DNA from: Plantactinospora sp. BC1
Lineage (GTDB): Bacteria > Actinomycetota > Actinomycetes > Mycobacteriales > Micromonosporaceae
Assembly (NCBI RefSeq): GCF_003030345.1
Contig: NZ_CP028158.1
Location: 4,092,001-4,156,000 of the forward strand
DNA length: 64,000 nucleotides
Reading direction: 5' to 3'
Shown here: piece by piece, positions 1 to 64,000 of the stretch
Layout: each line of letters opens with the position of its first letter
Numbering within the stretch: the stretch's first letter is position 1
The notes under the pieces: generated by a model
The model's input: only the letters and a program-made list of their open reading frames with translations
The model's database searches: none
Told to the model about the DNA's origin: nothing
Position numbers and translations under genes: made by a program

Positions 1-937
1 GCTCCACCTTGTACCGGGCGGCGTCGGCCGGCTTGCGGACCTCGGTGTCGAGCTGGCGCTGCTTCAGCTCGGCGTTGCGCTCGGCGACCTTCTGCTGTTC
101 GGTGAGGATCGCCTGGTCCCGCTCGGCCTGGGCCAGCGGGCCGGCGGCGGCGGACTTGGCCTTGGCGGCGTCGATCTCGGCCTGGATGCCGGCCTGCTTC
201 AGCGCCAGGTTCCGGTTCGCCTCGGCGATCTTCTCCTCGGCGAGCAGCCGCTCCGTCTCGGCGACCTGCCGGGCCCGGGCCTCGGCGATGGCCGCGTCCT
301 TGAGCACCCGGGCCGCCTCCGGCCGGCCCAGGTCCTGGAGGTAGGAGCCCTCGGCCAGGATGTCCTGGAGCTGGAAGGTGTCCAGCACCAGACCCTGGTT
401 GGTCATCGAGTGCTCGGCCTCCTCGGCGACCGCGCTGGCGAACGCCGCCCGGTCCCGGATGACCTCCTCCACGGTGAGGCGGCCGACGATCGAGCGGAGC
501 GCGCCGGCCAGTACCTCGCGGGTGAAGCTCTCGATCTCGTCCTGCTGGTGCAGGAACCGCTGCGCCGCGGCGCGGATCGCGTCCTCGGTGCCGCCGACCT
601 TGACGATCGCCACGCCGTGCAGCTCGGCCCGGATGCCCTGCTTGCTGACCGCGCCCTTGATGCTGACGTCGATCCGCCGGCTGGAGAGGTCGAGCGACTG
701 GAGCTTCTGCACCACCGGCAGGACGAAGACCGAGGCGCCGAGTACGACCTTCTGCCCGGACATGTCGGTCGAGCGGCTCCCGTCGGCGCTCTGCGTCGTA
801 CGGCCCTTGCGGCCGGTGACGATGAATGCCTCGTTCGGCCCGGCGACCTTGATCCGGGAGAGCACGAACATGACGAGGATGAAGGCCAGGAGCACTGCTC
901 CGCCGATGGCGATGAGGATCAGCATGACACCGTCCAT
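1..937 (-). CDS. Flotillin-like SPFH/Band 7 protein (3' end outside window)
   Basis: The minus-strand reading begins at ATG 937 with MDGVMLILIAIGGAV and runs off the left edge, so about 312 residues are visible. Residues about 5-27 form one membrane segment. An SPFH domain follows (VAGPNEAFIVTGRKG near residue 32, then a beta-rich stretch to about 200). After that comes a long Glu/Ala/Lys/Arg-rich coiled coil (AEARARQVAETERLLAEEK), the order seen in flotillins. Flotillins scaffold ordered membrane microdomains. The gene lies 120 bases downstream of an NfeD-family gene on the same strand, the standard flotillin partner, which supports the call. No strong ribosome binding site precedes ATG 937, so the exact start is moderately certain. 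The C-terminal end is not visible. Confidence 0.88.
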   Translation of the reverse strand, partial: MDGVMLILIAIGGAVLLAFILVMFVLSRIKVAGPNEAFIVTGRKGRTTQSADGSRSTDMSGQKVVLGASVFVLPVVQKLQSLDLSSRRIDVSIKGAVSKQGIRAELHGVAIVKVGGTEDAIRAAAQRFLHQQDEIESFTREVLAGALRSIVGRLTVEEVIRDRAAFASAVAEEAEHSMTNQGLVLDTFQLQDILAEGSYLQDLGRPEAARVLKDAAIAEARARQVAETERLLAEEKIAEANRNLALKQAGIQAEIDAAKAKSAAAGPLAQAERDQAILTEQQKVAERNAELKQRQLDTEVRKPADAARYKVE

Positions 938-1057
938 TCCGGATTGGGGGTTGACGTGCGCGGTCGACTGTCGACGTTCGTGGGTGGCGGATGGGGTGTG
1001 TCCGGTGCGCCGTGCCGGGGTCCGAGCGGCGGCACGGGCCCGCGGAGCGGTCCGGGG

Positions 1058-1639
1058 TCAGTAGGTCTCGACCAGGACGCTGGTCTCGGTCAGCGCCTCG
1101 ACGACGAAGATCTGCGCGCCGAGCGCGATCGGCCGCTCGGCCCTGGCGTTGAGTTTCACCGGCTGGCCGCCCACCCGGACCCGCACCTCGCCGTAGCCGG
1201 CGGTGGGGATCGGGGTGACCACCACCCCGAGGGAGCCGACCAGGTCGTTGCGGGTGGGGGTGGCGTCGGTCCGCATGTTCCGGGCCGCCCGGGAGATCCG
1301 GGCCGCGAGCCAACCGGCCGGCACCGCCGCCAGCGCGCCCAGGCCGCCCGCGGCGACGACCTGGCCGAGGGTACGACCGCCGAGCAGTTCGTTGGCGATG
1401 GCTCCGCCGAAGCCGAGTACGCCGGCGAACGCGGCCATCGCCTCCAGGCTGACCGGACCGTCGATGTCGGGGTTGCCGATGTGCGCCAACTCCGTACCGA
1501 GCAGGGCGAGCACCAGCACCGCGACTCCGGCGCCGCCGATGATGAGGAAGATCAGGGTCCCCGCTGCCACGACTGCAAGGTAACCGGTCCAGGCAACCTG
1601 GGAATCCGCTGAGCGTGGGCCGGGATGCCGCGCGTCCAC
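1058..1639 (-). CDS. NfeD-family membrane protein, flotillin partner
   Basis: 193 residues from a GTG at 1639. Two hydrophobic segments (about 18-45 and 90-112) surround a short loop; the C-terminal 70 residues form a small beta-rich domain (VGSLGVVVTPIPTAGYGEVRVRVGG) that matches the OB-fold of NfeD proteins, with the usual G-x-V repeats. This is the short NfeD type, without the serine protease domain. It is immediately upstream of the flotillin gene on the same strand and probably shares its transcript. Short NfeD proteins bind SPFH partners and are thought to help in membrane quality control. The start is uncertain because the first 15 residues have no motif and no clear ribosome binding site. 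Confidence 0.82.
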   Translation of the reverse strand: MDARHPGPRSADSQVAWTGYLAVVAAGTLIFLIIGGAGVAVLVLALLGTELAHIGNPDIDGPVSLEAMAAFAGVLGFGGAIANELLGGRTLGQVVAAGGLGALAAVPAGWLAARISRAARNMRTDATPTRNDLVGSLGVVVTPIPTAGYGEVRVRVGGQPVKLNARAERPIALGAQIFVVEALTETSVLVETY

Positions 1640-1846
1640 AGTCGACGGAGCCGGACGGCCAGCCGGAGCGTGCGCGGCAAGCCCTGCGCGGGGCGGTTCG
1701 GACGCCGGCCGGTGGGCAGCGGATCGGGGCCTGGTTCACCGCACCCACCCCGGCCGGACGTCCGTGCGACATTAGCCGTTCGCCATCCGGAATGGGGGTG
1801 AAACTGCCCCGATCCGGGGTGCACGTACCGGATCGTTACCCGGTGC

Positions 1847-3043
1847 TCACCGCACCGCGACCGTGATCTCGTCGCTCCTGCCCAGTTCGGCGGGGAGGTC
1901 GACCCGCTCGTGCTCCACCCCGGCCGGATCCAGGAGTACGGCGGTGAGCCGGCCGGACCGGGCCATACCGTCCACATAGAGCAGTCGGTCGGCGGTGAGC
2001 CACGTTACGTCGGCAGTCGGCAGTCGGCGTACCACCTTGCCGGTCTGCACCGAGACGAGCTGCCCGGTCACCTGCTCACCGCCGGACGGAATCGGGTTTC
2101 CCCGGCCCGCAGGCCCGGGCTCCCCGGAGACCACCACCAGCGCGCCGTCCGGCGACCACGCCCCCGAGCTGGTGACGTCGCCGTGCACCGGCGCGGAGCG
2201 GGTCGGCATACCGTCGTCGGCCGCGAAGAACTGTAGGCCGGGTCGGGAGGACGTGGCCGCCCCCGGGGGGTTCACGACCGGGTCGGCCTGCGACACCGCC
2301 ACCTCCCGGCCGTTCGGCGTCCAGGTGAAGCGGCACAGGCCGGCGCAGCTCACCGGGCGCGCCTTGACCGGATGGAACTGGAGCGTTCCCTCCCCGAGGA
2401 CGAAGAGCCCGATCGAGGCGACCCCCTTCTTGTCCCGGAGGCTGACGAGCAGCCGTCGCCCGTCCGGCGACCACTCGACGCCCGCGACGGTGGCACCGGT
2501 CTCGAACCACTGCGGCTTGCCGGTGGCCAGGTCGTAGAGCCCGATCTCGGTGGAGCGCCCGGAGTGGCGTACCGCGGCCACCGGGTGGCGCGGAGACACC
2601 CGTACCGAGGTGTAGGTCTCCGGGACGCTGACGTAGCGCCGCCGATTGGTGTCGTACGCCCAGGTCGGGCCCTTCGACCCGGCCGGGCGCGCGCTGAGCA
2701 GCAGGGCGCCGCCGGGCAGCTCCACCGGTCCGTCGTGCCAGTCGCCCGACGGGTTCGGCTGGGGGGTCGGCGGACTCGTCGACACCGCTGCCGGTGTCGT
2801 CGTCGCCGCCGGTGGGCCGCCGACCGCCAGGCCCGGCGGCTGCGGGTCGGGCCGGAGCCAGACGTACGGTGCCACGATGGCGGCGACCGCGACGACCGAC
2901 GCCGCGGCCGCGATCGTCTGCCGGCGTCGGCGCATCCGCCGTCCCTGCACGACGGCGGCGGCCGCGAAATCGGGCGGCTGGTGCGGGCTGCCGGCCAACT
3001 CGTGTACGGCCTCCCGCAGCAGCCGGTCCGCGCGCTCGCTCAT
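1847..3043 (-). CDS. Membrane-anchored WD40/TolB-like beta-propeller protein, sigma-factor partner
   Basis: 398 residues. The N-terminal 40 residues are cytoplasmic, basic at the end (RRMRRRRQ), followed by one membrane segment at about 42-63, a Thr/Pro/Ser-rich linker (to about 105), and an extracytoplasmic domain with repeated W-S-P-D-G-like blades (EWSPDGRRLLVS, FTWTPNGREVAVS, AWSPDGALVVVS), typical of TolB/WD40-like propellers. It follows an ECF sigma factor gene in the same operon and has the topology of a membrane anti-sigma or sensor, but no zinc anti-sigma motif is visible, so a regulatory role is inference from position. The ATG at 3043 lies in the third copy of a 26-bp repeat and is preceded by GGAGG. 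Confidence 0.75.
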   Translation of the reverse strand: MSERADRLLREAVHELAGSPHQPPDFAAAAVVQGRRMRRRRQTIAAAASVVAVAAIVAPYVWLRPDPQPPGLAVGGPPAATTTPAAVSTSPPTPQPNPSGDWHDGPVELPGGALLLSARPAGSKGPTWAYDTNRRRYVSVPETYTSVRVSPRHPVAAVRHSGRSTEIGLYDLATGKPQWFETGATVAGVEWSPDGRRLLVSLRDKKGVASIGLFVLGEGTLQFHPVKARPVSCAGLCRFTWTPNGREVAVSQADPVVNPPGAATSSRPGLQFFAADDGMPTRSAPVHGDVTSSGAWSPDGALVVVSGEPGPAGRGNPIPSGGEQVTGQLVSVQTGKVVRRLPTADVTWLTADRLLYVDGMARSGRLTAVLLDPAGVEHERVDLPAELGRSDEITVAVR

Positions 3044-3069
3044 CGCAGTGCCTCCGCGCGCTCGCTCAT
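3040..3069 (-). CDS. Minicistron 2, 9 codons (MSERAEALR)
   Basis: ATG 3069 to TGA ending at 3040. It has its own GGAGG eight bases upstream and its ATGA start overlaps the stop of minicistron 1; its own stop overlaps the ATG of the downstream propeller gene. The peptide fuses the first five residues of the downstream protein (MSERA) to the last four of the sigma factor (EALR), as expected from a duplicated junction. Translation is likely from the sequence, but the peptide itself may have no function. Confidence 0.5.
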   Translation of the reverse strand: MSERAEALR

Positions 3070-3095
3070 CGCAGTGCCTCCGCGCGCTCTTTCAT
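3066..3095 (-). CDS. Minicistron 1, 9 codons (MKERAEALR)
   Basis: ATG 3095 to TGA ending at 3066. The start overlaps the sigma-factor stop in an ATGA, the GGAGG lies inside the last sigma-factor codons, and the stop overlaps the start of minicistron 2. It differs from minicistron 2 only at residue 2 (Lys for Ser). A ribosome leaving the sigma factor would have to re-initiate here and again at 3069 before reaching the gene at 3043. Confidence 0.5.
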   Translation of the reverse strand: MKERAEALR

Positions 3096-3616
3096 CGCAG
3101 TGCCTCCGCCGGTTCGGTCAGCTCGGCGAACTCCGGCACGAGTTCGCGGAGCTTGCTCAGGGCCCGGGACGCCTGGCTGGCCACGGTGCCGGGGCGGCAG
3201 CCGAGCGCGGCGGCGGTCTGCTCCACGGTCTGGTCCTCCAGATAGCGCAGCACCAGTACCGCCCGCTGCCGGGGTGGCAGCATCATCAGCGCGTCCCGGA
3301 GCATCATCCGGACCGCCGTGTCGTGGTCGTGCTGGGTGTCGGGGGCGGGTGGTTCCGGCACCTCGGCGTGCGGCACCTCGGCCCGCCGTCCGCGCCGCCG
3401 CCAGGCCGAGACCTGGTCGTGGTAGAGGATCTGCCGGACGTACGGCTCCGCGTCGCCCCGGATCCGGGGCCACCGGGCGTACGCCTTCGCCAGCGCGTTC
3501 TGCAACAGGTCCTCGGCGGCGTAGCGGTCACCGGCGAGCGCCTGGGCGACGCGGAGCAACACGTCGCCCCGCTCGTGCACGAATGCGGTGAACTCCCGCT
3601 CGGACGCCCGACCCAC
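3092..3616 (-). CDS. SigE-family ECF RNA polymerase sigma factor
   Basis: 174 residues. Region 2 lies at about 5-75 (FTAFVHERGDVLLRVAQALAG, then AAEDLLQNALAKAYARW) and region 4 at about 103-165 (MLPPRQRAVLVLRYLEDQT, then a helix-turn-helix ending SRALSKLREL). They are joined by an acidic Pro/His linker. No C-terminal extension is present, so this is a short ECF factor of the actinobacterial SigE-like group. It would direct polymerase to its own regulon, commonly including its own promoter. Downstream on the same strand are two minicistrons and a membrane-anchored propeller protein, a plausible sensor or anti-sigma. Start codon at 3616 (MGRASEREF) fits the family N-terminus. Confidence 0.9.
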   Translation of the reverse strand: MGRASEREFTAFVHERGDVLLRVAQALAGDRYAAEDLLQNALAKAYARWPRIRGDAEPYVRQILYHDQVSAWRRRGRRAEVPHAEVPEPPAPDTQHDHDTAVRMMLRDALMMLPPRQRAVLVLRYLEDQTVEQTAAALGCRPGTVASQASRALSKLRELVPEFAELTEPAEALR

Positions 3617-3670
3617 GACACACCTCCCGCCTCCTCAGACGTCGGGGACGGGGAAAAGTTTGCCTCGTTC

Positions 3671-3719
3671 GAAAAACGTGGGCTGCCACCGCCCCGCTGG
3701 AGGGTGGTGGCAGCCCACG
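3671..3719 (-). terminator. Rho-independent terminator of the MMPL gene
   Basis: Perfect 14-bp inverted repeat (3677-3690 and 3706-3719, arms CGTGGGCTGCCACC and its complement) with a 15-base loop. Read on the minus strand it is followed by CGTTTTTCG, a T tract, 12 bases after the MMPL stop codon. It therefore ends the tetR-MMPL transcript before the sigma-factor gene. Confidence 0.85.
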
Positions 3720-3731
3720 GTCGGGCGGTGG

Positions 3732-5930
3732 TCAGACCCGGGCGGGGGTCCGGTCGGGTTCGGCGTCGGGGGCGAGGTGCTGGCGCAGGCGTTCGCCCTC
3801 GATGTCGACGTTGGGCAGCAGCTTCGACAGCCAGCCCGGCAGCCACCAGGCGCTCCGGCCGAGCAGCGAGATCACCGCCGGCACGATCGTCATCCGGACC
3901 ACGAACGCGTCGATCGCCACCCCGATGGCCAGCGCGAAGCCCATCGACTTGATCACCGGGTCGTCGAGCAGGACGAAGCCGGCGAAGACCGAGGTCATGA
4001 TCAGCGCGGCGGCGGTGACCACCCGGGCCCCGTGCCCCATGCCGTTGATGGTGGCCTGGGTCGGGGTGTCGCCGTGCACGAAGTCCTCCCGCATCCGGGA
4101 GACCAGGAACACCTCGTAGTCCATCGCCAGGCCGAAGAGGATGCCGATCAGCAGGATCGGCAGGAAGCTGACCAGCGGACCCGGGGTGTCCAGCCCGACC
4201 AGCTCACTGAGGTGGCCCTGCTGGAAGACGAGCACGGTGAGCCCGAAGGTGGCCCCGACGGTGAGCAGGAAGCCCAGCGCCGCCTTCAGCGGTACCAGCA
4301 GCGACCGGAAGACCAGCATCAGCAGCAGTACCGACAGCCCCACCACGAGCAGCAGATACCACGGCATCGCGTCGGCGAGGGTCTCCGAGACGTCGATCCC
4401 GACCGCCGTCTGGCCGGTCAGCGCCACGTCGGTGCCGGCGACCCCGTCGATCGGGCCGACCTTCTCCCGGATCTGGTGCACCAGGGTCTCGGTCGCCGGG
4501 TCGGTCGGACCGGTCGTCGGGATCACCGCCAGCAGGGCGGTCAGCCGGTCCTGGCTCAGGTTGGGCGGGCTGACCGCGAGCAGGTTCTCGGTGCCCTGGA
4601 GTACGGCGGTGACCTCCTGGGCGACCGTGGCGGTCCGCTCGGGCGACTCGCTGGAGACCACCAGCGCCAGGCGGTTGTTGAATCCCGGCCCGAACCCCTC
4701 GGTGATAAGGTCGGCGGCCTCGCGCTGCGGCGTACCGTGCGGAGCGGTGCCGTGGTCCGGCAGCGCGACCCGCATGTCGACGGCGGGCAGGGCGAGCGCG
4801 CCGAGCCCGAGCACGGAGACCAGGATCAGCGGTATCCGGAGCCGGATGACGAGCCGGGCCCAGCGGAACCCGAAGCCCTCGGCGGCAGCGGCGGCCGACT
4901 CCGGACCGGTGGTGCTGTTGCGCAGCCGGCGCGGCAGCACCCGCCGGCCGGCGAAGCCGAGCAGCGCGGGCAGCAGCGTCAGGGCCACGAGTACGGCGAC
5001 CGCGACGGTTCCGGCGGCGGCGAGTCCCATGATGGTCAGGAACGGGATGTTGACCACGGCCAGCCCGGCGAGCGCGATGACGACGGTGACGCCGGCGAAG
5101 AGCACCGCCGAGCCGGCGGTGCCGATCGCCCGTCCGGCCGCCTCCTCCGGCTCCAGCCCCTCCAGCAGGTTCTGCCGGTAGCGGGAGGTGATGAAGAGCG
5201 AGTAGTCGATCCCGACCGCGAGGCCGAGCATCAGGGCGAGGATCGGAGCGGTACTGGTCAGCTCGATGACGTTGCTGAGCGCGTACAGGCCGGCCATTCC
5301 GGCGGCGACCCCGATCAGCGCGTTGAGCATCGTCATCCCGGCCGCGACCAGCGAGCCGAGCGTCACGACCAGTACGACCAGTGCGACCAGTACGCCGATC
5401 GCCTCGGTGCTGCCCACCTCGGGCACGCTGGACATCACCTCGCCGCCGTGTTCCACCCGCAGCCCGGCCGCCGTCGCGGCGGAGCCGCTGTGCTCGTACG
5501 CCTCGCGCTGCGCCTCGGTGACCTCGTCGGCCTGCTCGGTGAACTGCACCTGCACGAGCGCGTACCGGCCGTCCTGGGAGAGCGCCCCGGTGGTGAACGG
5601 GTCGAGCGCGCCGACCGCGCCGGGCAGGGTGGCGGCCTCGCGTACCAGTTCGGCGACTGCCGCCCGCCGCTCAGGGGTGCCGAGCTGCTGGCCCTCGGGC
5701 GCGGCCACCACGATGGTGCCGGTGGCGCCGCTCGCCTCCGGGAACTCCCGCTCCAGCGCGTCGATCGCCCGCTGTGACTCGGTGCCGGGGATGGAGAAGT
5801 TGCTCGAGGTGGGGCCCATGAACGCCACCGCTGCCCCGCCGAGCGCGGCCAGCAGGACGAGCCAGAGGACCACCACGAGCCGGCGGCGCCGGAACGATGC
5901 CCGGCCTAGTCGGTAGAGGAGTGTCGCCAT
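3732..5930 (-). CDS. MMPL-family RND-type exporter
   Basis: 732 residues from ATG 5930, preceded by AAGGAAG eight bases away; the open frame extends further upstream but overlaps tetR, so 5930 is preferred. The layout is a membrane helix at about 17-38, a large extracytoplasmic domain, five membrane segments, then a second half with the same plan. The paired signatures GIDYSLFITSRYR (about residue 238) and AMDYEVFLVSRMRED (about 603) are the MMPL proton-relay segments. Such proteins export lipids, siderophores or drugs using the proton gradient. The gene follows a TetR regulator with a twin operator, so expression is probably ligand-induced. The substrate cannot be told from sequence. Confidence 0.93.
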   Translation of the reverse strand: MATLLYRLGRASFRRRRLVVVLWLVLLAALGGAAVAFMGPTSSNFSIPGTESQRAIDALEREFPEASGATGTIVVAAPEGQQLGTPERRAAVAELVREAATLPGAVGALDPFTTGALSQDGRYALVQVQFTEQADEVTEAQREAYEHSGSAATAAGLRVEHGGEVMSSVPEVGSTEAIGVLVALVVLVVTLGSLVAAGMTMLNALIGVAAGMAGLYALSNVIELTSTAPILALMLGLAVGIDYSLFITSRYRQNLLEGLEPEEAAGRAIGTAGSAVLFAGVTVVIALAGLAVVNIPFLTIMGLAAAGTVAVAVLVALTLLPALLGFAGRRVLPRRLRNSTTGPESAAAAAEGFGFRWARLVIRLRIPLILVSVLGLGALALPAVDMRVALPDHGTAPHGTPQREAADLITEGFGPGFNNRLALVVSSESPERTATVAQEVTAVLQGTENLLAVSPPNLSQDRLTALLAVIPTTGPTDPATETLVHQIREKVGPIDGVAGTDVALTGQTAVGIDVSETLADAMPWYLLLVVGLSVLLLMLVFRSLLVPLKAALGFLLTVGATFGLTVLVFQQGHLSELVGLDTPGPLVSFLPILLIGILFGLAMDYEVFLVSRMREDFVHGDTPTQATINGMGHGARVVTAAALIMTSVFAGFVLLDDPVIKSMGFALAIGVAIDAFVVRMTIVPAVISLLGRSAWWLPGWLSKLLPNVDIEGERLRQHLAPDAEPDRTPARV

Positions 5931-6013
5931 GTTGGTCGCTTCCTTGGTCGTCGGATCGGGTGTCTTGCGGGGTTGGTGGTCGGTGCCCTGCGACGTGGCC
6001 GGCAAACCGGGGA

Positions 6014-6580
6014 TCAGGTGCGGTCTGCGGAGATCGGGGCCGCTGCCGGGTGGAGTAGTGCCCGCCGGGCGATCCGGACCAGCGCGGAGCGGAGTTCGAC
6101 CGCGTCGTCGTCGGGCCGGTCGATGACGACCGCGGTGATCCCGGCGAGCTGCACCTGTGCGGCGATCTCGTCGGCCGGGTCGGTCGATCGGCCGGCGAAG
6201 GCCGAGATCAGCCGGGCGGTCGCCGGTTGCAGGTCGGCGAAGGCCGGATGCTCGAGCAGGTACGGCAGGTCGTGGTAGATGAGCGCGACCTCCCGCCGGT
6301 ACGTCACCACCAGGTCGACGAAGCCGTCTATGGCGGCCTCCCGCGCGGCGTCGGCATCCAGCCCGCCGAGCCGCGCGTCGAGTTCGACCAGCTCGCGGGC
6401 GGCCGGGGCGACCAGGGCGAGGAGGATCGCCTCCTTGCTGTCGAAGTGGTAGAGCAGGGTGGCCTTGGAGCAGCCGACCTCGACCGCGATGTCGTGTAGG
6501 GACGTGCCCTTGAATCCGGCGTGCGCGAACCGCTCGCCCGCCACTGCCAGGATTTCCGCCCGGGTCCTGCCACGTGCCAC
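6014..6580 (-). CDS. TetR-family transcriptional repressor
   Basis: 188 residues. The N-terminal helix-turn-helix is clear at about 8-54 ([19 protein letters not shown], then [20 protein letters not shown]), with the family KATLLYHF recognition-helix pattern. The remaining 130 residues are alpha-helical and variable, as expected of a ligand pocket. It heads the operon with the MMPL exporter, and two palindromes 31-65 bases upstream of its start are the likely binding sites. The simplest reading is autoregulation plus ligand-relieved control of the exporter. The sites also lie upstream of the divergent ogt gene. Confidence 0.93.
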
Positions 6581-6610
6581 TGCGCTCCCACCTCCGCGTC
6601 CCAGCGTGCA

Positions 6611-6645
6611 CTGACCGATCGGTCAGTAACTAACCGATCGGTCAG
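6611..6645. promoter_or_regulatory. Twin TetR operator
   Basis: A perfect 16-bp palindrome CTGACCGATCGGTCAG (6611-6626) is followed by a second near-perfect copy CTAACCGATCGGTCAG (6630-6645). Their centres are 19 bases apart, just under two helical turns. They lie between the divergent tetR (starts 6580) and ogt (starts 6702) genes. Two adjacent sites fit cooperative binding of two TetR dimers. Confidence 0.85.
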
Positions 6646-6701
6646 AATGTGAGCCGGATTACGGAACCGGGGGTCAGGTCGCGGGGGTGGAGAATGGCGG
6701 G

Positions 6702-7205
6702 ATGCGCTGGACCGTACTCGACTCCCCGATCGGGGAGCTTTCCGTCGGAGTCGACGACGTCGGCGTCTGTGGCGTGCACTTCGGGCCGGTGGAAGGGGCG
6801 CTGCCCGCCACCGCCCTGACCGGGGCGGTCGACCCGGACGCCGCCGGGCTGACGACGGCGGTGACGGAGCTGCGGGCGTACTTCGCCGGGGAGTTGACGG
6901 AGTTCGCCGTGCCGCTCTCGGTACGCCGGGGCTCGGAGTTCGAGCGGGCGGTCTGGACGGAGATGTCGAAGATCCCGTACGGCGAGACGCGCACCTACGG
7001 CGAGGTGGCCGCGGCGGTCGGCGACCCCGGGGCGGCCCGGGCGGTCGGGGTGGCCTGCAACCGCAACCCGATCCCGGTGATCGTGCCCTGTCACCGGATC
7101 GTCGGTGCCGGCGGCAAACTGGTCGGCTTCGGCGGTGGGCTGCCCCGCAAACGCCAGTTGCTCGAACTGGAGGCACGGATCGCCTTCGAGCGCGCCTGGG
7201 CCTGA
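6702..7205 (+). CDS. ogt: Methylated-DNA-protein-cysteine S-methyltransferase (Ogt)
   Basis: 167 residues from ATG 6702; an upstream GTG at 6687 is in frame, but MRWTVLDSPIGELSV is the usual family start. The protein transfers alkyl groups from O6-alkylguanine in DNA to its own cysteine in a suicide reaction. The C-terminal DNA-binding domain shows the helix-turn-helix RTYGEVAAAVG and the active-site motif VPCHRIVG with Cys130, followed by the Gly-rich loop. The short N-terminal domain is normal for Ogt. It is transcribed away from tetR, and its promoter region contains the twin TetR operator; whether TetR affects it is unknown. Confidence 0.96.
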   Translation: MRWTVLDSPIGELSVGVDDVGVCGVHFGPVEGALPATALTGAVDPDAAGLTTAVTELRAYFAGELTEFAVPLSVRRGSEFERAVWTEMSKIPYGETRTYGEVAAAVGDPGAARAVGVACNRNPIPVIVPCHRIVGAGGKLVGFGGGLPRKRQLLELEARIAFERAWA

Positions 7206-7229
7206 TCCCGACTCTCTCCGTACGGCCGC

Positions 7230-7241
7230 CCTATATATAGG
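7230..7241. other. AT-rich 12-bp palindrome between convergent genes
   Basis: The sequence CCTATATATAGG is a perfect palindrome and very AT-rich for this genome. It lies between the ends of ogt (7205) and the copper ATPase (7259), where no promoter is expected. It may be a protein site or an easily melted spot that helps transcripts end. No function can be assigned. Confidence 0.4.
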
Positions 7242-7258
7242 TGTCGTACCCGGTCGAC

Positions 7259-9316
7259 TCAGCGTGCCGGCGGGACCAGTCGTACCCGGCGGAGGAGTTG
7301 GGCGTTCAGCGCCACGACGATGGTGGAGCCGGACATCAGTACGGCGCCGACCGCCGGACTCAGCGCGATCCCGGCCCAGGCGAGCACCCCGGCGGCGAGC
7401 GGCAGCGCCACCACGTTGTATCCGGCGGCCCAGGCCAGGTTCTGGATCATCTTCCGGTACGAGGCCCGGGAGAGCCGGATGACGCCGGTGACCCCGCGCG
7501 GGTCGGACGAGGCGAGCACCACCCCGGCCGACTCGATCGCCACGTCGGTGCCGGCGCCGATCGCGATGCCGACGCTGGCCCGGGCCAGTGCCGGGGCGTC
7601 GTTGACCCCGTCGCCGACCATCGCCACCGTCGCGCCCCGGCGCTGGAGGTCGGTCACCTTGTCGTCCTTGTCCGCCGGAAGCACCTCGGCGAAGACCTCG
7701 TCCACCCCCGGTCGGAAGCCGAGCCTGTCGGCGACCGACTCGGCGACCGGCCGGGCGTCACCAGTGATCATGGCGATCCGGCGTACCCCGGCCGCCCGCA
7801 GCTCGGTGAGCGCCTCGGCGGCCTCCGGGCGTACCTCGTCCTCCAGGGCCAGTGCGCCGAGCACGCGCGGCCCGGCGTCGTCCGGGCGTACCAGGTAGAG
7901 CACGGCGGCACCGCGCGCCGACCAGCCGGCGGCGACCCGTTCGAGGTCGGCGCCGGGCCGGGCGGCCAGCTCGCGCAGCAGCGCCGGCCCGCCGACCGCG
8001 AGGTCCCGCCCCTCGACGGTGGCCCGCACGCCCCGGCCGGTCAGCGACCGGAAGCCGGTGGCGGTCGGCACGCCGCCGCGCTCGGCGGCGGCCGCGACGA
8101 TGGCCCGGGCGAGCGGATGCTCGCTGTCCGACTCGACCGCGGCGGCCAGCCGGAGCACCTCGTCCTCGGCGCCCGCCGTTCCCGGGTCGGCGGCGACCGC
8201 GGTGACGGTGTGGGCGCCTCGGGTCAGGGTGCCGGTCTTGTCGAACAGCACGGTGTCGACGGTGCGCATCCGCTCCAGCGCCAACCGGTCCTTGACCAGG
8301 ATGCCGGCCTTGGCGGCCACGGCGGTGGAGAGCGCGATCACCAGCGGGATCGCCAGGCCGAGCGCGTGCGGGCAGGCGATCACCAGCACCGTCACGGTAC
8401 GCACCACCGCCTCGTCGACGTCGCCCAGCGCGGACCAGACCACGAAGGTGGTCAGGGCGGTGGCGGTGGCGACGTAGAACAGCCAGCCGGCGAAGCGGTC
8501 GGCGAGCACCTGGGCGCGACCGCTGGACCGCTGCGCCTGGGCCACCAGCCGCTGGATGCCGGCGAGCGCGGTGTCCTCGCCGACGGCGTCGATCCGGACC
8601 CGGATCGCGGAGTCGGTCGCCACGGTGCCGGCCACCACCCGGTCGCCGGGGGTACGGGAGACCGGGCGGGACTCGCCGGTGATCATCGACTCGTCCAGCT
8701 CGGCGGTGCCGTCGGCGATCCGGCCGTCGGCCGGTACCCGGGCGCCGGGGCGGACCAGCACCACGTCGCCGACGCGCAGCTCGGCCAGAGGCACCCGGCG
8801 TACGTCGCCGTCGGCCGCCACCCGTTCGGCCTCGTCCGGCAGCAGCGCGGCGAGTGCGGCGAGGGCACCCCGGGCCTGCCCGATGGCCTTCATCTCCTGC
8901 CAGTGCCCGAGCAGCATGATGGTGACCAGGGCGGCGAGTTCCCACCAGAAGTCGAGGTCGAACGTGCCGAGGCTGGTGGCGAGCGAGGCGACGTAGGCGA
9001 CGGTGATCGCCATCGAGATCAGCAGCATCATCCCCGGCGTACGGTCGCGCAGCTCGTGCAGCCCGCCGACCAGGAACGGCCAGCCGCCGTAGAGGAAGAC
9101 CACCGAGCCGAGTACCGGTCCGACCAGCGAGATGCCGGGGAAGTCGAGCGAGTAGCCGAACCAGTCCATCACCATGTGGCTGGTCAGCACGATCGGCACG
9201 GTCAGTGCCAGGCTCAGCCAGAACTTCCGGCGGAACGCCTCCGGATCGTGCCCGGCATGTTTGTCGTGTCCGCCGTGCCCGGGCTCTGCCTCGTGGTGCT
9301 GGTGGTCGTGGCGCAC
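7259..9316 (-). CDS. Copper-translocating P1B-type ATPase (CopB-like)
   Basis: 685 residues from GTG 9316, with GAGGGGG upstream. The N-terminus is His-rich (HDHQHHE...HGGHDKHAGHD), replacing the CxxC metal-binding domain of CopA. Eight membrane helices are recognisable. Key motifs are the TGES loop (MITGESRPV, about 214), the metal-site motif CPH (about 314), the phosphorylation motif DKTGTLT (about 357), the HP motif (SEHPLA) and the hinge GDGVNDAP (about 570). CPH rather than CPC plus a His-rich tail defines the CopB subgroup (Cu(II)/Cu(I)/Ag export). A CsoR-like palindrome lies 28 bases upstream. No CopZ or CsoR gene is present nearby. Metal preference is inferred from motif class. Confidence 0.93.
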   Translation of the reverse strand: MRHDHQHHEAEPGHGGHDKHAGHDPEAFRRKFWLSLALTVPIVLTSHMVMDWFGYSLDFPGISLVGPVLGSVVFLYGGWPFLVGGLHELRDRTPGMMLLISMAITVAYVASLATSLGTFDLDFWWELAALVTIMLLGHWQEMKAIGQARGALAALAALLPDEAERVAADGDVRRVPLAELRVGDVVLVRPGARVPADGRIADGTAELDESMITGESRPVSRTPGDRVVAGTVATDSAIRVRIDAVGEDTALAGIQRLVAQAQRSSGRAQVLADRFAGWLFYVATATALTTFVVWSALGDVDEAVVRTVTVLVIACPHALGLAIPLVIALSTAVAAKAGILVKDRLALERMRTVDTVLFDKTGTLTRGAHTVTAVAADPGTAGAEDEVLRLAAAVESDSEHPLARAIVAAAAERGGVPTATGFRSLTGRGVRATVEGRDLAVGGPALLRELAARPGADLERVAAGWSARGAAVLYLVRPDDAGPRVLGALALEDEVRPEAAEALTELRAAGVRRIAMITGDARPVAESVADRLGFRPGVDEVFAEVLPADKDDKVTDLQRRGATVAMVGDGVNDAPALARASVGIAIGAGTDVAIESAGVVLASSDPRGVTGVIRLSRASYRKMIQNLAWAAGYNVVALPLAAGVLAWAGIALSPAVGAVLMSGSTIVVALNAQLLRRVRLVPPAR

Positions 9317-9343
9317 GATCGATCACCCCCTCGGGAGGAAATA

Positions 9344-9358
9344 TACCCCCCGGGGGTA
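9344..9358. promoter_or_regulatory. CsoR-like copper operator
   Basis: TACCCCCCGGGGGTA is a 7+1+7 perfect palindrome flanked by AT bases, centred about 35 bases upstream of the copper ATPase start. TACCCC/GGGGTA inverted repeats are the known type of operator for the copper-sensing repressor CsoR in actinobacteria. The repressor itself is not encoded in this window. Confidence 0.7.
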
Positions 9359-9391
9359 ATTCGGCAAGCCGCATCGGGCCGGCCGGTGGGC

Positions 9392-10072
9392 TCAGTCCGG
9401 GGCGGGCAGGCAGCCGCCGTCCCGGATCGGGGTGCCGATCTCGACCGTGGACGCCGGCCGGCCGTGGGTGCCGAAGACGCAGGCGTGCCCGGTCCAGCCG
9501 GCGAAGAGCAGCCCGGCACCACCCGCCGGGTCGAGTCGGCCGGGTGGGCGGACCTCGACCTGGGTCAGGCGGGTCCGGCCGAGCGCCTCGGTGAGCGACG
9601 TCACGTCGTACCGGCCCAGTCGGCGTAGCCGATCCAGCTCGGCGCGTACCCGGATCGCGCAGCCGGCCGCGTCGGCGGCCGCCGCGTCGGCAAGCCGACC
9701 CCGGGTCCGGAAGCCCTCGTTGGCCTCCTCGTTGCGGTGGAACTGCTCGGCCAGTTCCTGTTCGGTCGGAGGTCGGGTGGTGGCGCCCAGGGAGATGTCC
9801 GGCATCGGCCCCGGGCTCCGGGTGCCGGCCGGCGGCGCCGGTGTCACCCGGGCGGCGGCAGAGGGCGCCGGCGGGCACCGGTAGGGCGGTCGGGAGGGGC
9901 TGCCGGCCGGAGTCGGCCGGACCACGTCGGTCGGGGTCGGTGCGCCGCCCCCGGCGTCGGCGCCGGGTCGCGCGCAGCCGAGCCCGACGACCAGGCCGAG
10001 CAGGAGCACCGTCCCGGAAAGCGCGAGCGGGGCCGGACCGTTTCCGGTCCGGCCCCGCTCACCGGGTCTCAC
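9392..10072 (-). CDS. Putative secreted or lipoprotein, function unknown
   Basis: 226 residues from GTG 10072. A short basic N-terminus (RPGERGR) leads into a hydrophobic stretch (LALSGTVLLLGLVVGLGC) ending at Cys33, like a lipoprotein signal, although the residue three before the Cys is Gly rather than the usual Leu. A Pro/Thr-rich linker follows to about 90. The C-terminal part has a mixed fold with three cysteines (AAGCAIRVR, HACVFG, GGCLPAPD) that may pair outside the cell. I do not recognise a family. It begins two bases after the ino1 stop, and its first 16 codons overlap a terminator-like hairpin, so transcription from ino1 may be attenuated. Confidence 0.6.
   Translation of the reverse strand: MRPGERGRTGNGPAPLALSGTVLLLGLVVGLGCARPGADAGGGAPTPTDVVRPTPAGSPSRPPYRCPPAPSAAARVTPAPPAGTRSPGPMPDISLGATTRPPTEQELAEQFHRNEEANEGFRTRGRLADAAAADAAGCAIRVRAELDRLRRLGRYDVTSLTEALGRTRLTQVEVRPPGRLDPAGGAGLLFAGWTGHACVFGTHGRPASTVEIGTPIRDGGCLPAPD
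10025..10060 (-). terminator. Hairpin just after ino1, inside the next reading frame
   Basis: Perfect 16-bp inverted repeat (10025-10040 and 10045-10060, arms GAGCGGGGCCGGACCG and complement) with a four-base loop, starting 15 bases after the ino1 stop on the minus strand. There is no T tract. It could be a strong GC terminator or attenuator, but it also encodes residues 5-16 of the putative lipoprotein. Confidence 0.5.
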
Positions 10073-10074
10073 CC

Positions 10075-11154
10075 TCAGCGCTCGATGGTGCCGGCGATGA
10101 AGTCCTCGACGGCCTGGTGGGCGTCGTGGTCGGCGTACTGCTCCGGCGGCGACTTCATGAAGTAGCTCGACGCGGAGAGGATCGGGCCCCCGACGCCCCG
10201 GTCGAGGGCGATCTTCGCGGCCCGGACAGCGTCGATGATGACGCCGGCCGAGTTCGGCGAGTCCCAGACCTCGAGCTTCAGCTCCGCGTTCAGCGGGACG
10301 TCACCGAAGGAGCGCCCCTCCAGCCGGATGTACGCCCACTTGCGGTCGTCCAGCCACGGCACGTGGTCCGACGGCCCGATGTGCACGTCGCCCTTGTTGA
10401 TCTCGTGCGGGATCTGGGAGGTCACCGACTGGGTCTTGGAGATCTTCTTCGAGACCAGACGGCTGCGCTCCAGCATGTTCATGAAGTCCATGTTGCCGCC
10501 GAAGTTGAGCTGGTACGTGCGGAGCAGCTCGACACCCCGGTCCTCGAAGAGCTTCGCCAGCGCCCGGTGCACGATGGTCGCGCCGACCTGGCTCTTGATG
10601 TCGTCACCGACGATCGGCAGCCCGGCGTCGACGAACTTCTGCGCCCACACCGGGTCGGAGGCGATGAAGACCGGCAGCGCGTTCACGAAGGCGCAGCCCG
10701 CCTCGATCGCGGCCGTGGCGTAGAACTTCGCGGCCTCCTCGGAGCCCACCGGCAGGTAGCAGACCACCACGTCGACCCGGGCCTCGCGCAGCGCCGCGAC
10801 GACGTCGGCCGGCTGGCGGTCGGACTCCTCGACGATCTCCCGGTAGTACTGGCCCAGCCCGTCCAGGGTCGGGCCGCGCTGCACGAGCACGCCGGTCGGC
10901 GCCACGTCACAGAGCTTGATGGTGTTGTTCTCGCTGGCGACGATCGCCTCCGCGAGGTCCATGCCCACCTTCTTGGCGTCGACGTCGAACGCCGCGACGA
11001 ACTCCACGTCCGATACGTGGTAGTCGCCGAAGGTGACGTGCATGAGACCCGGGACGCGGTCGTTGGGGTCGGCATTGCGGTAGTACTCGACGCCCTGGAC
11101 CAGGGACGAGGCGCAGTTACCCACACCGACGATGGCGACGCGGACGGAGCCCAT
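10075..11154 (-). CDS. ino1: Inositol-3-phosphate synthase
   Basis: 359 residues from ATG 11154, chosen because AAAGGAGG lies eight bases upstream; the longer frame from 11181 has no such site. It converts glucose 6-phosphate to 1D-myo-inositol 3-phosphate with NAD+, feeding phosphatidylinositol, PIM/LM lipids and mycothiol. The Rossmann motif [13 protein letters not shown] is at the N-terminus, and the conserved catalytic segments [24 protein letters not shown] and SKTQSVTSQ are present. Length matches the short actinobacterial Ino1. It lies directly after a PadR regulator, the same order as Rv0047c-Rv0046c in M. tuberculosis, and is probably controlled by it. Confidence 0.97.
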
Positions 11155-11177
11155 CGCGTTTGCCTCCTTTGTGTTCA

Positions 11178-11822
11178 TCACGGCCGCTCCGACTCATTCC
11201 TGGACTGTCCAGGCGGAGGCGGGATGTTCTTGTCTGAAGAACCCGGGGCGGTGCCCGGGGTGGACCCATCCGGGGTCCGGCCGGAGCGCTCGTTGGCGAT
11301 GAGCTCCTCCAACCAGCGGACCTCGCGCTCACAGGCGTCGAGGCCGTGACGTTGAAGTTCGAGCGTGTACGCGTCGAGCCGTTCGGCCGCCCGGCTCAAC
11401 ACGTCGCGCAGGCCCTCGCGACGCTCCTCCACCTTGCGGCGCCGGCCCTCCAGGATGCGGAGTCGGGTCGCTCGGTCGGTACGGGCGAAGAATGCGAAGT
11501 GCACTCCGAACCCGGTGTCCTCGTAACTCTCTGGACCGGTCTGGGCGATCAGTTCGGCGAACCGTTCCTTGCCCTCCGCGGTGATTTTGTAGACCACGCG
11601 CCCGCGACGGCTGGTCAGTGCCGGGATCTCCTCGGCGGTGGCCGGTGTCTCGGCCGCCTCGGTGATCCAGCCGGCCGCCTGCAACCGACGCAGGGTCGGA
11701 TAGAGCGAGCCGTAACTGATCGCTGCCCGGATCGCCCCCAGCTTGGCGGCGAGTTCCTTGCGGAGCTCGTAGCCGTGCATGGGGGACTCCTGTAGGAGAC
11801 CGAGGATGGCGAGCTCGAGCAC
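11178..11822 (-). CDS. PadR-family transcriptional regulator, upstream of ino1
   Basis: 214 residues from GTG 11822 ([20 protein letters not shown]), preceded by GGAGAGG seven bases upstream. The longer frame beginning at 11951 crosses the operator and is rejected. The N-terminal winged helix shows PadR hallmarks ([44 protein letters not shown]). The C-terminal half has the coiled-coil dimerisation helix ([16 protein letters not shown]) and a disordered tail. It precedes ino1 with 23 bases between and probably controls inositol synthesis. A perfect 23-bp palindrome about 70 bases upstream suggests autoregulation. Confidence 0.93.
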
Positions 11823-11890
11823 GAGCACCCCTCTCCGTGTCTCCGTCGGATCCCGGTGGCTTCCCGCCGTTGGGAGCCCGTTCACCGGCC

Positions 11891-11913
11891 CGATGTATCG
11901 GCCCGATACATCG
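11891..11913. promoter_or_regulatory. Probable PadR operator, 23-bp perfect palindrome
   Basis: Two 11-base arms, CGATGTATCGG and its complement, flank a single C. The site is in the divergent region between padR-ino1 (minus) and the DUF5318 gene (plus). Long, AT-centred dyads with ATGTAT/ATACAT halves are typical of PadR operators. Confidence 0.75.
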
Positions 11914-12021
11914 CACCGTAGACCCTCCGGGGCGGCGAGGCAAACCCCCACACGGCACAGGTTCGATTACAGTAAGTGACGGTGGTCGCCTCGTCCGGCC
12001 GGACCCAGTACTCTTCTGCCC

Positions 12022-12489
12022 ATGCGTTCGCAGCGCCAGGTCGTCGACTACTCGCTACAGAAGCGAGCGGTGCTGCGTGAGGTGCATTCGGGTCGGGTGG
12101 GGACGTACGAGGTGTGCGACGCGTCGCCGTACCTCAAGAACGCTGCCCGGTTCCACGGTGAGCCGACCGAGACGCTCTGTCCGGTCTGCCGACGGGAAAA
12201 TCTGACCCACGTCCACTACATTTACGGTGATGAACTCAAGCAGTCTGCCGGCCAGGCCCGCACCCGAGCGGAGCTGTCGGTGCTGGCGATGACCCTGCGT
12301 GAGTTCCAGGTCTACGTGGTGGAGGTGTGCCGCGGCTGCGACTGGAACCATCTCGTCGAGCAGTTCCTGCTCGGCCGGGACGGCGTCTCCGGTGACGACA
12401 GCGTCGGCGCCGCCGAGCCGGCCGCGGGTGCGGCCGTGGCCGCGTCGAACGGCACCTCGGTCAGACGAAGGCGTGAGGCGCGCCGGTGA
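12022..12489 (+). CDS. DUF5318 family protein (Rv0049-like), zinc-ribbon type
   Basis: 155 residues from ATG 12022. The protein begins MRSQRQVVDYSLQKRAVL and contains two cysteine pairs, CPVC (about 58-61) and CRGC (about 106-109), spaced as in a zinc ribbon. The rest is a compact alpha/beta domain with the family pattern LCPVCRRENLTHVHYIYGDEL. The last 35 residues are Ala-rich and basic. Function is unknown. Its place between padR/ino1 and the large penicillin-binding protein is conserved with M. tuberculosis Rv0049, suggesting a role linked to the cell envelope, but that is inference. Confidence 0.85.
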   Translation: MRSQRQVVDYSLQKRAVLREVHSGRVGTYEVCDASPYLKNAARFHGEPTETLCPVCRRENLTHVHYIYGDELKQSAGQARTRAELSVLAMTLREFQVYVVEVCRGCDWNHLVEQFLLGRDGVSGDDSVGAAEPAAGAAVAASNGTSVRRRREARR

Positions 12490-12550
12490 CCCTGACTCGC
12501 TCCCCGGCCTTCGGGATCGTCTCCCGGCCAGAGGACGAGTCTTATCCAGC

Positions 12551-12573
12551 AAACCGGAAAAGTCCGGTTTTTT
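12551..12573 (+). terminator. Rho-independent terminator after the DUF5318 gene
   Basis: An 8-bp stem (AAACCGGA, loop AAAG, TCCGGTTT) continues directly into a run of T, six in total. It is 61 bases after the DUF5318 stop codon and separates that gene from the penicillin-binding protein. Confidence 0.75.
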
Positions 12574-12689
12574 CCGATGTCGCATCATCCGTGGATCGGC
12601 GTCTCCGATCCGGGGTGGAGCGTGTCCCAACTCACGGCAACCCGGTGGTGGCGCACATGGCCATCACCGCGACCGGCAGGGTGTGACGA

Positions 12690-15584
12690 ATGAACTCGTA
12701 CGGCGATCCTAGTTCCGCGCGCGGTCGGGCCCAGTACCCGGGCGCGAACGGCGACCACGGACCAGCGGACGATCCATACCAGCGCCCGTCCTGGGACGAC
12801 CCGGGAGCCGCTCGCCGCTCGTCCGACGGTGACCGGGGTGGCTGGCCCGCCAACAACAACCGGGCCGGCGGCGCGTCGGCCCGGGCCAGCGTCAGCGGCC
12901 GGGCCCCCTCCGGCCGGGCCACACCGCCCGGGCGGGGCTCCGCCGACGGCGGTTGGGCCGCGCCGGTCTCGCCCGCCTCCGGCTCCGCGTCGGTCGGCTC
13001 CGCCTCTCCCGGGCGGGCCCGGGTCGGTGGCCGGGCCGGCGTCGGCAGCGCCTCGGTTCCCGACGCGCCGGGCTCCGGGGGTGGCTACGGTGCCGGCCGG
13101 GCCTCCGCCGGCCGGGCCAGCGTGGGTACCGCCTCGGTCAGTGGCGGCGGTGCGAACGGCGCCGCCGGTCGGGCCCGGGTGGGCCGGGCGGTCGTGCCCG
13201 TCTCGCCGGCCGGTCCCGGCGGACCGGACGACCCGGACGGCCCCGGCGGCCGGCGGGGTCGTCGCGGCACCGGTGACCTCGACCCGGCGGCGAAGAAGCG
13301 GGCCAGGAAGCGCAAGCGGGTCAACATGCTGATCGCCGCCTTCGCCGTCTTCATCATGCTGGCCGGCGGCGGTGTGGTCGCCGCGACCTGGTATTCGACG
13401 AGCGTCCCGATGCCGGACCAGCTCCCGCTGCCGCTGGCCACCACGGTCTATGCCGCCGACAAGAAGAACATCGTCGCCAAGCTGGGCGACGAGAACCGGC
13501 AGATCGTCACGATCAAGCAGATCCCGGACCACGTGCAGAAGGCGGTCGCCTCGGCCGAGGACCGCAACTTCTACACCCACGACGGGGTGGACTACGTCGG
13601 CATCGCCCGGGCCGCCTGGAACAACTTCACCGGCGGCAGCAAGCAGGGTGCCTCGACCATCACCCAGCAGTACGCCCGCAACGCGTACGAGAACCTCCAG
13701 GACGACAGCTACCAGCGCAAGGTCAAGGAGGCGATCCTCGCCTCCAAGTTGAACGACCAGTTCGACAAAGACGAGATCATGCAGCACTACCTCAACACGA
13801 TCTACTTCGGTCGGGGTGCGTACGGCATCGAGATCGCGGCGCAGACCTACTTCGCCAAGTCGGCCTCCAAGCTCACCGAGGCCGAGGGCGCGGTGCTGGC
13901 GGCGGTGATCAAGCAGCCGCAGGTCGACACGGCGACCGGGCACAAGGGCTTCGACCCGGCGGACAACCCCGAGGAGGCCAAGGCCCGTTGGGAGTACGTC
14001 CTCAACGGCATGGTCGAGAAGAAGTGGCTGTCACCGGAGAAGCGGGCTCAGCTCACCTACCCGGAGATTCAGAAGAGGAAGAGCGCCAACGAGGCGTTCG
14101 GGGTGAAGACCCCGCGCGGCAACGTGATCAACTACGTCAAGGCGGAGCTGGCGGAGCGCGGCCTCTGCACGCTCGGCCCGGCGACGGCCGACAAGGTCGA
14201 CTGTTCCAGCGCGCTCCGGGACGGTGGTTACAAGATCCAGACGACCATCAACTGGAAGATGCAGATGGAGGCCGAGAAGGCGGCCCAGCGCAAGAAGGGC
14301 TCGCCGCTCGACGGCCAGCCCGACAACCTGATGGCCGCGCTGGTCTCGGTCGAGCCGAAGAGCGGCAAGGTGCTGGCCTACTACGGCGGCGACAGCGGCG
14401 CGGACTACGACTACGCGGGTCTGAACACCAACGCCGGCGTGCTGAGCGGTGGCCACCCGCCGGGCTCGAGCTTCAAGGTCTACACCCTGGCGGCCGCGAT
14501 CAACGAGGGCATCTCGATCGATTCGATCTGGGACGCCAGGCCGTTCACGGTCAAGAACACCAAGATCAAGGTGCAGAACGCCGGCCGCGACGTGCGGGAG
14601 ACCTGTGACCAGGCCTGCACGCTCAAGGAATCCACCGTCAGGTCGTACAACGTGCCCTTCTACCACGTGACCGAGAAGATCGGCGCGGACAAGGTGCTGT
14701 CGATGGCCCGGCAGGCCGGCGTCCGGACCATGTGGGAGACCAAGGACATCCCGCCGAAGTGGCACGACCTGACCAAGGAGAAGCCGGAGGATCTGGCGCC
14801 GGAACCCTTCTTCAACGTGGTGGCGTACGGGCAGTACCCGATCACCGTGCTCGACCACGCCAACGGGCTGGCCACGCTGGCCAACGGCGGCGTCTACAAC
14901 AAGGCGCACTTCATCGAGCTGATCGAACAGCAGGACCCGGAAACCGGCCAGTGGAAGAAGATCGGCGGGGCGAAGGCCGATCCGAAGCAGCGCATCCCGA
15001 AGAACGTCGCCGACGAGGTCACCGCGGTCCTGAAGGAAATTCCCAAGGCGAACAACGGCAACCTCGAAGGCCGGGAAGAGGCCGGCAAGACCGGCACCTG
15101 GGAATACGACCAGAAGGACAACGCCCACGCCTGGATGGTCGGCTACACCCCGCAGGTCGCCACCGCGGTCTGGGTCGGCAGCAAGGACCCGAAGAAGCCC
15201 CAGATCAAGACCAAGGGCGGCCAAGACGTCGGCGGTAGTGGGCTGCCGGCCGACATCTGGCAGCAGTACATGAGCAAGGCCCTGGCCGGCAAGGAGGCGA
15301 TGCCCCTGCCGGACGCCAAGAAGATGGGCGACAAGGAGGCCGGCAACGGCAAGGAGCCGGTGCAGACTCCGCCGCCGGTGCCCCCCAACCCGGGTCCCGG
15401 TGGCGGCAACCCCGGCGGCAACCCCGGTGGTAACCCCATCTGCCAGGGCCCGAACCCGCCCCCGCTGATCTGCCCGCCAGCCGGCGGCGGCCCGGGTGGA
15501 GGTGGTCCGGACCTTCCGCCCGGAGATGACGACGACGGCGGCGGTGGCGGAAACGGCAACGGCCGAGGCGGCGGTGGCGGCTAG
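12690..15584 (+). CDS. Bifunctional class A penicillin-binding protein (PonA1-like)
   Basis: 964 residues. The cytoplasmic N-terminus (1-208) is low-complexity with GRASV/GSASV-type repeats. A basic KKRARKRKR precedes the membrane segment at about 211-235. The glycosyltransferase family 51 domain follows, with catalytic Glu290 in AEDRNFYTHDGVD and the GASTITQQ and YFGRGAYGIEIAA motifs. The transpeptidase domain has Ser593/Lys596 (GSSFK), SYN at 652-654 and KTG at 800-802. The C-terminal 95 residues are Pro/Gly/Asp-rich. The enzyme polymerises lipid II and cross-links peptidoglycan outside the membrane. All catalytic residues are intact. Position after DUF5318 and before GT87 matches Rv0049-ponA1-Rv0051. 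Confidence 0.96.
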   Translation: MNSYGDPSSARGRAQYPGANGDHGPADDPYQRPSWDDPGAARRSSDGDRGGWPANNNRAGGASARASVSGRAPSGRATPPGRGSADGGWAAPVSPASGSASVGSASPGRARVGGRAGVGSASVPDAPGSGGGYGAGRASAGRASVGTASVSGGGANGAAGRARVGRAVVPVSPAGPGGPDDPDGPGGRRGRRGTGDLDPAAKKRARKRKRVNMLIAAFAVFIMLAGGGVVAATWYSTSVPMPDQLPLPLATTVYAADKKNIVAKLGDENRQIVTIKQIPDHVQKAVASAEDRNFYTHDGVDYVGIARAAWNNFTGGSKQGASTITQQYARNAYENLQDDSYQRKVKEAILASKLNDQFDKDEIMQHYLNTIYFGRGAYGIEIAAQTYFAKSASKLTEAEGAVLAAVIKQPQVDTATGHKGFDPADNPEEAKARWEYVLNGMVEKKWLSPEKRAQLTYPEIQKRKSANEAFGVKTPRGNVINYVKAELAERGLCTLGPATADKVDCSSALRDGGYKIQTTINWKMQMEAEKAAQRKKGSPLDGQPDNLMAALVSVEPKSGKVLAYYGGDSGADYDYAGLNTNAGVLSGGHPPGSSFKVYTLAAAINEGISIDSIWDARPFTVKNTKIKVQNAGRDVRETCDQACTLKESTVRSYNVPFYHVTEKIGADKVLSMARQAGVRTMWETKDIPPKWHDLTKEKPEDLAPEPFFNVVAYGQYPITVLDHANGLATLANGGVYNKAHFIELIEQQDPETGQWKKIGGAKADPKQRIPKNVADEVTAVLKEIPKANNGNLEGREEAGKTGTWEYDQKDNAHAWMVGYTPQVATAVWVGSKDPKKPQIKTKGGQDVGGSGLPADIWQQYMSKALAGKEAMPLPDAKKMGDKEAGNGKEPVQTPPPVPPNPGPGGGNPGGNPGGNPICQGPNPPPLICPPAGGGPGGGGPDLPPGDDDDGGGGGNGNGRGGGGG

Positions 15585-15634
15585 TCGCCGACTCCCACGC
15601 CCCACCTCGGGGCAGTGAGCTCCATCGATCGATG

Positions 15635-15678
15635 CGGCCGGCGGCCGGGTTCCACGACCCGGCCGCCGGCCGTCTTTT
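15635..15678 (+). terminator. Rho-independent terminator after the penicillin-binding protein
   Basis: Perfect 16-bp stem (15635-15650, 15657-15672; arm CGGCCGGCGGCCGGGT) with a six-base loop, followed by TCTTTTC. It starts 50 bases after the stop codon. Confidence 0.9.
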
Positions 15679-15747
15679 CGACTCCAACCGCCGACACGGT
15701 GGACCGGGCCGGACGGAACCCGACCCGGTACGGCAGGATGCCTGTTC

Positions 15748-17250
15748 ATGAGCGCGCAGTCGCCGGCTGGCATCGACGAACCTGAGAAGGCTGACCACCC
15801 CTCCCGGTCGGACGGCTTCGTCCGTGGGCTCTCCGAGGCCATCGGCGGCCCGATCGGTGCGCACGCCAGCGGTGTCGAGCGCCGGGGCACCCAGGCCAGC
15901 GGCCGGTTCTGGACGGCCGCCCGGATCGTGCTGGCGCTGACCTGCCTCACCCTGGCCCTGCACTGGGTGCAGAAGTCGCCCTGCCAGGACGGCGCCTGGC
16001 AGAACAACGTCCAGTACACCCGGTTCTGCTACACCGACGTGCTGGCCCTCTATTACGCCGAAGGGCTCAACGAGGGCAAGGTGCCCTACCGGGACCACCC
16101 GGTGGAATACCCGGTGGTCACCGGCTACTTCATGGGTGCGCTCGGCCTGCCGGTGCACAACATCGGAGTCGACCGGCCCGAGATCAACCAGCCGCAGTGG
16201 TTCTACAACCTGAACGCGCTGGTCCTCGGCGCGCTCGCGGTGGCCACCGTGGCGATGATCCTGGCGCTGCGCCGCCGCCGCCCCTGGGACGCGGCGATGT
16301 TCGCGCTCTCCCCCGCGCTGCTGGTCACCGCCACCGTCAACTGGGACCTGCTCGCCATCGGGCTGGCCGCGATCGGCATGTACGCCTGGGCGAAACGACA
16401 ACCCCTGGCCGCCGGCATCCTGCTCGGCCTGGCCACCTCCGCGAAACTCTGGCCGCTCTTCGTGCTCTGGCCGCTCTTCCTGCTCGGGCTGCGTACCGCC
16501 CGGGTGAAGGAGATGGCGGTGACGATCGGCTCGGCCATCGTCACCATCGTGGCGGTGAACCTGCCGATCGCGATCCTCTACCCGGAGAACTGGCGACGCT
16601 TCTTCGACCTGAACAGCGAACGGGCGGTCGACTGGGGCACCCTCTGGTATATCGGCCGTTACCTGGACAGCAAGTGGAACAGCGGCGGCGCCGGCGACGA
16701 GGGCCCGTTCCAGTGGCTCAGCAACAACATCCCGACCCTGAACCTCCTCTCGTACGCCCTGATCACCGTCGCGTTCCTCGCCATCGGCGCGCTGGCGCTC
16801 TTCGCCAAGCGCCGGCCCCGGCTGGCCGCGCTGGTCTTCCTGATGGTCGCGGCGTTCCTGATCTTCAGCAAGGTCTGGTCGCAGCAGTTCAATCTCTGGC
16901 TGCTGCCGCTGCTGGTGCTGGCCCGGCCGCGCTGGGGGGCCTTCCTCGCCTGGCAGTTCGCCGAGATCGGCTACTTCGTCGCGTTCTACGGCGAACTGCT
17001 CGGAGCCGGCGGCAAGCAGGTCTTCCCGGAGGGCGTCTTCGTGCTCGCGGCCACGCTGCGGCTGACCACCGTCGTGGTGCTCTGCGTGCTGGTCGTCCGG
17101 GACATCCTCCGGCCCGAGGGCGACCCGGTCCGGAACACCTACCTCGACGATCCCGACGGCGGGATCTACGACGGCGCTCCGGACGCCTCCTGGCTCACCC
17201 GTCTCAGGGGCCGGCCAACACCGGTCGAACCCGCCCCCGCCACCACCTGA
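15748..17250 (+). CDS. GT87-like polytopic mannosyltransferase (Rv0051-like)
   Basis: 500 residues from ATG 15748. A hydrophilic N-terminus of about 50 residues is followed by roughly ten membrane helices. The first external loop holds an acidic, aromatic patch (CYTDVLALYYAEGL, then YRDHPVEYPVVTGY), which fits the catalytic loop of GT-C enzymes of the DUF2029/GT87 group. These transfer a sugar from a polyprenyl-phosphate donor on the outer face of the membrane. The C-terminal 45 residues are hydrophilic. The gene keeps the place of M. tuberculosis Rv0051 after ponA1, linking it to envelope synthesis. Donor and acceptor cannot be named. Confidence 0.82.
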   Translation: MSAQSPAGIDEPEKADHPSRSDGFVRGLSEAIGGPIGAHASGVERRGTQASGRFWTAARIVLALTCLTLALHWVQKSPCQDGAWQNNVQYTRFCYTDVLALYYAEGLNEGKVPYRDHPVEYPVVTGYFMGALGLPVHNIGVDRPEINQPQWFYNLNALVLGALAVATVAMILALRRRRPWDAAMFALSPALLVTATVNWDLLAIGLAAIGMYAWAKRQPLAAGILLGLATSAKLWPLFVLWPLFLLGLRTARVKEMAVTIGSAIVTIVAVNLPIAILYPENWRRFFDLNSERAVDWGTLWYIGRYLDSKWNSGGAGDEGPFQWLSNNIPTLNLLSYALITVAFLAIGALALFAKRRPRLAALVFLMVAAFLIFSKVWSQQFNLWLLPLLVLARPRWGAFLAWQFAEIGYFVAFYGELLGAGGKQVFPEGVFVLAATLRLTTVVVLCVLVVRDILRPEGDPVRNTYLDDPDGGIYDGAPDASWLTRLRGRPTPVEPAPATT

Positions 17251-17258
17251 CCGCGGCG

Positions 17259-17289
17259 GCCCCGGCGGCGGGACCGCAGCCGCCGGGGC
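17259..17289. terminator. GC hairpin between convergent genes
   Basis: An 11-bp perfect stem (GCCCCGGCGGC and complement, nine-base loop) lies between the ends of the GT87 gene and the minus-strand gene at 17299. No T tract follows on either side, so it is a possible intrinsic terminator only. Confidence 0.45.
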
Positions 17290-17298
17290 GGGGCCGGA

Positions 17299-19632
17299 TC
17301 AGAGCCGGTAGACGACCGTCTCCCCGACGTCCTCCCGGCTGATCCCGAGCGAGTCGACCGGCAGGTCGACGGTGGTCTGCAACGGGGTACCGGCGACCCG
17401 GTCCCGGAGCACGATCACCGTTCGCACGCCCATGTTTCGCAGGAAGTCGATGCTCGCCTGGTCGGGGAAGTTCGCCGTCGCCTGGCGCACCTCGGCGAGC
17501 CGGTTCGGGGTGAACCCGCTGCCGCCGTTGACGATGTCCTGGAACCGGCTGGTCGACCAGAGCATCACGTGCTGGTCGGTCTTCTGGTCCGAGGGGAGCA
17601 CCAGGATCGGTCCGGTCGCCACCCGCATCGACGCGGGCTGCACCGGTACCACCGGATGTGGCGTGGTGTTCAGCCCCTCCACCAGCACCAGCACGATCGG
17701 CAGCAGCGTGACCAGCCGCAGGAGCGGACCCGGCCGGGGCGGCACCCGTTCGACGGCCGAGATCTCCCGGGCCCGCTGCGCGAACGCGCCGACCGAGCCG
17801 GCGGCGAGTACGCAGAGCAGCAGGGTCACCCAGATCATCAGCCGGCCCGGCGTACGCAGGCCGTCCCAGCCGGGCAGGTGCTCGAAGAGCGGAAGATAGG
17901 TCCAGGTACCGCCGAAGAACCGGCTGCCCATCGCCAGCACCCCGGTGGCGAGCACGGCCGCCAGCAGCAGCAGGCGCTGGCGTACCGTCCAGATCGAGAA
18001 GAAGAGGCCGCCGAGGGCGAGCGCGAAGAGGACGTACCCCGGCAGCAGGGTGGTCTCCGGCAGCCCCGGCAGCCCGGCCCGGACCGGCTCGTGCAGGTCC
18101 CCCCAGATCAGCGACTCCGGCGGAGCGGTGAGGAAACCACCCGGCGGCGGGGAGTAGTTGTGCAGCTCCTCGGCGGTCCGCCGGGCGTTGGGGTGCAGCT
18201 CGGCGACCTTGAAGTACGGGATCGCCAGCAGCGCACCGGTCGCGGCGAAGATCGCGCCGCCCCAGAAGTCGGCGAGCAGCAGCCGGAACCCGAACCACTG
18301 GCGCCGGGGACGGCGCAGGATCCGCCGGACCGGCCAGCCCAGCAGCACCACGACCGCGATCAGACCCATCACGTACGCGAAGACGAGGCCGATGCCGAAG
18401 CCGAGACTGAGCTGCCAGGCGGCGACCAGCCAGCCGGCGAACGCCCAGCCGGAACGTCGACGTTCCGGGCGGTAGCCATGCCGCAGCGACCAGCCGTGCC
18501 CCCGGGCCAGCATGGCCAGGGCGAGCGGGATACCGCCGTTGGAGAGTACGTGCAGGTGACCGGCCTGGCCGAGCAGCCACGGCGCGTACGCGAAGCCGAT
18601 CCCGGCCACGGCGGCGCCGATCCGTCCCGCCCCGAGCTGCCGCACCAGCGCGTACGCCCCGAGCGCGGCGAGCGCGTGGGCCAGGACGAAGAGGATGTTG
18701 TAGCGGAGGATCGCCGCCTCCGGGCCCTGACCGATCATGCCCGCCGGGGCGTACCCGAGCAGGGTGTCGGAGAAGGCGAAGGTCCAGGTCTCCGGGAAGA
18801 AGGCGTTGCTCTGCCAGAGCTGGGCCGGCTTGGTCAACAGGATGTGCCCGGACCAGGCGACCTGCCAGGCCTGGAGCGCCGGGTCCCAGTAGTCCTGCGG
18901 CAGGGTGTGCCGGGGATAGCGCAGGGTCGGCCAGGTCATCAGGACCGCCAGCGCCAGGGCGGCGAGCCCGGCCAGCGTCCACTCGTGTACCAGCCGACGG
19001 CCCACCGCCCGGCCGATCCGCCGGAACCGTCCCGGTACCACCTCGGGGGCCGGCGCGAACGCGGCGAACGGGTCGGCGGGCTTCGCCGGCTCCGTACCGC
19101 CGGCCGACTTCTCCGTCCCGTCCCTGCTCTCCTTCTCCTTGCTCTCCTTCTTCTTGCTGTCGTTCCCCGCGTCGTCCTTCGCCTTGCCGTCCGCTGGCTC
19201 GGACTTGCCGTCCGCCGACTTAGCCTTGCCGTCCGCTGGCGTCTTGGCCGCGTCGTCCTCCGGCTCGTCCCCGGTGACCTCCGCGTCCTTCGAGGAGGTG
19301 TCCTTGGCGCTGTTACCGCCCTCGGCGGGGTCGTTCCCGGTCGCCCCGGCGTCGCCGGTCTTCGCGGCCTCGTCCTGGTCGGCCGGTGTCGCCCCGCTGG
19401 CCGGGGCTCCGGTGACTGCCGCCGCCTGCGTCGTCGTCGGGCTCACCTCGGCTGTCGGGCTCGCCGCCGTCGAGGCACCGACCGTCGCGGCCGCCGGCCC
19501 GGTCGTGGCCGCAGCCGGGTCCGGGGCCGCAGCGGGGTCCGGGGTCGCAGCCGGGTCCGGGGCCGGGTCGGCGGAGCCGGTCGGCGCGCTGGACCGGGTT
19601 GTCTCGTTGGCGTTGGACTGGTCCGTCGACAT
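17299..19632 (-). CDS. Polytopic GT-C-like membrane protein with long disordered N-terminus
   Basis: 777 residues. The first 200 are low-complexity: Ala/Pro/Thr repeats (DPAAxPDPAA), then charged repeats (ADGKAK, ADGKSE, KKESKEKESRDG). About eleven membrane helices follow from residue 215. The first loop contains DYWDPALQAWQVAW, resembling the Asp-bearing loop of GT-C glycosyltransferases, and the C-terminal 110 residues form a soluble external domain (PILVLPSDQKTDQHVMLW, FLRNMGVRTVIVLRD). Similar actinobacterial proteins are listed as membrane glycosyltransferase or YfhO-like, but the activity is not proven. It is convergent with the GT87 gene, and an endonuclease IV gene lies upstream on the same strand. 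Confidence 0.65.
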   Translation of the reverse strand: MSTDQSNANETTRSSAPTGSADPAPDPAATPDPAAAPDPAAATTGPAAATVGASTAASPTAEVSPTTTQAAAVTGAPASGATPADQDEAAKTGDAGATGNDPAEGGNSAKDTSSKDAEVTGDEPEDDAAKTPADGKAKSADGKSEPADGKAKDDAGNDSKKKESKEKESRDGTEKSAGGTEPAKPADPFAAFAPAPEVVPGRFRRIGRAVGRRLVHEWTLAGLAALALAVLMTWPTLRYPRHTLPQDYWDPALQAWQVAWSGHILLTKPAQLWQSNAFFPETWTFAFSDTLLGYAPAGMIGQGPEAAILRYNILFVLAHALAALGAYALVRQLGAGRIGAAVAGIGFAYAPWLLGQAGHLHVLSNGGIPLALAMLARGHGWSLRHGYRPERRRSGWAFAGWLVAAWQLSLGFGIGLVFAYVMGLIAVVVLLGWPVRRILRRPRRQWFGFRLLLADFWGGAIFAATGALLAIPYFKVAELHPNARRTAEELHNYSPPPGGFLTAPPESLIWGDLHEPVRAGLPGLPETTLLPGYVLFALALGGLFFSIWTVRQRLLLLAAVLATGVLAMGSRFFGGTWTYLPLFEHLPGWDGLRTPGRLMIWVTLLLCVLAAGSVGAFAQRAREISAVERVPPRPGPLLRLVTLLPIVLVLVEGLNTTPHPVVPVQPASMRVATGPILVLPSDQKTDQHVMLWSTSRFQDIVNGGSGFTPNRLAEVRQATANFPDQASIDFLRNMGVRTVIVLRDRVAGTPLQTTVDLPVDSLGISREDVGETVVYRL

Positions 19633-19645
19633 CGGGTCCTCGCCC

Positions 19646-20425
19646 CTATCGGCCTACGCGGTCGCGGAGGTAGGCGATGTCCGCGGCCTGACCGTCGACC
19701 CCGCCGGGCGTCTCGACGATGACCGGTGCGCCGGCCGCCCGCACCACCGCCACCACCAGTTCGGGGTCGATGGTGCCGCCGGTCAGGTTCTCGTGACGGT
19801 CCCGGCCGGAGTCGAAGCCGTCCTTGGAGCCGTTGGCGTGGATCAGGTCGATCCGGCCGGTGATCGCCAACACCCGGTCGACGATGTCGAGGAGGTCCTC
19901 GCCGCCGGCATGTGCGTGACAGGTGTCCAGACAGAAGCCGACGTTGTAGTCGCCCACCGCGTCCCAGAGCCGAGCCAGGTTGTCGAAGCGCCGGGCGCAG
20001 GCGTTGTCGCCTCCGGCGGTGTTCTCGATGAGTACCGGAACGTCGTGCCCGCCCGAGTCGGCGGCCTGGGCGAACGCCTTGCGCCAGTTGTCGAAGCCCT
20101 TGGCGATGTCGTCGCCCGCGTTGACGTGCCCGCCGTGCACGACCAGGCCCTTGGCGCCGACCGCCGCGGCGGCGGTGGCGTGCCCGAGCAGCAGCTTCCG
20201 GCTGGGGATGCGGATCCGGTTGTTGGTGGTGGCGAGGTTGATGACGTACGGGGCGTGGATGTAGACGTCCACCTCGGATTCGCGCAGCCGGGCGGCGTCG
20301 GCCCGTGGCTGTGGCGTCTTCCAGTCCTTCTGCGGATCGGCGAGAAAGAACTGGACCGCGTCCGCCTTCCGGAGGGCCGCCTCGTCCAACGGGTCGGTGG
20401 CGTCGACATGGGCTCCGATACGCAT
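19646..20425 (-). CDS. nfo: Endonuclease IV family AP endonuclease (deoxyribonuclease IV)
   Basis: 259 residues from ATG 20425 (MRIGAHVDATDPL); the open frame continues upstream but the family starts here. TIM-barrel zinc enzyme that nicks DNA 5' to abasic sites. Metal-binding residues are visible in order: His in YIHAPYVINLA, His in VVHGGHVNAG, Glu in VLIENTAGG, Asp/His in FCLDTCHAHAGG, His in LIHANGSKDGFDSGRDRHENL, and Glu in VIVETPGG. Length is slightly below the E. coli enzyme. The downstream neighbour on the same strand is the large membrane protein, 13 bases away. Cytoplasmic base-excision repair role is standard for the family. Confidence 0.93.
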   Translation of the reverse strand: MRIGAHVDATDPLDEAALRKADAVQFFLADPQKDWKTPQPRADAARLRESEVDVYIHAPYVINLATTNNRIRIPSRKLLLGHATAAAAVGAKGLVVHGGHVNAGDDIAKGFDNWRKAFAQAADSGGHDVPVLIENTAGGDNACARRFDNLARLWDAVGDYNVGFCLDTCHAHAGGEDLLDIVDRVLAITGRIDLIHANGSKDGFDSGRDRHENLTGGTIDPELVVAVVRAAGAPVIVETPGGVDGQAADIAYLRDRVGR

Positions 20426-20548
20426 GGAGGCGAGCCTACGTCGCGCGGGTCGGTCGGGCGGGGACGGGCGTACCACCGGATCGGGCGGCCCGACGGCGTA
20501 CGGCCCCGGGACGGCCCGCGTCACCGCCCGGCGGGTGGATCGTTTCTC

Positions 20549-20591
20549 CAGGTGAGATCCGTTCGCCCGGCACAGGTGAGATCCGCTCGCC
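20549..20591. repeat. Two 19-bp direct repeats upstream of a small membrane-protein gene
   Basis: CAGGTGAGATCCGTTCGCC (20549-20567) is repeated at 20573-20591 with one mismatch, a 24-base period. They lie 50-90 bases upstream of the GTG at 20640, in the divergent region with nfo. The position suits activator or repressor sites, but no binding protein is known. Confidence 0.5.
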
Positions 20592-20639
20592 AGGTGTCCG
20601 GGACGGATCGGTCCACGAGTCGTACCGGAAGAGGAAGAC

Positions 20640-21068
20640 GTGATCCTGTCGCTCCGCCGCCAGGCCACCGTAGCGGTCGCCGCGCTCGTCGCGGGCGCGT
20701 CACCGCTGCTGTCCGGCGTCGCGGTCGAGGCGTCGGGGTCGCTTTCCGGGGCCGGCACGGCGCCGGTCCGGGTTTTCCCCGCCGGGTCGGTCGGGCGAGT
20801 CGAGGTGGGGTCGGTGCCGCATGGTCCCGATGTGGCCGGCCCCCGGAGCGCCAGGGCGCCGCAGGAAGCGGCGCCGGGCAGCTACCCTCCGCCGCCCGAC
20901 CGACTCGGCGGGGCTACCGCCCCACGGGTGGGGCGGGCCGACCCGGTCCGGCCCGCCGGACAGGTCTCGCTGCTGGCGCTGGTCGCCACCATCTGTGTGG
21001 TGGGCGTCTCGGCAGGAGCAATTCGGGCGATTTTCGCTCAACGCACAACACAGACTGTTATCGCGTAA
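20640..21068 (+). CDS. Small exported or membrane protein, unknown function
   Basis: 142 residues from GTG 20640, preceded by GAGGAAG. Residues 1-32 look like a signal peptide or signal anchor (LRRQATVAVAALVAGASPLLSG). A Pro/Gly/Arg-rich middle follows. Residues about 108-130 (VSLLALVATICVVGVSAGAI) form a second membrane segment near the C-terminus, ending RAIFAQRTTQTVIA. Two membrane segments with an external low-complexity loop is the likely topology. No family is recognised. Two 19-bp direct repeats lie upstream, and the ribosomal protein operon lies downstream. Confidence 0.6.
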   Translation: MILSLRRQATVAVAALVAGASPLLSGVAVEASGSLSGAGTAPVRVFPAGSVGRVEVGSVPHGPDVAGPRSARAPQEAAPGSYPPPPDRLGGATAPRVGRADPVRPAGQVSLLALVATICVVGVSAGAIRAIFAQRTTQTVIA

Positions 21069-21184
21069 GATGACAATACAATAGGCTCCGCGGGGCGCCT
21101 TCCATCCAACTCATCGGTGTGGTCGTTCCTCCCCAGGTCCCACCCAAAGAATGCGGACGGGATGCGCCCCGCGGCTCTGCGTCG

Positions 21185-21221
21185 AAGAGCCTCCTCCGGA
21201 CACGCTCCGGAGGAGGCTCTT
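21185..21221. repeat. Perfect 16-bp hairpin upstream of rpsF
   Basis: Arms AAGAGCCTCCTCCGGA (21185-21200) and its complement (21206-21221) around the loop CACGC. No T tract follows. It overlaps the first unit of the adjacent 24-bp repeat array. Confidence 0.85.
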
Positions 21222-21330
21222 GGCGCCGGCCCGGCGAAGGCTCTCCCTGTCGGCCCGGCGAGGCTCTTGACGCCGGTCCGGCGGAGGCTCTTCGTACCGG
21301 CTCGGCGGAGGCCGCACCGGTCCGGCGACC
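21215..21330. repeat. Degenerate 24-bp tandem repeats upstream of rpsF
   Basis: Units begin GGCTCTT or GGCTCTC and end CCGGCGRA, at 21215-21238, 21239-21261, 21262-21285 and 21286-21309, with a partial fifth. They are imperfect copies, not a CRISPR array (no unique spacers). They lie in the upstream region of the rpsF-ssb-rpsR-rplI operon. Confidence 0.75.
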
Positions 21331-21416
21331 GGGGGCCGGCCCACGCCGGCCGGCCGGTGGGGTACGGGGGTCCGACGACGCCCGACGCCGGTGGACCGGG
21401 TATTCTGCTCAGGTTG

Positions 21417-21491
21417 TCCGTGGCGCGACGGGATCCCTCCCGAGACCGCGCGGCAACGACGCATGACCTCCTGCCACGGAAGGACCGTGGC
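21417..21491 (+). promoter_or_regulatory. Possible rpsF mRNA leader with alternative stems
   Basis: TCCGTGGC (21417-21424) can pair with GCCACGGA (21473-21480), enclosing a small hairpin (CGGG 21429-21432, CCCG 21439-21442). The same GCCACGG can instead pair with CCGTGGC at 21485-21491, just before the rpsF ribosome binding site. Mutually exclusive stems next to the start of an rpsF-rpsR operon resemble an autoregulatory S6:S18 leader. This is inference from base pairing only. Confidence 0.4.
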
Positions 21492-21518
21492 CGCTAGCCC
21501 AGAGGAGGTGAGCACGTC

Positions 21519-21809
21519 TTGCGTCATTACGAGATCATGGTCATCCTCGATCCAAGCCTCGAGGAGCGCACCGTCGCCCCGTCGCTCGACACGTACCTCA
21601 ACGTGATCCGGACCGCGGGTGGCTCGGTGGAGAAGCTCGACGTGTGGGGTCGTCGGCGCCTCGCGTTCGAGATCGACAAGAAGGCCGAGGGGATCTACGC
21701 CGTCATCGACCTGCAGGCTACGCCTGCGGCGGTGGCCGAGCTGGACCGGCAGCTCCGACTCAACGAGTCCGTGCTGCGCACCAAGGTCATCCGGCCGGAG
21801 ACGCGCTGA
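21519..21809 (+). CDS. rpsF: 30S ribosomal protein bS6
   Basis: 96 residues from a TTG start at 21519, set by AGAGGAGGTG nine bases upstream and by the family N-terminus [19 protein letters not shown]. The ferredoxin-like fold segments ([39 protein letters not shown]) are complete. bS6 binds bS18 on the platform of the 30S subunit. First gene of the conserved rpsF-ssb-rpsR-rplI operon. Confidence 0.98.
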
Positions 21810-21901
21810 CGCGTTTCCGGCACGCCCGGATCAGCCTCATCCGTCCTGTCGTACTGCTCTGGCAGCCTTTCAGGAACTGATGAGTGCGCGAGGAGATGGT
21901 C

Positions 21902-22429
21902 ATGGCAGGAGATACCACCATCACGGTCATCGGCAACCTGACCGATGACCCCGAGTTGCGTTTCACCCCGTCCGGCGCAGCGGTCGCCAAGTTCCGGGTC
22001 GCCTCGACGCCCCGGTTCATGGACCGGACGACGAACGAGTGGAAGGACGGCGAGCCGCTCTTCCTCTCGTGCACCGTCTGGCGCCAGGCCGCGGAGCACG
22101 TCGCCGAGTCGTTGCAGCGCGGCGCCCGCGTGATCGTGTCGGGCCGGCTCCGGCAGCGGTCCTACGAGACCCGCGAGGGCGAGAAGCGCACCGTCATCGA
22201 GCTGGAGGTCGACGAGATCGGCCCGTCGCTGCGGTACGCCACGGCGAAGGTGCAGAAGATGTCGCGCTCCGGCGGCGGCGGGTTCGGCGCCTCCGGCGGT
22301 GGTGGCGGTGGCCAGGGCGGCGGTGGCGGCGGAGGCAACTTCGACGACCCGTGGGCCACGGCGGCTCCGGCCTCCTCGCGCTCGTCCGGTTCGGGCGGCG
22401 GCAACTTCGACGACGAGCCCCCGTTCTGA
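21902..22429 (+). CDS. ssb: Single-stranded DNA-binding protein
   Basis: 175 residues from ATG 21902 ([19 protein letters not shown]), with GAGGAG six bases upstream; upstream in-frame GTG 21884 and ATG 21896 are less likely. The OB-fold covers about residues 1-113 with conserved FRVASTPRF and [18 protein letters not shown]. The C-terminal 60 residues are a Gly/Ser-rich linker ending in the acidic tip DDEPPF, which recruits repair and replication proteins. It is the main replication SSB, placed between rpsF and rpsR as in other actinobacteria. Confidence 0.97.
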
Positions 22430-22473
22430 CCCGCGTGCCGAGCACACGGGATCGCAAACCAGGAGCAAGAGCA

Positions 22474-22713
22474 ATGGCAAAGGCTGCGGCACTGCGCAAG
22501 CCGAAGAAGAAGGTGAACCCGCTCGACAAGGACGGGATCACCTACATCGACTACAAGGACACCGCGCTGCTGCGCAAGTTCATCTCCGACCGCGGCAAGA
22601 TCCGCGCTCGGCGGGTGACCGGGGTCACCTCCCAGCAGCAGCGGCAGATCGCCCGTGCGGTCAAGAACGCCCGCGAGATGGCGCTCCTGCCGTACACGGC
22701 CACGGCCCGCTGA
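22474..22713 (+). CDS. rpsR: 30S ribosomal protein bS18, cysteine-free form
   Basis: 79 residues from ATG 22474, preceded by AGGAG. The conserved core ([24 protein letters not shown], then [15 protein letters not shown]) identifies bS18. The zinc-ligand cysteines found in the C+ form, near CxFC at the N-terminus and after VTGN, are absent: the sequence reads [11 protein letters not shown] and [11 protein letters not shown] with no cysteine anywhere. It is therefore a C- (zinc-independent) version, yet it sits in the main rpsF-ssb-rpsR-rplI operon. Confidence 0.96.
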
Positions 22714-22727
22714 GAGGAGGCGCCGAC

Positions 22728-23177
22728 ATGAAGATCATCCTGACCCAGGAGGTGTCGGGCCTCGGCAGCCCCGGCGACATCGTCGAGGTCAAGGACGGCT
22801 ACGGCCGTAACTACCTGCTGCCGCAGGGCTTCGCGATCGCCTGGACCAAGGGCGCGGAGAAGCAGGTCACGGTCATCCAGCGGGCCCGCGCGGCCCGGGA
22901 GATCCGCGACCTCGGTCACGCCAACGAGGTGAAGGCCCAGCTCGAGGGCCTCAAGGTCAACCTGACCGCGCGCGCCGGCAACGGTGGGCGGCTCTTCGGC
23001 TCGGTCACCCCGGGCGACGTGGTGGACGCGGTGAAGGCGGCCGGTGGGCCGTCCCTCGACCGGCGTCGGCTGGAGCTGCCGGGCGCCATCAAGTCGATCG
23101 GCAGCCACCAGGTGCGGGTCAAGCTGCACCCGGAGGTCACCGCGCGGTTCGACCTGAAGGTCGTACCGGGCAAGTAG
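22728..23177 (+). CDS. rplI: 50S ribosomal protein bL9
   Basis: 149 residues from ATG 22728, preceded by GAGAGGAGG. The N-terminal domain carries the signature [21 protein letters not shown]; a long connecting helix (about 42-75) leads to the C-terminal RNA-binding domain ([20 protein letters not shown]). Length is normal. Last gene of the ribosomal protein operon, closed by a hairpin at 23199-23234. Confidence 0.98.
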
Positions 23178-23198
23178 CCGGCCAGGCGACAGAGCAAG

Positions 23199-23234
23199 TT
23201 CCGGGGTGCCGTCCACTTTGACGGCACCCCGGAA
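23199..23234. terminator. Hairpin between convergent rplI and repeat-protein genes
   Basis: Perfect 15-bp stem (TTCCGGGGTGCCGTC and complement) with loop CACTTT, 21 bases after the rplI stop and 25 bases beyond the end of the convergent gene. A T tract is weak on both sides, so it may serve both transcripts. Confidence 0.7.
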
Positions 23235-23259
23235 TCGTTCTGCCCGAGCGGGTCAGCCC

Positions 23260-25938
23260 TCAGCCGACCGGTTGACCACTGATCGCACTGAAGAAGACGG
23301 TGGAGAGCCCACCACCGACAACCGCTGCCGCGAACCCGACGGTCACCGCCCGCCAGGTGCGGTTGAACCAGCGCATCAGGGCGGCGACCACCAGACCGGT
23401 CGCCAGCGCCGCGAGGAACCGGGGCACCCCGGCCAGCAGCGCGGAGATCGCCTGGCCGCGCTCCGACTCACACGCACCGGAGACCCCGGGTACGCAGTCC
23501 ACCGGCACACTCGCGTCGAGGGTGAGTACCCAGACGAAGACGGCCAGTACGGCGACCGCGTACCAGGCGACGGTGTAGAGGACGGCGGTGAGCGGGCCAC
23601 TGGGCCGGGGATCGAGCAGGTCGTCTTCGAGTCGTCGACTCAACGGGCTGGGCCGCCCCGTCCGGGTCGCCGAGGTCAGCAGGCCACCGCTCGGGGGGCG
23701 TCGGGTGGTCGTACCCGCCCCGCTGACGCTGCGGGCCGAGCCGGGCGTACCGGCGCGACCAGCGGTGCGACCGCGACCCGGTGCCGCCGCCGGCCGTCCC
23801 GTCGGTGGGCTGGGCTGACTCGCTCGGCGGGCCGGCGACACCGGCCGGGCCGGCGGCGGGTACGCGACCGCCGGAGAACGCGGCGCCGAGTCCGGAATGC
23901 CCATCCAGCGCGGGTCGTCCCCGGCCAGTCTGGTCCCGGACCAGAACGCGTCGCCACCGTCCGACTCGGTACGCTCCCTGCCCCGGGCACCGCTGTCGGC
24001 GGCGGTGTCGCGCCCACTGCCGGCGTCCCGGGCCAGCCCGGCGAGTTCGCCGTGCCGCCACTCCGTGGTGTCGGTGAACCGGTCCCACTGGCCGGTGTCC
24101 GTGGACCGGTCCCACTGTCCCGTGTCCGTCGACCGGTCCCACTGTCCCGTGTCCGTCGACCGGTCCCACTGTCCGGCGTCGGTGGACCGGTCCCAGCGTC
24201 CCGGGTCGGTGTTCCGGTCTCGGCGGCGGCCGGTGCCGGCGGCTCCCGGCGGCTCACCGTCGGTGACCCGCTCCAACATCCCGGTGTCGGTGAACCGGTC
24301 CCATGGCCCGGCATCCGCACCCCAACCCGCGCCGGCCGCGTCCGAGCGTGGACCCGGCCCGGAATCGGCGTGCCGGCCCCGGTCCGCCCGCTCCTCGCCG
24401 GCCCGGCGTACCGGCCCGGCGTCCCGGTAGCGGCGGACGGGCTCGGCGTCCGGCTCGCGTTGCCGCCGACGGGCGCCGGTGCCGGCGGAACCGGGCAGCG
24501 GGTTCTCGCCGCGCCACCGTCGGCTGCTACCGCCGCCGGATTCGGTCTGCCCGGGCGACCGGACCCAGCGGGCCCCCGCCGTCGACTGGTCGGTCCCCGG
24601 GTCCGGCTCGGTCGAGGGGGTGACGTCCGACCGCTCCGCGAGCTGCGTCGGCTCCTCCTCGGCCCGGTGCCGGGAGCGCCGCCGCCCGACGGACGCGACC
24701 CGGTCGCCCGGATCGTCGGACTCCCATCGGGCCGGCTCGGCGCGGCGTCGACGTCCCTGCGCCGGCAACGCGGGGTCGTACGCCGGGTCGGGCTCCCGCT
24801 CGGCGGCCCCGCCCCACCGGCCGGACGCGGAATCGTCGGTCCGCCCGCGCCAACCGACGGTGCTGTCGGTCGGGTCGCGGCGGCCGGTCGCGGTGGAGGG
24901 CGAACCGGTGGCTCCGACGCCCCACCCCGAGGTGGACCCGGGCGTCGGGTCATCGTCCGGGTCGGCGCGGCGTCGTCGGCCCGTCCCGGACCTGGCCGGA
25001 GGCTCGCCGAGCAACCCGCTGTTCGCACCGGCACCGGTGGTGGGCGCGGCGGCGGCCCATCCGCCGGAGGTGGGTGCCTCGGAGATCCATCCCCTGGTCG
25101 GGGTGCCGGCACCGGCGCCGGTGGTGGGAGCGGCACCGACCCAGCCGCTGGTGGGTGCGGCGGAGGCCCAGTCGTCGACCTCGTCCCGGTGTCGATCGGC
25201 AGCGGCGCGACGCCTGCCGCGCCGCCCGGTCGCCCGGGGCTCGGCGGTCTCGTCCCGCATGCCTCCGGCCGCGTCGCGCGCCGCGCTGCCGGTCGTGTCG
25301 CGCCAACTGCTCCCGGTCGTGTCGCGTGGCGCGCTGCCGGTCGTGTCGCGTGGCGCGCTGCCGGTCGTGTCGCGTGGCGCGCTCCCGGTCCTGCCGCGCC
25401 ACGTGCTGCCGCCCGCCTCGCTCCGCCAACCGACCGGGTCGCCGGTACCGCGCCAGTGGTCACCGGCGCTCTCGCCGCCCGGGGCGTCGTCGGCCGCGCC
25501 ACTCGGACCGCGCCAGTATTCGCCGGTGCTGTCCCAGGTCACCTCCGGGGCGACCCGCCGACGGTCCGGGCGACCGCTCTCCGTGGCCGGCTGCGCCGAC
25601 ATGTCGGGGCGATGGTGCCGGCCACCGTCACCAGGGTCCAGGTCGGAGTCCGAGGTCCGCTCGGAGGCGTCGGTGGCCCAGCCGGAACTGCCGGTGTACG
25701 TCCGGGGGGCGCCGGGCTGGAGCGGCTCGGTGGACTCCCGGGCCCAGGACGGCGTGTAGTTGTCCACCGGCTCGGGTGCGCCACGGTGCCGGGCTCGTCG
25801 TCGGCTCGGGGTGCGGTAGGTGACGTCGGAACGCGAATAAGGATCACCTGGCCAGGGCGGCGCCGGGTCGCTCCGGCCGCCACTGTCCTGCCACTCATGT
25901 CGGGCGAGCTCACCCCGCCCCCGATCCCGATGGTCCAC
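23260..25938 (-). CDS. Large disordered, repeat-rich membrane protein
   Basis: About 892 residues with the suggested GTG at 25938; the open frame continues to 26127, but codon use there loses its high third-position GC, so a later start is preferred and remains uncertain. The first 740 residues are charged, Gly/Ser/Thr/Arg-rich and disordered, with two peptide repeats: GSAPRDTT-like units (24-bp array at 25271-25414) and DTGQWDRST units (27-bp array at 24071-24205). The C-terminal 110 residues hold four probable membrane helices (LYTVAWYAVAVLAVFVWVL, ISALLAGVPRFLAALATG), with two Cys in an external loop (DCVPGVSGACE). Function unknown. It is divergent from dnaB and convergent with rplI. Confidence 0.65.
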   Translation of the reverse strand: MDHRDRGRGELARHEWQDSGGRSDPAPPWPGDPYSRSDVTYRTPSRRRARHRGAPEPVDNYTPSWARESTEPLQPGAPRTYTGSSGWATDASERTSDSDLDPGDGGRHHRPDMSAQPATESGRPDRRRVAPEVTWDSTGEYWRGPSGAADDAPGGESAGDHWRGTGDPVGWRSEAGGSTWRGRTGSAPRDTTGSAPRDTTGSAPRDTTGSSWRDTTGSAARDAAGGMRDETAEPRATGRRGRRRAAADRHRDEVDDWASAAPTSGWVGAAPTTGAGAGTPTRGWISEAPTSGGWAAAAPTTGAGANSGLLGEPPARSGTGRRRRADPDDDPTPGSTSGWGVGATGSPSTATGRRDPTDSTVGWRGRTDDSASGRWGGAAEREPDPAYDPALPAQGRRRRAEPARWESDDPGDRVASVGRRRSRHRAEEEPTQLAERSDVTPSTEPDPGTDQSTAGARWVRSPGQTESGGGSSRRWRGENPLPGSAGTGARRRQREPDAEPVRRYRDAGPVRRAGEERADRGRHADSGPGPRSDAAGAGWGADAGPWDRFTDTGMLERVTDGEPPGAAGTGRRRDRNTDPGRWDRSTDAGQWDRSTDTGQWDRSTDTGQWDRSTDTGQWDRFTDTTEWRHGELAGLARDAGSGRDTAADSGARGRERTESDGGDAFWSGTRLAGDDPRWMGIPDSAPRSPAVAYPPPARPVSPARRASQPSPPTGRPAAAPGRGRTAGRAGTPGSARSVSGAGTTTRRPPSGGLLTSATRTGRPSPLSRRLEDDLLDPRPSGPLTAVLYTVAWYAVAVLAVFVWVLTLDASVPVDCVPGVSGACESERGQAISALLAGVPRFLAALATGLVVAALMRWFNRTWRAVTVGFAAAVVGGGLSTVFFSAISGQPVG
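24071..24205. repeat. 27-bp tandem repeat x5 inside the repeat-rich membrane protein
   Basis: Units at 24071, 24098, 24125, 24152 and 24179, each with the core ACCGGTCCCA. They encode nine-residue DTGQWDRST-like peptides on the minus strand. A further diverged copy occurs near 24288. The array stays in frame because 27 is a multiple of three. Confidence 0.9.
25271..25414. repeat. 24-bp tandem repeat x6 inside the repeat-rich membrane protein
   Basis: Six 24-bp units; those at 25319-25342 and 25343-25366 are identical and that at 25367-25390 differs by one base. They encode eight-residue DTTGSAPR-like peptides on the minus strand. The near-identity of the central copies points to recent expansion. 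Confidence 0.9.
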
Positions 25939-26396
25939 AGCCGAGGCGTGACCTTTCTGGTTAGTCGATCGCGAGGAGTCTGGTAGGTCGTTCGCGAGTA
26001 CCGTACGCAGATTGCCGTCGCCCGATGATACGCCGTCCCGGTAGCCCGAATTTGACCTGTTTCTTTCCTCCACATGGTGGGGATCGAGTCGGCGCAGGTC
26101 AGGCACGCTCCAGGCTATCTTCCCCAATCGTTATCCACAGCCTGTGCACAGGGCCGCACACACCCCGTCCGGAAACCGTCCACAGGTTGTCCCGAGCTCC
26201 GTCCACCGGCCTGCTTGAGAGTCTGACCTCGACGTCCGTATCGTTGCGCCCTGACCCTGCCACCCGTGCCGACATCCCCCGGTCAAGCGGCTGGCCAGGG
26301 CCGGCCCGGCCCGCCGGCCGAGCGGAGCCGTGGGTCAGCCGGGAAATGTCGTACGTCGGCGGTTCGCTAGGAGTCAGCCGGTGTGGCGGAGGGGGG
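25939..26396. other. Divergent regulatory region upstream of dnaB
   Basis: About 460 bases between the suggested start of the repeat-rich protein and dnaB. Codon composition is unlike the neighbours. It contains a perfect DnaA-box match (26131-26139), a nearby TGTGCACAGG segment, and a second CCACAGG-type half match near 26179. The rest shows no gene or repeat. It should hold both promoters. Confidence 0.5.
26131..26139 (+). promoter_or_regulatory. DnaA-box match TTATCCACA
   Basis: Exact match to the consensus DnaA box, in the region upstream of dnaB. Only one exact copy is present, with weaker CCACAGG matches nearby, so this is not an origin. DnaA may regulate dnaB from here. Confidence 0.5.
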
Positions 26397-29300
26397 ATGC
26401 CTGTGTCGATCACCGATGACGTCCGTGGAGAGTCGCGACCGTCGCGTGGGGAGTCGCGACCGTCGGTGCCGCCGACGGACGTACCGGCACCCCGCGACGG
26501 GCAGTTCGACAAGACCCCGCCGCAGGACATCGCGGCCGAGCAGTGCGTGCTCGGCGGCATGCTGCTCTCCAAGGACGCGATCGCCGACGTGGTCGAGATC
26601 CTCCGGACCAACGACTTCTACCGGCCGGTGCACTCGACCGTCTTCGACGCGATCCTCGACCTGTACGGCCGGGGCGAGCCGGCCGACGCCATCACCGTCG
26701 CCGCCGCGCTCGCCGACTCCGGAGACCTGGCCCGGATCGGCGGCGCGCCCTACCTGCACACGCTGATCGCCAGCGTGCCGACGGCCGCCAACGCCGCCTA
26801 CTACGCCCGGATCGTCGGCGAGCGCGCGGTGCTGCGGCGCCTGGTCGAGGCGGGTACCCGGATCGTCCAGCTCGGCTACGGCTCCACCGGTGGCGGCGGG
26901 CGGGACGTCGACGACGTGGTGGACCTGGCGCAGCAGGCGATCTACGACGTGACCGAGAAGCGGGTCAGCGAGGACTTCGCGGTCCTCGCCGACATGCTCC
27001 AGCCGACGCTCGACGAGATCGAGGCGGTCGGTGCGCAGGGCGGCGTGATGACCGGGGTACCGACCGGCTTCACCGACCTGGACCGGTTGCTCAACGGCCT
27101 GCACCCGGGGCAGTTGATCATCGTGGCTGGGAGACCTGGTCTGGGCAAGGCCCTCGCGCTGGACACACCGCTGCCCACTCCCGACGGCTGGACCACGATG
27201 GGTGAGATCCGGGAGGGAGACCGGCTGCTCGGTGCGGACGGTCGGCCGACCCGGGTGACCCACGCGTTCGAGATCATGCACGACCGACCGTGTTACGAGG
27301 TGGAGTTCTCGGACGGGTCGACCCTCGTCGCCGATGCCGAGCACCTGTGGAAGACGACTACCAGGGCGAGCCGTCGGCAGGGCGGGGAAACGCCTCGGCG
27401 ACGCTACCGGCCCGACGAGTCCACGAACCGGCTGCGTGAGGTCGGCAGGACGTTCCGAGAGTCGTCACCGAGGTCGACCCGCAACTTCACCATGCACACC
27501 GCCGGGCGGCGGGTCGGCGTGACCGGGCGGGTCCTCCATCTGGCCCAGCAGGTTGGAGGCAGCCGGAACTGGTCGGCTCCGGCGTACGACGGCCACCGGC
27601 TGGCGGCCGAGATGATCGCAGTTGCCGAGCCTCCGATGCACAGCGCGACCACCGCGACGCACGACAACGTCGTCACCACCGAGCAGATCAGGGCGACCCT
27701 GCGGACCACCGACCAGGATCGGCGCCTCAACCACGCCGTCGAGAACTGCGCGCCCCTGGAACTGCCCGAACGCGACCTGGCCATCCCGCCGTACACCCTG
27801 GGGGTGTGGCTCGGCGCCGGTCACGGCGCCGCCGCCCGGCGGTACGGGTCCTTCCTCGGCGCGTTGCGGGCGCTGGACGTCCTGGACGACAGGCATCTGC
27901 CCGCCGCATACCTGCGGGCGTCCGAGGCTCAGCGCCGTGCCCTGCTCGCCGGTCTGCTGGACACCGACGGCACGGTCGGGCCGACCGGACACCTTCGGTA
28001 CACGTCGACGTCGCACCGGTTGGCACTCGACGTGGCGGAGTTGGTGGTCAGCCTGGGCTACCACTGCACGATCGCGACCAAGCGGGTGAGGGGCGGCAGC
28101 GAGGAGACGGCGACCGCCTACACCGTCGACTTCAGCACGCCGGACGAGGTCTTCCGACTCGAACGGAAACGCCAGGCGCATCGCGACCGTCGCCGGGCGA
28201 CCAACACGACCACGTCGGGCGCCCGATACATCGTCGCCGTACGGCCGGTGCCGAGCGTGCCGGTGCGTTGCGTGACCGTCGACAACGCCGACCACCTCTA
28301 TCTGGCGGGTCGGTCGATGATCCCGACGCACAACTCGACGGCGTCGATGGACTTCGCCAGGAACGCCGCGATCCGGCACAACTGTGCGAGTGCCATCTTC
28401 TCGCTGGAAATGAGCAAGGTCGAGATCGTGATGCGCCTCCTCTCGGCGGAGGCCCGGGTGCCGCTGCACGTACTGCGCAGCGGGCAGCTCTCCGACGACG
28501 ACTGGACCAAGCTGGCCCGCCGGATGGGCGAGATCAGCGAGGCGCCGCTCTTCGTCGACGACACCCCGAACATGAACCTGATGGAGATCCGGGCGAAGGC
28601 CCGACGGCTCAAGCAGCGGCACGACCTCAAGATGATCGTTGTCGACTATCTCCAGCTGATGAGTTCGCCGAAGCGCACCGAGAGCCGTCAGCAGGAGGTC
28701 GCGGAGCTGTCCCGAGGGCTGAAGCTGCTGGCCAAGGAGGTCGAGTGTCCGGTGATCGCGGTCAGCCAGCTGAACCGTGGCCCGGAGCAGCGTACCGACA
28801 AGCGTCCGCAGTTGTCCGATCTGCGTGAATCGGGATGTCTGACCGCCGAGACCCGGCTCATCCGTGCCGACACGAACGCAGAGATCACGCTGGGCGAGCT
28901 GTTGACACAGGGCGTACGGGACATACCTGTCTGGGCCTTGGACGAGAAGTTGAGGTACACCGCCCGGACTCTCACACATGCGTTTCCCAGCGGAACTCGT
29001 CAGGTTTTCCGGCTGACTCTCACCTCGGGCAAGCAGATCGAGGCCACTGCCAATCACCCGTTTCTGACCTTCGGCGGCTGGGTTCCGCTTCGGGAGATCA
29101 CGGTCGGCGCCCGGGTCGCGACGCCTCGGCACATACCCCCGCCACTGACCACCCGACCCTGGCGAGAGGCGCGGGTGATCATGCTTGCACACCTGCTCGG
29201 GGACGGATCCTTCGTGCGGAGGCAGCCCGTCCGGTACGCCAGCCAGGACGAGGAGAACCTCGCCGCCGTAACGGCAGCGGCGCAGGACTTCGGCATCACC

Positions 29301-30296
29301 GCGATTCGGGATGACTACGCGGCGGCACGGGTCAGCACCCTCCGTCTTCCCGCCCCCTACCGTCTGGCTCGGGGGCGGCGGAACCCGATCGCCGAGTGGC
29401 TGGATGGCCTAGGGCTGTTCGGCCTGCGCTCGCACGAGAAGTTCGTACCATCCGAGGTTTTCTCGCTACCCAAGGAACAGATCACACTGTTCCTGCGGCA
29501 CCTCTGGGCGACGGATGGGTCGGTCACGGTGAACAAGACAGGACGAGGCGGGCGGATCTACTACGCGTCGACCAGCCGTCGGATGCTCGAAGACATCTCC
29601 CGCCTGCTGCTTCGCTACGGCATTACGGCGCGGCTGAGGGCGGTTCCGACCAAGACGCACCGGACCCAGTACACGCTGGATATCTCCGGGCGGGACGATC
29701 AGCTCCGGTTCCTGCGTGAGATCGGAGTGCACGGCGAACGGGCTAGGGCGTGCGCTCGACTGATCGCGGCCATCCAGTCCACGGTCAGCAACGCCAACGT
29801 CGACACCGTCCCCCGTGAGGTGTGGAGCCGAGTGCGGGAGGTGCTGACCGAGCGGGGCATGACGCATCGCGAGTTCGCCGTTTCGCTGGGGACCCAGTTC
29901 TGTGGCAGCACGCTGTGGAAGCGTGCGCCGAGCCGTACCCGACTTGCCAAGGTCGCGCAGGTGCTGGATTCCGCAGACCTCGAGTTGCACGCCACCAACG
30001 ACGTCTTCTGGGACGAGGTGCGGCACATCGAGCCGTTAGGTGAACGCGACGTGTACGACGCGACGGTGCTCGGCGTACACAACTTCATCGCGAACGGGAT
30101 CGCCGTGCACAACTCGATCGAGCAAGATGCCGACGTTGTCATATTGCTGCACCGCGACGACTACTACGACAAGGAGTCGCCCCGGGCCGGTGAGGCGGAC
30201 TTCATCGTCGCCAAGCACCGGAACGGACCGACCGACACCGTCACCGTCGCCGCGCAGCTGCACCTGTCCCGGTTCGTCGACATGGCCATCGTCTGA
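26397..30296 (+). CDS. dnaB: Replicative DNA helicase DnaB with two inteins
   Basis: 1299 residues from ATG 26397 (MPVSITDDV; GTG 26403 is an alternative), with GGAGG just upstream. The two inteins remove 395 and 426 residues, leaving a 478-residue helicase of normal length. Extein parts: N-terminal domain (PPQDIAAEQCVLGGMLLSKD), RecA-like domain with the P-loop GRPGLGK interrupted by intein 1 and resumed as ST, Walker B region (MIVVDYLQLM), and the C-terminal motif RESG, interrupted by intein 2 and resumed as SIEQDADVVILLHRD. The helicase unwinds DNA at the replication fork. Both inteins break essential motifs, so activity requires both splicing events. dnaB after rplI matches the M. tuberculosis order. 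Confidence 0.98.
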   Translation: MPVSITDDVRGESRPSRGESRPSVPPTDVPAPRDGQFDKTPPQDIAAEQCVLGGMLLSKDAIADVVEILRTNDFYRPVHSTVFDAILDLYGRGEPADAITVAAALADSGDLARIGGAPYLHTLIASVPTAANAAYYARIVGERAVLRRLVEAGTRIVQLGYGSTGGGGRDVDDVVDLAQQAIYDVTEKRVSEDFAVLADMLQPTLDEIEAVGAQGGVMTGVPTGFTDLDRLLNGLHPGQLIIVAGRPGLGKALALDTPLPTPDGWTTMGEIREGDRLLGADGRPTRVTHAFEIMHDRPCYEVEFSDGSTLVADAEHLWKTTTRASRRQGGETPRRRYRPDESTNRLREVGRTFRESSPRSTRNFTMHTAGRRVGVTGRVLHLAQQVGGSRNWSAPAYDGHRLAAEMIAVAEPPMHSATTATHDNVVTTEQIRATLRTTDQDRRLNHAVENCAPLELPERDLAIPPYTLGVWLGAGHGAAARRYGSFLGALRALDVLDDRHLPAAYLRASEAQRRALLAGLLDTDGTVGPTGHLRYTSTSHRLALDVAELVVSLGYHCTIATKRVRGGSEETATAYTVDFSTPDEVFRLERKRQAHRDRRRATNTTTSGARYIVAVRPVPSVPVRCVTVDNADHLYLAGRSMIPTHNSTASMDFARNAAIRHNCASAIFSLEMSKVEIVMRLLSAEARVPLHVLRSGQLSDDDWTKLARRMGEISEAPLFVDDTPNMNLMEIRAKARRLKQRHDLKMIVVDYLQLMSSPKRTESRQQEVAELSRGLKLLAKEVECPVIAVSQLNRGPEQRTDKRPQLSDLRESGCLTAETRLIRADTNAEITLGELLTQGVRDIPVWALDEKLRYTARTLTHAFPSGTRQVFRLTLTSGKQIEATANHPFLTFGGWVPLREITVGARVATPRHIPPPLTTRPWREARVIMLAHLLGDGSFVRRQPVRYASQDEENLAAVTAAAQDFGITAIRDDYAAARVSTLRLPAPYRLARGRRNPIAEWLDGLGLFGLRSHEKFVPSEVFSLPKEQITLFLRHLWATDGSVTVNKTGRGGRIYYASTSRRMLEDISRLLLRYGITARLRAVPTKTHRTQYTLDISGRDDQLRFLREIGVHGERARACARLIAAIQSTVSNANVDTVPREVWSRVREVLTERGMTHREFAVSLGTQFCGSTLWKRAPSRTRLAKVAQVLDSADLELHATNDVFWDEVRHIEPLGERDVYDATVLGVHNFIANGIAVHNSIEQDADVVILLHRDDYYDKESPRAGEADFIVAKHRNGPTDTVTVAAQLHLSRFVDMAIV
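27150..28334 (+). other. Intein 1 of DnaB: class 3 type at the P-loop, endonuclease degenerate
   Basis: Residues 252-646 (395 aa). It begins with Ala (ALALDTPLPTPDGW), so there is no Cys or Ser at position 1. It ends THN and is followed by Ser. The three class 3 marker residues are present: Trp318 two residues after the block B His (EHLW), Cys625 in block F (VRCVTVDNADHL) and Thr644 in block G (PTHN). Class 3 inteins use the block F Cys to form the branched intermediate. The LAGLIDADG endonuclease is decayed: its first motif reads LGVWLGAGHG with Ala474 in place of Asp, with only a short gap before block D, while the second (LAGLLDTDG) is intact. Confidence 0.9.
28836..30113 (+). other. Intein 2 of DnaB: class 1, intact LAGLIDADG endonuclease
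   Basis: Residues 814-1239 (426 aa). It begins with Cys (CLTAETRLI), has the block B motif ATANHPFLT, block F VYDATVLGVHNFIANG and ends VHN followed by Ser. This is the standard class 1 mechanism. Both endonuclease motifs keep their acidic residue: AHLLGDGS (Asp936) and HLWATDGS (Asp1040). A helix-turn-helix-like segment (TERGMTHREFAVSLG) follows the endonuclease, as in mycobacterial DnaB inteins. The insertion point, RESG/SIEQ, is the one used by the DnaB inteins of Synechocystis and M. tuberculosis. Codon use is somewhat less GC-biased than the exteins, consistent with later arrival. Confidence 0.95.
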
Positions 30297-30366
30297 GCCC
30301 GTCCGGAGACCGAGCCGCTGGGCCGCCCGGAGACCGAGTCGCCGGCCGGACACCGTCGCGGGTGGC

Positions 30367-31116
30367 TCAGCCGAGCAGGGGGAACCAGCCGGCGGCCTCG
30401 CCGAGCACCAGCCGGTCGTGCGCGCTCAGCGGGAGCCGCCCGGTCCCCTTCAGCAGATAGTCGGTGTCCGACCAGTCGGGTGGACGGATCGCCTCGGCGC
30501 TGAGCAACCCGTCCAGGGTCGCCACCGCGATGGCGACGCCCGCAGGCTCCGGCTCGGGCGCGTCCGCAAGGTCCACCGTCAGGTCGAGATGGTGCACGAC
30601 CGCCTCGGTGACCAGGGTGGCGAGGAATTCCGGTACCGCCAGCACGTGACCCTGGGTGCTGACGTACCCGAGCGGGTCGGCCGCGGCGGCGGCCCGGACC
30701 GCCGCCGGTGCGGTGTCGGTCCAGAGCCGGACCACGCCGCGCGGCCGGTCGAAGGCGGCGGCGGACCGGCGTACCCAGGTGGCGTGCCGCCCCTCGTCCG
30801 GATCGCTCGGCGACAGCCAGTAGCTGACGCCGTCCACGTCCGCCGGCCCGACCGCCGGGCTGGCGAGCGTGACCAGGGCCCGCTGGGCGTCGAGGACCAG
30901 ATGTAGCAACAGGTCGACGACGAACCAGCCCCGGCAGCGGGTCGGCCGGAGCAGGTCGACATCGGCGAGGTCGCCGACGGTCGCGGTGATCAGGTCGTAC
31001 GCCGCACCGAGCGCCCGTTGCGGCCCCGCCGCCCGGGACGCCTCACTGCCCGCAGCCGCCCCGGGCACCTCCGCACGCCCCGCCCGGGACGCGTCCACGC
31101 CGTCCAGCCGACCCAC
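30367..31116 (-). CDS. Maleylpyruvate isomerase-family mycothiol-dependent enzyme
   Basis: 249 residues from GTG 31116; the start overlaps its own GGAGGTG so a later GTG (31098) is possible. After about 30 disordered residues comes a DinB-like four-helix domain (AYDLITATVGDLADVDLLRPTRCRGW, then DLLLHLVLD), with the first metal His in LLLHLV and a second group in EAVVHHLDLTVDL, followed by a C-terminal MDMPI domain. Family members bind a divalent metal and mycothiol and catalyse isomerisation or thiol transfer. Substrate not identifiable. Mycothiol synthesis depends on inositol from ino1 in the same window. Only 70 bases separate its end from the end of dnaB. Confidence 0.82.
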   Translation of the reverse strand: MGRLDGVDASRAGRAEVPGAAAGSEASRAAGPQRALGAAYDLITATVGDLADVDLLRPTRCRGWFVVDLLLHLVLDAQRALVTLASPAVGPADVDGVSYWLSPSDPDEGRHATWVRRSAAAFDRPRGVVRLWTDTAPAAVRAAAAADPLGYVSTQGHVLAVPEFLATLVTEAVVHHLDLTVDLADAPEPEPAGVAIAVATLDGLLSAEAIRPPDWSDTDYLLKGTGRLPLSAHDRLVLGEAAGWFPLLG

Positions 31117-31299
31117 CTCCGTCCAGCCGACCCCATTGCCGCAAATGGCGAATCCCCGCCCCCGGCGACGTACGCCCGCCCGTCGACGACGCGCGAGGTT
31201 CGTTGCCCGGGCACGGGGATCCGTGAAACTCCGGTCAACCGGCCGATCCGGTGGCCGGTCTCCCAGCGGAGACTGGAACCGTCCTGCCGGCGGGGCCGG

Positions 31300-31698
31300 T
31301 CAGTCGAAGAAGTCGTTCAGGAAACCCTTCCGCTTCTTGTGCCGGTAGTGCCCGTGGTAGCCGTAGTGCGGCTGCCCGTGCTGCCCGTACGCCGGGGCCG
31401 GCGCCGGCGGGTAGCCGTGCGCGGGCGGTGGCGGCGGCGGGGCGTGGCTCGGACCGCCGTAGGCGGGCTGGTGCGGGGCCGGCGGCGGCGGAGGCGGCGG
31501 GTATCCGGCACCCGAGGCGGGCGTGTGCTGCGGCGCCGGCGACTGCTGCTGGCTCCAGTTGGCCTCGGCCTCGAACAGCTTCTCCAACTCGCCCCGGTCG
31601 AGGAAGATGCCACGGCATTCGGTGCACTGGTCAACCGTGACGCCGCTGCGCTCGTACTGGCGCATGTCGCCACGACACTTGGGACAGGTCATCTGCAT
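31300..31698 (-). CDS. TFIIB-type zinc-ribbon protein with Pro/Tyr-rich tail
   Basis: 132 residues from ATG 31698. The N-terminus has CPKC (about 5-8) and CTEC (about 25-28) with the family pattern GVTVDQCTECRGIFLDRGELE, a zf-TFIIB-like zinc ribbon. A short acidic helix (LEKLFEAEANW) follows. Residues 55-120 are Pro/Tyr/Gly/His-rich and disordered, and the C-terminus is KKRKGFLNDFFD. Function unknown; proteins of this type are small cytoplasmic zinc-binding proteins. The 180 bases between it and the MDMPI gene contain nothing I recognise. Confidence 0.8.
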   Translation of the reverse strand: MQMTCPKCRGDMRQYERSGVTVDQCTECRGIFLDRGELEKLFEAEANWSQQQSPAPQHTPASGAGYPPPPPPPAPHQPAYGGPSHAPPPPPPAHGYPPAPAPAYGQHGQPHYGYHGHYRHKKRKGFLNDFFD

Positions 31699-31720
31699 CA
31701 CTCGACGGTACCCGGTCGAA

Positions 31721-32356
31721 TCACCGAGTTCCTGTCAGCGCGGCCACCACTTCGGCATCCGATACCTCGTGGAAGTCGGCGTAGTAGCGGCTGACGGCGC
31801 CGAAGTCCGCCGGGAGTTCCGGGCAGAGCACCTCGTCGGCGGTCTCGCCGAGCACCTCGTACGCCTGCGGCGCGCCGACCGGGACGGCGACGACCACCCG
31901 GCGGGCGCCCAGTTGCCGGGCGACTCCCACGGCGGCCCGCGCGGTGGCCCCGGTGGCGAGCCCGTCGTCGACGATCACGGCGATCCGGCCGTCCAGCCGC
32001 AGCGGCGGCCGGTCCTTGCGGTAGAGCCGCTCGCGTCGTTCCAGCTCGGCGGTCTCGGCCCGGACCACCGCGTCCACCTCCTCCGGCTCCAACCGGTCGG
32101 CGATCTCCTCGTTGAGCACCCGCAGCCCGCCCGGTCCGACGGCACCGAAGGCCACCTCGGGCGCCTCCGGCAGGCCCAGCTTGCGGACCACGAGTACGTC
32201 CAGCGGTGCGCCGAGCGGCTCCGCCACCGCCGCCGCCACCGGTACGCCGCCCCGGACCAGTCCGAGGACGACCACGTCGGGGTCGCCGGAGATCGGGGCG
32301 AGCCGGTCGGCGAGTACGGCTCCGGCCTCGGCACGATCCCGATAGGTCGCGTTCAT
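31721..32356 (-). CDS. Phosphoribosyltransferase domain protein
   Basis: 211 residues. The PRPP-binding loop is VIVDDGLATGATARAA (about residue 127) with both acidic residues and the following TGAT. The N-terminal hood (VVVLGLVRGGVPVAAAVAE) and the insert with VLNEEIADRLEPEE match the group of stand-alone type I phosphoribosyltransferases related to ComF and to predicted dienelactone hydrolase partners. The substrate base is unknown. It lies on the minus strand with the zinc-ribbon gene 22 bases downstream, and the two may be co-transcribed. Confidence 0.85.
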   Translation of the reverse strand: MNATYRDRAEAGAVLADRLAPISGDPDVVVLGLVRGGVPVAAAVAEPLGAPLDVLVVRKLGLPEAPEVAFGAVGPGGLRVLNEEIADRLEPEEVDAVVRAETAELERRERLYRKDRPPLRLDGRIAVIVDDGLATGATARAAVGVARQLGARRVVVAVPVGAPQAYEVLGETADEVLCPELPADFGAVSRYYADFHEVSDAEVVAALTGTR

Positions 32357-32520
32357 GCCTCAGGTTTACGCCCCGTCGGCCGACCCCGCTCGGCAGACGC
32401 CCGAGAAAGCCGTCGGATCGCCGCCGGAGGCCGCCGGACCGGCTGGCCCGCGACGTGGCACCGCCGGTCGCCGCCTCAGGGGCGACGCAGCGCGCCAACA
32501 CCCGGCGGCGAGGCGCGGGG

Positions 32521-32619
32521 TGTCAGCCAGCGCGAGTGAGGCGCGGCTGTCAGGCCAGGCCGGCTGAGGTGCGGGTGTCAGGCCAGGCCGGGTGAGGTGC
32601 GGGTGTCAGGCCAGGGCGG
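32521..32619. repeat. 28-bp tandem repeats at the 3' end of fluC
   Basis: Units at 32521-32547 (27 bp, diverged), 32548-32575 and 32576-32603 (one mismatch between these), with a partial fourth to 32619 that contains the fluC stop codon. Because 28 is not a multiple of three they cannot be a coding repeat. They look like a duplicated 3' end, each unit carrying GGCCTGACA on the minus strand. Confidence 0.85.
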
Positions 32620-32980
32620 TGGTGCCGAGCTGCCAGCCCAGCGCGGCGGCGCCGAGCCCGACGGCCAGGGTGGCGAGGACGTTCAGTCCGCCCCGTCGGC
32701 ACCCGCCCGGCCCGCTGCGCAGTAGCTGCACGGTCTCGTAGCCGAACGTCGAATAGGTGGTCAGCGCGCCGCAGTACCCGGTGCCGACCAGCGCCCAGAC
32801 CCAGCCCGGCAGCGCGGCGGAGAGGCCGGCGAAGAGGCCGAGCACCAGCGAGCCGACGACGTTGACCGTGAACGTCGCCCAGGCGGCCGGGCGGGACCGG
32901 CGCTCGACCAGCCAGTTGACCAAGAACCGGCCGACCGCGCCCACCGCGCCGCCGACCAGCACCGCCGCCCAGGTCAGCAT
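32606..32980 (-). CDS. Fluoride exporter subunit (FluC/CrcB), copy 1
   Basis: 124 residues from ATG 32980; the open frame extends upstream but has no homology there. Four membrane helices with the FluC signatures GGAVGAVGRFLVNWLVE, FTVNVVGSLVLGLF and ALTTYSTFGYETV (central Na+/Phe-box region). Fluc channels pass fluoride passively. A second fluC gene ends 19 bases upstream, and tandem actinobacterial pairs usually form heterodimers. No fluoride riboswitch is seen upstream of the pair. Confidence 0.93.
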   Translation of the reverse strand: MLTWAAVLVGGAVGAVGRFLVNWLVERRSRPAAWATFTVNVVGSLVLGLFAGLSAALPGWVWALVGTGYCGALTTYSTFGYETVQLLRSGPGGCRRGGLNVLATLAVGLGAAALGWQLGTTALA

Positions 32981-32999
32981 CGTCGTACCGCCCGTCCGG

Positions 33000-33455
33000 T
33001 CACGATCGCACCCGGTCCGCCGCCCACATCCCGAGGCGTACCGCGACCAGCGCTCCGGCGAGCGTGCCGAGCAGGTACCCGACGGCGACACCGGGGCGGC
33101 CGGCGGCGAGCAGTCCCCGGGTCTCCACCGCGTACGTGGAGAACGTGGTGTAGCCGCCGAGGATCCCGGTGCCGAGGAACGGCCGGACCAGCCGGTGCGG
33201 GGCGGCGGCGGTGGTGACCAGCCGCATCAGCAGGCCGATCAGGGCGCAGCCGGAGAGGTTGGTGACCAGGGTCGCCCACGGTACGCCGGTGGGGGCGTGC
33301 GGCCAGAGCACCGCCAGCCCGTACCGGCCGGCCGAGCCGAGCGCACCGCCGAGGGCGACCGCGGCGAGGACGTCCCAGCCGGGCCGACCCGGCAGCGCGG
33401 CCGGCTCGTCGGGTTCGTCGGGCCCGAGTGGCTCGGCAGGACGGGACGGGTTCAC
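33000..33455 (-). CDS. Fluoride exporter subunit (FluC/CrcB), copy 2
   Basis: 151 residues from GTG 33455, chosen because GTGA overlaps the stop of the upstream glycosyltransferase-like gene. A 33-residue Pro-rich N-terminus (NPSRPAEPLGPDEPDEPAA) precedes the first helix, unusual for the family. FluC motifs: GGALGSAGRYGLAVL, LVTNLSGCALIGLL and GGYTTFSTYAVET. The Asn of the pore motif is kept, but the following residues are LSG rather than VVG, so this copy has diverged from copy 1 and the two probably form a heterodimer. Confidence 0.9.
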   Translation of the reverse strand: MNPSRPAEPLGPDEPDEPAALPGRPGWDVLAAVALGGALGSAGRYGLAVLWPHAPTGVPWATLVTNLSGCALIGLLMRLVTTAAAPHRLVRPFLGTGILGGYTTFSTYAVETRGLLAAGRPGVAVGYLLGTLAGALVAVRLGMWAADRVRS

Positions 33456-34861
33456 GGGACGGGACGGCTTGCCGGGGTGGCCGACGGTGCCGAGGTGTGA
33501 TCGGCGGCCGGTCCACCCCGCCCCGGGCTGCCGGCGAGCCGGAGCGCGGGGACCCAGCCGAGGAAGGCGACCGGGTAGAGCAGGTACCCGAACCGGGTCG
33601 ACGGCATCAGCAGGATCGCGGCGAGCAACCCGTACCCGCAGAAGAGCGCGGCGGAGGCAGCCGTGCGGGGCGGGCGGCGCAGCAGCAGGACGGCGATCAG
33701 CGCTCCGGCCGCGACCAGCAGCGCGGCGGCGACCACCCGGCCGGCCGGCAGCGCCTGCGCGATCAGGTACCCGGGGAACGGCGACGCGGCCGGGCTGCTG
33801 ACCAGGCCGTGGCCGAGCGGGAAGCGCAGCACGTTCTCGACCAGCGCCGCCGAGTCGACGAGCTGGGCCGGGACGAGCGCGACCAGCGGCAGGCCGAGCG
33901 CCCCGACGGCCAGCCGCAGCCCGGTCCGGCGGCCCCGGACGGCGGCGTGCACCAGCAGGACCAGCGCGACCGGCCAGGCGAAGAGTTTCAGTGCCGCCGC
34001 CAGCCCGACCGCCAGCCCGGCGGCGAGGAAGCGGTCCCGGGCGGCGCAGGCGAGGGCGAGCAGGCAGAGGGCGAGGACCGGCAGGTCGTCGCCGCCGGTG
34101 GCCAGGGTCAGCGCGCAGACCGGGAGTACCGTCGCGAGCTGCACCGCCCGGACCAGCGCGGCGTCCCGGGCGCCGGCCCGCTCCGCCGACGGCGCCGCGC
34201 GGCCGGCGGAAACCGCCGTCGGGCGGCGCAGCAGCAGCACGGCCAGGCCGAGTGCGACGGCGGTGGCGACGGCGAACCAGATCCGGGCGTCCGTCCACCA
34301 GGCGGTGCCGGCGAGGGCGCGGGGCAGCCCGAAGAGGGCCATCCCCGGCTGGTACGGGGTGTAGCCGAGGAGTTGCTCCGCACCCGGCAGCGCGGCGATG
34401 GCGTCCCGGGTCAGGTACGGCGTGCCGTGGTCGAGCAGTCGGGCGCCGGAGTGCTCGACCACCACCACCTCCTCCTGGGCCCGGTCTAGCCGGCCGCCGA
34501 CCCGTTCGACCGCCTGCCAGACCAGCGGCAGCAGGGCGGTGGTGGCCCAGGTGACGACGGTCAGCCCGCCCCGCGCGGCGGTACCGGCCAGCCGGGAGTC
34601 GGGCCGGCGACGCCGGACGAGGAGCTGACCGAGCACCAGGATCGTGGCGACCAGGTAGCCGACGGCGGCGACGCCGCCCCAGGCCCGGTGCGGCAGGAGT
34701 GTGGAGGTGGCCGCGGTGACGGCGGCGAAGCCGGTGGAGAGGAGGTAGAGCACCAGGTCGGCGGCGAGCCCACCGGCCGCCCGGTCGGCCCGACGCCAGT
34801 GTCCCCGGCCTTCCGGCGTCCGGGTGGCCGGCGAGGTGTCCAGTTCGTCCGTGGCACTCAC
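33452..34861 (-). CDS. Polytopic membrane glycosyltransferase-like protein
   Basis: 469 residues from GTG 34861 (MSATDELDTSPATRTPEG); the open frame extends upstream into the GGDEF-EAL gene and is not used. About eleven membrane helices. Features such as DHGTPYLTRDAIAALPGAEQLLGYTPYQPGMALFG in the first large loop and ALKLFAWPVALVLL are typical of actinobacterial GT-C-like enzymes of the DUF2029 type. Its stop overlaps the start of fluC copy 2 (GTGA), implying translational coupling with the fluoride channels, a combination I cannot explain functionally. The substrate is unknown. Confidence 0.7.
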   Translation of the reverse strand: MSATDELDTSPATRTPEGRGHWRRADRAAGGLAADLVLYLLSTGFAAVTAATSTLLPHRAWGGVAAVGYLVATILVLGQLLVRRRRPDSRLAGTAARGGLTVVTWATTALLPLVWQAVERVGGRLDRAQEEVVVVEHSGARLLDHGTPYLTRDAIAALPGAEQLLGYTPYQPGMALFGLPRALAGTAWWTDARIWFAVATAVALGLAVLLLRRPTAVSAGRAAPSAERAGARDAALVRAVQLATVLPVCALTLATGGDDLPVLALCLLALACAARDRFLAAGLAVGLAAALKLFAWPVALVLLVHAAVRGRRTGLRLAVGALGLPLVALVPAQLVDSAALVENVLRFPLGHGLVSSPAASPFPGYLIAQALPAGRVVAAALLVAAGALIAVLLLRRPPRTAASAALFCGYGLLAAILLMPSTRFGYLLYPVAFLGWVPALRLAGSPGRGGPAADHTSAPSATPASRPVP

Positions 34862-34901
34862 GCGGGCAAGTGTGGCAGACGCCCGGCAGCGGGTGCGGCG
34901 G

Positions 34902-37424
34902 TTACGCCGGCAGGTGCGGCAGGCGTTCGGCGCGGCGCGGGCCGGGCCGGCGGCCGGGGGAGAGTCGGACCACCGCGCCCTCGTCGTGCAGCGCGGGGGC
35001 GAGCGTGCCGGGCCGGCCACCCGCGCCCTGGTGCAGGGCGGCGAGCAGCCGGGCGGCCGGCATCGGCCGGGCGAAGAGGTGGCCCTGCCCGGCGGCGCAG
35101 CCCAGCTCCCAGAGCGCGCGGCGCTGCGGCTCGCTCTCCACCCCCTCGGCCACCACGCTCAGGTTGAGGCTCCGGCCCAGGTCGACGGTGGATCGGATCA
35201 CCGCGGTGGCCTCCGCCGAGGTTTCCATCGCGGTGACGAAACCCCGGTCGATCTTCAATTCGTGTACGGGGATCCGGGACAGCACCGACAGCGACGAGTA
35301 CCCGGTGCCGAAGTCGTCGAGGGCGAGCTGGATGCCCGCGTCGCGGAGCTGCCCGAGTACCTGGTCGACGACTTCGAGCTGGCTGAGCGTCAACGTCTCG
35401 GTCAGTTCCAGCACGAGCCGGTCCGGCGGCAGGTCGTGCGCCCGCAACCGGGCCAGTACGGAGCCGGGGAACCGGGCGTCGAGCAGGCTGCGCGGCGAGA
35501 CGTTGACCGCCACCGGCAGGTCGAAGCCCGCCTCCCGCCAGGTGTTGACGGCGATCAGCGACTGGTCGAGTACCGCCTCGGCGAACGCCGGCAGCAGCCC
35601 GGACCGTTCCACCGTCTCCAGGAACCGGAGGGGGTCGATGGTGCCCCGGGCCGGGTGCCGCCACCGGGCGAGCGCCTCGGCGGCGACCACCTCGCCGCTG
35701 CCGAGGTCGACGATCGGCTGGAAGTTGACGGTGAACTCGTGGTCGGCGACCGCCCTTGGCAGGTCGCCGCCGAGCGAGAGTCGGCCGAGGTCGGCGGTGT
35801 CCCGGGTCGGGGCGTACGTGGCGATCCGGCGTCCGGCCCGCTTGGCCTGGTACATGGCCACGTCGGCGCGGCGCAGCAGCTCGGTCATCCCGCCGCTGCT
35901 CGGCGCGACCGCGATGCCGCCGCTGGCCTCGACGCTGATCCGCATCCCGTCCAGCTCGATCGGCTCGTGCAGCGCGGTGAGCAGCGTCTCGGCCCGGTGC
36001 GCGGCGACCGCCGGGGCGGGCAGGCCGTGGAAGAGCACCGCGAACTCGTCCCCGCCGAGCCGGGCGACCAGGTCCTCCCCGTGTACGGCACCGCGCAGCC
36101 GCTCGGCGACCTGGATCAGTACCCGGTCGCCGGCCGCGTGCCCGAGGGTGTCGTTGACCTCCTTGAAGTGGTTGAGGTCGATCAGCAGCAGCGCGACGAC
36201 TCCCTCGGTGCGGCGCTGGCCGAGTTGCTCGGCGCCCCGGTCGAGCAGTTGTCGCCGGTTGGCCAGCCCGGTCAGCGCGTCGTGCGCGGCGGCGTGCGCG
36301 TGCTCCTCGGCCACCCGGTTCAGTTCGGCGTACGCCGACGCGTTGCGGACCGCCGTGCAGAGCGCCGAGGCGAAGGTACGCAGGGTGTACTGCTCCCGCT
36401 CGGAGAGCTTGACCGGGCCCCGGAAGCGCAACCGCAGCATCCCGATGTGGCTCGTGCTGTGTCCCTCGAGGGGTACCGGGATGACCAGAGCCGCGTCGTC
36501 CGTGGCCGTGCCGGGCGGCCCGTCGTAGGTGAGCGCCTTGGTCGTGCCCCGGACCAGCCGGCCCGCCTCGGTCAACTCGATCTCCACCTCGTCGGCGGAG
36601 AAGAGTTCGGCGCCACCCGTCACCGCCGTCCTCAGCACGGTGTCGAGGTCCACGGCGTTGAGCGCGTCGGTCGCCCGAGCCAGACGCTGCCACGCCTGCT
36701 GCTCGGTACGCGCCCGGATCCGTCCCGAGTACGCCAGGTGGAGACTGAGGATCAGGGGTGGGATCGCCGCCAGCAGCCGGATGTCCGCCTGGAGGATCAC
36801 CAGGGTGCCCAGGATCAGGAAGAACCGGGCGACGACAGTGGCCAAGCGTAGATTCCAGTTCTCCCTGAAGAGGTGGCTCGCCTTCGTACCTGTCGCCAGG
36901 GCGATGATCGGCAGCGACAGCAGTTCGTCCAGCACCGCGTTCACCAGGTACGCGACCGCGAGCGGACCGATCAGGTCGGCGACGGAGACTTCTCCTCCTC
37001 CCTGGTGGCCGAGGAGGAGCAGCGTCAACGCACTGACGCTGACCAGCACCATCTCTTTCGCGACGGCGAACACTGTCTTGATCCTGGCTCGTTTGGCGAT
37101 GACACAGGTGATGCCGACGCCGAGTCCCGTACTCAGCACGACCCACGGAGCGGGGGCCACCGCGAGGCCGACCATGAAGGCGCTCTCGATCCAGCTGAAG
37201 CCGTGCGCGGCTGACCGGATGCGGATCTTCACCGAGGCTGCGGTGCCGACCGCGACCAGCGCGACCAGCGTCGCCGCCATCTGGAGGTTGGAGCCCGTCG
37301 CGGAGTCGTTGCGGATGATCGCGTGTACGCAGATTCCGGCCGAGACGGCCGCGAAGACGACGACGGGACCGACAGCCAGCCACAGCCGGTCGGTCCCAGT
37401 GTCATGTTCATCAGGACGAGTCAC
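34902..37424 (-). CDS. Membrane-bound GGDEF-EAL protein (diguanylate cyclase/phosphodiesterase)
   Basis: 840 residues. The N-terminal 230 residues hold six to eight membrane helices. A GAF-like sensor region spans about 240-380. The GGDEF domain at about 395-550 has an intact catalytic motif RLGGDEFAVLF (near residue 456). The EAL domain runs from about 565 to 805 with AAEALARWRHP (near 583), the metal/catalytic segments DDFGTGYSSLSVLSRI and ELKIDRGFV, and VVAEGVESEPQ. Both domains look active, so the protein could make and degrade cyclic di-GMP, balanced by the sensor parts. The C-terminal 35 residues are basic and disordered. The gene stands alone, 40 bases from the glycosyltransferase-like gene downstream. 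Confidence 0.94.
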   Translation of the reverse strand: MTRPDEHDTGTDRLWLAVGPVVVFAAVSAGICVHAIIRNDSATGSNLQMAATLVALVAVGTAASVKIRIRSAAHGFSWIESAFMVGLAVAPAPWVVLSTGLGVGITCVIAKRARIKTVFAVAKEMVLVSVSALTLLLLGHQGGGEVSVADLIGPLAVAYLVNAVLDELLSLPIIALATGTKASHLFRENWNLRLATVVARFFLILGTLVILQADIRLLAAIPPLILSLHLAYSGRIRARTEQQAWQRLARATDALNAVDLDTVLRTAVTGGAELFSADEVEIELTEAGRLVRGTTKALTYDGPPGTATDDAALVIPVPLEGHSTSHIGMLRLRFRGPVKLSEREQYTLRTFASALCTAVRNASAYAELNRVAEEHAHAAAHDALTGLANRRQLLDRGAEQLGQRRTEGVVALLLIDLNHFKEVNDTLGHAAGDRVLIQVAERLRGAVHGEDLVARLGGDEFAVLFHGLPAPAVAAHRAETLLTALHEPIELDGMRISVEASGGIAVAPSSGGMTELLRRADVAMYQAKRAGRRIATYAPTRDTADLGRLSLGGDLPRAVADHEFTVNFQPIVDLGSGEVVAAEALARWRHPARGTIDPLRFLETVERSGLLPAFAEAVLDQSLIAVNTWREAGFDLPVAVNVSPRSLLDARFPGSVLARLRAHDLPPDRLVLELTETLTLSQLEVVDQVLGQLRDAGIQLALDDFGTGYSSLSVLSRIPVHELKIDRGFVTAMETSAEATAVIRSTVDLGRSLNLSVVAEGVESEPQRRALWELGCAAGQGHLFARPMPAARLLAALHQGAGGRPGTLAPALHDEGAVVRLSPGRRPGPRRAERLPHLPA

Positions 37425-38116
37425 AACCGTTTCCCGGGTATGCGGAGGATGCGTCTCGCCAGACTACGGTGAGTCGCCTTTCGGCGACACCTACGTCACT
37501 CCCAGGTGTGCCCGCGCATGATCGCTCTCCATTCAGCCTCTGGCTGCTTCCGGGCTACCGGTCTCCGGTAATCCGTTGCTGCCAAACCGGTTCGGTTGAT
37601 GGGAGCAGCCTAAGGGGAGAGTGCGGCGGATAGATACAAAAAATGTCGCTATGCTCACTATTAGCCAAGGCTCGACACATTCGCTACGTTCTGTCCATGT
37701 ATGGAGACTGACTGGCGATGATCGACATGCGTTCATGGAGCGGGGATGCCGGCTCTGATGCTCGCGGCCCTGGTGGGGTTGATCGCTTTCTCCGACGACG
37801 GTCGACAGACACCCGCGGACCGCCATGGTGGTGGTTGCGGTCGTTCGGCAACTCGATTGTCGTCAAGTCTTGGCGGTGCAGTTGCCAGACCTCCATCGGG
37901 TGACCTGGTAGAACTCGCTTCGTGTCCATCTGTTGACCCTGGGTTCAGTTGTCGGGGGGCGCCGTTGATCTTGGACGATTGCGTCATTACAGACGAACCA
38001 GGTGGAGCTTGACCCTCGGCGGGCGAATGACGCTGGTGAATGTATCTGTGCGCTGGTCGATACACTGCGAGGGGTCACTGGTCAGCTCGTCCTTTTTGCG
38101 CGTCTTGGGGCCGTAG
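37425..38116. other. 692-bp divergent intergenic region before the SARP gene
   Basis: The stretch is noticeably more AT-rich than its flanks, especially about 37620-37700. Open frames on both strands lack codon bias and recognisable domains. Near 37473-37488 a small hairpin (GTCGCC, loop TTTC, GGCGAC) lies in the leader of the GGDEF-EAL gene. No repeats or tRNA are seen. It should contain the promoters of the GGDEF-EAL and SARP genes. Confidence 0.6.
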
Positions 38117-41100
38117 ATGATTGAAATTCGGCTTTTAGGGCCGATGCAGCTCCTCGTAGGCGGATCGTCGTTGCCACTCGGTACCCCGAAACAGCAGACC
38201 GTGTTGGCATTGCTGGCGATCCGACCGGGGCGGATAGTCACCCTGGAGGAGTTGATCGACGAGCTGTGGCCGGATGCGGCCCCCGCATCGGCTGTCGCGA
38301 ACACCCGTAGCTACGCGGCACGTCTCCGGCGAGCATTCGACGAGGTGGACGGAACCAGGGGTCTGTTAGCTCGCAGCGGTCCCGGCTACGAGTTCCGGAT
38401 ACGTCCGGACGACGTGGATCTGCTCGCCTTCGAAGATGAGTGCCAACGAGCCGGTGAGGCTCTCGCCCGCGCGGACGCCTTCGGCGCGGAGGATCTGATC
38501 CGCCGGGCCGAGGATCGCTGGCGGGGACCGATGTTGGCCGGTGTGCAGCTTGGACCGGTGTTGTCGGCCCGCCGAACGGCGGTGGCGACCCTTCGGCTCG
38601 GCCTGATCGAGCAGCGCGCCGAGCTGCACATGACCGCAGGACGCCCCCGCCTGGCGATCGGGATGCTCAGGGAGCATCTGCGAGCTCACCCCCTGCGGGA
38701 ACGTGGTCATGCTCTGTTGATCAGGGCACTCTACGAGGATGGCGACGTGCCCGGTGCCCTGGCGGCGTTCGCCGCCGCACGGGCGGAACTGGTCGACCAG
38801 CTCGGCATCGAGCCCGGCGACGAACTGCAACAACTGCACAAGGCGGTACTCAACCGCGACCCTGCACTCGGTCGCCCCCGGGTGACCGTTGCAGGTCCGC
38901 AACCCGGACCGCCGTCGAAGCCAGGGCCGCCCGCCGGCCCCCTCGATTTCCCTGACCAGCAGGTGGCGGTGCCGTCCTGCTGGCTGCCCCGACCGGTCGT
39001 CGATTTCACCGGACGGACCGAAGCGATACGTCGGCTGACCGAGGCCGTGGAGCGGGCGGAACCTGGCGGGCCAGTGATCCGAGTGATCAACGGGATGGCG
39101 GGGATCGGCAAGACCGCGCTCGCGGTACACCTCGCCAGCCGGCTCACCGACCACTACCCCGATGCCCAACTCTTCATCGACCTGCAAGGCCACAGCAGTG
39201 TGAGCCCAATGCAGCCCTCCGCCGCGCTGACAACCCTGCTCCGGCAACTCGGCGTACCGGCCGGACGGATTTCGACGGAGCTTGATCAACGTATCGCGCT
39301 GTGGCGTTCGGAGCTGGCCACCCGGAGGGTCATCGTGCTGCTCGACAATGCCGGCAGTAGAGCCCAGGTCGAGCCGCTGCTGCCGTCTGCCCCCGGCACA
39401 CTGGTGCTGGTAACGAGCCGACGGCGCCTGTTGGGAACCGACGGAATCATCCCCGAGTCATTACCTGTCCTTGCCCCGGACGAGGCCGTGGACCTGTTGG
39501 CGAGGACCGCCGGAGCGGACCGGATCCGGGCGGAGCCGGAGGCCGCCGCAGCGGTGGTACGACAATGTGGACACCTTCCGCTGGCGATCCGGCTGGCGGG
39601 CGCCCGCCTCGCGCACCGCCCAGGCTGGAGGGTGGCGGATCTGGCGGACCGGATCGACCGGAGCAGTCGGACGCTCGGCGAGCTCTCTGCGGAGGACCGG
39701 AGCATTGCTGCCGCCTTCGACCTGTCATACCAACCACTCCGGGAACCCGTGCGCCGAATGTTTCGGCTGCTGGGCCTCTATCTTGGCGAGTTCTTCCACA
39801 TCACCACAGCGGCGGCACTGACGGGGTTGCCGTTGCCGGACGCCAAGTTGGCTCTGGCCGAATTGGTTGACCACCATCTCGTGGAGGAACTGAGCGCCGA
39901 CCGGTTCCGGCTACATGATTTGACGCGCCAGTACGCGGCCGACCTCGCCGTCGCTACCGACGCGGCGGACGAGCGCGAGGCGGCGTTGGGTCAGCTGCTC
40001 GACCACTACCTGTTCGCGGCGGCTGTCGTCTCGGAAAGACTGGAACTGCCGTATCACCGTATATTGCGGCTCTCGCATGGACCGCAGCGTCCCGAGTTGG
40101 TGGAGGCGGTGGCACCGGACACGTCGTGGATGGAGCGGGAACGAGGGAACATCCGATCGCTGATCCGTCTCGCCGCAGAAGGTGCGCATGCCCACTATGC
40201 GTGGCAGCTTGCCCGATATACCTGGCGGTTCAACTATACCCGTGGTTACTCGGAAGAGATCATCGAGACCCATCGTGTCGGGTCGGCCGCGGCTATTCGT
40301 CTGGGAGACGTCGCGGCCACGGCGACGATGCACAATTACATAGCCTCTGCGTATCTCAATATCACCGACTATCAAACTGCGATGCGGCATTTGCAGAGGT
40401 CGGCCTGCCTGTCGAGCAGCCTCGGGGATGTGCTCGCGGCACGGGCCAGCGAGGCCAACCGCGCCGTGGTGTTGACCAGAATGGGGCGTCTAGCCGAAGC
40501 TGTCGAGATCTACCGACGGGTGCGGCGGGCCGGGCTGCTCAGCGTCGGCACCAATATGGGAATTCCGCTCATGTTACTTGGAATGTGCGAGGAGGCCCTG
40601 CGGGTTCAACGCACATCCCTGTTCCTCGCTATCGAGCTGAAAAAGAGCTTCGCGATCGCTCAGGACCTTGGGAATCTCGGGGCGATACGCCTCCGAATGG
40701 GCCAGTTCAGTCAGGCCGCCCGCCTGATCAGTGCTTCGCTCGCACTCAGGGCCCGGATCCGTAACCGGCGTGGTGAACCGGGGGCGATCAACGACCTCGG
40801 CAGCGCGTACCGCCATCTGGGCCGGCTCGACGACGCGCTGCAACTGCACCGGCGAGCGATAGCCGCCGCAGTCGATGCGGGCGAGCGGGACGTGGAGTCG
40901 GCAGCGTTGAACGATCTCGGCCTCACTCTGTCGGCGGCCGGTCGGGCGGAACAGGCATTCGAGGTGCACCGCCAGGCGCTCGAACTGGCAACCCGGATCA
41001 GCCACCCGTACGAGCAGGGGCGGGCGTTGGCTGCCATGGCTGCGCACCGGGAACCGCAGGATCCGGCCGAGGCGCGGCGGCACTGGGAGCGGGCGTTGGC

Positions 41101-41182
41101 GATCTTCGGAAAGATGGGCGTGCCGGAACGCTTCGAGGTCGAGCGCGAGCTGGCTCGGCTGGCCCTGCCCGTCGAGCGGTGA
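38117..41182 (+). CDS. AfsR-like SARP transcriptional regulator (BTAD, NB-ARC, TPR)
   Basis: 1021 residues. Residues 1-90 are an OmpR-type winged helix (MIEIRLLGPMQLLVGG, LLAIRPGRIVTLEELIDELW, RSGPGYEFRI). The BTAD domain spans about 95-245. An NB-ARC ATPase follows at about 290-560, with Walker A GMAGIGKTALAV (near 327), Walker B RRVIVLLDNA and the motif HLPLAIRLAGARL. The last 350 residues are TPR repeats (NDLGSAYRHLGRLDDAL). SARPs of this type activate secondary-metabolite or developmental genes. No biosynthetic cluster is adjacent; the next genes make molybdenum cofactor. The gene is less GC-biased than its neighbours, so it may have been acquired. Confidence 0.93.
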   Translation: MIEIRLLGPMQLLVGGSSLPLGTPKQQTVLALLAIRPGRIVTLEELIDELWPDAAPASAVANTRSYAARLRRAFDEVDGTRGLLARSGPGYEFRIRPDDVDLLAFEDECQRAGEALARADAFGAEDLIRRAEDRWRGPMLAGVQLGPVLSARRTAVATLRLGLIEQRAELHMTAGRPRLAIGMLREHLRAHPLRERGHALLIRALYEDGDVPGALAAFAAARAELVDQLGIEPGDELQQLHKAVLNRDPALGRPRVTVAGPQPGPPSKPGPPAGPLDFPDQQVAVPSCWLPRPVVDFTGRTEAIRRLTEAVERAEPGGPVIRVINGMAGIGKTALAVHLASRLTDHYPDAQLFIDLQGHSSVSPMQPSAALTTLLRQLGVPAGRISTELDQRIALWRSELATRRVIVLLDNAGSRAQVEPLLPSAPGTLVLVTSRRRLLGTDGIIPESLPVLAPDEAVDLLARTAGADRIRAEPEAAAAVVRQCGHLPLAIRLAGARLAHRPGWRVADLADRIDRSSRTLGELSAEDRSIAAAFDLSYQPLREPVRRMFRLLGLYLGEFFHITTAAALTGLPLPDAKLALAELVDHHLVEELSADRFRLHDLTRQYAADLAVATDAADEREAALGQLLDHYLFAAAVVSERLELPYHRILRLSHGPQRPELVEAVAPDTSWMERERGNIRSLIRLAAEGAHAHYAWQLARYTWRFNYTRGYSEEIIETHRVGSAAAIRLGDVAATATMHNYIASAYLNITDYQTAMRHLQRSACLSSSLGDVLAARASEANRAVVLTRMGRLAEAVEIYRRVRRAGLLSVGTNMGIPLMLLGMCEEALRVQRTSLFLAIELKKSFAIAQDLGNLGAIRLRMGQFSQAARLISASLALRARIRNRRGEPGAINDLGSAYRHLGRLDDALQLHRRAIAAAVDAGERDVESAALNDLGLTLSAAGRAEQAFEVHRQALELATRISHPYEQGRALAAMAAHREPQDPAEARRHWERALAIFGKMGVPERFEVERELARLALPVER

Positions 41183-41602
41183 CCGGTCGAGTTTCTCGAT
41201 CGCGGTGACGCCGTTCCCGTCCGCGAAGGACCGGCAGGTGTCCGAGCCGGGCCGGTGCACCGGACGTATCGACCGTCTATCGAGTTTCTATCTCCGCCGC
41301 ACCTACGGTTTTCCGCATCGGTCATGTCGTTGGTCGAGCACCGGGGGAATCGGCAACGAGACCGGCTGCGGTGGTCGCCCCCCGATCACCGCTGCGGTGA
41401 GGGTGAGGAAGTGGTACGGCTGTCGCGACGCACCCGCGACAGGTTTCCAGGTTGCATCCGCTTCCTCACCCGAACCGCTGTCCCGGCGAGTGGCGGTCGG
41501 AGCAGGTCCCGACGAGTGGCGGCCGGAGCAGGTGCGGCTGGTGGAGCCCGGCGGAGGATCCGCCTTCCTCTAAGCTCGCCGTGCGACCGATAAGCTCGCC
41601 GT
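41183..41602. other. 420-bp region between the SARP gene and moaC
   Basis: No credible coding sequence. It contains two short tandem duplications (41487-41533 and 41571-41610), described separately. No terminator with a T tract and no Moco riboswitch could be recognised. The moaC promoter should lie here. Confidence 0.5.
41487..41533. repeat. 21-bp direct repeat, 26-base period, upstream of moaC
   Basis: CGAGTGGCGGTCGGAGCAGGT (41487-41507) recurs at 41513-41533 with one mismatch. It lies about 70-115 bases before moaC and could be a pair of protein sites or a neutral duplication. Confidence 0.7.
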
Positions 41603-41610
41603 GTGACCGA
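41571..41610. repeat. 20-bp tandem duplication over the moaC start
   Basis: TAAGCTCGCCGTGCGACCGA (41571-41590) is followed directly by a copy with one mismatch (41591-41610). That mismatch creates GTGTGACCGA, giving the GTG start of moaC in the second copy only. Confidence 0.85.
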
Positions 41611-42094
41611 GCCCGCGCATCTCACCCACGTCGACTCCGCCGGGTCGGCCCGGATGGTCGACGTCTCCGCCAAGCCGGTCTCGGTGCGCCGGGCCGTCGC
41701 CGCCGGCCGGCTGCGCACCACGGCCGAGGTGATCGAGCTGCTGCGCCGGGACGGGCTGCCGAAGGGCGACGCCCTGGCCGTCGGTCGGCTCGCCGGCATC
41801 ATGGGGGCGAAACGCACCCCGGACCTGATCCCGCTCTGTCATCCGATCGCCCTGCACGGCGTCACCGTCGAGCTGGAGCCCGGCGACGACACGGTCGAGA
41901 TCACCGCGACGGTCCGGACCGCCGACCGGACCGGCGTCGAGATGGAGGCGCTGACCGCCGTCGCCACCGCCGGGCTCGCGCTGATCGACATGGTCAAGGC
42001 CGTCGACCCGGCGGCCTCGATCGAGGGGGTACGCGTGCTGCGCAAGGAGGGCGGCAAGACCGGCGACTGGACCCGACCGGCGGACCGGCCGTGA
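41603..42094 (+). CDS. moaC: Cyclic pyranopterin monophosphate synthase (MoaC)
   Basis: 163 residues from GTG 41603. MoaC completes the first step of molybdenum cofactor synthesis with MoaA, forming cPMP from the GTP-derived 3',8-cyclo compound. Signatures present: HVDSAGSARMVDVSAKP, MGAKRTPDLIPLCHPIALHGV, GVEMEALTAVATAGLALIDMVKA (acidic and Lys residues of the active site) and the C-terminal RVLRKEGGKTGDW. Length is standard. Its stop overlaps the start of the next gene in GTGA, so translation is coupled. Confidence 0.97.
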   Translation: MTEPAHLTHVDSAGSARMVDVSAKPVSVRRAVAAGRLRTTAEVIELLRRDGLPKGDALAVGRLAGIMGAKRTPDLIPLCHPIALHGVTVELEPGDDTVEITATVRTADRTGVEMEALTAVATAGLALIDMVKAVDPAASIEGVRVLRKEGGKTGDWTRPADRP

Positions 42095-42573
42095 TCCGGG
42101 CCCGGGTGGTGGTCGCCTCCAACCGTGCGGCCACCGGCGTCTACGCCGACACCAGCGGCCCGCTGCTGGTGGAGGGCCTGACGAAGCTCGGCTGCCAGGT
42201 CGACGAGCCGGTGGTGGTGCGCGACGGCGACCCGGTCGGCGCCGAGTTGCGCCGCGCCGCGGCCGAGGGCGTCGACGTGGTACTGACCAGTGGCGGCACC
42301 GGCATCAACCCGACCGACCGGACCCCCGAGGTGACCCGGGCACTGCTCGACTACGAGATCCCGGGCATCGCCGAGGCGATCCGGGCGCACAGCCGGGACA
42401 AGGTACCGACGGCGGCACTCTCCCGTGGCCTGGCCGGGGTGATCGGCCGGACGCTGGTGGTCAACCTGCCCGGCTCCACCGGCGGCGCCAGGGACGGGCT
42501 CGCCGTACTCGGGTCGATCCTCGGGCACGCGGTCGACCAGCTCCGGGGCGGCGACCATCCGCGTACCGACTGA
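42091..42573 (+). CDS. mog: Molybdopterin adenylyltransferase-type protein (MogA/MoaB)
   Basis: 160 residues from GTG 42091, overlapping the moaC stop. It activates molybdopterin by adenylation. The MoCF-binding fold is shown by VLTSGGTGINPTDRTPEVT (the conserved GGTG loop and Asp), PGIAEAIRA and VVNLPGSTGGARDGL. Single-domain proteins of this kind are named MogA or MoaB interchangeably in actinobacteria. Second gene of moaC-mog-moeA-moaE. Confidence 0.92.
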   Translation: MIRARVVVASNRAATGVYADTSGPLLVEGLTKLGCQVDEPVVVRDGDPVGAELRRAAAEGVDVVLTSGGTGINPTDRTPEVTRALLDYEIPGIAEAIRAHSRDKVPTAALSRGLAGVIGRTLVVNLPGSTGGARDGLAVLGSILGHAVDQLRGGDHPRTD

Positions 42574-42668
42574 ACTCGTCGGCGGGCGGTCGCACCGCGA
42601 GGATAGGCTCGGACGGTGAACGTGAGGAGCGCGCAGCAGGAGGCTCTACCCGGAGCGGGTGGGGCGGC

Positions 42669-43934
42669 GTGAGCACCGAGACCGCCGTCGCCGCCGATCC
42701 GTCGGCCGGTCCGCCGACGCTGGACTGGGCCGAGGCGCGGGCCCGGGTCTACGGGGCCGGCCGTGCCGCCGCACCGGAACCCGTCGAGCTGCCGGTCGCC
42801 GAGGCGGACGGCCAGACCCTGGCCGAGCCGCTGACCACCCTCACCGACCTGCCCGCCTTTCCGACGTCGAGCGTGGACGGCTGGGCCGTACGCGGCGCCG
42901 CGCCCTGGCGGATCGTCGGCCGGGTCCTCGCCGGCAGCACACCGCCGCCGCTGACCGAGGAGGGCACCGCCGTCGAGATCGCCACCGGGGCGATGCTGCC
43001 GGCCGGTGCGGCCGGGGTGCTCCGGGTCGAGGAGTCGACGCGTACCGCCGACGGGCTGGTCGCCGGCACGCTGCGGCCGGCGCCGGAGTGGCGCGCCCCC
43101 GGTGAGGAGGCGCACTCCGGTGAGGAACTGCTGCCGGCCGGTACCCCGATCGACCCCGGGGTGATCGGGCTGGCCGCCTCGTGTGGCTACGACACCCTCC
43201 GGGTCCGGCGGGCGCCCCGGGCCGCCCTGATCATCTTCGGTGACGAGCTGCTCACCGCCGGCCGTCCCGGCGCCGGGCGGGTACGCGACTCGCTCGGCCC
43301 GGCCGTCCCCGCCTGGCTGCGCCGGTACGGCTGCACCATCACCGCCGCCGACGTCGTCGGACCGGTGGCCGACACCCTGGAGGCGCACGTCGAGGCGCTC
43401 CGCCAGGGGCTCGATCGCGCCGACCTGGTCTGCACCACCGGCGGCACGATGCACGGGCCGGTCGACCACCTGCACCCGGCGCTGCGCGAACTCGGCGCGG
43501 AATACGTCGTCAACACCGTGGCCGTACGCCCCGGATTTCCGATGCTGCTCGCCCGGGTGACCGGGCCGGACGGCCGGGGCCGGTTCGTCGCCGGGCTGCC
43601 GGGAAATCCACAGTCGGCGATCGTCGCGACCGTCTCCCTGGTCGCCCCGCTGCTGGCCGGGCTGCGTGGCCGGGTGATGCCGGAGCTGCCCCGGGTGACG
43701 CTGGCCGAGCCGGTGGCCGGGCGGGGCGACTTCACCCACCTGGCGCTGGTCCGGGTCGACCCCGCCGACAACACCGCCACCCCGGTCCGGCACGTCGGCT
43801 CGGCGATGCTGCGCGGGCTCGCCGGGGCGGCCGGGTTCGCCGTGATCGCCCCGGGCACCAAGGGCGGACCGGGTGACCGGGTGCCACTCGTACCGCTGCC
43901 GCTGCTGCCCGGAGAGCGCCCCCAAGGAGTGTGA
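42669..43934 (+). CDS. moeA: Molybdopterin molybdotransferase (MoeA)
   Basis: 421 residues from GTG 42669. MoeA inserts molybdate into adenylated molybdopterin. Domain III carries the GGTMHGPVDHLHPAL loop (near 257-271), the counterpart of the MogA GGTG site, and LPGNPQSAIV follows. The N-terminal part shows FPTSSVDGWAV with the functional Asp and IATGAMLPAGA. Length and order match the family. The coding sequence is followed after one base by the moaE start region, giving an operon. Confidence 0.95.
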   Translation: MSTETAVAADPSAGPPTLDWAEARARVYGAGRAAAPEPVELPVAEADGQTLAEPLTTLTDLPAFPTSSVDGWAVRGAAPWRIVGRVLAGSTPPPLTEEGTAVEIATGAMLPAGAAGVLRVEESTRTADGLVAGTLRPAPEWRAPGEEAHSGEELLPAGTPIDPGVIGLAASCGYDTLRVRRAPRAALIIFGDELLTAGRPGAGRVRDSLGPAVPAWLRRYGCTITAADVVGPVADTLEAHVEALRQGLDRADLVCTTGGTMHGPVDHLHPALRELGAEYVVNTVAVRPGFPMLLARVTGPDGRGRFVAGLPGNPQSAIVATVSLVAPLLAGLRGRVMPELPRVTLAEPVAGRGDFTHLALVRVDPADNTATPVRHVGSAMLRGLAGAAGFAVIAPGTKGGPGDRVPLVPLPLLPGERPQGV

Positions 43935-43935
43935 G

Positions 43936-44403
43936 ATGAGCGTACGGAGCGAGCCGGCCGTCGACGCCGGAGGCGGGCCACCGACCGGCCGGTTGCATGT
44001 CGCCGTCGGCACCGCCCCGCTGGACGTGGCCTTCCACGAGTCCGTGGTCGCCGACGCGGCCGCCGGTGCGGTGGTCTCCTTCCAGGGCGTGGTACGCGAC
44101 CACGACCACGGCCGGTCGGTGCTCCGGCTCGAATACGAGGGCCACCCGAGCGCGGCGGACGTGCTGCGGGAGGTGGCCGCCGAGATCGCGGCCGATCCGG
44201 ACGTACACGCGGTGGCGGTCTCGCACCGGCTCGGCCCGCTGGAGATCGGCGACGTCGCCCTGGTGGCGGCGGTGAGCACCGCGCACCGGGCGGCGGCGTT
44301 CGCGGCCTGCGCCCGGCTGGTCGACGAGGTCAAGGCCCGGCTGCCGGTGTGGAAGCGGCAGCTCTTCGCCGACGGCACCGAGGAGTGGGTGAACTGCCCC
44401 TGA
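43936..44403 (+). CDS. moaE: Molybdopterin synthase catalytic subunit (MoaE)
   Basis: 155 residues from ATG 43936, with AAGGAG in the end of moeA. It forms the large subunit of MPT synthase with MoaD. Motifs are VVSFQGVVRDHDHG (active-site Arg), LEYEGHPSAADVLRE, SHRLGPLEIGDVALV and the C-terminal catalytic region VKARLPVWKRQLFADGTEEWVN with both Lys. The partner gene moaD is not in this cluster but at 57389-57652. Confidence 0.97.
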   Translation: MSVRSEPAVDAGGGPPTGRLHVAVGTAPLDVAFHESVVADAAAGAVVSFQGVVRDHDHGRSVLRLEYEGHPSAADVLREVAAEIAADPDVHAVAVSHRLGPLEIGDVALVAAVSTAHRAAAFAACARLVDEVKARLPVWKRQLFADGTEEWVNCP

Positions 44404-44464
44404 CCCCTCGGGACGGGTCGATCCCGGGACGGGCCGATCCCGTTACCGGTGACCGGCCGATCTG

Positions 44465-45910
44465 TCAGCGGTGACCGGCGAGTCGGCGGTCGAGTCGGCC
44501 GTGCTCGACGTAGAACGCCGGCTCGGCACCGGGCCGCCACGGCAGCGCGGCGACCAACAGGATGATCGCCAGGGCGAGCGAGTTCTCCATCAGCGCGCCG
44601 AAGAAGCCGTCCTGGTAGTGCGACACCTCCGGCAACTGGTGCTCGTACGGCCAGATCGGCGAGATCAGGAAGAGCAGGTAGAGCCCGAGCGCGGCCACGC
44701 CGTGCCGTAGGCCGGTCAGGGTGGGGAACCAGATCGGTGTGCGCAGCCCGGTCATCCCGGCCGGACCGGCACCGGCGGTCGAGTGTGGCGGGCGCGGCCA
44801 CGGGCCCCGGCTGGCCGTCCGGCGTCGACTCGCGGCGTCGGCGAGGATCAGGATCGCCGGGATCACCCAGACCAGGTGGTGTGACCAGGAGATCGGGCTG
44901 ATCACGTTGGTGGTGAGCCCGACCAGGGTGAAGGCGGTCAGCTCGTCGCCGTCGGCGTGCGAGTGCGAGGCGCGGGAGAGTCCGAGCGCGAGCAGCAGCA
45001 TCGCGAACGCGAGCCAGAGCAGGGTGGGGGTCTCGATCGAGTCGTACAGCCGGGCGAGCACGCCGGCCAGCGACTGGTTCGGCGTCATGTCCGCCGCGCC
45101 GACCCGCTCGGTCTGCCAGAGCACCGACATGAAGTAGGTGGTCGACTCGCGGCCGGCGATCGCGAAGGTGCCGACGGTGACGGCGATCGCGGTACCGACC
45201 GCGGTGGCCGCGGCCCGCCACTGCCGGGTGATCAGCAGGTAGACGACGAAGAGCGCCGGGGTGAGCTTGATCGAGGTGGCGAGGCCGATCCCGACCCCGG
45301 CCCAGGCGCCGCTGAAGAAGAGCCGGCGCAGCGGGCCGTCACCGGCGCTGATCCGGCTGCCGCGCCGGGCCCGCCAGCGCAGCGCCACCAGGTCGGCCAT
45401 GACCAGACCGAAGAGCAGCAGGTTGACCTGGCCGTAGCCGAGCGTCTCCCGGGCCGGCTCGATGGCGACCGCCATCGGCACGGCGAGGCCGAGGGTGAAC
45501 CAGAGCGACCAGCCGAGCCGGTCGGTGATCGGCTTGAGCAGGGCGGCGAGCACGACGGCCAGGGTCGCGACGCTGGCGACGATGTTGGTCCAGCCGGCGA
45601 GACCGAGCGGGATGCCCGCCATCGGCAGCATGACCAGCCCGGCGAAGGGTGGATAGGTGAAGCCGAGGGTGGTCCTGGGCGCGATGAAGTCGTAGAGCTC
45701 GTGTCCGCCCGCCCACCAGACCACCGCGCCGTGGTAGATCTTCATGTCGAAGAAGTTGTACGGCCGTCCGAACGTGGCGATGGCGAGCCACGCGGCGTAG
45801 CAGACGACGGCGACGACGCCGATCCGTACGACTGCTCGACGGTCGATCCCACGAGCAAAGCGGCGGACTGGGGCGAGGCGGCCTAGCCGTCTTTCGACGG
45901 TCGCCGGCAT
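44465..45910 (-). CDS. GT87 alpha-mannosyltransferase, PimE-like
   Basis: 481 residues from ATG 45910. About ten to twelve membrane helices. The first external loop holds FGRPYNFFDMKIYHGAVVWW, with the Asp in FFDMxIYH that is catalytic in PimE-type enzymes, followed by TLGFTYPPFAGLVMLP, the classic GT87 signature. SIKLTPALFVVYLL and SPISWSHHLVWVIPA further support the family. These enzymes use polyprenyl-phosphate-mannose to elongate phosphatidylinositol mannosides or lipomannan outside the membrane. The inositol for such lipids would come from ino1. The exact acceptor is not known. It is convergent with moaE. Confidence 0.88.
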   Translation of the reverse strand: MPATVERRLGRLAPVRRFARGIDRRAVVRIGVVAVVCYAAWLAIATFGRPYNFFDMKIYHGAVVWWAGGHELYDFIAPRTTLGFTYPPFAGLVMLPMAGIPLGLAGWTNIVASVATLAVVLAALLKPITDRLGWSLWFTLGLAVPMAVAIEPARETLGYGQVNLLLFGLVMADLVALRWRARRGSRISAGDGPLRRLFFSGAWAGVGIGLATSIKLTPALFVVYLLITRQWRAAATAVGTAIAVTVGTFAIAGRESTTYFMSVLWQTERVGAADMTPNQSLAGVLARLYDSIETPTLLWLAFAMLLLALGLSRASHSHADGDELTAFTLVGLTTNVISPISWSHHLVWVIPAILILADAASRRRTASRGPWPRPPHSTAGAGPAGMTGLRTPIWFPTLTGLRHGVAALGLYLLFLISPIWPYEHQLPEVSHYQDGFFGALMENSLALAIILLVAALPWRPGAEPAFYVEHGRLDRRLAGHR

Positions 45911-46220
45911 GGCGTGGCCACCCCCGTACCAATGTCGGTCTTCCGCCCAGGTCCTCCGAGGAGCCTAGAACGGTGGGTCACTCGAATGCCTCCTGCGTTA
46001 TGCGACCGTGTCCGATCCCACACTGGTTCGCGACATTTCCACCGCGTTAACGCAGGGAGTGCGGTTCAGGTGATTCACAGCCGCTCAGTCAGGTGAAACT
46101 AGCATATGTCCGGCATGGAGCGTGGCCCGATCGACGATCCCGGGCACCGCCCCGCAGGCCGGCGACTCACCTCGGGCAACCGACGGCGGCGATCCCGCGG
46201 CCTGGCCGGGGTGGGTGGGA
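45911..46220. other. 310-bp intergenic region
   Basis: Between the start of the PimE-like gene and the end of the DoxX gene. No coding signal, RNA gene or strong hairpin is seen. The AT-richer part near 46035-46110 (GCGTTAACGC, GAAACTAGCATATG) probably includes promoter sequence for the minus-strand mannosyltransferase. Confidence 0.5.
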
Positions 46221-46766
46221 TCAGCCGGGCAGCTTCCGGGCCGCCGCCGCGGAGCGTACGGCGATCCGGGCGTCCCGGCGGGCGGTACGCACCACCCGGC
46301 GTACCCGTCGACGGCCGCCACCCACCGCGTGGCTGGCCCGCCAGCCCAGCCCGGGCCGACCCTCGGTGTCCGCCGCCGCGAGCAGCAGCCCGCCCATCAG
46401 CCCGAGGTTCTTCAAGAAGTGGACCTGGTGCAGGCGGCGCTGCGCCGGGTCCTCCTGCTCCCAGAACCGGTGCCCGGCCATGGTGGTCGGCACCAGCGTG
46501 CCGGCGAGCAGCGCCGCCGCCGGTCGGGTGAAGTGCCCGGTGGCCAGCAGCAGCCCGCCGAGGAGCTGGGCGGCACCGTTGGCCCGGACCAGGCTCGTCG
46601 GATCGGTGGGTAGTCCCTCGTGGATGCCCTGCAACATCGGGGCGACCTTGTCCGTCACCCGCTTCGCCCGGTCCACGTGCAGTTCGGGGTTGGCCACGGC
46701 GCGGGCGCCGCTGACCACGAAGATCGTGCTCAACAGGGTACGGGCCACGGTGCGTACGGGTTTCAT
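46221..46766 (-). CDS. DoxX-family membrane protein
   Basis: 181 residues. Starts MKPVRTVARTLLSTIFVVSGARAVANPE, the usual DoxX first helix and following polar loop. Three further helices are visible (AAQLLGGLLLATGH, AAALLAGTLVPTTMAGH, FLKNLGLMGGLLLAA) with the conserved FWEQEDPAQRRLHQVHFLKN. The C-terminal 45 residues are basic. DoxX proteins are small membrane proteins linked to redox or quinone processes; the precise role is not known. The gene is divergent from the downstream GNAT gene. Confidence 0.87.
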   Translation of the reverse strand: MKPVRTVARTLLSTIFVVSGARAVANPELHVDRAKRVTDKVAPMLQGIHEGLPTDPTSLVRANGAAQLLGGLLLATGHFTRPAAALLAGTLVPTTMAGHRFWEQEDPAQRRLHQVHFLKNLGLMGGLLLAAADTEGRPGLGWRASHAVGGGRRRVRRVVRTARRDARIAVRSAAAARKLPG

Positions 46767-46849
46767 GGCTCAAGTCTTACCCGTTCGCAACGTTCTTCAC
46801 CCCTCGAAGTGGGAGACTGGACGGCGCGGTCGCGGTACCGTCGCGAGCT

Positions 46850-47389
46850 GTGACGACCGTGCGGCTCCGCGCAGAGGGTCCGGCCGACGCCGTGGCGATC
46901 CGGCAACTTGTCGCCGAGGCGTTCGCCAGTCCGGACACCCGGCTGCCCCCGGAGGTGCAGCTCGTCGAGGCGCTGCGGGGCAGCGACGCCTGGCTGCCCG
47001 AGCTGTCCATGGTGGCCGAGGTCGACGGCGAACTGGTCGGCTACGCCCTGCTCAGCCGGGTCGAGGTGTGGCCGGGCGCGGTTCCGGCGCTGGCGCTCGG
47101 CCCGGTGGCGGTGCGGCCGGCCCGGCAGCGTCGCGGTTACGGCCAGGACGTCGTCCGGGCCGCGCTCGACGCCGCCGCCGAACTCGGCGAGCGCCTGGTG
47201 GTGGTGCTCGGCAACCCCGCCTACTATCGCCGGTTCGGGTTCGAGCCGGCCGCCCGGTTCGGGCTGACCAGCCCGTGGTCCGGGCTCGGCGACCCGTGGC
47301 AGGTGCTGGTGCTGCCGTCGGTGGACGGCTCCGACGACCCGGTGCCGAGCGGCGAGGTGACCTTCCCGCCGCCCTGGTCACAGGTCTGA
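46850..47389 (+). CDS. GNAT-family N-acetyltransferase
   Basis: 179 residues from GTG 46850. The acetyl-CoA-binding motif A is LALGPVAVRPARQRRGYGQDVVRAAL (R-x-x-G-x-G/A pattern as QRRGYG), followed by the beta-strand VVVLGNPAYYRRFGFEPAARFGL, a signature of the YhbS-like subgroup. Substrate unknown. It lies between the DoxX and AAA ATPase genes and convergent with the latter. Confidence 0.9.
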   Translation: MTTVRLRAEGPADAVAIRQLVAEAFASPDTRLPPEVQLVEALRGSDAWLPELSMVAEVDGELVGYALLSRVEVWPGAVPALALGPVAVRPARQRRGYGQDVVRAALDAAAELGERLVVVLGNPAYYRRFGFEPAARFGLTSPWSGLGDPWQVLVLPSVDGSDDPVPSGEVTFPPPWSQV

Positions 47390-47444
47390 GGATCCGCCAG
47401 CGTGTCGGGTGGTGCCGGTCGCGGGGGCGCCGGGGCGGTGCCGG

Positions 47445-48749
47445 TCAGGCCGGCTGGGTCCGCAGGTACCGGCCGAAGTGCGGGACCGTGAAGGCCACCG
47501 TCCCGCGCTCGCCCGAGTAGATCAGCCCCTTCTTGATCAGCGCGTCCCGGGCCGGCGAGAGGCTGGCCGGCTTGCGCCCCAGCGAGCGGGCGATCTCGGC
47601 GGTGGAGACGGCGGCGTCCATGTCGTCCCGGGGGCCGCCCCCGGCGACGTCGTCGCCCTCCGGCGCCTCGACCAGCGAGAGCGCCGCCATCGCCCGCATG
47701 TACTCCCGTTCCGCCGGGGTCGCCCGCTCGAAGCGGGACCCGAAGAACCCGACCGCCAACTCGGCCTCGGCCTCGGGCGCGGCGACCCGGACGTCGGCGG
47801 CGGTCACCGGGGAGCGGGGCGCCGAGTCCCAGGTCGCCTTCCCGTACGCCTGGACGAAGTACGGATAGCCGCCGGACTTCTCGTAGAGCAGGTCGAGCGC
47901 CTTCGGCTCGTATTCGACCTGCTCCCGGGCGGCGGGGGCGCAGAGCGCCTGGTCGGCGGCGATCCGGTCCAGCCGGTCGATGCGCTGGTAGCGGAAGAGC
48001 CGTTCCGAGTAGGACTTGGCGGCGGAGAGCACGGCCGGCAGGTGCGGCAGCCCGGCGCCGACGACGATCAGCGGCGCGCCGAGCTGGGACAGCTCGTGGC
48101 AGGCCGCGCAGAGCCCCGAGACGTCCTCGGGGCCGAGGTCCTGCATCTCGTCGAGGAAGACCGCGACCCCGGTGCCGACGTCGGCGGCGACCTCGGCCGC
48201 GTCGGTGAAGAGTTCGACCAGGTCGATCTCGATGTCGCCGGAGTCCGCCCGCCCGCTCGCCGCCGGTACGTCGATGCCGGGTTGCCAGCGGTCCCGCAGC
48301 CGGCTCGCCCCGGCAGCCCGCCCCGATCCGGCCGGGGCCGAACGCAGCGCGAACGCCTTGAGTACGCCGAGGAAGTCGTCGATCCGGTCGGGTGCCCGGT
48401 GCCGGGGTGCCAGCTCCCGGATCGCCATGTGCAGGGCGGCGGCGACCGGGCGGCGGATCGACTGGTCCGGCCGGGCCTCGATCTTCCCGGTGCCCCAGAG
48501 TCGGCTGATCGCCTGGGAGCGGAGCGTGTTGAGCAGTACGGTCTTGCCGACTCCGCGCAGGCCGGTGAGGACCAGGCTGCGTTCGGGGCGGCCTCGGGCG
48601 ATCCGCTCCAGGACGATGTCGAAGACCTCGAGTTCCCGCCCCCGCCCGGCGAGTTCGGGCGGGCGCTGGCCGGCGCCCGGCGCGTACGGGTTGCGGACCG
48701 GATCCACGTATCGCACGCTATCGGGCCGTCTAGCCGGGGCGCTAGACAT
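47445..48749 (-). CDS. AAA/STAND-type ATPase with C-terminal winged helix
   Basis: 434 residues. The Walker A motif GLRGVGKT is at 63-70, Walker B VAVFLDE at 195-201, and a sensor-1-like IVVGAGLPHL follows. The domain order (N-terminal RGRELEVFD, ATPase, helical lid with SGGYPYFVQAYGKATWD) matches archaeal-type or Orc1/Cdc6-like AAA ATPases found in bacteria. The last 90 residues contain a winged helix (STAEIARSLGRKPASLSPARDALIKKGLI). It may bind DNA and act as a regulator or as a switch. A CTAG palindrome covers codons 1-7, and an extended copy lies 50 bases upstream. Confidence 0.8.
   Translation of the reverse strand: MSSAPARRPDSVRYVDPVRNPYAPGAGQRPPELAGRGRELEVFDIVLERIARGRPERSLVLTGLRGVGKTVLLNTLRSQAISRLWGTGKIEARPDQSIRRPVAAALHMAIRELAPRHRAPDRIDDFLGVLKAFALRSAPAGSGRAAGASRLRDRWQPGIDVPAASGRADSGDIEIDLVELFTDAAEVAADVGTGVAVFLDEMQDLGPEDVSGLCAACHELSQLGAPLIVVGAGLPHLPAVLSAAKSYSERLFRYQRIDRLDRIAADQALCAPAAREQVEYEPKALDLLYEKSGGYPYFVQAYGKATWDSAPRSPVTAADVRVAAPEAEAELAVGFFGSRFERATPAEREYMRAMAALSLVEAPEGDDVAGGGPRDDMDAAVSTAEIARSLGRKPASLSPARDALIKKGLIYSGERGTVAFTVPHFGRYLRTQPA
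48728..48747. promoter_or_regulatory. CTAG palindrome 1, over the ATPase start
   Basis: GTCTAGC, six bases, GCTAGAC. It covers the first codons of the AAA ATPase gene (start 48749). Identical arms and spacing occur again inside the second palindrome at 48809-48828. A protein bound here would block translation start or early transcription of the ATPase. Confidence 0.7.
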
Positions 48750-48797
48750 CCGTAGACCGGGGTATTCGTGTCGCGCCGTCGTCGGATCGTCGAGCAG

Positions 48798-48839
48798 AAA
48801 CTAGGACCGTCTAGCGTGGATGCTAGACAGTCCTAGTTT
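48798..48839. promoter_or_regulatory. CTAG palindrome 2, 18-bp arms
   Basis: Arms AAACTAGGACCGTCTAGC (48798-48815) and its near-complement (48822-48839; one mismatch) around GTGGAT. The inner part repeats palindrome 1 exactly. T/A runs at both ends would also allow it to work as a two-way terminator after the LppU-like gene that ends at 48871. Its centre is 81 bases from the centre of palindrome 1. Confidence 0.75.
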
Positions 48840-48870
48840 TGCCTACCGAAGCCGATCCGGGCCGGCCCGG

Positions 48871-49662
48871 TCAGCGCCGCTTCAGGCAGAGTACGAAGTC
48901 GCCCAGGTCCAGCGGATCGTCCTGTACGTAGTTGGCGTCCGCCTCCGGCGAGCCGAAGACCGGGTCGTTCTTGCACTGGTCCGCGTCGGTGCTGAACGGG
49001 ATCCGGGACAGCACCTCGTAGGTGTCCGGTCCACACGGCACCTTGCGGAGTTCCGGCTCGTCGTCGGTGCCGTCGTTGACCACGCAGTCTCCCTTGGCGA
49101 ACCGCTCCGACGAACTCGACGGGGTGCCGGCGGGACGGCTCGGGGTCGACCCGGCCGAACCGCTCGGGGCGGGTGCCCCGACGCCCGGCCCGGAGTCGTC
49201 GCCGGCCCGGTCGACCAGCCACCACGCCCCGCCGCCCACACAGGCGCAGAGCAGCAGCAACACGATGCCGCCGACGATGAGGCCGATCTTCAGCCCACGA
49301 CCGGACTTCGGCGGGGCGCCGGCCGGACCGTACGGCGCGGCCGGCCCGCCGGGAGCGCCGTACGGGGTACCCGCCGGGTACGGCCCGCCGCTCGACGGCG
49401 GCTGACCCCACGAAGGACCCGGTGCGCCGCTCGGCTGCCCATGCCCGGCGCCGACGGGCGGCGGGTAACCGGACGGCGGGTAACCGGGAGTCGGTGGCGG
49501 CGGCGGGTAACCGGCGTCCGGGGCCGGCGGATAGCCGGGACCCGGCGGCGGAGTGCCCGGCGGCGGAGGCGGATCGCCACCGGCCGGCGGGCCCGACGAG
49601 GGGGACCGGGACTGGTACGGGTCTTCCGGCTGCCCTCCGGCAGGCGTTCCGTAAATCGACAT
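48871..49662 (-). CDS. LppU/SCO3897-like membrane protein 1
   Basis: 263 residues from ATG 49662 with GGAGAAG upstream. Residues 1-125 are Pro/Gly/Tyr-rich (GYPPPPPTPGYPPSGYPPP), cytoplasmic and disordered. One membrane helix (IGLIVGGIVLLLLCACVGGGAWWL) leads to a Ser/Pro linker and an external domain of about 80 residues with four cysteines (KGDCVVNDG, KVPCGPDTYEVL, DQCKNDP, DFVLCLKRR), the LppU pattern. Function is unknown. The next gene upstream on the strand is a paralogue. Confidence 0.82.
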   Translation of the reverse strand: MSIYGTPAGGQPEDPYQSRSPSSGPPAGGDPPPPPGTPPPGPGYPPAPDAGYPPPPPTPGYPPSGYPPPVGAGHGQPSGAPGPSWGQPPSSGGPYPAGTPYGAPGGPAAPYGPAGAPPKSGRGLKIGLIVGGIVLLLLCACVGGGAWWLVDRAGDDSGPGVGAPAPSGSAGSTPSRPAGTPSSSSERFAKGDCVVNDGTDDEPELRKVPCGPDTYEVLSRIPFSTDADQCKNDPVFGSPEADANYVQDDPLDLGDFVLCLKRR

Positions 49663-49813
49663 GCTTCTCCAGGGGCGGGCGCGCGCGCCGACCACGTCAC
49701 GGAAACCCTGGGGTGGCTGACGCAGGGGTCGGGCTGGGCGCGGATCCTACGCGGCAGGTCGCTCGGACCTCCGCCGGTCTCGTCGGAATGCCGGGCGGCG
49801 ACACTCCGCGCGG

Positions 49814-50719
49814 CTATCGTTTCCGAAGACAGAGCACGAAGTCCAGTTCGTCCAGCTCGCTGTTGAAGAAGTAGAAGTTCGTGTAGTTCTGCACCTGGGC
49901 GCATTTGGTCTTAGCGTCCGGGGCGCCGGTGGTGACGCCGTTGTAGCGGGCGAGCACCTCGTAGGTCTGCGGTGCACAGCCCGTGATCGCCAGCTTCGGC
50001 GCCGCCTCCGTACCCTCGTTCCGGACGCACTGACCGGCCTTGACGAACCGCGCATCAGTGGAGGACGCGTCCGGCGCAGCCGGGACGCTGGTCGGGGTCG
50101 GCTCGGTCGGGGCGCTGGTCTGCTCGGCCGGCTCCTCGGTCTGCTCGGTGACCGGCGGCTGGGCGTCCGGCTGTGCCTCGTCACGGCCGAGCAGGTAGAC
50201 GCCGAGCGCCGCACCGCCGAGGACCAGCACCGCCAACCCGACCAGGACGGCGACGAAGCCCCGGTTGCCACCACCCTTCGGCATCGGGTCCGGTGCCGAG
50301 GTGGACCACGACGGGTCCGGAGACGGCGTCGCCCACACCGGATCGGCGTCGGAGGCGTTCCAGCCGCCCGGCGCCGGGGCGTACGGCGCGCCGGGGTGCT
50401 GCGGTGCCGGGGCGTGGCCGGCGTCGTGTCGCCGGGTCGGTGGATGACCGGCACCGGGTGCACCCGAGGTCGGCGCGGCGCCGGGGCCGGCCGGCCCGGG
50501 GTAACCGGCCGGATAGCCGGGGTGGCTGACCGGGGAACCGGGGCCACCCGGTGGCGCCGACGGCTGCCCGCCACCCCAGTGCCCCGCCCCGGCCGCCTGG
50601 TCCTGATCGCCCCAGGGGTCGACCGGCTGGCCGTACTCGTCGGTGGTCTGCCGGTCCGGGTCGTTCCACGGCTGCGACGGACCGGGATACGGTCCGCCGG
50701 GCGGTCCGTAGTTGGCCAT
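49814..50719 (-). CDS. LppU/SCO3897-like membrane protein 2
   Basis: 301 residues. Same architecture as its neighbour: disordered Pro/Gly/Ala-rich N-terminus (1-160), one membrane helix (GFVAVLVGLAVLVLGGAALGVYLLG), a Thr/Glu/Pro linker, and a C-terminal domain with cysteines in AGQCVRNEG, ITGCAPQTYEVLARY, KTKCAQVQN and DFVLCLRKR. The external domains of the two proteins clearly align while the N-termini do not, so they arose by duplication. Role unknown. Confidence 0.82.
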   Translation of the reverse strand: MANYGPPGGPYPGPSQPWNDPDRQTTDEYGQPVDPWGDQDQAAGAGHWGGGQPSAPPGGPGSPVSHPGYPAGYPGPAGPGAAPTSGAPGAGHPPTRRHDAGHAPAPQHPGAPYAPAPGGWNASDADPVWATPSPDPSWSTSAPDPMPKGGGNRGFVAVLVGLAVLVLGGAALGVYLLGRDEAQPDAQPPVTEQTEEPAEQTSAPTEPTPTSVPAAPDASSTDARFVKAGQCVRNEGTEAAPKLAITGCAPQTYEVLARYNGVTTGAPDAKTKCAQVQNYTNFYFFNSELDELDFVLCLRKR

Positions 50720-50804
50720 CGACTGTCCTCCTGGTACGGATCGGTGAGAGGCTCGCCACTCGCCTGGGACGTGCCTGCTGTGGTCACCGTAGCCTGACCC
50801 CCCG

Positions 50805-51920
50805 ATGAGCTCACCTCCCGGAAGCGCGCCAACTTCGCCGGCCGGCGCCGCGCCGGTCGAGCCGGAACGCGCCGCGCCGGTCGAGGCGGAACCCGTCGCT
50901 CCGGTCGGGCCGAGACCCGCCGCGCCGGTCGAGGCGGAACCCGCCGCTCCGGCGCCGTCGGCCCGCTCGGCACTGATCTGGACCGCGCTCGGCGTCGTCT
51001 ACCTGGTCTGGGGCTCCACCTACCTCGGCATCCGGGTCACCGTGGAGACCCTGCCGCCGCTGTTCTCGGCCGCCGCCCGGTTCGCGGTCGCCGCCGCCGT
51101 GCTGGCGGTGGTACTCCGGCTCTGGCGCGGCCCCGGCGGGCTGCGGGTGACCCGCCGCCAACTGGGCAACGCGGCGCTGGTCGGCGTACTGCTGCTGGCC
51201 GGCGGGAACGGGCTGGTGGTACTGGCCGAGTCGGGGCCGCCGTCGACCGCGGTCTCCTCCGGCGTCGCCGCGCTGCTCATCGCCATCGTGCCGCTGCTGG
51301 TGGTGATGCTCCGGGCCGGCACCGGGGACCGGCCCGGACTGGCCACCCTGCTCGGGGTGAGTGCCGGCTTCGTCGGCCTGGTGCTGCTGGTACTGCCGGC
51401 CGGCGGCGTCGGCGCGGCCCCGATCGTCGGGGCGCTGACCGTGGTCGGTTCCGCCGTCTCCTGGTCGGCCGGCTCGTTCCTCTCCGGCCGGCTCGACATG
51501 CCCGGTGACCCGTTCGTGGCGACCGTCTACGAGATGGTCGCCGGCTCGGCGGCACTGGCCGTGCTCGGCCTGGCCCGGGGCGAGATGCGCGGCTTCGACC
51601 TCGGCGCGGTGAGTACCCGCTCGTGGCTGGCGCTCGGCTATCTCACCGTGGCCGGGTCGCTGGTCGCGTTCACCGCCTACGTCTGGCTGCTGCACCACGC
51701 GCCGATCTCGCTGGTGGCGACGTACGCCTACGTCAACCCGGTGGTCGCGGTGACCCTCGGCGCGCTGCTGCTCGACGAGCCGGTGACCGGGCAGGTGCTG
51801 CTCGGCGGTGCGGTGATCGTGTTCGGCGTCGCGCTGGTCGTCTCCACCGAACGCCCACGCTCCTCGGCCGGTGCACGCCCGGCCCGCACCGCGAACCTGA
51901 GGCAGGGCGGCGGGACGTGA
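50805..51920 (+). CDS. EamA-family (DMT) transporter
   Basis: 371 residues from ATG 50805. A hydrophilic N-terminus of about 50 residues has EPxAPVExEP repeats. Ten membrane helices follow in two EamA halves (LIWTALGVVYLVWGSTYLGI, ALVGVLLLAGGNGLVVLAESG, ISLVATYAYVNPVVAVTLGALLL). DMT transporters export amino acids, metabolites or drugs; the substrate is not evident. Its stop overlaps the start of the prepilin peptidase gene in GTGA, so the two are translationally coupled. Confidence 0.9.
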   Translation: MSSPPGSAPTSPAGAAPVEPERAAPVEAEPVAPVGPRPAAPVEAEPAAPAPSARSALIWTALGVVYLVWGSTYLGIRVTVETLPPLFSAAARFAVAAAVLAVVLRLWRGPGGLRVTRRQLGNAALVGVLLLAGGNGLVVLAESGPPSTAVSSGVAALLIAIVPLLVVMLRAGTGDRPGLATLLGVSAGFVGLVLLVLPAGGVGAAPIVGALTVVGSAVSWSAGSFLSGRLDMPGDPFVATVYEMVAGSAALAVLGLARGEMRGFDLGAVSTRSWLALGYLTVAGSLVAFTAYVWLLHHAPISLVATYAYVNPVVAVTLGALLLDEPVTGQVLLGGAVIVFGVALVVSTERPRSSAGARPARTANLRQGGGT

Positions 51921-52705
51921 CACCGGGCGTGGTGGCGGCGGCCGGGCTCCTCGGAGTCCTGCTCGGACCGCTGCTGCGCCGAGAGATCTTCCGGTACGCC
52001 GTACCCGCCGCCGGCCCGCCGGAAGAGTCCCCGCCGCGCCCCGACGTCCCGGTCGGCCGGTCGGTCCGGCGGAGCTGTCCGCACTGCGCGGCGACGATCG
52101 GCGCGCCGACCCGGCGCAACCCGCTCGGCGTGCTGCCGCCGACCGGGCGCTGTCCGCGCTGCCGGGGAGCCGTCGGTCCGCGCGCCGGGCTGGTCGAGGT
52201 CGTCACCGCGACCGTCTACGCCGCGCTCGCCGCCCGGGTCGACGACGTACTCCCGCTGCTGGCGTACGCCTGGATCGCCGGTTTCGGCATCGTGCTCGGC
52301 TTCGTGGACGTCGCGGTACGACGGCTTCCCGACCGGCTCACCCTGCCGGCGGGGGCCGGTGTCGCCGGGCTGCTCGGCGCGGCCACCCTCGCCTCGGGCC
52401 AGTTCGGCCGGTACGCGGTGGCGGTCGCCTGCGCGCTGGCGCTGGCCGGGGCGTACCTCGGGCTGCTCCTGCTCTCCCCCGGCGGGCTGGGGCCGGGCGA
52501 CGTCAAGCTCGCGCTCGGGCTCGGCTTCGCCACCGGCTGGTACGGCTGGAGCACCGCCCTCTCCGGCGCGCTGGCCGGCCTGCTGCTGGCCAGCGGGTAC
52601 GCCGCCGTGCTGCTCCGGCTGCGCCGGGTCGGCCGCCGCGACCACCTGCCGCACGGCCCGGCGATGCTCGCCGGCGCACTCGGCGCCGTGCTCCTCGCCG
52701 CCTGA
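51917..52705 (+). CDS. Prepilin peptidase (type IV leader peptidase, A24)
   Basis: 262 residues from GTG 51917. An N-terminal zinc-binding loop has two CxxC pairs (CPHC about 54, CPRC about 76). The two catalytic aspartates are in FVDVAVRRLPDRL (about 130) and GPGDVKLALGLG (about 195). Six to eight membrane helices are predicted. The enzyme cleaves and methylates prepilin leaders of Tad or type IV pili. No pilus genes lie in this window, so the substrate is encoded elsewhere. It is coupled to the EamA gene upstream. Confidence 0.93.
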   Translation: MTPGVVAAAGLLGVLLGPLLRREIFRYAVPAAGPPEESPPRPDVPVGRSVRRSCPHCAATIGAPTRRNPLGVLPPTGRCPRCRGAVGPRAGLVEVVTATVYAALAARVDDVLPLLAYAWIAGFGIVLGFVDVAVRRLPDRLTLPAGAGVAGLLGAATLASGQFGRYAVAVACALALAGAYLGLLLLSPGGLGPGDVKLALGLGFATGWYGWSTALSGALAGLLLASGYAAVLLRLRRVGRRDHLPHGPAMLAGALGAVLLAA

Positions 52706-52738
52706 CCGACGAGGAACCCGACGCGCGGGCGGGACGGC

Positions 52739-55700
52739 TCAGAGCAGCCGGAGCTGGCGGTCCTTCGGGCGACGGGGCACGTTGTCGCCGAGCCGTTCGA
52801 AGAGTCCGGCGTCGATCGCGTCGAGGAACGGCGACGGGACGCAGTCCCGCTCCTGGCCGTGCCGCAGCCGCCGGCTCACGTGACTGAGGTAGAGCCGGTC
52901 CTGTGCCCGGGTCAGCCCGACGAAGAAGAGCCGGCGCTCCTCCGCCACCTCCTCCTCGGTCGGCGTCGAGCCGGGCCAGCGCAGCGGCAGCAGCCCGTCC
53001 TCGCAGCCGGGCAGGAAGACCACCGGGAACTCCAGCCCCTTGGCGGCGTGCAGGGTGAGCAGGGTGACCGCCTCGGCGCGCGGGTCGAGGGCGTCCACCT
53101 CGGCACCGGTGCCGAGTTGCGACAGGAACAGCTCCAGGTCGTCGCCGCAGCGCCGGGCGAGCGGGGTGAGCAGGTCGGCCGCCGTCCAGATGTCGTCCGG
53201 GCCGATCCCGCCGGTGGCGTCCAGGGTGGGGGTGGCGTGCCGCTCGGCGAGTACCTGCCCGGCGAGGCGTACCCGGGCGGCGACCGAGCCGCCGAGCCCG
53301 TCGGCGTGCCGCAGCTCGCGGGCGATCACCGAGACGCCGGGCCGGTCCCGCAGCCGGTTGTGCGAGCGCTTCTGCACCGGGATGTTCGCCCGGGCCAGCG
53401 CGTCCAGGATCGGCGCCGCCTGGGCGTCGGTGCGGTACAGCACCGCGATGTCGGAGAACGAGACGTCGGTGTTCCGGCCGTCGATCCGGCCGGAGTCGAG
53501 CGAGCGGTGCGACAGCCCGCCGACGAGTTCGTCGACGGTGCGTACCACGAAATCGGCCTCGTCGGCGACGGAGGCCGCCGGATAGCGGCCGACCAGCGGT
53601 GCCTCCGGGTCGAGCCGGGCCGGGTCGAGCCGCCGGCCCCGGACCAGCGTGCTCGGCGCGATCGCCTGCACGGCGGCGGCGAGGATCGGCGCCGACGAGC
53701 GGTAGTTGCGGGTCAGCCGGACCAGCCGGGCGTCCACGAAGTCCTGCGAGAAGCGCAGGAAGTAGGCCACGTCGGCGCCCCGGAACGAGTAGATCGCCTG
53801 GTCGGGGTCGCCGATCGCGCAGAGGTTGCCGTCGGCCGGGCTGAGCAGCCGGAGCAGCTCGTACTGCGTCGCGTCGACGTCCTGGTACTCGTCGACGAAG
53901 ATCCACCGCCACCGGTCCCGGTAGCGTTCGACCAGCTCCGGGTCGTCGCGCAGCAGCGCCACCGGCAGGCCGACCAGCTCGTCCAGGTCGACGAGGTCCT
54001 GGCCGCGCAGCAGTTTGACGTAGGTGGCGTCGTCGTCGCCGGCCTCGGCCCGCGCGGTCGCCCGCTCGGTGTCGTCGGCGATCCGGAAGTTCTCCGGCAG
54101 CCCGGCGGCCCGGGCGTTCTCCCGCAGGATGGTCAGGCCGAGCGAGTGGAAGGTGCCGACGGTGACGTCCTCGGCGACCGGCCCGAGCAGCCCGTCCAGC
54201 CGGTGCCGCAGCTCCTCGGCGGCCCGCCGGGTGAAGGTGATCGCCAGGCAGTGTTCCGGATAGACGTTCAGCTCGGCGCAGAGGTAGGCGATCCGGTGGG
54301 TGAGGGTGCGGGTCTTGCCGGTGCCGGGGCCGGCGACGATCAGCAGCGGCCCGCCGGGTGCGGAGGCGGCGACCCGCTGCATCGCGTCGAGCCGGTCGAG
54401 CAGCCCGGTGCCGACCTCCTCCATGCCGGCGAGCATCGGCTCGAACGGCTCGTGCGGCGACGGCGGCGGGGCGAGCGGCGGTGCGGGTTCGGCCGGCGGG
54501 GCGGCGGCCCGGGTCCGGCGGCGCGGCTCCGCCGGGGTGGCCGGCGTCGGGGCCGTCGACCGGGCGGGCCGGGCCGGCGCCTTCGGCTCCGCGGGCGGTC
54601 GCTGTCGCGGCACGGGTACGTCGAAGAGCGCGTCAGCGAAGAGCGTCTCCGCCTGCCCGGCGCCGCCCCGGCCACCACCGCCGGAGCCGGACGACAGTTC
54701 ACCGGGCTCGAAGAGAGTGATCACGCCGTACTCGCCGTCGTAGCCGGGGATCCGGCGCACCTCGCCGCGCCGGAGTCGGGTGATCGCCTCGGCGAGCGGT
54801 TCGCCGCCGACCCGGCGGATCTCGTCGACCGGCGTGACGGTGAGGATGTCCAGCTCGGCACCGAGCCCGGCGACCAGGGTGTTGAGCTGCCCCTCCACCG
54901 TCTTCGACTTCGGCCCCACACTGTTGATCTCACCGAGGATCTCAGCGAGCTGGATCAGGTGGGTGACCTGCGGCGCGTTCGCCGGCCGGTGCCCGTCCGG
55001 CCGGTCGGCGAGGTCCTCGACCCGGCTCAGTACGCCGACCGTGAGCGGCTTGCCGCACTCCGGGCAGCGCCCGCCCGCCTCCCGGGTCCGCTGCGGTTCC
55101 CAGTTGACCCCGCAGAGCCGGTGCCCGTCCGCGTGGTACTTCCCCTCCTCGGGGAAGAACTCGATCGTCCCGGCCAGCCCGTCCCCGGTACGCAGCGCTT
55201 CGCGTACCGCGTAGTAGTCGAGGTCGGTGGCGAAGAGCGTCGCCTCCCGGGCCAGCGCGGGCGGCGAGTGCGCGTCCGAGTTAGAGACCAGCCGGTAACG
55301 GTCCAGGCTGGACACCCGCCAGTTCATCTCCGGGTCGGAGGAGAGCCCGGTCTCGACCGCGAAGATGTGCTCGGCGAGGTCGGCGTAGCAGTCCGCGATC
55401 GCGTCGAAGCCGGACTTCGAGCCGAGCGCGGAGAACCACGGCGTCCAGATGTGCGCCGGCACGAGGTAGCCGTCCGGGCTGGCCTCCAGGGTGATTTCCA
55501 GCAGGTCCCGGGAGTCCAGACCGAGGATCGGCCGCCCGTCGGAGCCGATGTTGCCGATCCGGCCGAGCGTGGCGTTGAACCGGGCCACCGCGTCCAGGTC
55601 GGGCAGGTAGATCAGGTGGTGCACCTTGCGGGTCCGGTCGTCCCGCTTGTAGATGGTGGAGATCTCGACGCTGAGCATGTAGCGCATCGGACTCGCCTCG

Positions 55701-56020
55701 GCGACGCTGGCCAGCCGGGGTGGGAGCCGACGGGCGATGTCCCGTTCCGCCTCCGGGCTGAGCCGATAGAGGCCCGGCTCGGCCGGGTGCAGCGTCTCGC
55801 GCAGGTGCTCGTACCAGGCGGGGTGGGTGAAGTCACCGGTGCCGAGCAGGCTGATCCCCTTGCGCCGGGCCCACCAGGCGAGATTCGGCATCGTCAGGTC
55901 ACGGCTGCACGCGCGGGAGTATTTCGAGTGGATGTGCAGGTCCGCGACGAAGGGCACGGCGGCGGAGGGGGAGCCGTCAGCGGGTGCGGCGCGCAACGGA
56001 GACACGCCGCATCCTGTCAT
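52739..56020 (-). CDS. Fusion of EndoQ-like PHP nuclease and UvrD/PcrA helicase
   Basis: 1093 residues from ATG 56020. The N-terminal part (about 20-440) is a PHP phosphoesterase of the EndoQ type: metal residues in DLHIHSKYS (Asp27, His29, His31), GTGDFTHP, VEIST, HHLIYLP, PAHIWTPWFSALGSKSGF and SNSDAHSP, then a zinc finger (Cys in LCGVNW, CPEC). A Pro/Ala linker follows (about 440-530). The rest is a superfamily 1 helicase: GPGTGKTRTLTHR, DEYQDVDATQ, GDPDQAIYSFRGA, TRNYRS, LTLHAAKGLEF and FVGLTRAQDRL. EndoQ nicks DNA 5' to deaminated bases; a joined helicase could displace the cut strand. The activity of the fusion is inference. Confidence 0.9.
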   Translation of the reverse strand: MTGCGVSPLRAAPADGSPSAAVPFVADLHIHSKYSRACSRDLTMPNLAWWARRKGISLLGTGDFTHPAWYEHLRETLHPAEPGLYRLSPEAERDIARRLPPRLASVAEASPMRYMLSVEISTIYKRDDRTRKVHHLIYLPDLDAVARFNATLGRIGNIGSDGRPILGLDSRDLLEITLEASPDGYLVPAHIWTPWFSALGSKSGFDAIADCYADLAEHIFAVETGLSSDPEMNWRVSSLDRYRLVSNSDAHSPPALAREATLFATDLDYYAVREALRTGDGLAGTIEFFPEEGKYHADGHRLCGVNWEPQRTREAGGRCPECGKPLTVGVLSRVEDLADRPDGHRPANAPQVTHLIQLAEILGEINSVGPKSKTVEGQLNTLVAGLGAELDILTVTPVDEIRRVGGEPLAEAITRLRRGEVRRIPGYDGEYGVITLFEPGELSSGSGGGGRGGAGQAETLFADALFDVPVPRQRPPAEPKAPARPARSTAPTPATPAEPRRRTRAAAPPAEPAPPLAPPPSPHEPFEPMLAGMEEVGTGLLDRLDAMQRVAASAPGGPLLIVAGPGTGKTRTLTHRIAYLCAELNVYPEHCLAITFTRRAAEELRHRLDGLLGPVAEDVTVGTFHSLGLTILRENARAAGLPENFRIADDTERATARAEAGDDDATYVKLLRGQDLVDLDELVGLPVALLRDDPELVERYRDRWRWIFVDEYQDVDATQYELLRLLSPADGNLCAIGDPDQAIYSFRGADVAYFLRFSQDFVDARLVRLTRNYRSSAPILAAAVQAIAPSTLVRGRRLDPARLDPEAPLVGRYPAASVADEADFVVRTVDELVGGLSHRSLDSGRIDGRNTDVSFSDIAVLYRTDAQAAPILDALARANIPVQKRSHNRLRDRPGVSVIARELRHADGLGGSVAARVRLAGQVLAERHATPTLDATGGIGPDDIWTAADLLTPLARRCGDDLELFLSQLGTGAEVDALDPRAEAVTLLTLHAAKGLEFPVVFLPGCEDGLLPLRWPGSTPTEEEVAEERRLFFVGLTRAQDRLYLSHVSRRLRHGQERDCVPSPFLDAIDAGLFERLGDNVPRRPKDRQLRLL

Positions 56021-56085
56021 GACCTTCCCGGCGACCGCGTGCCGCCACGCGCGAATGTGATTTCCGCACCCGCCGGGGTGTGGGG

Positions 56086-57381
56086 TCAGGGGGAGCGGAG
56101 TTCGACGAGGGTGACCTGCGGTGGGGCGCCCACCCGGACGGGTGGGCCCCAGAAGCCGGCGCCGTTGGTGACGTAGAGCTGGGTGCCGTCGATGGTGGCG
56201 TGCCCGGAGACGACCGGCTGCTGCAACCCGACCACCAGGTTGAACGGCACGATCTGGCCGCCGTGGGTGTGCCCGGAGAGTTGCAGGTCGACGCCGTGTC
56301 TCGCCGCCTCGTGCACGTTGATCGGCTGGTGGGCGAGGAGCACCACCGGACGGCTCGGGTCGCGGCCGCCCAGCGCGGCGTCGAAGTCGGGGCCGGTCGC
56401 GAACCCGAGCCCCTCACCGGCCGGGTCGTTGACCCCGGCGAGGTCGAGGGCGCCGCCCCGGGCGAGGATCTCCTCGCGGCGGTTCTGCAACACCCGCAGC
56501 CCGATCCGGTCCAGCTCGACCACCCACTCCTCGACCCCGGAGTAGTACTCGTGGTTGCCGGTGACGAAGAAGCTGCCGTACCGGGACCGCAGGTCGCGCA
56601 GGGGCGCGGCGGCGGGGCCGAGTTCGCCGACGGTACCGTCGACGAGGTCACCGACCACCGCCACCAGGTCGGCGTCGAGCCGGTTGATGGTGGCCACGAT
56701 CCGCTCGGTGTGCGCCCGGCCGGTCAGTGGTCCGATGTGGATGTCGGAGACGGTGGCGATCCGCAGCCCGTCCATGCTCCGGGGGAGTTTCGCCAGCGGG
56801 ATCCGGACCCGGTCGATCTGCGGCGGGCCGAGGGCGGTGCGGACGCCGTACCCGACGACTCCGGTCGCGGTGAGCCCGGCGAAGATCGCGGCGCTCCGGG
56901 CGAGCAGCAGCCGGCGGCCCGGGTCGTGGTCGGGCGCGGGTGCGGGTGCGGGTGCGGGCGTGGCTCCGATGTCCGTGCCGGCGACACCGCCGGGTGCGAC
57001 GTCCGTGCCGCCGACACCGCCGGTCAGGGCGCCCTCCGACTCGACACCGACCGGGGTGGCCGCCGGTACGACCGCCCGGATGCGGCGGCGCAGCGCCAGC
57101 CTGGCCACCAGCATCGGGATCTCCAGCACGGCCAGCAGGACGAGCAGATAGAACATGACGGCGAGCCAGAGGTAGCCCGGCCAGGCCAGCCAGTAGAAGC
57201 CCTGCCGGGTGCCGACCAGTGTCGCCGGGGTGAGCAGGGCCAGCACCAGCACGGTCACGCCGCCGGCCCGGCGCCAGCGCCCCGGCCGGGTGGTGTCCCG
57301 GACCAGCCGCTTCCAGAGGTAGAGGTGGATCAGGCCGGTGACCAGCGCCAACGTCCCGACGAAGCCGAGCACACCGATCAC
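56086..57381 (-). CDS. Membrane metallophosphoesterase, YaeI-like
   Basis: 431 residues from GTG 57381, seven bases after moaD, with GAGG upstream. Five to six membrane helices occupy about 1-195 with an Ala/Pro/Asp linker (PAPAPAPAPDHDPGRR). The phosphoesterase domain runs from about 230: SDIHIGPL (first metal Asp/His), VVGDLVDG, TGNHEYYSG, LLAHQP and LSGHTHGGQIVPFN complete the metallophosphatase set. Similar proteins cleave UDP-diacylglucosamine or lipid phosphates, but the substrate is not known here. It is the last gene of the moaA-moaD run. Confidence 0.92.
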   Translation of the reverse strand: MIGVLGFVGTLALVTGLIHLYLWKRLVRDTTRPGRWRRAGGVTVLVLALLTPATLVGTRQGFYWLAWPGYLWLAVMFYLLVLLAVLEIPMLVARLALRRRIRAVVPAATPVGVESEGALTGGVGGTDVAPGGVAGTDIGATPAPAPAPAPDHDPGRRLLLARSAAIFAGLTATGVVGYGVRTALGPPQIDRVRIPLAKLPRSMDGLRIATVSDIHIGPLTGRAHTERIVATINRLDADLVAVVGDLVDGTVGELGPAAAPLRDLRSRYGSFFVTGNHEYYSGVEEWVVELDRIGLRVLQNRREEILARGGALDLAGVNDPAGEGLGFATGPDFDAALGGRDPSRPVVLLAHQPINVHEAARHGVDLQLSGHTHGGQIVPFNLVVGLQQPVVSGHATIDGTQLYVTNGAGFWGPPVRVGAPPQVTLVELRSP

Positions 57382-57388
57382 GGGTGCC

Positions 57389-57652
57389 TCAGCCGCCGGC
57401 GAACGGCGGCAGGACGTCGACCGTGGCGCCGACCGGCAGCGGCGCCTGCCGGTCGTGCCAGGTGACGCCATCGACCAGGAAACTCGCCATCTTGAGCACG
57501 GTGGCCAGCCGCTCGCCGTGCCGGTCGACCAGCTCACCGGCGAGCTGGTCGAGGCTGCCGCCGCCCGGCACGGTCTCCTCGGGTACGCCGGCCGCGGCCC
57601 GCGCGGCGGCGAAGTAGCGTACGACCAGGGTCGGTGTGGAGTCCACGGTCAT
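57389..57652 (-). CDS. moaD: Molybdopterin synthase sulfur carrier subunit (MoaD)
   Basis: 87 residues from ATG 57652; the open frame extends upstream into moaA and is not used. Ubiquitin-like fold (TLVVRYFAAARAAAG, VDGVTWHDRQAPL, GATVDVLPPFAGG) ending in the Gly-Gly tail that carries thiocarboxylate to MoaE. Placed two bases after the moaA stop, so co-translated. Its partner moaE lies 13 kb away in the other cluster. Confidence 0.95.
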   Translation of the reverse strand: MTVDSTPTLVVRYFAAARAAAGVPEETVPGGGSLDQLAGELVDRHGERLATVLKMASFLVDGVTWHDRQAPLPVGATVDVLPPFAGG

Positions 57653-57654
57653 CC

Positions 57655-58725
57655 TCAGCCGCCGATCGCCGACATCGGCCGGGCCGGTTGCAGGAACGTC
57701 GGGTCGTCGATGCCGTGCCCGGCCCGCTTGCCCCACATCGCCACCCGCCACCGTTCGGCGAGTTCGTCGTCGGAGGCACCGCCGCGCAGCGCGGCCCGCA
57801 GGTCGGACTCGTCGGTGGCGAAGAGGCAGTTGCGCACCTGCCCGTCGGCGGTGAGCCGGGTCCGGTCGCAGTCGCCGCAGAACGGCCGGGTCACGCTGCC
57901 GATCACGCCCACCCGGGCCGGTCGGCCGGTGGCGTCCGTCCAGCCCTGCACGAGCCAGGTCTCGGCCGGTGCCCCGCCCCGCTCGGCCGGATCCGGCAGC
58001 AGGGTGAACTCGGCCCGCAGCGCGGCGAGGATCTCCTCGGCGGTGATCATCGTCGACCGGTCCCAGCCGTGCTGGGCGTCCAGCGGCATCTGCTCGATGA
58101 AGCGGAGCTGATAGCCGTGCCGCAGCGCGAAGCGGAGCAGCTCCGGGGCTTCACCGTCGTTGACCCCGCGCATCAGTACCGAGTTGATTTTCACCGGGGC
58201 CAGTCCGGCGGCAACCGCCCCGGCCAGCCCGGCCAGTACGGCGTCCAGCCGGGGTCGCCGGGTCAGCTCGGTGAAGCGGGTCGGGTCGAGGCTGTCCAGC
58301 GAGACGTTCACCCGGTCGAGCCCGGCCTCGCGCAGCGGCCCGGCGAGCCGGTCCAGCCCGATCCCGTTGGTGGTCAGCGAGATGACGGGCCGGGGCGAGA
58401 GCGCGGCGACGGCGGCGACGATCTCCGGCAGCCCGGGGCGGATCAGCGGCTCGCCGCCGGTGAACCGGACCTCGGTCACCCCGAGCAGGCGTACCGCGAT
58501 GCCGACCAGGCGGACGATCTCGTCGTCGGTCAGCACCTCCGACTTCGGCAGCCAGGGCAGCCCTTCGGCCGGCATGCAGTAGGTGCACCGCAGGTTGCAC
58601 CGGTCGGTGAGCGAGACCCGCAGGTCGGTCGCCGCCCGGCCGAACCGGTCGACGAGGCCCCCGACGTCCGGCCGGTCCGCCGACGTCCGGTCCGGTACTC
58701 CCCCGGATCGAACGGGAATGGTCAT
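57655..58725 (-). CDS. moaA: GTP 3',8-cyclase (MoaA)
   Basis: 356 residues. Radical SAM enzyme with the first [4Fe-4S] motif CNLRCTYC (Cys43, Cys47, Cys50), the SAM region FTGGEPL, and the second cluster in the C-terminal domain (CGDCDRTRLTADGQVRNC, about residues 283, 286 and 300). The C-terminal GG tail needed for MoaC-coupled activity is present (SAIGG). It converts GTP to 3',8-cyclo-dihydro-GTP, the first step of Moco synthesis. Start MTIPVRSGGVPDR at 58725. It heads moaA-moaD-metallophosphoesterase. Confidence 0.97.
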   Translation of the reverse strand: MTIPVRSGGVPDRTSADRPDVGGLVDRFGRAATDLRVSLTDRCNLRCTYCMPAEGLPWLPKSEVLTDDEIVRLVGIAVRLLGVTEVRFTGGEPLIRPGLPEIVAAVAALSPRPVISLTTNGIGLDRLAGPLREAGLDRVNVSLDSLDPTRFTELTRRPRLDAVLAGLAGAVAAGLAPVKINSVLMRGVNDGEAPELLRFALRHGYQLRFIEQMPLDAQHGWDRSTMITAEEILAALRAEFTLLPDPAERGGAPAETWLVQGWTDATGRPARVGVIGSVTRPFCGDCDRTRLTADGQVRNCLFATDESDLRAALRGGASDDELAERWRVAMWGKRAGHGIDDPTFLQPARPMSAIGG

Positions 58726-58742
58726 CGCTCGACGGTAGCGCG

Positions 58743-59633
58743 TCAGACCGACAGTGCGGCGCGAGCCGCCCTACCTACCGCATCCCGGTACGCCGCACCG
58801 AAGAGCGCGGTGTGCACGAGCAGCAGGTGGAGCTGGTGCACCGGTACCCGTTCCCGCCAGCCGTCGGCGAGTGGCCACACCTCCTGGTAGGCGTCCACGA
58901 TCGTCTCCAGGTGCGGGGCGCCGCCGAAGAGCGCGAGCTGGGCCAGGTCGGTTTCCCGGTGCCCGCCGTGCGCCGCCGGGTCGACCAGCCAGGCCCGCCC
59001 GTCGGCGCCCCACAGCAGGTTGCCCGGCCACAGGTCGCCGTGGATCCGGGCGGGCGGCTCGGCGCCGCCGTACCCGTCGATCCGGGAGATCACCAGCTCG
59101 ACCAGGGTGACCTCGGCCGCGGAGAGCGCGCCGTTGTCGACCGACTGCCGCAGGTAGGGCACGAGCCGGTGCTCGCCGAACCAGACCGGCCACGGGCCGG
59201 CGGACGGGGTGTTGTCCTGCGGCAGCGCCCCGACGAAGCCGGGCCAGTCCGCGCCGAAGGTGTCGGCGCCGGCCCGGTGCAGCGCGGCCAGCTCGGCACC
59301 GAACCGCGCGGACGCCGCCGGGGTGGCCTCGCCCGGCTCCACCCACTCCAGGGCCAGCAGCTCCGGCAGCGCCGCGATCACCTCCGGCACCGGGACCGCG
59401 CCGGCCGCGCGCAGCCAGCGCAGCCCGGCCGCCTCGGTGGCGAAAAAATTCTCGGGTACGGCTTCGGCGGCCCCCTCCGGCCAGGACTTGGCGAAGACGG
59501 AGTTGCCGTCGTCCAGGGTGAGTCGGGTGGCGGTGCAGATGTCGCCACCGGGCACCGGCGTCTCCCGGATCCGCTGGTGGGTGAGGAATAGCGGAAGCTG
59601 CCCGGGATGCTCCCGCAGGTACGCCAGGTCCAT
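58743..59633 (-). CDS. Fructosamine kinase family protein
   Basis: 296 residues from ATG 59633 (MDLAYLREHPGQLP); the frame continues upstream without homology. Protein-kinase-like fold: FAKSWPEG (ATP-binding Lys), EAAGLRWLRAAGAVPVPEV, LALEWVEPGEATP (hinge), RIHGDLWPGNLLWGADGRAWLVDPAAHGGHRETDLAQL with the catalytic Asp and metal-binding Asp. The family phosphorylates fructosamines on glycated proteins or small sugars. The physiological substrate in actinobacteria is uncertain. It lies immediately upstream of moaA on the minus strand. Confidence 0.92.
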   Translation of the reverse strand: MDLAYLREHPGQLPLFLTHQRIRETPVPGGDICTATRLTLDDGNSVFAKSWPEGAAEAVPENFFATEAAGLRWLRAAGAVPVPEVIAALPELLALEWVEPGEATPAASARFGAELAALHRAGADTFGADWPGFVGALPQDNTPSAGPWPVWFGEHRLVPYLRQSVDNGALSAAEVTLVELVISRIDGYGGAEPPARIHGDLWPGNLLWGADGRAWLVDPAAHGGHRETDLAQLALFGGAPHLETIVDAYQEVWPLADGWRERVPVHQLHLLLVHTALFGAAYRDAVGRAARAALSV

Positions 59634-59691
59634 CTGGGCAAGGTAGCTCTTCGTCGACCGCTCTTGGCCAACCAGGTGTCGCGGCGCGGCG

Positions 59692-60222
59692 ATGGGGAGT
59701 AGATATGAGAACGTGGCCGCCACCGCGATCCGACCGTACCGGCCGGCCGACCATCGGGCCGGTCGGCGGCTCTGGGCCGAGTTGGCCGAGCAGCACCGCG
59801 AGCTGTACGAGGATCCGACCTTCGGCGGCACCGACCCGGGCGCGGCGTTCGAGGAGTACCTGACCCGGCTGGACCTCTCCGGCGTGTGGGTGGCGGAGCG
59901 GGGCGATGCCGGCGTGGTCGGGCTGGTCGGTCTGATCATGGACGGCCGGGACGGCCGGGTCGAGCCGGTGGTGGTGACCGCCCGGCTCCGGGGCCAGGGG
60001 ATCGGCCGGGCGCTGCTCGACCAGGTGGCCGAGGAGGCTCGGCGGCGCGGGCTGGCCCGGCTCACCGTGAAGCCGCAGTCCCGCAACGTGGAGGCGCTGC
60101 GCTGCCTGCGCGGCGCCGGCTACGACGTGCTTTCCGCGATCGAGTTGACCGTCGAGCTGCGGCCGCGCTCGGGTGCCCGCCGTGACCCGATCGAGCTGCA
60201 CGGGCAGCAGTTCCACACCTGA
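59692..60222 (+). CDS. GNAT-family N-acetyltransferase
   Basis: 176 residues from ATG 59692; GTG 59713 is an alternative start. The central motif is VEPVVVTARLRGQGIGRALLDQVAEEA, with the Q-x-x-G-x-G acetyl-CoA site as RGQGIG, followed by LTVKPQSRNVEALRCLRGAGYDVL. The substrate is unknown. Divergent from the fructosamine kinase gene, and closed by a hairpin at 60271-60299. Confidence 0.9.
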   Translation: MGSRYENVAATAIRPYRPADHRAGRRLWAELAEQHRELYEDPTFGGTDPGAAFEEYLTRLDLSGVWVAERGDAGVVGLVGLIMDGRDGRVEPVVVTARLRGQGIGRALLDQVAEEARRRGLARLTVKPQSRNVEALRCLRGAGYDVLSAIELTVELRPRSGARRDPIELHGQQFHT

Positions 60223-60270
60223 CCCGGAGGGCGCAGAAGGTTCCGAATGGTCAACCTCTGCCGTGCGCCC

Positions 60271-60299
60271 ACGGCCTCTCCACACCAGGGAGAGGCCGT
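60271..60299 (+). terminator. Hairpin after the GNAT gene
   Basis: An 11-bp perfect stem (ACGGCCTCTCC and complement, seven-base loop) 49 bases after the stop codon. No strong T tract; probable weak terminator. Confidence 0.55.
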
Positions 60300-60409
60300 A
60301 TTCACGTTGCGTCCTGGCGTGCACCTAATACGCTGCGTGCTGCCGGCAACACAGCGGCCCGCGCCGACCGGACTATCGCGGTCCGGCCGCACGTCTACGG
60401 GGAGGACAC

Positions 60410-62008
60410 ATGGCTGCTGCGCGTCTTCGCGCAGTCTCACGCATCCTGGCCACCACCACAGCGGCCACGGTGCTACTCGGGGCGGCGGCCGCACCGGCCG
60501 CCGCGGCGGCGAAACCGAAGATCACCTTCTCAGGCATCGCATTCGCGACGGACCAGGTCGACACCACCACCGGTGGTACGGCCGTCACCCTGAACTGGAC
60601 GGTGAACGATACGTCGACCACTGCCCGCGACCTCAGCGGCAGCATCTACGTGCAGCGTTACAGCGGTACCACCGCGATCGGGCCGGTCGAGCAGATTCGG
60701 TTCGGTCTCAACGGCGGCTGGCCCGTCGTCGGGCCGCACACGGGCGGGATCGCCAGCTCCTCCTACGCGTACGACTTCCTCGTGACCGAGTACGGTCCGG
60801 CTGCGCCGGTGACCTACCGCGTCACCAAGATCACCGCGACCGACGACCAGGGCACCACGCGGACCCTGTCCGGCGCCAAGATCGACCCAGCGGCCGTGCT
60901 GGCCGCCACCCAGACCCCCGACACCGCGCCGCCGGGGATCGAGATGGTCTGGCTCGACCCGCCAACCAAGGCCCACATGTACGACGACGGCTCCGGTACA
61001 ACCCTGCGCTACGGCGTAAACATCAAGGACGACCCGGGGGCGGGCTTCTGGAAGGGCCGCATCGTGCTGGACGGTCCCGGCGCCGCCGAGATCGTCGCGC
61101 CGATCACCCTGTCGTACAGCAACCAGGGCGGAATGCTCTGTGGGGACAGGCAGAACTGGGAAATTTGGCACGTTCAGTGCCAGGTGCCGGTGACGCTGCC
61201 GCCGGGTAGTCCCACCGGCGAATGGAGGGTGAAGGCGGTCAACCTGACCGACCGGGCCGGCAACACCAAGCGCTACACCGGCATCGACGTGCCGACGGTG
61301 CGGGTCACCCGCAACGAGGCGATCAGCGCCACCGGATTCGCGCTGAACCCGACACAGGTGAACAACTGGCGCGAGCCGGCGACGACCACGCTGACGTTCA
61401 CCGCGAGCGGAGTACAGGGCGAGTTGACCGCCACGGTCGAGACCACGACCTGCTCGACCTGGAACCAGGTGCTGACCGAGGGACCGGCTGGCACGTACTC
61501 GCTGCCGGTGGTGATGAGCCAGCTAAGCGACTCATGCACCATCGACGGCATCCTGTTCACCGACACGGCCGGTTCGGTCTCGGTGTACGGCACCCACTAC
61601 GGGGGGCCGGCGCTCGACCTGCGGGCCACTCGGGTGCCCGACCCGACCCGGCCGGTGGCGATCGCGGCGGCACTGAGCCGCACCGAGGCCGCTCCGGGGG
61701 AGGTGGCCCACGGCATCAGCGTCCATGTCACCATCGACGACGTAACGCTCGCTCCGGTGGATGGGTTCTCGACCACCATCTACAACTCCCTCGGCCACTC
61801 GGTGGGCGGCGCGTACGGCGGCATCAACGTCGGGTCAGACGGGCGCCTCTCGCTGCCCGTCAGCTTCCGCAGCCTGCCGCCGGGGACGTACACGGTGGGC
61901 TTCACACTCACCACCTCGGCCGGCAACAGCGCATCGTGGGGCTATCCCAACGGCGGTACTCCGGCACCGTCCGGGCCGCTGGTGTTCACCAGCCTGCCAG
62001 CGGCCTGA
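60410..62008 (+). CDS. Secreted multi-domain beta-rich protein, unknown function
   Basis: 532 residues from ATG 60410, with GGGGAGGAC upstream. A Sec signal peptide (MAAARLRAVSRILATTTAAT..., cleavage near residue 34 after AAAAA) exports it. The mature part is Thr/Gly/Asp-rich and looks like several immunoglobulin-like or similar beta-sandwich domains (about 36-180, 185-320, 325-430, 430-530). Two pairs of Cys could form disulfides (LCGDRQ/HVQC; TTCST/DSC). No membrane anchor or catalytic motif is seen. A T-tract terminator follows. It might be a surface or matrix protein, but that is inference. Confidence 0.7.
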   Translation: MAAARLRAVSRILATTTAATVLLGAAAAPAAAAAKPKITFSGIAFATDQVDTTTGGTAVTLNWTVNDTSTTARDLSGSIYVQRYSGTTAIGPVEQIRFGLNGGWPVVGPHTGGIASSSYAYDFLVTEYGPAAPVTYRVTKITATDDQGTTRTLSGAKIDPAAVLAATQTPDTAPPGIEMVWLDPPTKAHMYDDGSGTTLRYGVNIKDDPGAGFWKGRIVLDGPGAAEIVAPITLSYSNQGGMLCGDRQNWEIWHVQCQVPVTLPPGSPTGEWRVKAVNLTDRAGNTKRYTGIDVPTVRVTRNEAISATGFALNPTQVNNWREPATTTLTFTASGVQGELTATVETTTCSTWNQVLTEGPAGTYSLPVVMSQLSDSCTIDGILFTDTAGSVSVYGTHYGGPALDLRATRVPDPTRPVAIAAALSRTEAAPGEVAHGISVHVTIDDVTLAPVDGFSTTIYNSLGHSVGGAYGGINVGSDGRLSLPVSFRSLPPGTYTVGFTLTTSAGNSASWGYPNGGTPAPSGPLVFTSLPAA

Positions 62009-62026
62009 CCTACCACACAGCGGTAA

Positions 62027-62066
62027 GTGCGGCCTGCTCCCCGTTCGGGAGTGGGCCGCACCTTTT
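62027..62066 (+). terminator. Rho-independent terminator after the secreted protein
   Basis: Outer 8-bp stem GTGCGGCC/GGCCGCAC with an inner imperfect stem (CTCCC/GGGAG), followed by CTTTTGG. It lies 19 bases after the stop codon. Confidence 0.8.
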
Positions 62067-62101
62067 GGCTATTCGAGTGCCGGCCGTTGTCCTGGCCCGC
62101 G

Positions 62102-62293
62102 CTACCGCCGGTGTGTGATGCCCGCGACGAAGGCGTGCCAGGCGGTGGGGGTGAAGGCGAGGTTGCCGCCGTCGCGGTCCTTGCTGTCCCGGACGAGTAC
62201 GCGGCCGGGCAGGTTGTCCGCGACCTCGACGCAGTCCCCACCGTTCGGGGTGGAACGTGTGCTCTTGCGCCAGGCGGCGTCGGTCAAGTCCAT
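62102..62293 (-). CDS. DUF397 domain protein
   Basis: 63 residues. It matches DUF397 throughout: AAWRKSTRSTPNGGDCVEVAD, VLVRDSKDRDGGNLAFTPTAWHAFV. The gene starts inside the last codons of the XRE regulator (10-base overlap), so they are translationally coupled. DUF397 and XRE/DUF5753 pairs are common in actinomycetes, where the small partner is thought to act with the regulator, comparable to the BldB/WhiJ-type systems in development. Confidence 0.9.
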   Translation of the reverse strand: MDLTDAAWRKSTRSTPNGGDCVEVADNLPGRVLVRDSKDRDGGNLAFTPTAWHAFVAGITHRR

Positions 62294-63069
62294 GACTTTG
62301 CCACTTCCTTGAGGAGGTCCAGGGATTGGCGAGCTGGCAGTGCGACTGCGCTGACACTATCCCAGACCTCGTGCAGCGTGGCGACCTGGTTTGGGCTGGT
62401 CACGGTCTGCCCCACCAGGTGGTTGTCGAGGTAGCCGACGTCCTCGGCATCGGTGAAGCTCGCGAGTGCCAGAGGGCCACCCCAGCCGAGATGCGCCGGG
62501 GCGTCGGCAGGAATCACCCGGATGGTGATGTTGGGCCGCTCCGTGAGCGTGATGAGGTGCCGGATCTGCTCCGACATGATTTCCGGCTCGCCGCGTCGAA
62601 GCGCCAGTTCCTCGATGATGGCAGAGACGCGAGGCGGGTTGGTGCGATCAAGAATGTCCTGGCGGCTCACCCGGAGCTGAACCTTGCGCTCCAACTCGTC
62701 GGTTTGCAGCGGACTACATGAGAGAACCATTCGCGCGTACCGCTCGGTTTGGAAGAGTCCGGGGATCACCAGTGCGCCGTAGAGCCGTAGGGCGGTGGCC
62801 TTCTCCTCGTACTCCAGCCAGGGGCGCAACCAGACCGGGGCGAGTTCCTGCTTGACGAAGCTCTCGTAGAAGACCGCCAGCGACGTGCCGAACTCGTTGT
62901 CGACAGCCTGGAGATAGTCGAGCTTGACCGGCCGGGTGCCTCGCTCGACGGCGCTGACGTGCTGCGGCGAGAAGTAGAGGCGTGATCCCCACTCGTCCTG
63001 GCTGAGCCCCTCGACCGTCCTCCGGCGCCGCAATTCCCATAGCAGAAATTCGCTGGCTGACATGTTCAT
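62284..63069 (-). CDS. XRE-family regulator with DUF5753 domain
   Basis: 261 residues from ATG 63069 with GGAGAG five bases upstream; the frame continues further but without homology. The helix-turn-helix covers about 8-65 (LLWELRRRRTVEGLSQDEWG, YFSPQHVSAVERGTRPV). DUF5753 follows from about 85 (YEEKATALRLYGALVIPGLFQTERYARMVL, then ITIRVIPADAPAH). These regulators belong to the WhiJ-like group that controls development and antibiotic production. Its target is not evident. A 17-bp perfect inverted repeat lies upstream near 63270. Confidence 0.9.
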   Translation of the reverse strand: MNMSASEFLLWELRRRRTVEGLSQDEWGSRLYFSPQHVSAVERGTRPVKLDYLQAVDNEFGTSLAVFYESFVKQELAPVWLRPWLEYEEKATALRLYGALVIPGLFQTERYARMVLSCSPLQTDELERKVQLRVSRQDILDRTNPPRVSAIIEELALRRGEPEIMSEQIRHLITLTERPNITIRVIPADAPAHLGWGGPLALASFTDAEDVGYLDNHLVGQTVTSPNQVATLHEVWDSVSAVALPARQSLDLLKEVAKSWT

Positions 63070-63251
63070 TCGCACTCTCCGACTCTCTACGAGGGATGCC
63101 CGATTCTCTACGTCCGAATACCTCCGTGGCCGGTCTGACCACCCGACCGTCGCCCATCTTCCCCAGTCCGTCATCCGGAGTCCAGAGTGGAAGGCAGGCG
63201 CATTCGTCCGGATCCGTAACGCGATCCCCCCGAAAGGACGGGCGGATGTGC

Positions 63252-63292
63252 GCGGGGGTGCATCGGTGTGTACGCCACCGATGCACCCCCGC
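63252..63292. repeat. 17-bp perfect inverted repeat in the divergent promoter
   Basis: GCGGGGGTGCATCGGTG (63252-63268) and its complement (63276-63292) with a seven-base loop. It lies 183 bases upstream of the XRE start and 40 bases before the start of the plus-strand gene at 63332. It could be an operator or an RNA hairpin in the plus-strand leader. Confidence 0.7.
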
Positions 63293-63331
63293 ATCCAACG
63301 CGTCGCAGCGGGCGGAGGAAGGCACCATGGA

Positions 63332-63793
63332 ATGGCGATCACGATCGAATTCGACACACCGTCGGGATTGGCGCAGATGGTGGCGCTATTGCCGGTGCGG
63401 GCTCCGTTGGCGTTGCCCCGACTCGGCCGCGCCCGCGCCGTTCCGCGTGCCGCGCCTGCGGGCCAGGAACTCACGGTGGTGAGCCGCCGGCCGTACGCCC
63501 GGTTCCGGCCGCACACGCCGATCCGGCCGCCGTTCCGTTGCCGCGAGTGCGGCGGACCCTGGCCGTGTCAGCCGGCCCGGCTGGTGCTGCTGGCGATGTA
63601 CCGCGACGACCGGCACCGGTTGGCCGTCTTCCTGGCCAGCCGGCTGCTGGCGGCGATCGAGGACCAGCCCGGCCGGGAACCGATGGATCTCGCCGCACGG
63701 TTTCTGGGTTGGCTTCCTCCGATATCGACTAGGTTCGATGCAACTGGCGGCGGGTCGCGTCCGGCGGCTGAGCAGCCGAAATACGGAGAGTAG
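63332..63793 (+). CDS. Small cysteine-containing conserved actinobacterial protein
   Basis: 153 residues from ATG 63332 (MAITIEFDTPSGL); ATG 63327 is out of frame. The central segment FRCRECGGPWPCQPARLVLLAMYRDD has three Cys in a CxxC-x5-C arrangement, seen in many actinomycete proteins encoded close to XRE/DUF397 genes. The second half is helical (LAVFLASRLLAAIEDQ, DLAARFLGWLPP) and the end is disordered. Function unknown. The divergent promoter region with the XRE gene carries a 17-bp inverted repeat. Confidence 0.75.
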   Translation: MAITIEFDTPSGLAQMVALLPVRAPLALPRLGRARAVPRAAPAGQELTVVSRRPYARFRPHTPIRPPFRCRECGGPWPCQPARLVLLAMYRDDRHRLAVFLASRLLAAIEDQPGREPMDLAARFLGWLPPISTRFDATGGGSRPAAEQPKYGE

Positions 63794-63864
63794 CTGTGGA
63801 TAGCTTCGGGCGTGTCATCCACAGGGGTCCCGGCCGGGCTGCCCGGCTCGGCACGCTGCCCGCT

Positions 63865-64000
63865 ATGACGCCGATCGATCGAGCCGTCCTCGCCGTCCGC
63901 TCGACCACCGACCTGCTCGCCGCCGTGCCCTACCTGCTGGGCTTCCACCCGGCCGACAGCGTGGTGGTGATCGCGCTGCGCGGCAACCAGGTCGTCTTCG
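63865..64000 (+). CDS. DUF4192 family protein (5' end only)
   Basis: 45 residues are visible, starting MTPIDRAVLAVRSTTDLLAAVPYLLGFHPADSVVVIAL, the characteristic N-terminus of DUF4192. A GTG at 63811 is in frame further upstream. The gene continues past the right edge. DUF4192 proteins are of unknown function. Upstream, TGTGGATAG (63795-63803) is a one-mismatch DnaA-box match. Confidence 0.8.
   Translation, partial: MTPIDRAVLAVRSTTDLLAAVPYLLGFHPADSVVVIALRGNQVVF

Follow-up and report, generated by a model that had tools for sequence, protein, structure and literature searches.

An EndoQ-type nuclease fused to a UvrD-type helicase, with a candidate clamp-binding tail, in Plantactinospora sp. 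BC1 and across bacterial phyla

Closest described systems

EndoQ enzymes, which cut 5' of U, Hx or AP sites, have been described from several sources (PfuEndoQ, TkoEndoQ, Methanosarcina and Bacillus), and in the accessible parts of these reports they are stand-alone proteins whose later repair steps are carried out separately. EndoQ cuts duplex DNA through base flipping; E76, H84 and H139 of PfuEndoQ are Zn ligands, and T and A are barred from its pocket by G169, S171 and H139 (PMC8307549). Binding and stimulation of the archaeal enzyme by PCNA depend on a C-terminal PIP box (PMC4858679). Published models draw polymerase strand displacement, or helicase removal after EndoQ and EndoV cuts (figure legend of PMC4357722), or a helicase acting with FEN1, polymerase and ligase (PMC8438529). 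A second lesion-directed nuclease, EndoMS/NucS of Archaea and Actinobacteria, is activated via a C-terminal LF-type clamp motif (PMC8228993). Its nuclease fold is unrelated to that of EndoQ, and it makes double-strand breaks at mismatches without a helicase. UvrD-type helicases are paired with nucleases in Gabija (GajB) and in AddAB/RecBCD/AdnAB, but these nucleases are others, their roles are ends-based or defensive, and they are not known to carry an EndoQ domain. Among the papers listed in literature searches, none was seen to describe an EndoQ-helicase fusion or to report activity for one; subscription papers may mention such a protein.

Layout of the fusion and identity of its domains

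The window analysed here, 64,000 nucleotides of Plantactinospora sp. BC1, contains a gene that places a PHP nuclease and a UvrD-like helicase on one polypeptide, as the initial annotation had observed (Table 1). Such proteins are presumably named helicases in databases, as that annotation stated. The order along the chain is EndoQ domain, disordered linker, SF1A helicase and clamp-type tail. The identity of both domains, with catalytic positions intact in each, is established by sequence or model. In our family alignment of 45 fusions, the entire layout is conserved over nine phylum-level groups, and sequence or model indicates that the fusion event is old rather than recent.

Table 1. Features of the fusion gene and its upstream neighbour (positions in the window)
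Feature	Position	Strand	Residues and remarks
EndoQ-UvrD fusion, entire gene	52739..56020	(-)	1093 aa
EndoQ domain: PHP, zinc and C-terminal helical parts	54713..55945	(-)	residues 26-436
HIH (H29, H31), PHP motif I	55928..55936	(-)	H31 45/45, H29 43/45
E119 = PfuEndoQ E76, Zn ligand	55664..55666	(-)	profile alignment; invariant 45/45
H134 = PfuEndoQ H84, Zn ligand	55619..55621	(-)	alignment; 45/45
H190 = PfuEndoQ H139, Zn ligand and pocket gate	55451..55453	(-)	alignment; 45/45
G225-L226-S227 = PfuEndoQ G169-L170-S171	55340..55348	(-)	alignment; G225, S227 45/45
D249-A250-H251 = PfuEndoQ D193-A194-H195	55268..55276	(-)	alignment; D249, H251 45/45
Zinc site H300-x2-C303 ... C319-x2-C322	55055..55123	(-)	all four 45/45
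Disordered linker	54410..54685	(-)	residues 446-537; pLDDT <50 throughout
QAETLFADALFD, possible second clamp-like element	54620..54655	(-)	residues 456-467
UvrD/PcrA-type SF1A helicase, reduced 1B and 2B	52781..54406	(-)	residues 539-1080
Walker A GPGTGKT	54308..54331	(-)	G566, G568, K569, T570 invariant in alignment A2
Walker B / motif II FVDEYQDVD	53873..53899	(-)	D710, E711, Q713, D714 invariant in alignment A2
QLRLL, candidate beta-sliding-clamp-binding motif, extreme C-terminus	52742..52756	(-)	residues 1089-1093
Calcineurin-like phosphoesterase, upstream neighbour	56086..57537	(-)	adjoins fusion in 24/80 loci

EndoQ was matched by sequence and by structure alignment, with the EndoQ dU-DNA complex among the matches, and it ranked first in the fold search with the predicted model, helicase chains filling the rest of the list. 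The proposed assignment to EndoQ rather than to a polymerase-type PHP held by sequence: no polymerase PHP chain appeared among PDB matches with an E value of 1 or less. The fusion shares with the described enzymes the entire 400-residue domain, the metal and pocket residues and the zinc site, and all of the metal, pocket and zinc positions are invariant in the 45 fusions, H29 excepted. D193-A194-H195 of PfuEndoQ is the PHP metal motif. The four zinc ligands align with PfuEndoQ C249, C252, C268 and C271. CPECG and four potential ligands are present; the first is His, so the site departs from the literal four-cysteine form. The resulting HCCC site, a point of difference from the described EndoQs, is common to the fusion and four bacterial stand-alone copies (L171-L174). 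Against NCBIfam TIGR00375 (hypoth_equivalog) the fusion scored 154.1 bits, below the cut-off of 326.6, which was passed by no sampled genome and by two of the three matching control genomes.

The helicase part was said to be a complete SF1 helicase, and Pfam, structure alignment and family alignment bear this out, with Walker A and B and the other SF1A motifs present. All ATPase and translocation motifs are shared with PcrA, UvrD and UvrD2 (SF1A, 3'-to-5'), and the part aligns in a single block, at 33%, with the UvrD2 of the same genome. Equivalog scores fell below the cut-offs for PcrA (366.7 vs 911.2), UvrD (291.1 vs 1144.45) and Rep (287 vs 951.45). The unaligned 1B and 2B stretches measure 13 and 59 residues in the fusion, whereas they are longer in PcrA (59 and 132), and the 2B region comprises 53-93 aa across the 45 fusions. 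Because these regions are short, the motor may translocate rather than unwind alone. The fusion differs from the PcrA and UvrD2 of its own genome also in its added N-terminal nuclease and clamp-type tail.

The candidate clamp-binding tail

The clamp-type motif at the C-terminus is new here; the initial annotation noted neither it nor the occurrence of the fusion in many phyla. The bacterial clamp motif has the consensus QL(S/D)LF at the C-terminus, with further variation tolerated (PMC9690074), and a peptide of this type, as looked for in beta-clamp-binding proteins, was found at the C-terminus of the fusion. QLRLL is a looser form; the textbook QLSLF and QLDLF occur in other phyla, and QLELF is a further form seen elsewhere. 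Q1089 and L1092 are invariant in all 45 aligned fusions from the nine phylum-level groups. Of 80 loci, 72 were usable, and 64 of these had the strict pattern; in a second set of 39 loci, which shares some genomes with the first, 33 of the 34 usable ones had it. As background, it occurred in 1/540 flanking ORFs, that one being a broken-off piece of a fusion, and in 19/12,800 shuffled tails. The eight usable loci that miss it have, at or close to the C-terminus, QPKLI, QQRLF, QPRLL, QLSLL followed by 12 residues, RRLFD, QLTLF followed by nine, ETLFEL and QDSLF.

PcrA and UvrD2 of Plantactinospora sp. BC1 were checked for a clamp-type tail and have none; its NucS ends in ELTLF, reported as an actinobacterial clamp motif (PMC8228993). 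Among nine apparent stand-alone EndoQ-type frames, four end in QMKLF, QKELF, QMRMF and QMRLF, three have a shorter LF form, and two have neither. A sliding-clamp link via a C-terminal peptide is a candidate feature shared with EndoQ, but in the fusion the motif follows the helicase. From the strong conservation of the motif we infer that the QLRLL tail would dock the fusion on DnaN. A second clamp-like element may lie in the linker, although the evidence for it is weak: QAETLFADALFD occupies the position at which stand-alone EndoQs carry their C-terminal motif, and a loose [LMI]F pattern was found in the linker at 69/80 loci.

Spread and coexisting repair genes

A sample of 396 genomes from the same phylum gave seven convincing matches, that of Plantactinospora sp. 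BC1 included. The GC content of the 80 loci (of the locus, not of the genome) has a median of 70.5% and a minimum of 29.6%; five loci lie at 30-40% and six below 50%. The initial suggestion that the fusion answers a high GC content is rejected on both grounds, the copies at 30-40% GC and the seven matches in 396 genomes. The suggestion of a single, self-sufficient repair route is not supported. UDG-superfamily genes were found in 61/61 genomes (the own genome, with four matches, and its relatives). A further 38 EndoQ-bearing genomes were hand-chosen from the 80 loci, and 37 of them have such a gene; the sole genome without a UDG match is that of L096, whose copy ends at a contig edge before any helicase. 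EndoV is also encoded by Plantactinospora sp. BC1. On these counts, the reading of the fusion as a replacement for UDG is rejected. It is rejected for EndoV as well, which EndoQ carriers do not avoid: matches at E <1e-20 occurred in 19/33 EndoQ-positive vs 9/28 EndoQ-negative genomes, a comparison confounded by kinship. Because UDG is widespread and EndoV is present in the same genome, deletion of the fusion might give no deamination phenotype.

Proposed mechanism and alternatives

We lean, with modest confidence, towards the fusion being a clamp-tethered enzyme of alternative excision repair, which would incise DNA on the 5' side of deaminated or abasic bases and then remove the damaged strand. 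By homology with EndoQ, the deaminated or abasic nucleotide would be flipped into the pocket and the backbone nicked 5' of the lesion. The lesion-bearing strand would then carry a 3'-OH and a 5'-phosphate at the nick. The attached 3'-to-5' helicase, given freedom by the disordered linker, would load at the nick and track along the intact strand, peeling off the lesion-bearing one; a polymerase would presumably extend the 3'-OH, and the flap would be cut and sealed. QLRLL, perhaps with the LF motif of the linker, would anchor the enzyme to the sliding clamp DnaN. The enzyme would then sit at the fork or behind it, and clamp contact may enhance nicking in the way that archaeal EndoQ is stimulated by PCNA. 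The combination of damage-directed nicking with strand displacement, put forward in the initial annotation, finds support as an idea, and the published EndoQ models already draw such steps.

The order of events could be reversed, with the motor acting before the nick by opening DNA or by tracking single strands at forks and gaps, where EndoQ would cut U or Hx in single-stranded DNA. PfuEndoQ is efficient on both bases in such DNA (PMC11354406), a clamp tether suits work at forks, and the short 2B and 1B suggest a motor that relies on another domain for duplex contacts. However, EndoQ flips the base out of the duplex and needs no prior unwinding (PMC8307549), and we consider this order unlikely. 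Still harder to favour is a union of two independent modules, in which EndoQ and a clamp-bound housekeeping helicase (for fork restart or conflict removal) were joined mainly for recruitment, with no hand-off of the lesion. Linker length ranges from 48 to 127 aa (columns 442-540, 45 fusions), and the helicase appears to have been lost from two lineages that retain EndoQ, as independence would allow; yet many phyla retain the fusion with two intact active sites, which argues for coupling.

The surroundings of the gene bear on a role in defence. The phosphoesterase lies directly upstream in 24/80 loci and a MoaA-type gene farther upstream in 13/80, both exclusively in Micromonosporaceae; these counts come from simple longest-frame gene calling, so some neighbours will be missed. 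The phosphoesterase is probably outside the fusion's system. An operon partner beyond Micromonosporaceae was rejected, as clusters outside that family reach at most 3 of 80 loci, and none of the clusters in the 80 loci recurs from phylum to phylum. A Pfam scan of eight neighbouring proteins, one without any match, found no GajA-like family. An origin in a phage or another mobile element was likewise rejected: the EndoQ domain had no match in the phage collection (E limit 1e-3) or in the plasmid collection (E limit 1e-5). The full-length query matched 1767 plasmid records, none covering 80% of it, and among the best 30 of these the helicase half alone was matched; phage DNA helicase families in PHROGs likewise matched that half alone. 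Destruction of invading or modified DNA (uracil-containing phage genomes, for example) by nicking and unwinding, in parallel to Gabija, is improbable: a review allows that Bacillus EndoQ may join antiviral defence (PMC8307549) and PADLOC matched the helicase part to Gabija GajB models (best 1e-69), but the PADLOC matches listed cover the UvrD-type part alone, no defence partner stands among the neighbours, which in Plantactinospora sp. BC1 include the phosphoesterase and a MoaA-type gene, and the clamp-binding-type tail points to the host replisome.

For the family as a whole, the clamp-tethered repair enzyme would amount to a widespread, unrecognised bacterial system in which one polypeptide recognises the lesion, incises the DNA, displaces the strand and docks on the clamp, an ancient fusion that reached at least nine phylum-level groups by inheritance or transfer and works beside glycosylase-started repair, probably at the fork; this wider reading is tentative, and we place it just short of an even call. 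The published EndoQ repair schemes, in their accessible parts, use an unnamed helicase or displacement steps, and the fusion unites nuclease, motor and clamp-type tail. The hand-off from nick to repair thereby becomes accessible with a single purified enzyme. Bacterial EndoQ extends beyond a few genera, and in several phyla it is commonly fused to a helicase.

Distribution and genomic setting of the fusion

The whole EndoQ-UvrD fusion protein gives a single match in its own genome, which is one contig of 8.33 Mb. A scan of named genome contigs gave at least 591 confirmed relatives, the best 80 of which were kept. At 72 of these 80 loci the frame is 930 aa or longer and ends inside the contig; one further locus (L110) holds a 454-aa stand-alone EndoQ, and in the remaining 7 either the contig stops within the gene or the frame is broken. 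Groups named in the titles and in the tree listing are Actinomycetota, Pseudomonadota, Acidobacteriota, Myxococcota, Planctomycetota, Elusimicrobiota, Melainabacteria, Binatota and Poribacteria; single placements among them may be wrong because many relatives are metagenome bins. Whole-genome samples gave matches in 30 of 37 genomes of the window's family (taken as Micromonosporaceae), in 3 of 24 from the rest of the order and in 9 of 396 from its own phylum, two of the nine being weak and short. The phylum of a Pirellulaceae genome gave 17/119 (8 in frames above 1000 aa), that of an Endomicrobiellum genome 15/60 (8 in frames of at least 976 aa) and that of a Polyangium genome 8/112 (7 above 1000 aa). 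A long frame was taken as a fusion in these three samples; besides copies known already from the contig scan (G473, G487, G483, G463), L179 is the only one whose frame was opened.

Features in and around the fusion gene (window positions)
Feature	Position	Strand	Remark
EndoQ-UvrD fusion gene	52739..56020	minus	product 1093 aa
Antisense open frame	52859-56176	plus	1105 aa
Metallophosphoesterase, then MoaA-type radical SAM gene further upstream	56086-58725	minus	
Proline-rich frame	48871-49695	minus	adjacent to the next; one apparent membrane segment
Proline-rich frame	49814-50719	minus	as preceding

Long antisense open frames are frequent in GC-rich DNA. The phosphoesterase lies upstream of the fusion at 24 of the 80 loci and the MoaA-type gene was matched beside it at 13, all of them Micromonosporaceae; among the 80 loci compared, gene clusters shared between phyla reach 3 loci at most. 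Genes for UDG and EndoV co-occur with the fusion, and the EndoQ domain had no match in phage or plasmid collections. The two proline-rich frames resemble each other at the C-terminus, which contains cysteine (TYEVL ... DFVLCL), and are probably tandem paralogues.

The C-terminal clamp-type tail

The window protein ends in QLRLL. It was aligned with 44 of the 80 loci, truncated and near-duplicate loci being left out. Q1089 and L1092 are identical in 45/45 rows. As aligned, the rows finish in L (20), F (18), I (5), W (1) or V (1); tails in other phyla read QLSLF, QLDLF, QLELF, QLKLF and QMELF. A strict clamp-motif pattern, sought within the last eight residues, was matched in 64 of the 72 usable loci (8 were excluded because they are truncated, frame-broken or stand-alone) and in 33 of 34 usable loci of a second, overlapping set of 39. 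The control, flanking ORFs closed by a stop codon, gave 1 match in 540, and this ORF is the helicase end of a frame-broken fusion (L137). Passages of PMC9690074 give the bacterial consensus as a C-terminal QL(S/D)LF, with wider variability possible. NucS of the same genome ends in ELTLF, a type of end for which a section of PMC8228993 reports clamp binding; the C-termini of its PcrA and UvrD2 were checked and have no clamp-type tail. Nine apparent stand-alone EndoQ-type frames end in QMKLF, QKELF, QMRMF or QMRLF (4/9), in PPLF, GELF or ATLF (3/9), or in neither form (2/9). The clamp link is already known for EndoQ, since clamp-type C-termini of bacterial homologues were noted in a portion of PMC4858679; we found no account in the literature of such a motif placed after a fused helicase.

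The helicase half and the history of the fusion

All SF1A motifs were found in the helicase half, with invariant key residues (45-row alignment, Pfam domains). SF1A helicases move 3'-to-5' along single-stranded DNA. Between aligned stretches, the approximate 1B region has 13 residues in the fusion versus 59 in PcrA, and the approximate 2B region 59 versus 132. The half aligns to the genome's own UvrD2 as one block and to its PcrA as two. Across the 45 rows the lengths vary (1B, 30-91 aa; 2B, 53-93 aa), which makes the very short 1B a trait of the lineage.

A maximum-likelihood tree was built from 59 EndoQ domains, 50 fused and 9 stand-alone, the latter taken from a single phylum sample plus one actinomycete, with archaeal and Bacillus forms left out. 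The fused and stand-alone labels need 3 changes, against a mean of 8.6 for shuffled labels (0/500 as low). Judged from these sequences, this is compatible with one fusion gain and two losses (L175, L110); a second gain or further loss is possible, because the tree does not fix the fused L179 relative to the stand-alone clade L171-L174. L110, from Streptosporangium subroseum, is nested among fusions and ends in PPLF; no helicase-like frame was found within its 12 kb, and it appears to be a secondary loss of the helicase. L176, L177 and L178 (Planctomycetota sample) form a divergent EndoQ-like stand-alone clade with DLHSHSG, SNSDCHS or SNSDGHS; ELF or TLF ends two of these three proteins. In two alphaproteobacterial fusions (L116, L162) the HxH metal motif starts with Gln instead of His, and all other metal positions checked are kept.

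Proposed role in repair

Clamp binding by the fusion is probable, and nicking at lesions is predicted with nearly the same assurance; displacement after the nick is slightly favoured as the main use of the motor. The enzyme would nick DNA on the 5' side of a deaminated base or abasic site and then displace the damaged strand, and is predicted to remain on the clamp. The simplest account is that the fusion is a host repair enzyme of an alternative excision kind.
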